From Treponema sp. UBA4326 (GTDB lineage: Bacteria; Spirochaetota; Spirochaetia; Treponematales; Treponemataceae), in NCBI GenBank assembly GCA_002393835.1, contig DGTW01000224.1, forward strand, positions 1-12,041: 12,041 nucleotides of DNA. The letters run 5' to 3'. Position 1 is the first letter of the stretch; each line of letters begins with the position of its first letter. A program made the position numbers and the translations under genes. Below are positions 1 through 12,041 of the stretch, piece by piece. The notes under the pieces were generated by a model. That model saw nothing but the letters and a program-made list of their open reading frames with translations. It did not search any database and was not told the origin of the DNA.

Positions 1-2
1 TG

Positions 3-239
3 GAATGTGATGCAGTCGTTCATCTACGAAACGGAAAATACGGCCTTATTGAAATCAAGCTTGGCGGTGACACGCTGATAAATGAGGGTGCGGAAAACCT
101 GAAAAAGCTTGCTTCAAAAATAGATACGACCAAAATGAATGCCCCTTCTTTCCAGATGGTTCTAACTGGAGTTGGGCAATACGCATACAAAAGGGAAGAC
201 GGTGTACTTGTTGTTCCGATTGGCTGTTTAAAGAACTAG
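3..239 (+). CDS. C-terminal end of DUF4143-type AAA ATPase (partial)
   Basis: The reading frame is open from the window edge and ends at a TAG at 237-239, giving 78 residues; the 5' part lies outside the window. The text includes the stretches YGLIEIKLGG, INEGAENLKKLASKID, PSFQMVLTG and VVPIGCLKN. These are typical of the C-terminal DUF4143 half of predicted ATP-binding proteins (N-terminal P-loop AAA domain plus a C-terminal nuclease-like fold). The 'EIKLGG' strand is the conserved E-x-K element of that nuclease-like fold. Such proteins are common, often multicopy, in anaerobes, and their physiological role is poorly defined; some sit in toxin-antitoxin-like or defence-like contexts. The ending at LKN is where the family normally stops, so the 3' end looks intact. 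Family assignment is from recognition of the motifs, not from a search. Confidence 0.75.
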   Translation, partial: ECDAVVHLRNGKYGLIEIKLGGDTLINEGAENLKKLASKIDTTKMNAPSFQMVLTGVGQYAYKREDGVLVVPIGCLKN

Positions 240-349
240 ATACAGAAAAAATCGCTAATTTACTTCCCCAGTGCCCCGGTGACTTCCCGAATGTCTTCTG
301 CAACGGAAACTACAGTCTTATTCCGCACAAACTTGAGAATGTCAGAAAA

Positions 350-637
350 ATGCTCGGAGCGTATGCAAAAAATCCTGACATCTCTATAGAAGAGCTGACA
401 GCTTTAATTGGAGAGCCGAACTACACGGATGGAAGAATAATCCTGAATCCAGATGAACTGCCCGAAATCTACAGGACTGGAAAAGGCGTTCTCAGATATA
501 AATACACGGATTCTGAGCAGGAATTCGAAGATGAAATCAACTACACCCTGCTAAAAGACGGCGAAGGCGTTCTGATGAACCTGAAAGAGCTAGTTGCGAA
601 TTATACTGACTACCGAAAAAGTATGCGGGAGGAATGA
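350..637 (+). CDS. Shortened GyrA/ParC-like fragment (possible pseudogene)
   Basis: The first ATG gives 95 residues, but the same frame is open much further upstream, and similarity to type IIA topoisomerase A subunits is visible from about 239. TEKI...LLPQ...FPNVFCNG resembles the GyrA stretch TEKIPDVMPTKIPNLLVNG. IPHKLENV resembles IPPHNL-EV. NPDISIEEL followed by IYRTGKG resembles the GyrA segment before and in the YRTGRG loop. The end, VLMNLKELVANYTDYRK, resembles the 'NLK-ii-AF-HR' helix. Between the YRTGKG and NLKEL blocks roughly 110 residues of a normal GyrA are missing. The active-site tyrosine region and the whole C-terminal part are also absent. No Shine-Dalgarno precedes 350, and the upstream similarity runs into the end of the DUF4143 gene in another frame. 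I read it as a gyrA/parC remnant or a reduced derivative; it cannot be a functional topoisomerase subunit. Confidence 0.45.
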   Translation: MLGAYAKNPDISIEELTALIGEPNYTDGRIILNPDELPEIYRTGKGVLRYKYTDSEQEFEDEINYTLLKDGEGVLMNLKELVANYTDYRKSMREE

Positions 638-656
638 CTCATGGTCTATTTTTCCC

Positions 657-684
657 TTGCACATGTTATTATCTGTGCTATCAT
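657..684 (+). promoter_or_regulatory. Probable sigma-70 promoter of the small acidic gene
   Basis: A -35 TTGCAC (657-662) and a -10 TATCAT (679-684) are separated by 16 bases. The expected transcript start is near 691, about 40 bases before the ATG at 732. A strong AAGGAGG ribosome binding site lies at 718-724. The spacing and the strong downstream ribosome binding site make this a plausible independent promoter for the small gene; no experimental support is available. Confidence 0.4.
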
Positions 685-731
685 ATCCCTGAGAAAACAA
701 GCTGCTGATACAGCTTTAAGGAGGCCTGCTT

Positions 732-944
732 ATGATTTTAAATATGGATGACGGCGATATTATTGTGCCTGTAGGTAACGGTCTGGGCATGGACTCTGAA
801 GGTGACCTTCACATGCGCGTGGGCGAGCATATGTCCATGAACATGAATAACGGTGACCTTCATATGGTTTCAAACTGGGAAGATGATGACCCGGAAAACT
901 GCAATAATTTTATATCGCACCTTTTCGGGTTCAAGGATAAATAG
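732..944 (+). CDS. Small acidic Met/His-rich hypothetical protein
   Basis: This gene encodes 70 residues with no family I recognise. The start is well supported by AAGGAGG at 718-724, seven bases upstream. The protein is acidic, has no signal peptide or membrane segment, and contains 8 Met and 4 His. The Met and His cluster in the middle: HMRVGEHMSMNMNNGDLHM spans about residues 27-45. A short internal repeat, GDLHM, occurs twice (about residues 24-28 and 41-45) within a larger pattern 'dGDLHMrv...nNGDLHMvs'. This suggests two copies of a beta-hairpin-like unit. The tail (FISHLFGFKDK) is more hydrophobic. Metal binding by the Met/His stretch is only a guess. It stands alone between the GyrA-like fragment and the convergent transporter gene. 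Confidence 0.7.
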   Translation: MILNMDDGDIIVPVGNGLGMDSEGDLHMRVGEHMSMNMNNGDLHMVSNWEDDDPENCNNFISHLFGFKDK

Positions 945-965
945 TTTCCCGTAAACTCTGAGCTT

Positions 966-1679
966 CTACTCTATTGTCTGAGGATATTTTTCGCTTATCC
1001 AGCGGGCAAGGTATACGAACGGTGTATCTGCCAGGGATGTTACTATAAATATTGCATATCCAAAGATCAAAACTTCAACTAAAGTTTGTGCCGGGAATAC
1101 TCCTGCAAAGGCTGCAAGGTTAAATACAACTACGTTTATCAGCTGGCTCACAAGTGTAGAACCGTTGTTTCTGAGCCAGAGACGGGCCTTGTGGCTGCCT
1201 GTCTTTTTTTCTGACCAGTTCCATAGAGCGTGGTATGCCCATACATCATAAAGTTCACACAATGCATAGGCTGCAAGGCTTGAAAGCATTACCCTCGGTG
1301 TTGAGGCAAAAACCGTGCGTACCGGACCTGCCATTGTATCTCCTGCTGCAGGTACATACAAAAACCATGACTGGCTTATGATGATAAAGGTTATGTTTGT
1401 CAGGATTCCGATTTTAACGCATTTTGATGCTTCTTTTTTTCCGAAGACTTCGCTCATAATGTCGGTTGCAAGAAAGCTTGATGCAAAAAGTACGTTTCCC
1501 AAAGTCGTATCAAGTCCGAAGGCGTGTACGAGAATGAGCACTTCAATGTTTGCAGCAATCGTACAGATTACCGTCCAGGAATAGATTCCGGTTTTCCCGA
1601 AAAAACGGAAAAAGGCTACGAGTCCTCCGAAAAACACGAGGATGCTCGCGATTAATATTATTTCATTCTGAAAAGGCAT
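966..1679 (-). CDS. yhhQ: Queuosine precursor transporter (YhhQ/COG1738 family)
   Basis: This 237-residue integral membrane protein has about six hydrophobic segments, the usual size for the YhhQ family that imports the 7-deazaguanines preQ0/preQ1. Family signatures visible are ASSFLATDIMSEVFGKKEA (about residues 66-84), ELYDVWAYHALWNW (about 142-155) and LWLRNNGSTLVSQLIN. The last of these carries the conserved Asn-Asn and Ser/Gln residues thought to contact the substrate. The ATG at 1679 is preceded by GTGGAGT at a good distance. It lies 18 bases after the stop of queF on the same strand, so the two genes are very probably one transcript. The pairing implies that imported preQ0 is reduced to preQ1 for tRNA modification. 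It could also carry preQ1 directly, and specificity cannot be read from sequence. Confidence 0.9.
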   Translation of the reverse strand: MPFQNEIILIASILVFFGGLVAFFRFFGKTGIYSWTVICTIAANIEVLILVHAFGLDTTLGNVLFASSFLATDIMSEVFGKKEASKCVKIGILTNITFIIISQSWFLYVPAAGDTMAGPVRTVFASTPRVMLSSLAAYALCELYDVWAYHALWNWSEKKTGSHKARLWLRNNGSTLVSQLINVVVFNLAAFAGVFPAQTLVEVLIFGYAIFIVTSLADTPFVYLARWISEKYPQTIE

Positions 1680-1697
1680 TTTTTACTCCACTTAAGT

Positions 1698-2183
1698 TTA
1701 GTTCCAGCTGCGGCGGTCGATGCTTGCAAAGAGACGCTGTTTCTGAAGGGCTTCGTATTCAGTTCCTTTTTTGCCGTAGTTTGCAAAAGGATAGATTGAG
1801 ATTCCGCCCCTCGGGGTAAAGATTCCTTCTACTTCAAGGTATTTTGGGTCGAGGAGGGCAACGAGGTCTTTCATGATGATGTTTGCGCAGTCTTCATGAA
1901 AATCTCCGTGGTTACGGAAGCTGAACAGATAGAGTTTTAATGATTTGGACTCTACGAGGAAGAGGTCAGGAATGTAGTTAATCCTGATTTCTGCAAAGTC
2001 CGGCTGGCCTGTTTTAGGACACAGGGATGTGAATTCCGGGCAGTTAAGCATTACCATGTAATCGTTGTCCGGATGTTTGTTCGGAAATTTTTCAAGAATT
2101 TCCGGTGAGTAGTCGTAGGTGTAAGCGGTTTTCTGGTTTCCCAGCAGGCTTACGCCTTCGAGCTCGTCTTTTGTACGGCTCAT
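1698..2183 (-). CDS. queF: NADPH-dependent 7-cyano-7-deazaguanine reductase QueF (short, type I)
   Basis: QueF reduces the nitrile of preQ0 to the aminomethyl group of preQ1, which TGT then inserts into tRNA on the way to queuosine. With the start at 2183 the protein is 161 residues and the key residues fall at the Bacillus subtilis numbers. These are nucleophile Cys55 (in [10 protein letters not shown]), Asp62, and substrate-binding His96-Glu97 (in [10 protein letters not shown]). The QueF motif is [16 protein letters not shown] at about 78-93. I prefer the ATG at 2183 over the in-frame ATG at 2246 for three reasons: GGAG (2191-2194) sits correctly before 2183, the family begins here, and the upstream stretch is explained by a regulatory hairpin. 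It is first in a two-gene unit with the YhhQ transporter and is probably controlled at translation by preQ1. Confidence 0.95.
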
Positions 2184-2190
2184 AGTTATT

Positions 2191-2229
2191 CTCCATAGTT
2201 TTGATAAGGCGGGATGGTTTCGAACCGCC
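2191..2229 (-). promoter_or_regulatory. Candidate class I preQ1 riboswitch in the queF leader
   Basis: On the minus strand a 5-bp stem GGCGG (2225-2229) / CCGCC (2208-2212) closes a 12-base loop UUCGAAACCAUC. An A-rich tail UUAUCAAAACUAUGGAG (2191-2207) follows. The preQ1-I aptamer has exactly this plan: 5-bp P1, a 12-base loop starting UUC and ending C in the Bacillus form, then an A-rich tail ending CUAAGG, or UUAACAAAACAAGG in the Thermoanaerobacter form. Here loop CCAU can pair with tail AUGG to form the pseudoknot. That tail contains the GGAG ribosome binding site of queF, so ligand binding should hide it (translational OFF). Family layout is established knowledge; the match and pairing are seen here; function is inferred. 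Confidence 0.72.
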
Positions 2230-2255
2230 GGGGCTGACAGCCTCATGCAGCAGAT

Positions 2256-2284
2256 AATTTACTGTAATAAATCAAAAAAAACAA
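2256..2284 (-). promoter_or_regulatory. Possible promoter of queF-yhhQ
   Basis: On the minus strand TTGTTT (2279-2284) and TAAATT (2256-2261) are 17 bases apart. The predicted start, near 2249, would place the riboswitch about 20 bases into the leader. The match is moderate and the region is AT-rich, so this is tentative. Confidence 0.3.
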
Positions 2285-2343
2285 TACTGTTTGTCCTCAG
2301 AAAAATCTGCATGAACCTACTACAACTTCCCTGTAAAATTCGC

Positions 2344-2349
2344 TATAAT
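2344..2349 (+). promoter_or_regulatory. -10 element upstream of gatB
   Basis: A consensus TATAAT lies 48 bases before the gatB ATG. No good -35 is seen at the expected place (TACAAC at 2321-2326 is weak). The ribosome binding site GAGGA (2389-2393) is close to the ATG, four bases away. Confidence 0.4.
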
Positions 2350-2397
2350 TAAGATGAAATTTACTATCCATGATATCTGTGGTTTTTTGAGGATTGT

Positions 2398-3933
2398 ATG
2401 GCTGTTGATAAATACGAAATTGTAATCGGCTGTGAGATTCACACCCAGCTTCTGACTAACACAAAGGCTTTCTGTGCCTGCGAGAACCGTTACGGCGGAA
2501 TGCCTAATACCCGCGTGTGTCCTGTATGCCTTGGACTTCCGGGAGCAATGCCGCGCATTTCAAAGGGATATGTTGAACTCGGTTCCGTTGCCGGTATGGC
2601 CTTGAACTGCAATATTGCACGTTTTACCAAATTTGACCGCAAGCATTATTTTTACCCTGACTTGACCAAGGGTTATCAGATTACCCAGTACGACATTCCT
2701 CTTTGTACGGACGGTCATGTGGACCTGCCCCTTTCTCATTTTCCTAAAGACGAGCAGGTTGGAGGAGCAAAACACAGGCCTGTAAACTTTAAGGGCGAGA
2801 ACTGCATTATCGACAATAAATACCGCCGGGTTAGAATCGAGCGAATCCATCTTGAAGAGGACGTAGGTAAGTCTCTCCACTTGCAGGGCGCTCACTCATA
2901 CATCGACTATAACCGTTCCGGCACTCCGCTCATTGAGATTGTCACAAAGCCTGATATGTCTTCTCCTGACGAGGCCGCTCTTTTCATGCAGACTGTTCAG
3001 GAAATCTTGCGTTATGTAAAAGTCACTGCCGGTAACCTTGAAGAAGGAAATATGCGCTGTGACGCTAACATCAACCTCAATGTCTGGGAAGACGGAAAGC
3101 TTTATCACACACCGATTTCAGAAATCAAGAACTTGAACAGCTTCAAAGCAATCCGCGAGGCCTGCACTTACGAGGCAAAAAGACAGCTCGAAGAGTTCCA
3201 GAACGACCGCCAGGAATTCAATGCCGGCTTTAAGGTCACTATGGGCTGGGACGAGGCAAAGGGTCAGACTGTGGTTCAGCGAACAAAGAACAGCTTCGTC
3301 GATTACCGCTTTACCACTGAGCCTGACATCAAGCCTTTCAGCGTAAACGAAGAGCTGGTTGAGCGTGCTGGCGGCCGGGTAGGCGAGCTTCCTGAGGCAA
3401 AACGCACTCGACTCAAGAAGGATTATGGTCTTTCTGACTTTGATGTAGAGACTTTGACCAGCACACGGGAGCTTTCTTTGTGGTTTGAAGAGGCCGCAAA
3501 GGGTGCTAAAGATGTCAAAAAGGTCGCAAACTGGATTCTGGCTGAGCTTCTCGCCGTCCTTAACGAAAAAAATATTACGATTGGCGAAGTCAACATTACA
3601 CCAAGCCACATTACTGAGCTTGTTAACGCCATCGCCGACAAAAAAATCACTTCGGCTCAGGGCAAGGAAGTCTTTGCCAAGATGCTCGAAAGCGGCAAAA
3701 TGCCTTCTGTCATCATCAAGGAAGAGGGCATGGAAAGCGTTTCTGACGCAGGCGCAATCGAGGCTATCGTTGATCAGGTCATCAACGACAATCCTAAGGC
3801 CGTGGCCGACTATAAGGGCGGAAAGACCAATGTCGTGGGCTGGCTCATGGGGCAGGTAATGAAGGCTTCCAAGGGAAAGGCAAACCCGGGCGTTGCTACC
3901 AAGCTCGTAACGGAAAAACTTGCAAAACTGTAA
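2398..3933 (+). CDS. gatB: Asp-tRNA(Asn)/Glu-tRNA(Gln) amidotransferase subunit B
   Basis: GatB is the kinase/tRNA-binding subunit of the GatCAB complex. The complex converts Glu-tRNA(Gln) and/or Asp-tRNA(Asn) to the amidated form using ammonia from GatA. The protein has 511 residues, slightly longer than the usual 475-500. It has the N-terminal signature VIGCEIHTQL and zinc-type cysteines C26-x-C28 and C41-P-V-C44. Further conserved blocks are KFDRKHYFYPDLTKGYQITQ, IHLEEDVGKS, YNRSGTPLIEIVT and EEGNMRCDAN. The last 150 residues form the helical plus YqeY-type tail (SAQGKEVFAKMLESG) that contacts tRNA. gatC and gatA are not next to it in this window. It is transcribed alone from its own leader, and the downstream structured element follows its stop directly. 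Confidence 0.98.
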   Translation: MAVDKYEIVIGCEIHTQLLTNTKAFCACENRYGGMPNTRVCPVCLGLPGAMPRISKGYVELGSVAGMALNCNIARFTKFDRKHYFYPDLTKGYQITQYDIPLCTDGHVDLPLSHFPKDEQVGGAKHRPVNFKGENCIIDNKYRRVRIERIHLEEDVGKSLHLQGAHSYIDYNRSGTPLIEIVTKPDMSSPDEAALFMQTVQEILRYVKVTAGNLEEGNMRCDANINLNVWEDGKLYHTPISEIKNLNSFKAIREACTYEAKRQLEEFQNDRQEFNAGFKVTMGWDEAKGQTVVQRTKNSFVDYRFTTEPDIKPFSVNEELVERAGGRVGELPEAKRTRLKKDYGLSDFDVETLTSTRELSLWFEEAAKGAKDVKKVANWILAELLAVLNEKNITIGEVNITPSHITELVNAIADKKITSAQGKEVFAKMLESGKMPSVIIKEEGMESVSDAGAIEAIVDQVINDNPKAVADYKGGKTNVVGWLMGQVMKASKGKANPGVATKLVTEKLAKL

Positions 3934-3943
3934 CTAAGCGCAA

Positions 3944-4049
3944 GGGCGTGTAGTGGTGGCGGCTTTGCCGCCAGTGCGTAACGAAGTGAAGCACCGCGCG
4001 TAGCAAGCCACGGAAGGCCCGACCCGTCGCAAAGCGGCGGGATGCGCCC
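3944..4049. repeat. GC-rich multi-hairpin intergenic element
   Basis: The gap between gatB and the convergent gene is unusually GC-rich and full of inverted repeats. A perfect stem TGGCGGC/GCCGCCA with a TTT loop lies at 3957-3973. GTGC...GCAC pairs 3974-3977 with 3991-3994. CCCGTCGC/GCGGCGGG with an AAA loop (one G-T pair) lies at 4023-4041. An outer GGGCG (3944-3948) pairs with CGCCC (4045-4049). No T-run follows on either side, so it is not a standard intrinsic terminator. It looks like a dispersed REP/palindromic element that may slow or block read-through between convergent genes. That it is repeated elsewhere in the genome is inference. Confidence 0.5.
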
Positions 4050-4061
4050 AAAATTCCTCTA

Positions 4062-4901
4062 TTATTTTTCTTCTGCTAAGCGTTCGTCCAGTTTTTTTCG
4101 GGTGGAATTCTGATTGTAGTCAAAGGCTGAGTATCCCATTTCGTTGATTTTTCTAATAAAGGCGACATGTCTGGTGCCAGGAAGAATTTTTTCGGCTTCG
4201 TCCAGCAAGCGGGCGGCTTCTTCCTTCTTTTTGTCCTCAAAATTCATTTGCGAAAGATTTATGTTTCCGTAAAATCTCTCATAATCGTTAGCGGCGTATT
4301 CAAGGGCATTTGCGAAAAAGAGACGGGCCTTCTTTTTGCTTCCCCCGCCGATTCCGGGTGCATAGTAGTACCAGTAGCCAGAGAGCATGTTGCCGAAAGC
4401 GTGTTCTGGTTGTGCGGCCAGGGCGATTGCGTATTCTTTTTTTTCTTTGAGTCCGAGGCTTATTGCTTCACCCTGCTTTAGAAACTGCATCATCGAGTTG
4501 ATTATGTCAGCCGAGGTGAATACGAACCATGGATTTTGTTCTTCGGCGGGTGTTTTTTCCTGAAATTCCCTGATTTTTTCGTATTGGGGGCGGAGAATTC
4601 CTTCCATCTCAGGGGCGTGCATGTCCTTTGCGTAAAAGGCGTTGTATTCCGCCGTGGCCAGCATGTTGAGGCAGACAAGCCGGGCCTCCTCGCTGAAATT
4701 TTCTATTGATGAAAGCTTTTCTTGCCTGTAGGAACGGACTTTTTCGATTACCTCGTCATTGGTGGAATATGAGCGAAGGGAAAGCCTGAAGGAGAGAATG
4801 TCCTGAATGGCCTGATTTTCCTCTTGTGTGAATTCTGCTGCCGGAAGAAAAGAAATTGACAGAAAAGTGATTATTGCGGCGAAAAGTGCCCTTGCTTTCA
4901 T
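4062..4901 (-). CDS. Exported helical-repeat (TPR-like) protein of unknown function
   Basis: This gene encodes 279 residues. The N-terminus is a clear signal peptide: MKAR, a hydrophobic stretch, then SFLPAA|EF with cleavage near residue 22. There is no lipobox cysteine, so it should be periplasmic or outer-membrane associated. The rest is strongly helical and charged. The region KKKARLFFANALEYA...YGNINLSQMNFEDKKKEEAARLLDEAEKILPG (about residues 190-245) has the A/L/Y spacing of tetratricopeptide-like helix pairs. It is preceded by the odd motif YWYYYAPGIGGGSKKKA. The ATG at 4901 is supported by AAGGAG (4910-4915) eight bases away. It is transcribed away from the glycosyltransferase operon. 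I do not recognise a named family; a scaffold or adaptor role would fit the fold but is a guess. Confidence 0.8.
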   Translation of the reverse strand: MKARALFAAIITFLSISFLPAAEFTQEENQAIQDILSFRLSLRSYSTNDEVIEKVRSYRQEKLSSIENFSEEARLVCLNMLATAEYNAFYAKDMHAPEMEGILRPQYEKIREFQEKTPAEEQNPWFVFTSADIINSMMQFLKQGEAISLGLKEKKEYAIALAAQPEHAFGNMLSGYWYYYAPGIGGGSKKKARLFFANALEYAANDYERFYGNINLSQMNFEDKKKEEAARLLDEAEKILPGTRHVAFIRKINEMGYSAFDYNQNSTRKKLDERLAEEK

Positions 4902-4968
4902 TATGTGAACTCCTTGCCGATGATTTTATCTTCTTTTTGTAAGCCCTTCTACCCCCAAGATAAAATAT

Positions 4969-4980
4969 ATTGTATACAAT
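4969..4980. promoter_or_regulatory. Perfect 12-bp palindrome ATTGTATACAAT, possible operator
   Basis: ATTGTATACAAT is its own reverse complement and sits midway between the divergent genes starting at 4901 (-) and 5029 (+). Its core TTGTATACAA fits the general GntR-family operator pattern (TnGT...ACnA). It lies about 13 bases upstream of the proposed -35 of the glycosyltransferase operon, so a bound protein could act on either gene. No regulator gene is present in the window. In AT-rich DNA a 12-bp palindrome can arise by chance. Confidence 0.35.
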
Positions 4981-4992
4981 TCATCCTTTCTA

Positions 4993-5021
4993 GTGACATA
5001 AAGCATTTACTATGGTATAGT
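4993..5021 (+). promoter_or_regulatory. Promoter of the glycolipid operon, placing the start codon at the transcript end
   Basis: GTGACA (4993-4998) is followed after 17 bases by TATAGT (5016-5021). The -10 is extended, TGGTATAGT. The ATG at 5029 begins only 8 bases after the -10 ends, where transcription should start. There is no Shine-Dalgarno. The mRNA is therefore likely leaderless. Confidence 0.6.
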
Positions 5022-5028
5022 AGTATGC

Positions 5029-6033
5029 ATGAACTTAAAGAACGGAATGCAAGAAATCCCGATTTTTTTTGCCATCGACGATAATTATGCTCCTTTTTTT
5101 GCAGTTGCACTTACTTCGCTTCTTGATAATGCCTCAAAGAAATTTTTCTATAAAATATATGTGCTTACTACAAGCCTTCGTAAGGAATATGCGGACAGGC
5201 TTCGTCTGGTTGTTGACGACCTGGCCCTTGACAATGCCAGCATTGATTTTGTCTCAATGAAAGACGAAATGGAAAAATCAACTGGTGCTTTTCACCTGCG
5301 TCATTATTACTCAAAGGAAACCTATTGCCGTATCTTTATCCCCAGAGTTTTCAAGCAGTATGACAAAGTGCTCTACCTGGACAGCGACATTGTGGTAACA
5401 GGAGACATTTCCCAGCTTTTCAACACTGATTTGGGCGATAACCTTGTGGCCGCCGCCAGTGAAGAAGTAATGACTGACTACGAGGTTTACGGAAACTATG
5501 TCGAGAAGGCCCTTGGCATATATCGCTACGACTATTTCAGTGCAGGAGTCCTTTTGATTAACGCAAGGCTTTACAGGGAAGAGGATATCGAAACTAAATT
5601 CATAGACCTTCTCAATTCATTTACCTTCCGGGTTACACAGGACGAAGATTATCTCAATGTTCTCTGCAAGGGAAGGGTAAAGCCCCTGAGCTTGGGCTGG
5701 AACAAGTCTGCCTACAAGAATCCATCTTTTGACGACAAGAATCTCAAGCTGATTCACTATAAAATCAACTGGAAACCCTGGCACTACGACAATGTCCTTT
5801 ACGAAGATTATTTCTGGAAATATGCAAAAGAGACCTTCCTTTATGATTCAATCCTCAAAATAAAGGCCTCATACACCGAAGATTTGATTGAAAGGGACAG
5901 GCAGCAGTTCAATGAGCTGGTCAAAATGGCTGAAGAAGATTCGGCAGATCCTAACAACTACTGGAATACCCGGCAGCGTAAAACCGGCGAAACTTTAGTA
6001 AAGCGGGGCTTGTATGGCGGAAAATCAAACTGA
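5029..6033 (+). CDS. GT8-family glycosyltransferase (LgtC/RfaJ-like)
   Basis: This 334-residue cytoplasmic, membrane-associated retaining glycosyltransferase would transfer a hexose from a nucleotide sugar, probably UDP-Glc or UDP-Gal, to a glycolipid. The GT8 fold begins at IPIFFAIDDNYAPFFAVAL (about residues 10-28). The metal-binding DxD is DSD at 118-120 in KVLYLDSDIVVTGDI. FSAGVLLINARLY (about 170-182) is the acceptor-side block. HYKINWKPWH (243-252) matches the C-terminal HxxGxxKPWH motif whose His completes the Mn site. The ATG at 5029 has no ribosome binding site but lies at the predicted transcript start. An in-frame ATG at 5047 is possible, though its upstream site is weak. It is the first gene of four overlapping genes. 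Sugar and acceptor cannot be told from sequence. Confidence 0.9.
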   Translation: MNLKNGMQEIPIFFAIDDNYAPFFAVALTSLLDNASKKFFYKIYVLTTSLRKEYADRLRLVVDDLALDNASIDFVSMKDEMEKSTGAFHLRHYYSKETYCRIFIPRVFKQYDKVLYLDSDIVVTGDISQLFNTDLGDNLVAAASEEVMTDYEVYGNYVEKALGIYRYDYFSAGVLLINARLYREEDIETKFIDLLNSFTFRVTQDEDYLNVLCKGRVKPLSLGWNKSAYKNPSFDDKNLKLIHYKINWKPWHYDNVLYEDYFWKYAKETFLYDSILKIKASYTEDLIERDRQQFNELVKMAEEDSADPNNYWNTRQRKTGETLVKRGLYGGKSN

Positions 6034-6892
6034 ATCAAATAATATGCCGGCTAAGGAGCCAGCCAAAGCTCCCTCTCGCCTGGCAATAGTCGAGAAAATC
6101 GCGCTCTTTGAGAAAGAAGGCCGCTGGCATGAGGATGTTGAGGACGATCCTCCAACTATTCCCCTCACGCCGGATAAGGTTGACTACCTTAACGAAAAGC
6201 TTTCCAGCAAATTCTGGATGAAATTCGCCAATATGCTGGCCCGCCGCCACATAAACAAGCTCATAAAAAGCAAGGCCCTTATTATCAAGGAAGTCTTAGG
6301 CCTTGAAAATTACATTGCAAACAAGAATGTGGGAGCCGTAATTACCTGCAATCACTTCAATGCCTTCGATAATTTTGCCGTCTATAAGGCAATCGAAAAG
6401 CATGTCTACCACAGGGAGCTGGTGAAGGTCTGCCGGGAAGGCAATTACACCAATTTTCCTGGCTTTTACGGCTTTCTTTTCCGCCACTGCAACACCATGC
6501 CGCTTTCAAGCAATGTCTCCACCATGAAGAAATTCATGGATGCGGCAAAGTATTACATTTCACACGGCAGGCAGATTCTTATCTACGCCGAGCAGGCCAT
6601 GTGGTGGAACTACCGCAAGCCCCGTCCCCTTACCAACGGAGCCTACAAAATTGCGGCCGAGAACAAGGCGCCTGTCATGCCTTTTTTCATCACCATGAGC
6701 GATTCTCCCATAACTGGTGGTGACGGCTTCCCGGTCCAGGAATATACCATTCATATATTGCCGCTCATTTACCCGAAAGAGGAGCTGAGCGTCAGACAAA
6801 ACGCCGAATACATGAAGAATGCCAACTTTGAGGCCTGGAAGAAGGTCTATGAGGAAACTTATGGCATTCCCCTGACCTACGGGACGGAATAG
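6014..6892 (+). CDS. PlsC-like lysophospholipid/glycolipid acyltransferase (first)
   Basis: This 292-residue protein has the 1-acylglycerol-3-phosphate acyltransferase fold. Block I is NHFNAFD at 113-119, the catalytic His114-x4-Asp119. Block II lies around FPGFYGFLF...NTMPLS (148-165). Block III is reduced to YAEQ at 191-194, where most relatives have (F)PEG. Block IV is KAPVMPFF at about 218-225. There is no clear membrane span; a hydrophobic/basic patch at 66-86 may dock on the membrane. The N-terminal 25 residues are low-complexity and hydrophilic. The ATG lies 20 bases inside the end of the glycosyltransferase gene, implying translational coupling. It probably acylates a glycolipid or lysolipid made by the neighbouring glycosyltransferases. 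The family assignment is firm and the substrate is inferred. Confidence 0.87.
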   Translation: MAENQTESNNMPAKEPAKAPSRLAIVEKIALFEKEGRWHEDVEDDPPTIPLTPDKVDYLNEKLSSKFWMKFANMLARRHINKLIKSKALIIKEVLGLENYIANKNVGAVITCNHFNAFDNFAVYKAIEKHVYHRELVKVCREGNYTNFPGFYGFLFRHCNTMPLSSNVSTMKKFMDAAKYYISHGRQILIYAEQAMWWNYRKPRPLTNGAYKIAAENKAPVMPFFITMSDSPITGGDGFPVQEYTIHILPLIYPKEELSVRQNAEYMKNANFEAWKKVYEETYGIPLTYGTE

Positions 6893-6894
6893 TG

Positions 6895-7704
6895 ATGTCA
6901 GAAAAAAAGGTCATCTATTACGAGGATGAGCTGAATGACGAGTTTTCAACTATGAAAATCACGCCAATTCCCATCGATGAGCACTATGATTACGGCGGAA
7001 ATTCCTTTTTCTGGCATTTCAGGCGTTTTCTTTTTTACCGTCTCTTTGCCATGCCACTGGCTTTTCTCTACCTAAAGCTCAAGTACCGTCATAAAATCAT
7101 AAACCGGGCCGTGCTGAAGCCCTGGCAGAAGGGAGCCTTCTTCATTTACGGAAATCACACCAACATCCTCTCGGATCCCCTTGTCCCCACCTTCGTGAGC
7201 TTTCCGAAGAGCGTTTTTGTGGTCGTGCATCCCAACAATGTCTCAATTCCCCATATTGGTCAGAAAATGCGGCTTTTAGGTGCCCTGCCTCTTCCTGACA
7301 ACTTTGCCGCTGCAAAAAATTTCATGCGCACTATGGAAATGCGGGTAAAGGCAAAATGCTCTGTCTGCATTTACCCGGAAGCCCACATCTGGCCTTTTTA
7401 CACTAAAATCAGGCCTTTTCCAGACACATCGTTCAAATATCCTGTGCAGTACAAAATTCCGGCCTTTTGCTTCACCAATGTCTATCAGAAGCGGCACTTT
7501 TCTAAGAATCCCAGGATGATTACCTATGTGGACGGACCTTTTTTTGCCGACGCCAGCCTTTCTGCAAAGGAGCAGAGAAAGGCCCTGAGGGATGCGGTCT
7601 ATGAAAAAATGTGCCAGAGAAGCCTCCTCAATAATGTTGAGCTAATAAAGTACATCAAGAAAACTGATTCGAAAACAGGCGAAAATGGAGAAAACCATGA
7701 TTAA
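6895..7704 (+). CDS. PlsC-like acyltransferase (second, HX5D variant)
   Basis: This gene encodes 269 residues from the ATG at 6895; a GTG at 6892 overlapping the previous stop is an alternative. It has the acyltransferase blocks, but block I is GNHTNILSDP, so His88 and Asp94 are five residues apart instead of four. Block II is IGQKMRLLGALPLPDN (about 121-136). Block III is IYPEAHIWPFYTKIRPF (about 159-175), with PEA in place of PEG. Block IV is KIPAFCFTNVY. A hydrophobic aromatic stretch at 37-63 could sit in the membrane surface. It is only distantly like the first acyltransferase, so this is probably not a recent tandem duplication. Two acyltransferases side by side would allow two acyl chains, or acyl chains at two positions, to be added to one glycolipid. 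That is inference. Confidence 0.87.
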   Translation: MSEKKVIYYEDELNDEFSTMKITPIPIDEHYDYGGNSFFWHFRRFLFYRLFAMPLAFLYLKLKYRHKIINRAVLKPWQKGAFFIYGNHTNILSDPLVPTFVSFPKSVFVVVHPNNVSIPHIGQKMRLLGALPLPDNFAAAKNFMRTMEMRVKAKCSVCIYPEAHIWPFYTKIRPFPDTSFKYPVQYKIPAFCFTNVYQKRHFSKNPRMITYVDGPFFADASLSAKEQRKALRDAVYEKMCQRSLLNNVELIKYIKKTDSKTGENGENHD

Positions 7705-8539
7705 TGTTCTCTTCTGCGGCAACAGCGGAGTTTTTGACGGTGCCCTTACCACCATGCTTTCAATTTTCAAGCGGACTGAAACAAGGGAGCCTTTTCATTT
7801 CTTCATTCTTACAATGGATGTCTCTCATCTGCGAAGTGATTACACGCCTCTTTCTGACGCTCAGATTGCCTTTCTTGCCGATGTCGCTAAATCTTACAAC
7901 CCAGAAAACATAGTCGAGAAAATCGATGTTACTGCCCTTTACAAGGCTGAATTTGGCGGCTCTCCCAACGAGGACTGCTACTGCTCGCCTTACACGCTGC
8001 TGCGCCTTTTTGCCGACCTTATTCCCCAGATTCCAGAAAAAATCCTTTATCTGGACATAGACCTGCTCTTCAACCGGGACATTACTCTCCTTTATGACAT
8101 GGATATTTCGGATTATGAATATGCCGCCGCCCCCGATCATTACGGAAAGCTGATTCTCTTTTTCCTGCCCCGCTTTATTAACGCCGGTGTCATGCTCTTC
8201 AACATGAAAAAGTGCCGGGAAACAGGCCTTTTTAAAAAGAGCCGGGAGCTTATAAAAACGAAAAAACTTGTTTTTGCCGATGAGAGTGCCCTTGTAAGAA
8301 GCACAAGCAGGCAGCTTAAAATCAGCCAGCGTTTCAATGATCAGAAATTTCTCTACAAAAAGACCGTAATCCGCCATTTTTCAAAAAGGCTTTTCTGGCT
8401 TCCTTACCCGCATACGGCGAACATAAAGCAGTGGCGGGTCACAAAGATTCACAAGGTCTTCGGTTACGAGAATTTCGACGACATACTCTACGAGTACATC
8501 TACCTTAAAAAGAAATTCGAGAAAGATTCTGCCCGCTAA
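7697..8539 (+). CDS. GT8-family glycosyltransferase (second)
   Basis: This gene encodes 280 residues from the ATG at 7697. I chose this start because GGAG (7687-7690) lies six bases upstream and the fold begins at once with MINVLFCGNSGVFDGALTTM. The ATG at 7685 is part of the ribosome binding region. The DxD is DID at 120-122 in KILYLDIDLLFNRDI, and FINAGVMLFNMKKC is the following GT8 block. The C-terminal His motif is less regular (RHFSKRLFWLPY) and the KPWH of the first glycosyltransferase is missing, so donor or metal handling may differ. The start overlaps the second acyltransferase by 8 bases. It is the last gene of the operon; its stop is 3 bases from the stop of the convergent DUF368 gene. 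It would add a second sugar to the same lipid in the simplest model. Confidence 0.88.
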   Translation: MINVLFCGNSGVFDGALTTMLSIFKRTETREPFHFFILTMDVSHLRSDYTPLSDAQIAFLADVAKSYNPENIVEKIDVTALYKAEFGGSPNEDCYCSPYTLLRLFADLIPQIPEKILYLDIDLLFNRDITLLYDMDISDYEYAAAPDHYGKLILFFLPRFINAGVMLFNMKKCRETGLFKKSRELIKTKKLVFADESALVRSTSRQLKISQRFNDQKFLYKKTVIRHFSKRLFWLPYPHTANIKQWRVTKIHKVFGYENFDDILYEYIYLKKKFEKDSAR

Positions 8540-8542
8540 GGC

Positions 8543-9481
8543 CTATTTTTCCTCGCCGGCCTTTTCTTCAGCTTTTTCTTCATGTTTTTCTTCTGACGGG
8601 GCGAGTTTCGTTGAAAAATAAGCCATGGCAACCCCGGCCAAGAGGCAGAGAGCGCAGGCTATGGCCTGAGCCGGAGAGTGAACTGAGCCGACCCCAGGGA
8701 AAATGTTAATCGCCGAGCCGCACAAAAGTCCGAAAATGACCGCATAAGTGTGGTTTGGGACTTTTTTGAGCAGGTATCGCACCAGCTGTGCTCCGCAGAG
8801 AAGGCCGATTAAAACCCCGGCTCCGTTGGGTAAAAGCAGGATGAGGGCGTGCAGGCTCTCACTTGGCAAAAAGAGGGCAGGGATGCTTTTCATAATGATG
8901 GGGTAGACTCCCAGAATCAGCATGAGAAGGGAACCTGAGATGCCGGGAACAATCATGGCCACGGCCCCGACAAGGCCAGCGAAGAAGATTCGCCCGGCCA
9001 GTTTTACAGTCCACTGGGGCAGGTCAGCACTCATGCCGCCGGTTTTGTCGCCGCCACCGTATTTTACTTCAAGATAAGAGAATGTGAGCAGGAGGACAAG
9101 GCCTGCCACGGCGCAGAGAATGACGGTGATTTTTTTTGAAAAATCCATTTTCTGGCCGTCCTCGCTTTTTGCCATGTAGAGGAAGAGCATGGGGATGCTT
9201 CCCAGAATGAGGCCTGTGAAAAAAAAGTTTGTCTGAACTGGAAAATTCGTGTAAAGAATGGTGATGAGCTTGCTGAATATAAGGACTCCCAGCGCCATCC
9301 CCGACAAAAGGGGCACTATGAATCGCCAGTTTTCCCTGAGTTTTTTGAGATTAAGAGTGATTGCGTTTACGAATTTGTCATAGATATTGAAAACTACGGC
9401 CAGGGTGCCGCCTGAAACGCCTGGAATTACATTTGCCATGCCGATTGCTATTCCGATTAGTATGAGCCGAAGGAAATTCAT
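8543..9481 (-). CDS. DUF368 membrane protein, PopT-like undecaprenyl-phosphate translocase
   Basis: This gene encodes 312 residues with about eight or more hydrophobic segments. Two copies of the family motif are visible: MANVIPGVSGGT at about 15-26 and AMIVPGISGS at about 175-184, as expected for an internally duplicated, inverted transporter fold. DUF368 proteins of Vibrio cholerae and Staphylococcus aureus (PopT) return undecaprenyl phosphate across the cytoplasmic membrane for reuse in envelope synthesis. The start is the ATG at 9481, with GGAGG (9487-9491) five bases upstream; a TTG at 9493 overlaps that site and is unlikely. The last 20 residues are an E/K-rich tail (EEKHEEKAEEKAGEEK), probably cytoplasmic. 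The role here is inferred from family. It faces the glycolipid operon and is not part of it. Confidence 0.9.
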   Translation of the reverse strand: MNFLRLILIGIAIGMANVIPGVSGGTLAVVFNIYDKFVNAITLNLKKLRENWRFIVPLLSGMALGVLIFSKLITILYTNFPVQTNFFFTGLILGSIPMLFLYMAKSEDGQKMDFSKKITVILCAVAGLVLLLTFSYLEVKYGGGDKTGGMSADLPQWTVKLAGRIFFAGLVGAVAMIVPGISGSLLMLILGVYPIIMKSIPALFLPSESLHALILLLPNGAGVLIGLLCGAQLVRYLLKKVPNHTYAVIFGLLCGSAINIFPGVGSVHSPAQAIACALCLLAGVAMAYFSTKLAPSEEKHEEKAEEKAGEEK

Positions 9482-9532
9482 GCCAGCCTCCAAAAAAAAT
9501 ATTATTTAATTCTACCATTTGAATGTTTTTTC

Positions 9533-9541
9533 TGCTATAAT
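9533..9541 (+). promoter_or_regulatory. Extended -10 promoter of the aminotransferase-like gene
   Basis: TGCTATAAT is a consensus extended -10 (TGn-TATAAT); no -35 is evident, as is common for this promoter type. Only nine bases separate it from the ATG at 9551. No Shine-Dalgarno is present, so a nearly leaderless mRNA is predicted. Confidence 0.55.
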
Positions 9542-9550
9542 TTTTATCAA

Positions 9551-10378
9551 ATGTCTCAGATTGTTGAATTTGCAAAAGAAATATATTCAAGGTTCGGCAC
9601 GATTAAGCGTGCCCGAAAAAGCTTTTTGTACACGGCAAAGGGAGTCCGCATCACCGATTTATATCAGGAAGGCGGGCGGGCAATCCTTGGCTGGGGCGGC
9701 TCTGTCTTCACCATTTTCAAGAATGTCCTTGAAAGGGGGGCTTCTGGAAGCTACTTCACGGATTTTTCTTCGCCGTGCGGGCGTGAGGCAAGTCAGCTGG
9801 ATCGTGCTGTTTCCGCACTTTTCGGTGACGAGCGAAAAGCCTTCACTTTTTCGAGCAAGCAGGCGGCTCTGGAGGCTGCCCTTTCCCTTTCACAAGAGGC
9901 TACTTCCGTCTGGCGGCCCTGGAACCCAGTTTCCCTCGACCTTCGCACAATTGATTGCATTATTTTTGCGCCAGCTCTTCCATGGACTAACGATATTTTC
10001 ATTCTTGCGGCCAAATCTTCCCTGGCAGAAAAACTGTCTTCCGAAAGTATGGGACAAAATCATTTTAAGGGCGAGACTTTCCTTGCCGCTCCTCTGGCCG
10101 CCGCCCTTACCCGCTCAGTTTACGACCTTATCAAGGCACTTCAGGAGCGGGAAGAAAAACAGTGGTTCATTTACGATCAGATTGTCACGAAATACTGGGA
10201 GCGCAAGGGCCCCTATCTTTTCCCAAAAGTGCCGGAAGAAGCCTATCCGGAATTTTTCAGGCATTGCCTTGACTGCCACCTTTTGATAAGCCCGGACTAT
10301 TACCAGCCGTCAATCGTGCCTTTCGGAGCGGACAAGGGCAACTTCACCATGCTCAAAAACAAGCCATTTGATTTCTAG
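9551..10378 (+). CDS. Degenerate class III aminotransferase-like protein
   Basis: The gene encodes 275 residues, far shorter than the 400-450 of fold-type I class III aminotransferases. The N-terminal part, including TAKGVRITDLYQEGGRAILGWGG (about residues 28-50), resembles the start of such enzymes. The C-terminal piece LLISPDYYQPSIVPFGADKG (about 246-265) resembles their end, where a small-domain strand carries substrate-binding groups. I cannot find the usual PLP-binding region (an acidic residue contacting the pyridine N, then the Schiff-base lysine in a 'lgKalgGG'-type loop), so it may be catalytically inactive or a different enzyme. The reading frame is intact and ends normally, arguing against simple decay. 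It is followed 9 bases later by a small membrane protein gene. Function unknown; the resemblance is by eye. Confidence 0.6.
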   Translation: MSQIVEFAKEIYSRFGTIKRARKSFLYTAKGVRITDLYQEGGRAILGWGGSVFTIFKNVLERGASGSYFTDFSSPCGREASQLDRAVSALFGDERKAFTFSSKQAALEAALSLSQEATSVWRPWNPVSLDLRTIDCIIFAPALPWTNDIFILAAKSSLAEKLSSESMGQNHFKGETFLAAPLAAALTRSVYDLIKALQEREEKQWFIYDQIVTKYWERKGPYLFPKVPEEAYPEFFRHCLDCHLLISPDYYQPSIVPFGADKGNFTMLKNKPFDF

Positions 10379-10387
10379 GCGGTTGGC

Positions 10388-10690
10388 ATGGGCGAGACGG
10401 AAATAATCTTTTTTGCGATAAAACTCGTTCTAGGCGGAATCATAGCCTTCCTTGCGATAATGCTCTGGAGCCGTACCCGGGATTTTTCCTGGATGTTTTT
10501 GGTCCTTGCCGCAGTTACTGGCTATTCGGCCATAGTTTTTGACTTGCTGCTCAGGCTGGGCTTTGTCAGCGTAAAAAAAATTCTTATTTTTGGAAATGAA
10601 ATCCCGCTGATTCAGCTGCTTTTGGCCGTCATACCCAGCCTGTTCGTGATTATCTCATTCATAATTATGCTTTATAAAACAAGGAGGTAA
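10388..10690 (+). CDS. Small membrane protein, three predicted TM segments
   Basis: This gene encodes 100 residues with hydrophobic helices at about 5-26, 34-56 and 72-95. They are joined by short basic loops (WSRTRDF and the KK before ILIFGNE), and the end is KTRR. No family is recognised. The start is 9 bases after the previous stop, with a weak AGGCGG-type site upstream. Its last codons and stop contain the AAGGAGG that serves the next gene, so the two are translationally linked. Any role would be in the cytoplasmic membrane. Confidence 0.75.
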   Translation: MGETEIIFFAIKLVLGGIIAFLAIMLWSRTRDFSWMFLVLAAVTGYSAIVFDLLLRLGFVSVKKILIFGNEIPLIQLLLAVIPSLFVIISFIIMLYKTRR

Positions 10691-10692
10691 TA

Positions 10693-11148
10693 ATGACTAC
10701 TTCAGAATTCTGGAAGAAGTATCTTGAGGCCACGGGTCAAAAAGAAGGCGAGGCCGTTTATTCAGGCGAGCTTGTCTTTGAGGACACTGGCATGACCGGG
10801 CAAACACAGCTTTCCCTTCTCCTTTCCGGGGCAAAAACTGCCATGTTCACGCCGCTTGAAACAATCGAAATCAACATGGAAAAAATGCCTGTTACAGGCG
10901 AGGTTTATGTTGTGCTCGACTCAAAAGAAGAACCGCGCTGCATTATCGAGCTAACAGATGTAAAAATCCTCCCTGTCAACGAAATTCCCTGGGACTTGGC
11001 CAGAAGGGACGGAGAGGACGAAAACATGCTTGACTGGCAGAATAAAATGGAAAACTTTCTTGATGAGGAAGCCGACTTGTGCGGCTTTGAAGCTTTGCCA
11101 GACTCTAAGATTGTCTGCGAGCTCTTCAAGGTGATTTACAAAAAATAA
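10693..11148 (+). CDS. ASCH-domain protein (former DUF984 group)
   Basis: This soluble protein has 151 residues, the normal length for the family. Family landmarks appear in order: the N-terminal EFWKKYLEATG, then LLLSGAKTA (about 42-50) with the G-x-K-T motif, then GEVYVVLDSKEEPRCIIELTDV (about 69-90). After these come EIPWDLARRDGEDENMLDWQNKMENF and the closing KIVCELFKVIY. ASCH domains have a PUA-like fold and are thought to bind RNA or nucleotides; the E. coli relative YqfB hydrolyses N4-acetylcytidine. Activity of this member is not known. The typical 'KTAT' is KTAM here. The ribosome binding site AAGGAGG (10681-10687) is ideal and lies inside the end of the preceding gene. Confidence 0.88.
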   Translation: MTTSEFWKKYLEATGQKEGEAVYSGELVFEDTGMTGQTQLSLLLSGAKTAMFTPLETIEINMEKMPVTGEVYVVLDSKEEPRCIIELTDVKILPVNEIPWDLARRDGEDENMLDWQNKMENFLDEEADLCGFEALPDSKIVCELFKVIYKK

Positions 11149-11169
11149 TTGTCATAAAAGGAGGTTATA

Positions 11170-11586
11170 ATGGCAAAAAAATCTGAAGTACGGCTTTTCT
11201 GGCTTGTACTCAACATTGCGGTGGGCGCCCTTCTTGCTGTGGGCGGAATCTGGGCTTTGCAGGGCGGCGGTGACTTCGGCTGCAAGGCAATCAAAAGCAT
11301 CTTCAACGGTGACATTGCGAAAATTCTCGCAATTGTCTTCGGCGTAATCGAGCTGCTTTCGGGAATCTTCATCATTCTCCAGCTTTTTATCGGCGACAGA
11401 ATGGGAACTTTCGGCTCAATCCTAAAGCTGATTGTGATTATCGTCTGGGCTGTGGCAATCGTTCTGGCTGATTTCCTCGGAAACGGCGGTCTTCTAAACG
11501 GAGGAATGAATCATTTCCTCAGCTGGCTCTACGATTTCGCCATGCACATGATTGTCCTCTGTGCCCTTCTGGTGACAAGAGACTAG
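11170..11586 (+). CDS. Hypothetical membrane protein, four predicted TM segments
   Basis: This gene encodes 138 residues with hydrophobic stretches at about 8-30, 46-74, 83-102 and 113-135, and a basic N-terminus (MAKKSEVR) likely inside. Loops are Gly-rich (QGGGDFGCK, GNGGLLNGGMNH). An excellent ribosome binding site AAAGGAGG (11157-11164) precedes the ATG. It is 21 bases after the ASCH gene and probably ends the operon that starts at 9551. No family is recognised. Confidence 0.8.
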   Translation: MAKKSEVRLFWLVLNIAVGALLAVGGIWALQGGGDFGCKAIKSIFNGDIAKILAIVFGVIELLSGIFIILQLFIGDRMGTFGSILKLIVIIVWAVAIVLADFLGNGGLLNGGMNHFLSWLYDFAMHMIVLCALLVTRD

Positions 11587-11590
11587 GCCG

Positions 11591-11790
11591 AATGTCGAGT
11601 TTTGGAATTTTTCAACTATATCAAAAAACGGTCTTACATCGGGAACCTGCCCCAAACATCGCAGTGAGCAAAGCTCAGGCGAGTTCGACGAACCAAAGGT
11701 TCTAAGCAGAACCCAAACGAGCACAACAACGCGAGTGCTCGCAATTCCGACCGTTTTTTGCATTAATCGACAAGTTCAAAACTCGACATT
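11591..11790. repeat. 200-bp element with nested terminal inverted repeats (MITE-like)
   Basis: The ends are a perfect inverted repeat: AATGTCGAGTTTTG (11591-11604) against CAAAACTCGACATT (11777-11790). Inside them is a second perfect pair, CAAAAAACGGTC (11622-11633) against GACCGTTTTTTG (11749-11760). The middle holds three perfect small stems: TGAGC/GCTCA (11665-11677), GGTTC/GAACC (11698-11713) and CGAGCAC/GTGCTCG (11718-11741). The stem ending in GACCG followed by T6 occurs on both strands, so the element may stop transcription both ways between the + operon and rpmB. There is no transposase and no coding capacity I trust. Spread through the genome is likely but cannot be seen here. Confidence 0.6.
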
Positions 11791-11804
11791 TATCCAATTA
11801 AGGC

Positions 11805-11835
11805 AAAAAAAATCCCACCGGGCTTTACCGATGGG
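11805..11835 (-). terminator. Intrinsic terminator of rpmB
   Basis: On the minus strand the RNA CCCAUCGG - UAAAGC - CCGGUGGG (11814-11835) forms an 8-bp stem with one U-G pair. It is followed by a run of eight U (11805-11812). It lies 22 bases past the rpmB stop. The single mismatch on the plus strand and lack of a T-run there make it directional. Confidence 0.88.
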
Positions 11836-11857
11836 TTCATTCAACTGTAAAATTGAA

Positions 11858-12040
11858 TTAGTTGGCAGCTGCAGGAGCGCCAGCGTTTGCAGGAACAACA
11901 GTGATTTTCTTTGTAACGAAGCCTGAGCGGTAGCAGCGTGTGCAAACGGTCAGAGTCTCAGTTTTTCCGAAATCTTCTGTCTTTACCTTGATGAGGTTTG
12001 GTCTCCAAGTGTGGCGTGTGTGGTTGTATGACTTACTAAC
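11858..12040 (-). CDS. rpmB: Ribosomal protein L28 (bL28), C-terminal 60 residues
   Basis: The frame enters from the right edge of the window and ends at TAA (11858-11860). The sequence VSKSYNHTRHTWRPNLIKVK, then VCTRCYRSGFVTK, is diagnostic of bL28 of the large ribosomal subunit. The CxxC pair (C33, C36 of the visible part) is the second half of the zinc-ribbon cysteines; the first pair would be outside the window. The protein ends in an Ala/Pro-rich extension (VVPANAGAPAAAN), more than the usual L28 end. A strong terminator follows. The promoter and start are not in the window. Confidence 0.95.
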   Translation of the reverse strand, partial: VSKSYNHTRHTWRPNLIKVKTEDFGKTETLTVCTRCYRSGFVTKKITVVPANAGAPAAAN

Positions 12041-12041
12041 T

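Follow-up and report, generated by a model that had tools for sequence, protein, structure and literature searches.

The element at positions 2,191 to 2,229, read on the minus strand, is by its sequence an ordinary and well-supported type I preQ1-I riboswitch of an already known kind, carried by a Treponema-like spirochaete. PreQ1 is a building block of queuosine, a modified tRNA base, and we consider it very probable, from sequence comparison and by analogy with solved relatives, that this class I, type I riboswitch lowers queF translation when preQ1 is plentiful, perhaps along with translation of the transporter gene behind it. The element matches the type I signature, its P1 stem is conserved with compensatory changes, it lies at the ribosome-binding site, and genes of the pathway follow downstream. 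An initial annotation of the window, by which we mean the whole 12,041-nucleotide stretch of DNA analysed here, had proposed a class I preQ1 riboswitch over the queF ribosome-binding site, and the type I marks and the conservation described below support that assignment. Re-reading the minus strand reproduced the coordinates 2191..2229 exactly, and the five-base-pair stem, the loop length of 12 nt, the A-rich tail and the GGAG are all borne out by the letters. From 5' to 3' the minus strand reads GGCGG-UUCGAAACCAUC-CCGCC-UUAUCAAAA-CUAUGGAG, then 7 nt, then the queF start codon; the parts of the element and the two genes that follow it are given below, numbered after the Carnobacterium antarcticus (Can) type I structure.

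2225..2229, minus strand: P1 5' strand GGCGG, the last G being G5 in the Can structure
2213..2224, minus strand: 12-nt loop UUCGAAACCAUC between the P1 strands (U6 2224, U7 2223, C8 2222, G9 2221, A12 2218, U16 2214, C17 2213)
2208..2212, minus strand: P1 3' strand CCGCC, pairing with GGCGG
2199..2207, minus strand: L3, the A-rich linker UUAUCAAAA, with 2199 as the counterpart of A30
2193..2198, minus strand: tail CUAUGG (C31 2198, U32 2197, A33 2196), with an extra U (2195) between A33 and GG
2191..2194, minus strand: Shine-Dalgarno-like GGAG, 7 nt upstream of the ATG (2183-2181)
1698..2183, minus strand: queF, 161 aa, preQ1 synthase (TIGR03139, E 1.5e-50; PDB 4f8b, E 5.4e-72)
966..1679, minus strand: COG1738-type (yhhQ-like) queuosine precursor transporter (TIGR00697, E 5.5e-47; PF02592, E 1.8e-40)

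A small hairpin, GGCU-GUC-AGCC, is also predicted just 5' of P1 (window 2242-2232, minus strand).

Type I members of the preQ1-I class are described as having UC before the P1 3' strand, UU just past the 5' strand and a tail with a conserved C, and types II and III as having AC before the P1 3' strand (PMC11625349). Directly before its P1 3' strand the window has UC (U2214 C2213) and not the AC of types II and III, a feature shared by 63 of the 66 elements that could be parsed; UU stands atop the P1 5' strand (U2224 U2223), the tail C is followed by UA (C2198 U2197 A2196), and the G-C pair of P1 that adjoins the pocket is present. Type I is the subtype known to bind two stacked preQ1 molecules, in a pocket made up of U6, U7, U16, C17, A30 and C31 beneath a lid of C8, A12 and U32 (PMC8752633). 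Every pocket and lid base named in that account is found in the window, the lid bases as C2222, A2218 and U2197. The initial annotation had taken several differing loop bases as the sign of a divergent subtype, which we reject: loop and tail AACUAUGG are letter-identical to those of a Thermoanaerobacterium leader (L094) and fit type I.

The poor covariance score that had been anticipated for such a subtype was indeed obtained, but divergence is not its cause. The suggested RF00522 run on the minus strand gave 27.8 bits (E 8.3e-4 in a 341-base scan), under the gathering cut-off of 39 bits, and leaders like the window's score equally low. L094 reaches 27.4 bits, and none of eight same-type leaders that come from neither spirochaetes nor Neisseriaceae attains the cut-off (five score 25.0-27.4 and three have no RF00522 match at E <= 1); all three Neisseriaceae leaders do (44.3-53.1). 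Because a leader with letter-identical loop and tail scores 27.4, the low value is a property of the model rather than of the RNA. A scan of the window at the RF00522 cut-off reported no match, and the element is the best RF00522 match of the whole genome (E 1.7e-3). No other Rfam preQ1 model matched positions 2080-2420 up to E 10, where RF00522 and one chance snoRNA match were the only hits. For a test made without the window or its relatives, we built a covariance model, R2, from 11 leaders (alignment A4) in records not labelled as spirochaete, namely Neisseria/Neisseriaceae (3), Blautia (2), Thermoanaerobacterium (2), Agathobaculum, Selenomonadales, Acholeplasmataceae and Inordinaticella. 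Run on the window's genome, R2 gave the element 41.4 bits (E 1.8e-7) and the runner-up 18 bits (E 0.31); the remaining RF00522 and R2 matches there are weak. Minimum-free-energy folding of the leader was about the same as that of shuffled sequence (z 0.07; 100 of 200 shuffles did equally well), which leaves comparison, not folding energy, as the basis of the case. A promoter and terminator scan of 2150-2420 found neither.

Of 117 genomes searched, 18 encode QueF; 12 of these belong to the window's genus, with the window's own counted. The element lies upstream of queF in all 11 readable leaders from these 12 genomes, the leader in G068 being unreadable because its QueF match begins at the start of a contig; in six queF genomes outside the genus, no element was found at E <= 0.01 in a search with stricter filters using model R1. 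That model was built from all 29 rows of an alignment of leaders (A2) and so was trained on queF leaders of the genus, yet most of these were also read directly. Across the 29 leaders P1 is paired in 98.6% of cells, with two-sided changes in four of its five pairs, so the alignment of related queF leaders that the initial annotation had called for finds the stem kept and compensated. Taken jointly, P1 and the P2 helix proposed in that annotation have 31 double-change cells where shuffles have 10.5, and displacing the partners by one to three columns lowers the paired cells from 85% to 36-44%. With R1 the element was found at E <= 0.01 in 43 of the 117 genomes, 18 of which had supplied training rows, and at E <= 0.001 in 30 of a phylum-wide sample of 392 genomes, a set that overlaps the 117; the RF00522 cut-off was reached in none of the 117. 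Four Treponema-labelled QueF loci are 80-84% identical to the window's, which agrees with the earlier suggestion of a spirochaete host and points to a Treponema-like bacterium; three equally close loci are labelled Fibrobacter succinogenes.

Some leaders just upstream of queF carry insertions. In five of them (L038, L039, L044, L045 and L043) the start of L3, immediately behind P1, holds an extra hairpin; folding the whole leaders gave z values of -1.39, -2.34, -0.66, 0.30 and -3.71, respectively, so that just L039 and L043 are notable. The labels are Fibrobacter succinogenes for L038 and L039 and Victivallales for L044 and L045, with QueF 75-83% identical to the window's. In a sixth (L041, 1334-1500) element and queF are separated by an insert that contains inverted repeats as well as a short open frame; the element has its own GGAGG-ATG and queF a second, AAGGAG-ATG.

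The pairing that closes the fold probably differs from the one originally suggested, in which loop CCAU pairs with tail AUGG. The letters can pair in this way in the window, but a conserved P2 made of CCAU/AUGG was rejected: the A-U pair is broken in 22 of the 29 leaders and the outer C-G pair in 15 of 29, a count that hinges on the aligner's gap placement in CUAGG, while the remaining two pairs never vary in the 29 rows. Relatives mostly retain CCAU, and their tails read CUAGG, CUACGG, CUAAGG or CUAUGG. The solved type I fold has an A12-U32 pair, with U16 next to the second ligand, and a C10-G34 contact is suggested for Can (PMC8752633). A Can-like third layer between position 10 and the next tail base was rejected as well, as it pairs in only 5 of 29 rows. 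The element's place over GGAG would suit a P2 that hides part of the Shine-Dalgarno sequence, but neither the CCAU/AUGG helix nor the position-10 pair is conserved. Position 2218 with 2197 makes the A12-U32 pair in the window, and by sequence the data agree with the solved type I fold rather than with a CCAU/AUGG helix.

A sister group of leaders bears on this pair. Alignment A3 holds 30 of the 46 R1 matches, in 28 distinct rows, and pair 12-32 is standard in all 28, in eight of them by a two-sided change. We could parse 66 of 67 elements, of which 35 have A12-U32, 28 have G12-C32 and three have a long loop with C and U by simple counting, for which the register may be off; the parser accepted only elements with UUCG and AC(U/C)A and may have passed over other combinations, and L203 went unparsed. 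A 15-nt loop, UUCGUUCCUACCAUC, occurs in L173, L175 and L178, before a second kind of transporter. The 28 leaders with G12 and C32 (L156-L165, L167-L172, L174, L176, L179, L189, L191-L197 and L204) share the layout GACAG-UUCGnnG-nCCUUC-CUGUC with the tail ACCAGGU; in many cases a second Shine-Dalgarno-like GAGGU follows about 20 nt later. They come from three genera of the family, the window's own and those represented by G421 and G437. All precede yhhQ-like genes, 27 by the resemblance of the first downstream frame and L191 by its letters; the one family-tested member, downstream of L156, matches PF02592 (E 4.5e-39) and TIGR00697 (E 1.2e-42). On a tree of 44 transporters the best topology needs at least two label changes, and a single change is enough in 30% of bootstrap trees, so we count one or two lid-swap events and not 28. 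By these sequences, G12-C32 is a compensatory swap and supports the A12-U32 pair of the solved structure.

The type II riboswitch of Tte has a lid formed by a C7-G11-C30 triple (PMC11625349), and by analogy the G12-C32 leaders may combine a type II-like lid with a two-ligand pocket. We advance as a tentative idea, with the balance of our judgement against it, that the Treponema family has an undescribed branch of two-ligand type I riboswitches in which transporter leaders exchanged A12-U32 for G12-C32, acquiring a type II-like lid, and queF leaders, including the window's, kept the ancestral form. If this is true, two versions of one tiny aptamer would set different preQ1 thresholds, one for synthesis and one for uptake.

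Genes of the queuosine pathway follow the element. The transporter gene begins 18 nt downstream of queF, and the queF-yhhQ order that had been read from the letters was matched by TIGR03139 for queF followed by TIGR00697 for the transporter. Other pathway members found in the window's genome are Tgt, QueA and a QueD-family protein. For QueC, the sole PF06508 match in this genome, which is 74% complete, is weak (27.7 bits, cut-off 22) and falls in a 391-aa frame that is perhaps another member of that superfamily. The first genes 3' of the element in related genomes include queF, several COG1738-type transporters and a homologue of queuine lyase. These downstream genes, together with Tgt, QueA and the QueD-family protein, fit feedback on the synthesis and uptake of queuosine precursors. 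The lyase-like case comprises L136 and L137, where a type I preQ1 element at 1501-1546 precedes a radical-SAM protein similar to queuine lyase QueL; the L136 product matches PDB 6p78 (E 1e-43) and the L137 product begins almost identically. L143 has a type I preQ1 element (1501-1545) before an amidase (PF01425, E 1.2e-84), a single case with no obvious place in the queuosine pathway, and L185, also a single case, has one (1501-1545) before a 2-hydroxyglutaryl-CoA dehydratase-type gene (PF06050, E 2.1e-30). Elsewhere in the window, on the plus strand at 5029-8539, a pair of family 8 glycosyltransferase genes flanks two acyltransferase genes, perhaps a lipid or envelope glycan cluster.

We infer the ligand, the binding of two ligands, the direction of control and the geometry from solved relatives. 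With no ligand, GGAG would be open. When preQ1 is plentiful, two molecules would stack at the P1 end, one recognised by C17, U6 and A30 and the other by U7, C31 and U16, and pairing of A12 with U32 would close the lid; the tail would thereby be drawn into the knot and the adjoining GGAG would become less open to the ribosome. Solved preQ1-I relatives that act on translation incorporate part of the ribosome-binding site into the ligand-bound fold, and expression falls (PMC11625349, PMC8752633). Some relatives have other features after the element: judged by eye, L185 has a tail, CUAAGGUA, able to pair with UACCUUAG, after which comes a run of T, and this perhaps indicates transcriptional control in which preQ1 binding would oppose a terminator. 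A terminator-like G+C stem and T run, again seen by eye, comes directly after the element in L142 (after 1545) and L180 (minus strand, after the element at 2623-2667), a pattern that reads as transcriptional rather than translational control in some relatives.

Three other readings of the element deserve weighing. The one closest to ours keeps a preQ1-I riboswitch with a re-registered pseudoknot, in which the four Watson-Crick pairs of CCAU-AUGG bury the ribosome-binding site in a regular P2 in the window's clade, perhaps with a single ligand. The four pairs can form in the window, G055, G060 and G036, the letters also permit them in G442, G300 and L094, and with a bulged A three pairs (CC-GG and U-A) are possible in the CUAGG rows, where the bases hardly vary. 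We nevertheless regard this arrangement as improbable, given that the A-U pair fails in 22 of 29 leaders, that CCAU is kept whatever base precedes GG, that the type I structure described in PMC8752633 has A12-U32 with U16 by the second ligand, and that the swap to G12/C32 supports the solved fold.

Less probable still is a type I aptamer with a changed ligand, such as preQ0 or queuine, or one that raises expression. In its favour, leaders of this kind in the same genus precede a queuine lyase homologue (L136, and L137 with its near-identical start) and transporters that could carry several precursors, but the preQ1-reading bases of the type I pocket, as given for the solved structure, are all unchanged, and the bound fold in the translation-controlling relatives of PMC11625349 and PMC8752633 lowers rather than raises expression. 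Finally, the letters might reflect no regulatory RNA at all and instead conserved codons of a longer queF, whose frame is open from 2246 to the stop and runs through the element. We rejected the start at 2246, which is unlikely because the QueF N termini of relatives lie at the equivalent of 2183 and because leaders differ from one another by one- or two-base insertions in loop and linker that would break the frame; the element also precedes unrelated genes, and we give this coding explanation almost no weight.

With this assignment a spirochaete genus is among the hosts of type I, the two-ligand riboswitch. At the Rfam cut-off as it now stands the branch goes unseen: none of 117 genomes reaches that score, yet 43 of 117 are recovered by a type I model (E <= 0.01). 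The sister leaders with a swapped lid offer comparative support for A12-U32 as well as a natural variant for testing it. None of the titles listed in our literature search is on spirochaete preQ1 riboswitches, and a 2014 survey of preQ1 riboswitch classes lay outside that search, so we make no claim that spirochaete members are new.

Among the closest known systems is the type I riboswitch of Can (PMC8752633; RF00522). In the features described there, Can has in common with the window a five-base-pair P1 closed by G-C, a 12-nt loop, UU and UC flanking P1, an A-rich L3, the tail C31-U32-A33, the C8/A12/U32 lid and a position over the ribosome-binding site. The window differs in an L3 that is one base longer by the published numbering, in A where Can has C at position 10, in an extra U between A33 and GG, which L094 also has, and in its spirochaete host. 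The CCAUC-type leaders of other phyla (L094 from Thermoanaerobacterium, L102, L106, L065, L078, L069 and L088 from Blautia, and L098) share with the window the loop UUCGnnACCAUC and the tail AACUA(n)GG. These have the P1 GACAG/CUGUC where the window has GGCGG/CCGCC, and they lie up to about 900 bases upstream of queF and not directly before it, as the window's does. Type II riboswitches (Tte, Bsu) have in common the H-type pseudoknot, the preQ1-reading C and the A-rich L3, according to the description in PMC11625349; they have AC before the P1 3' strand and bind one ligand, whereas the window has UC. The type III riboswitch of the E. coli yhhQ leader (PDB 8fza) is likewise very small, placed over the ribosome-binding site and part of the queuosine regulon (PMC10622847). 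As outlined in PMC10622847 and PMC11625349, type III has AC, a short pyrimidine-rich loop and an AAGG tail with a Watson-Crick P2, whereas in the window UC stands in that place, the loop is longer and contains purines, and the tail is CUAUGG.
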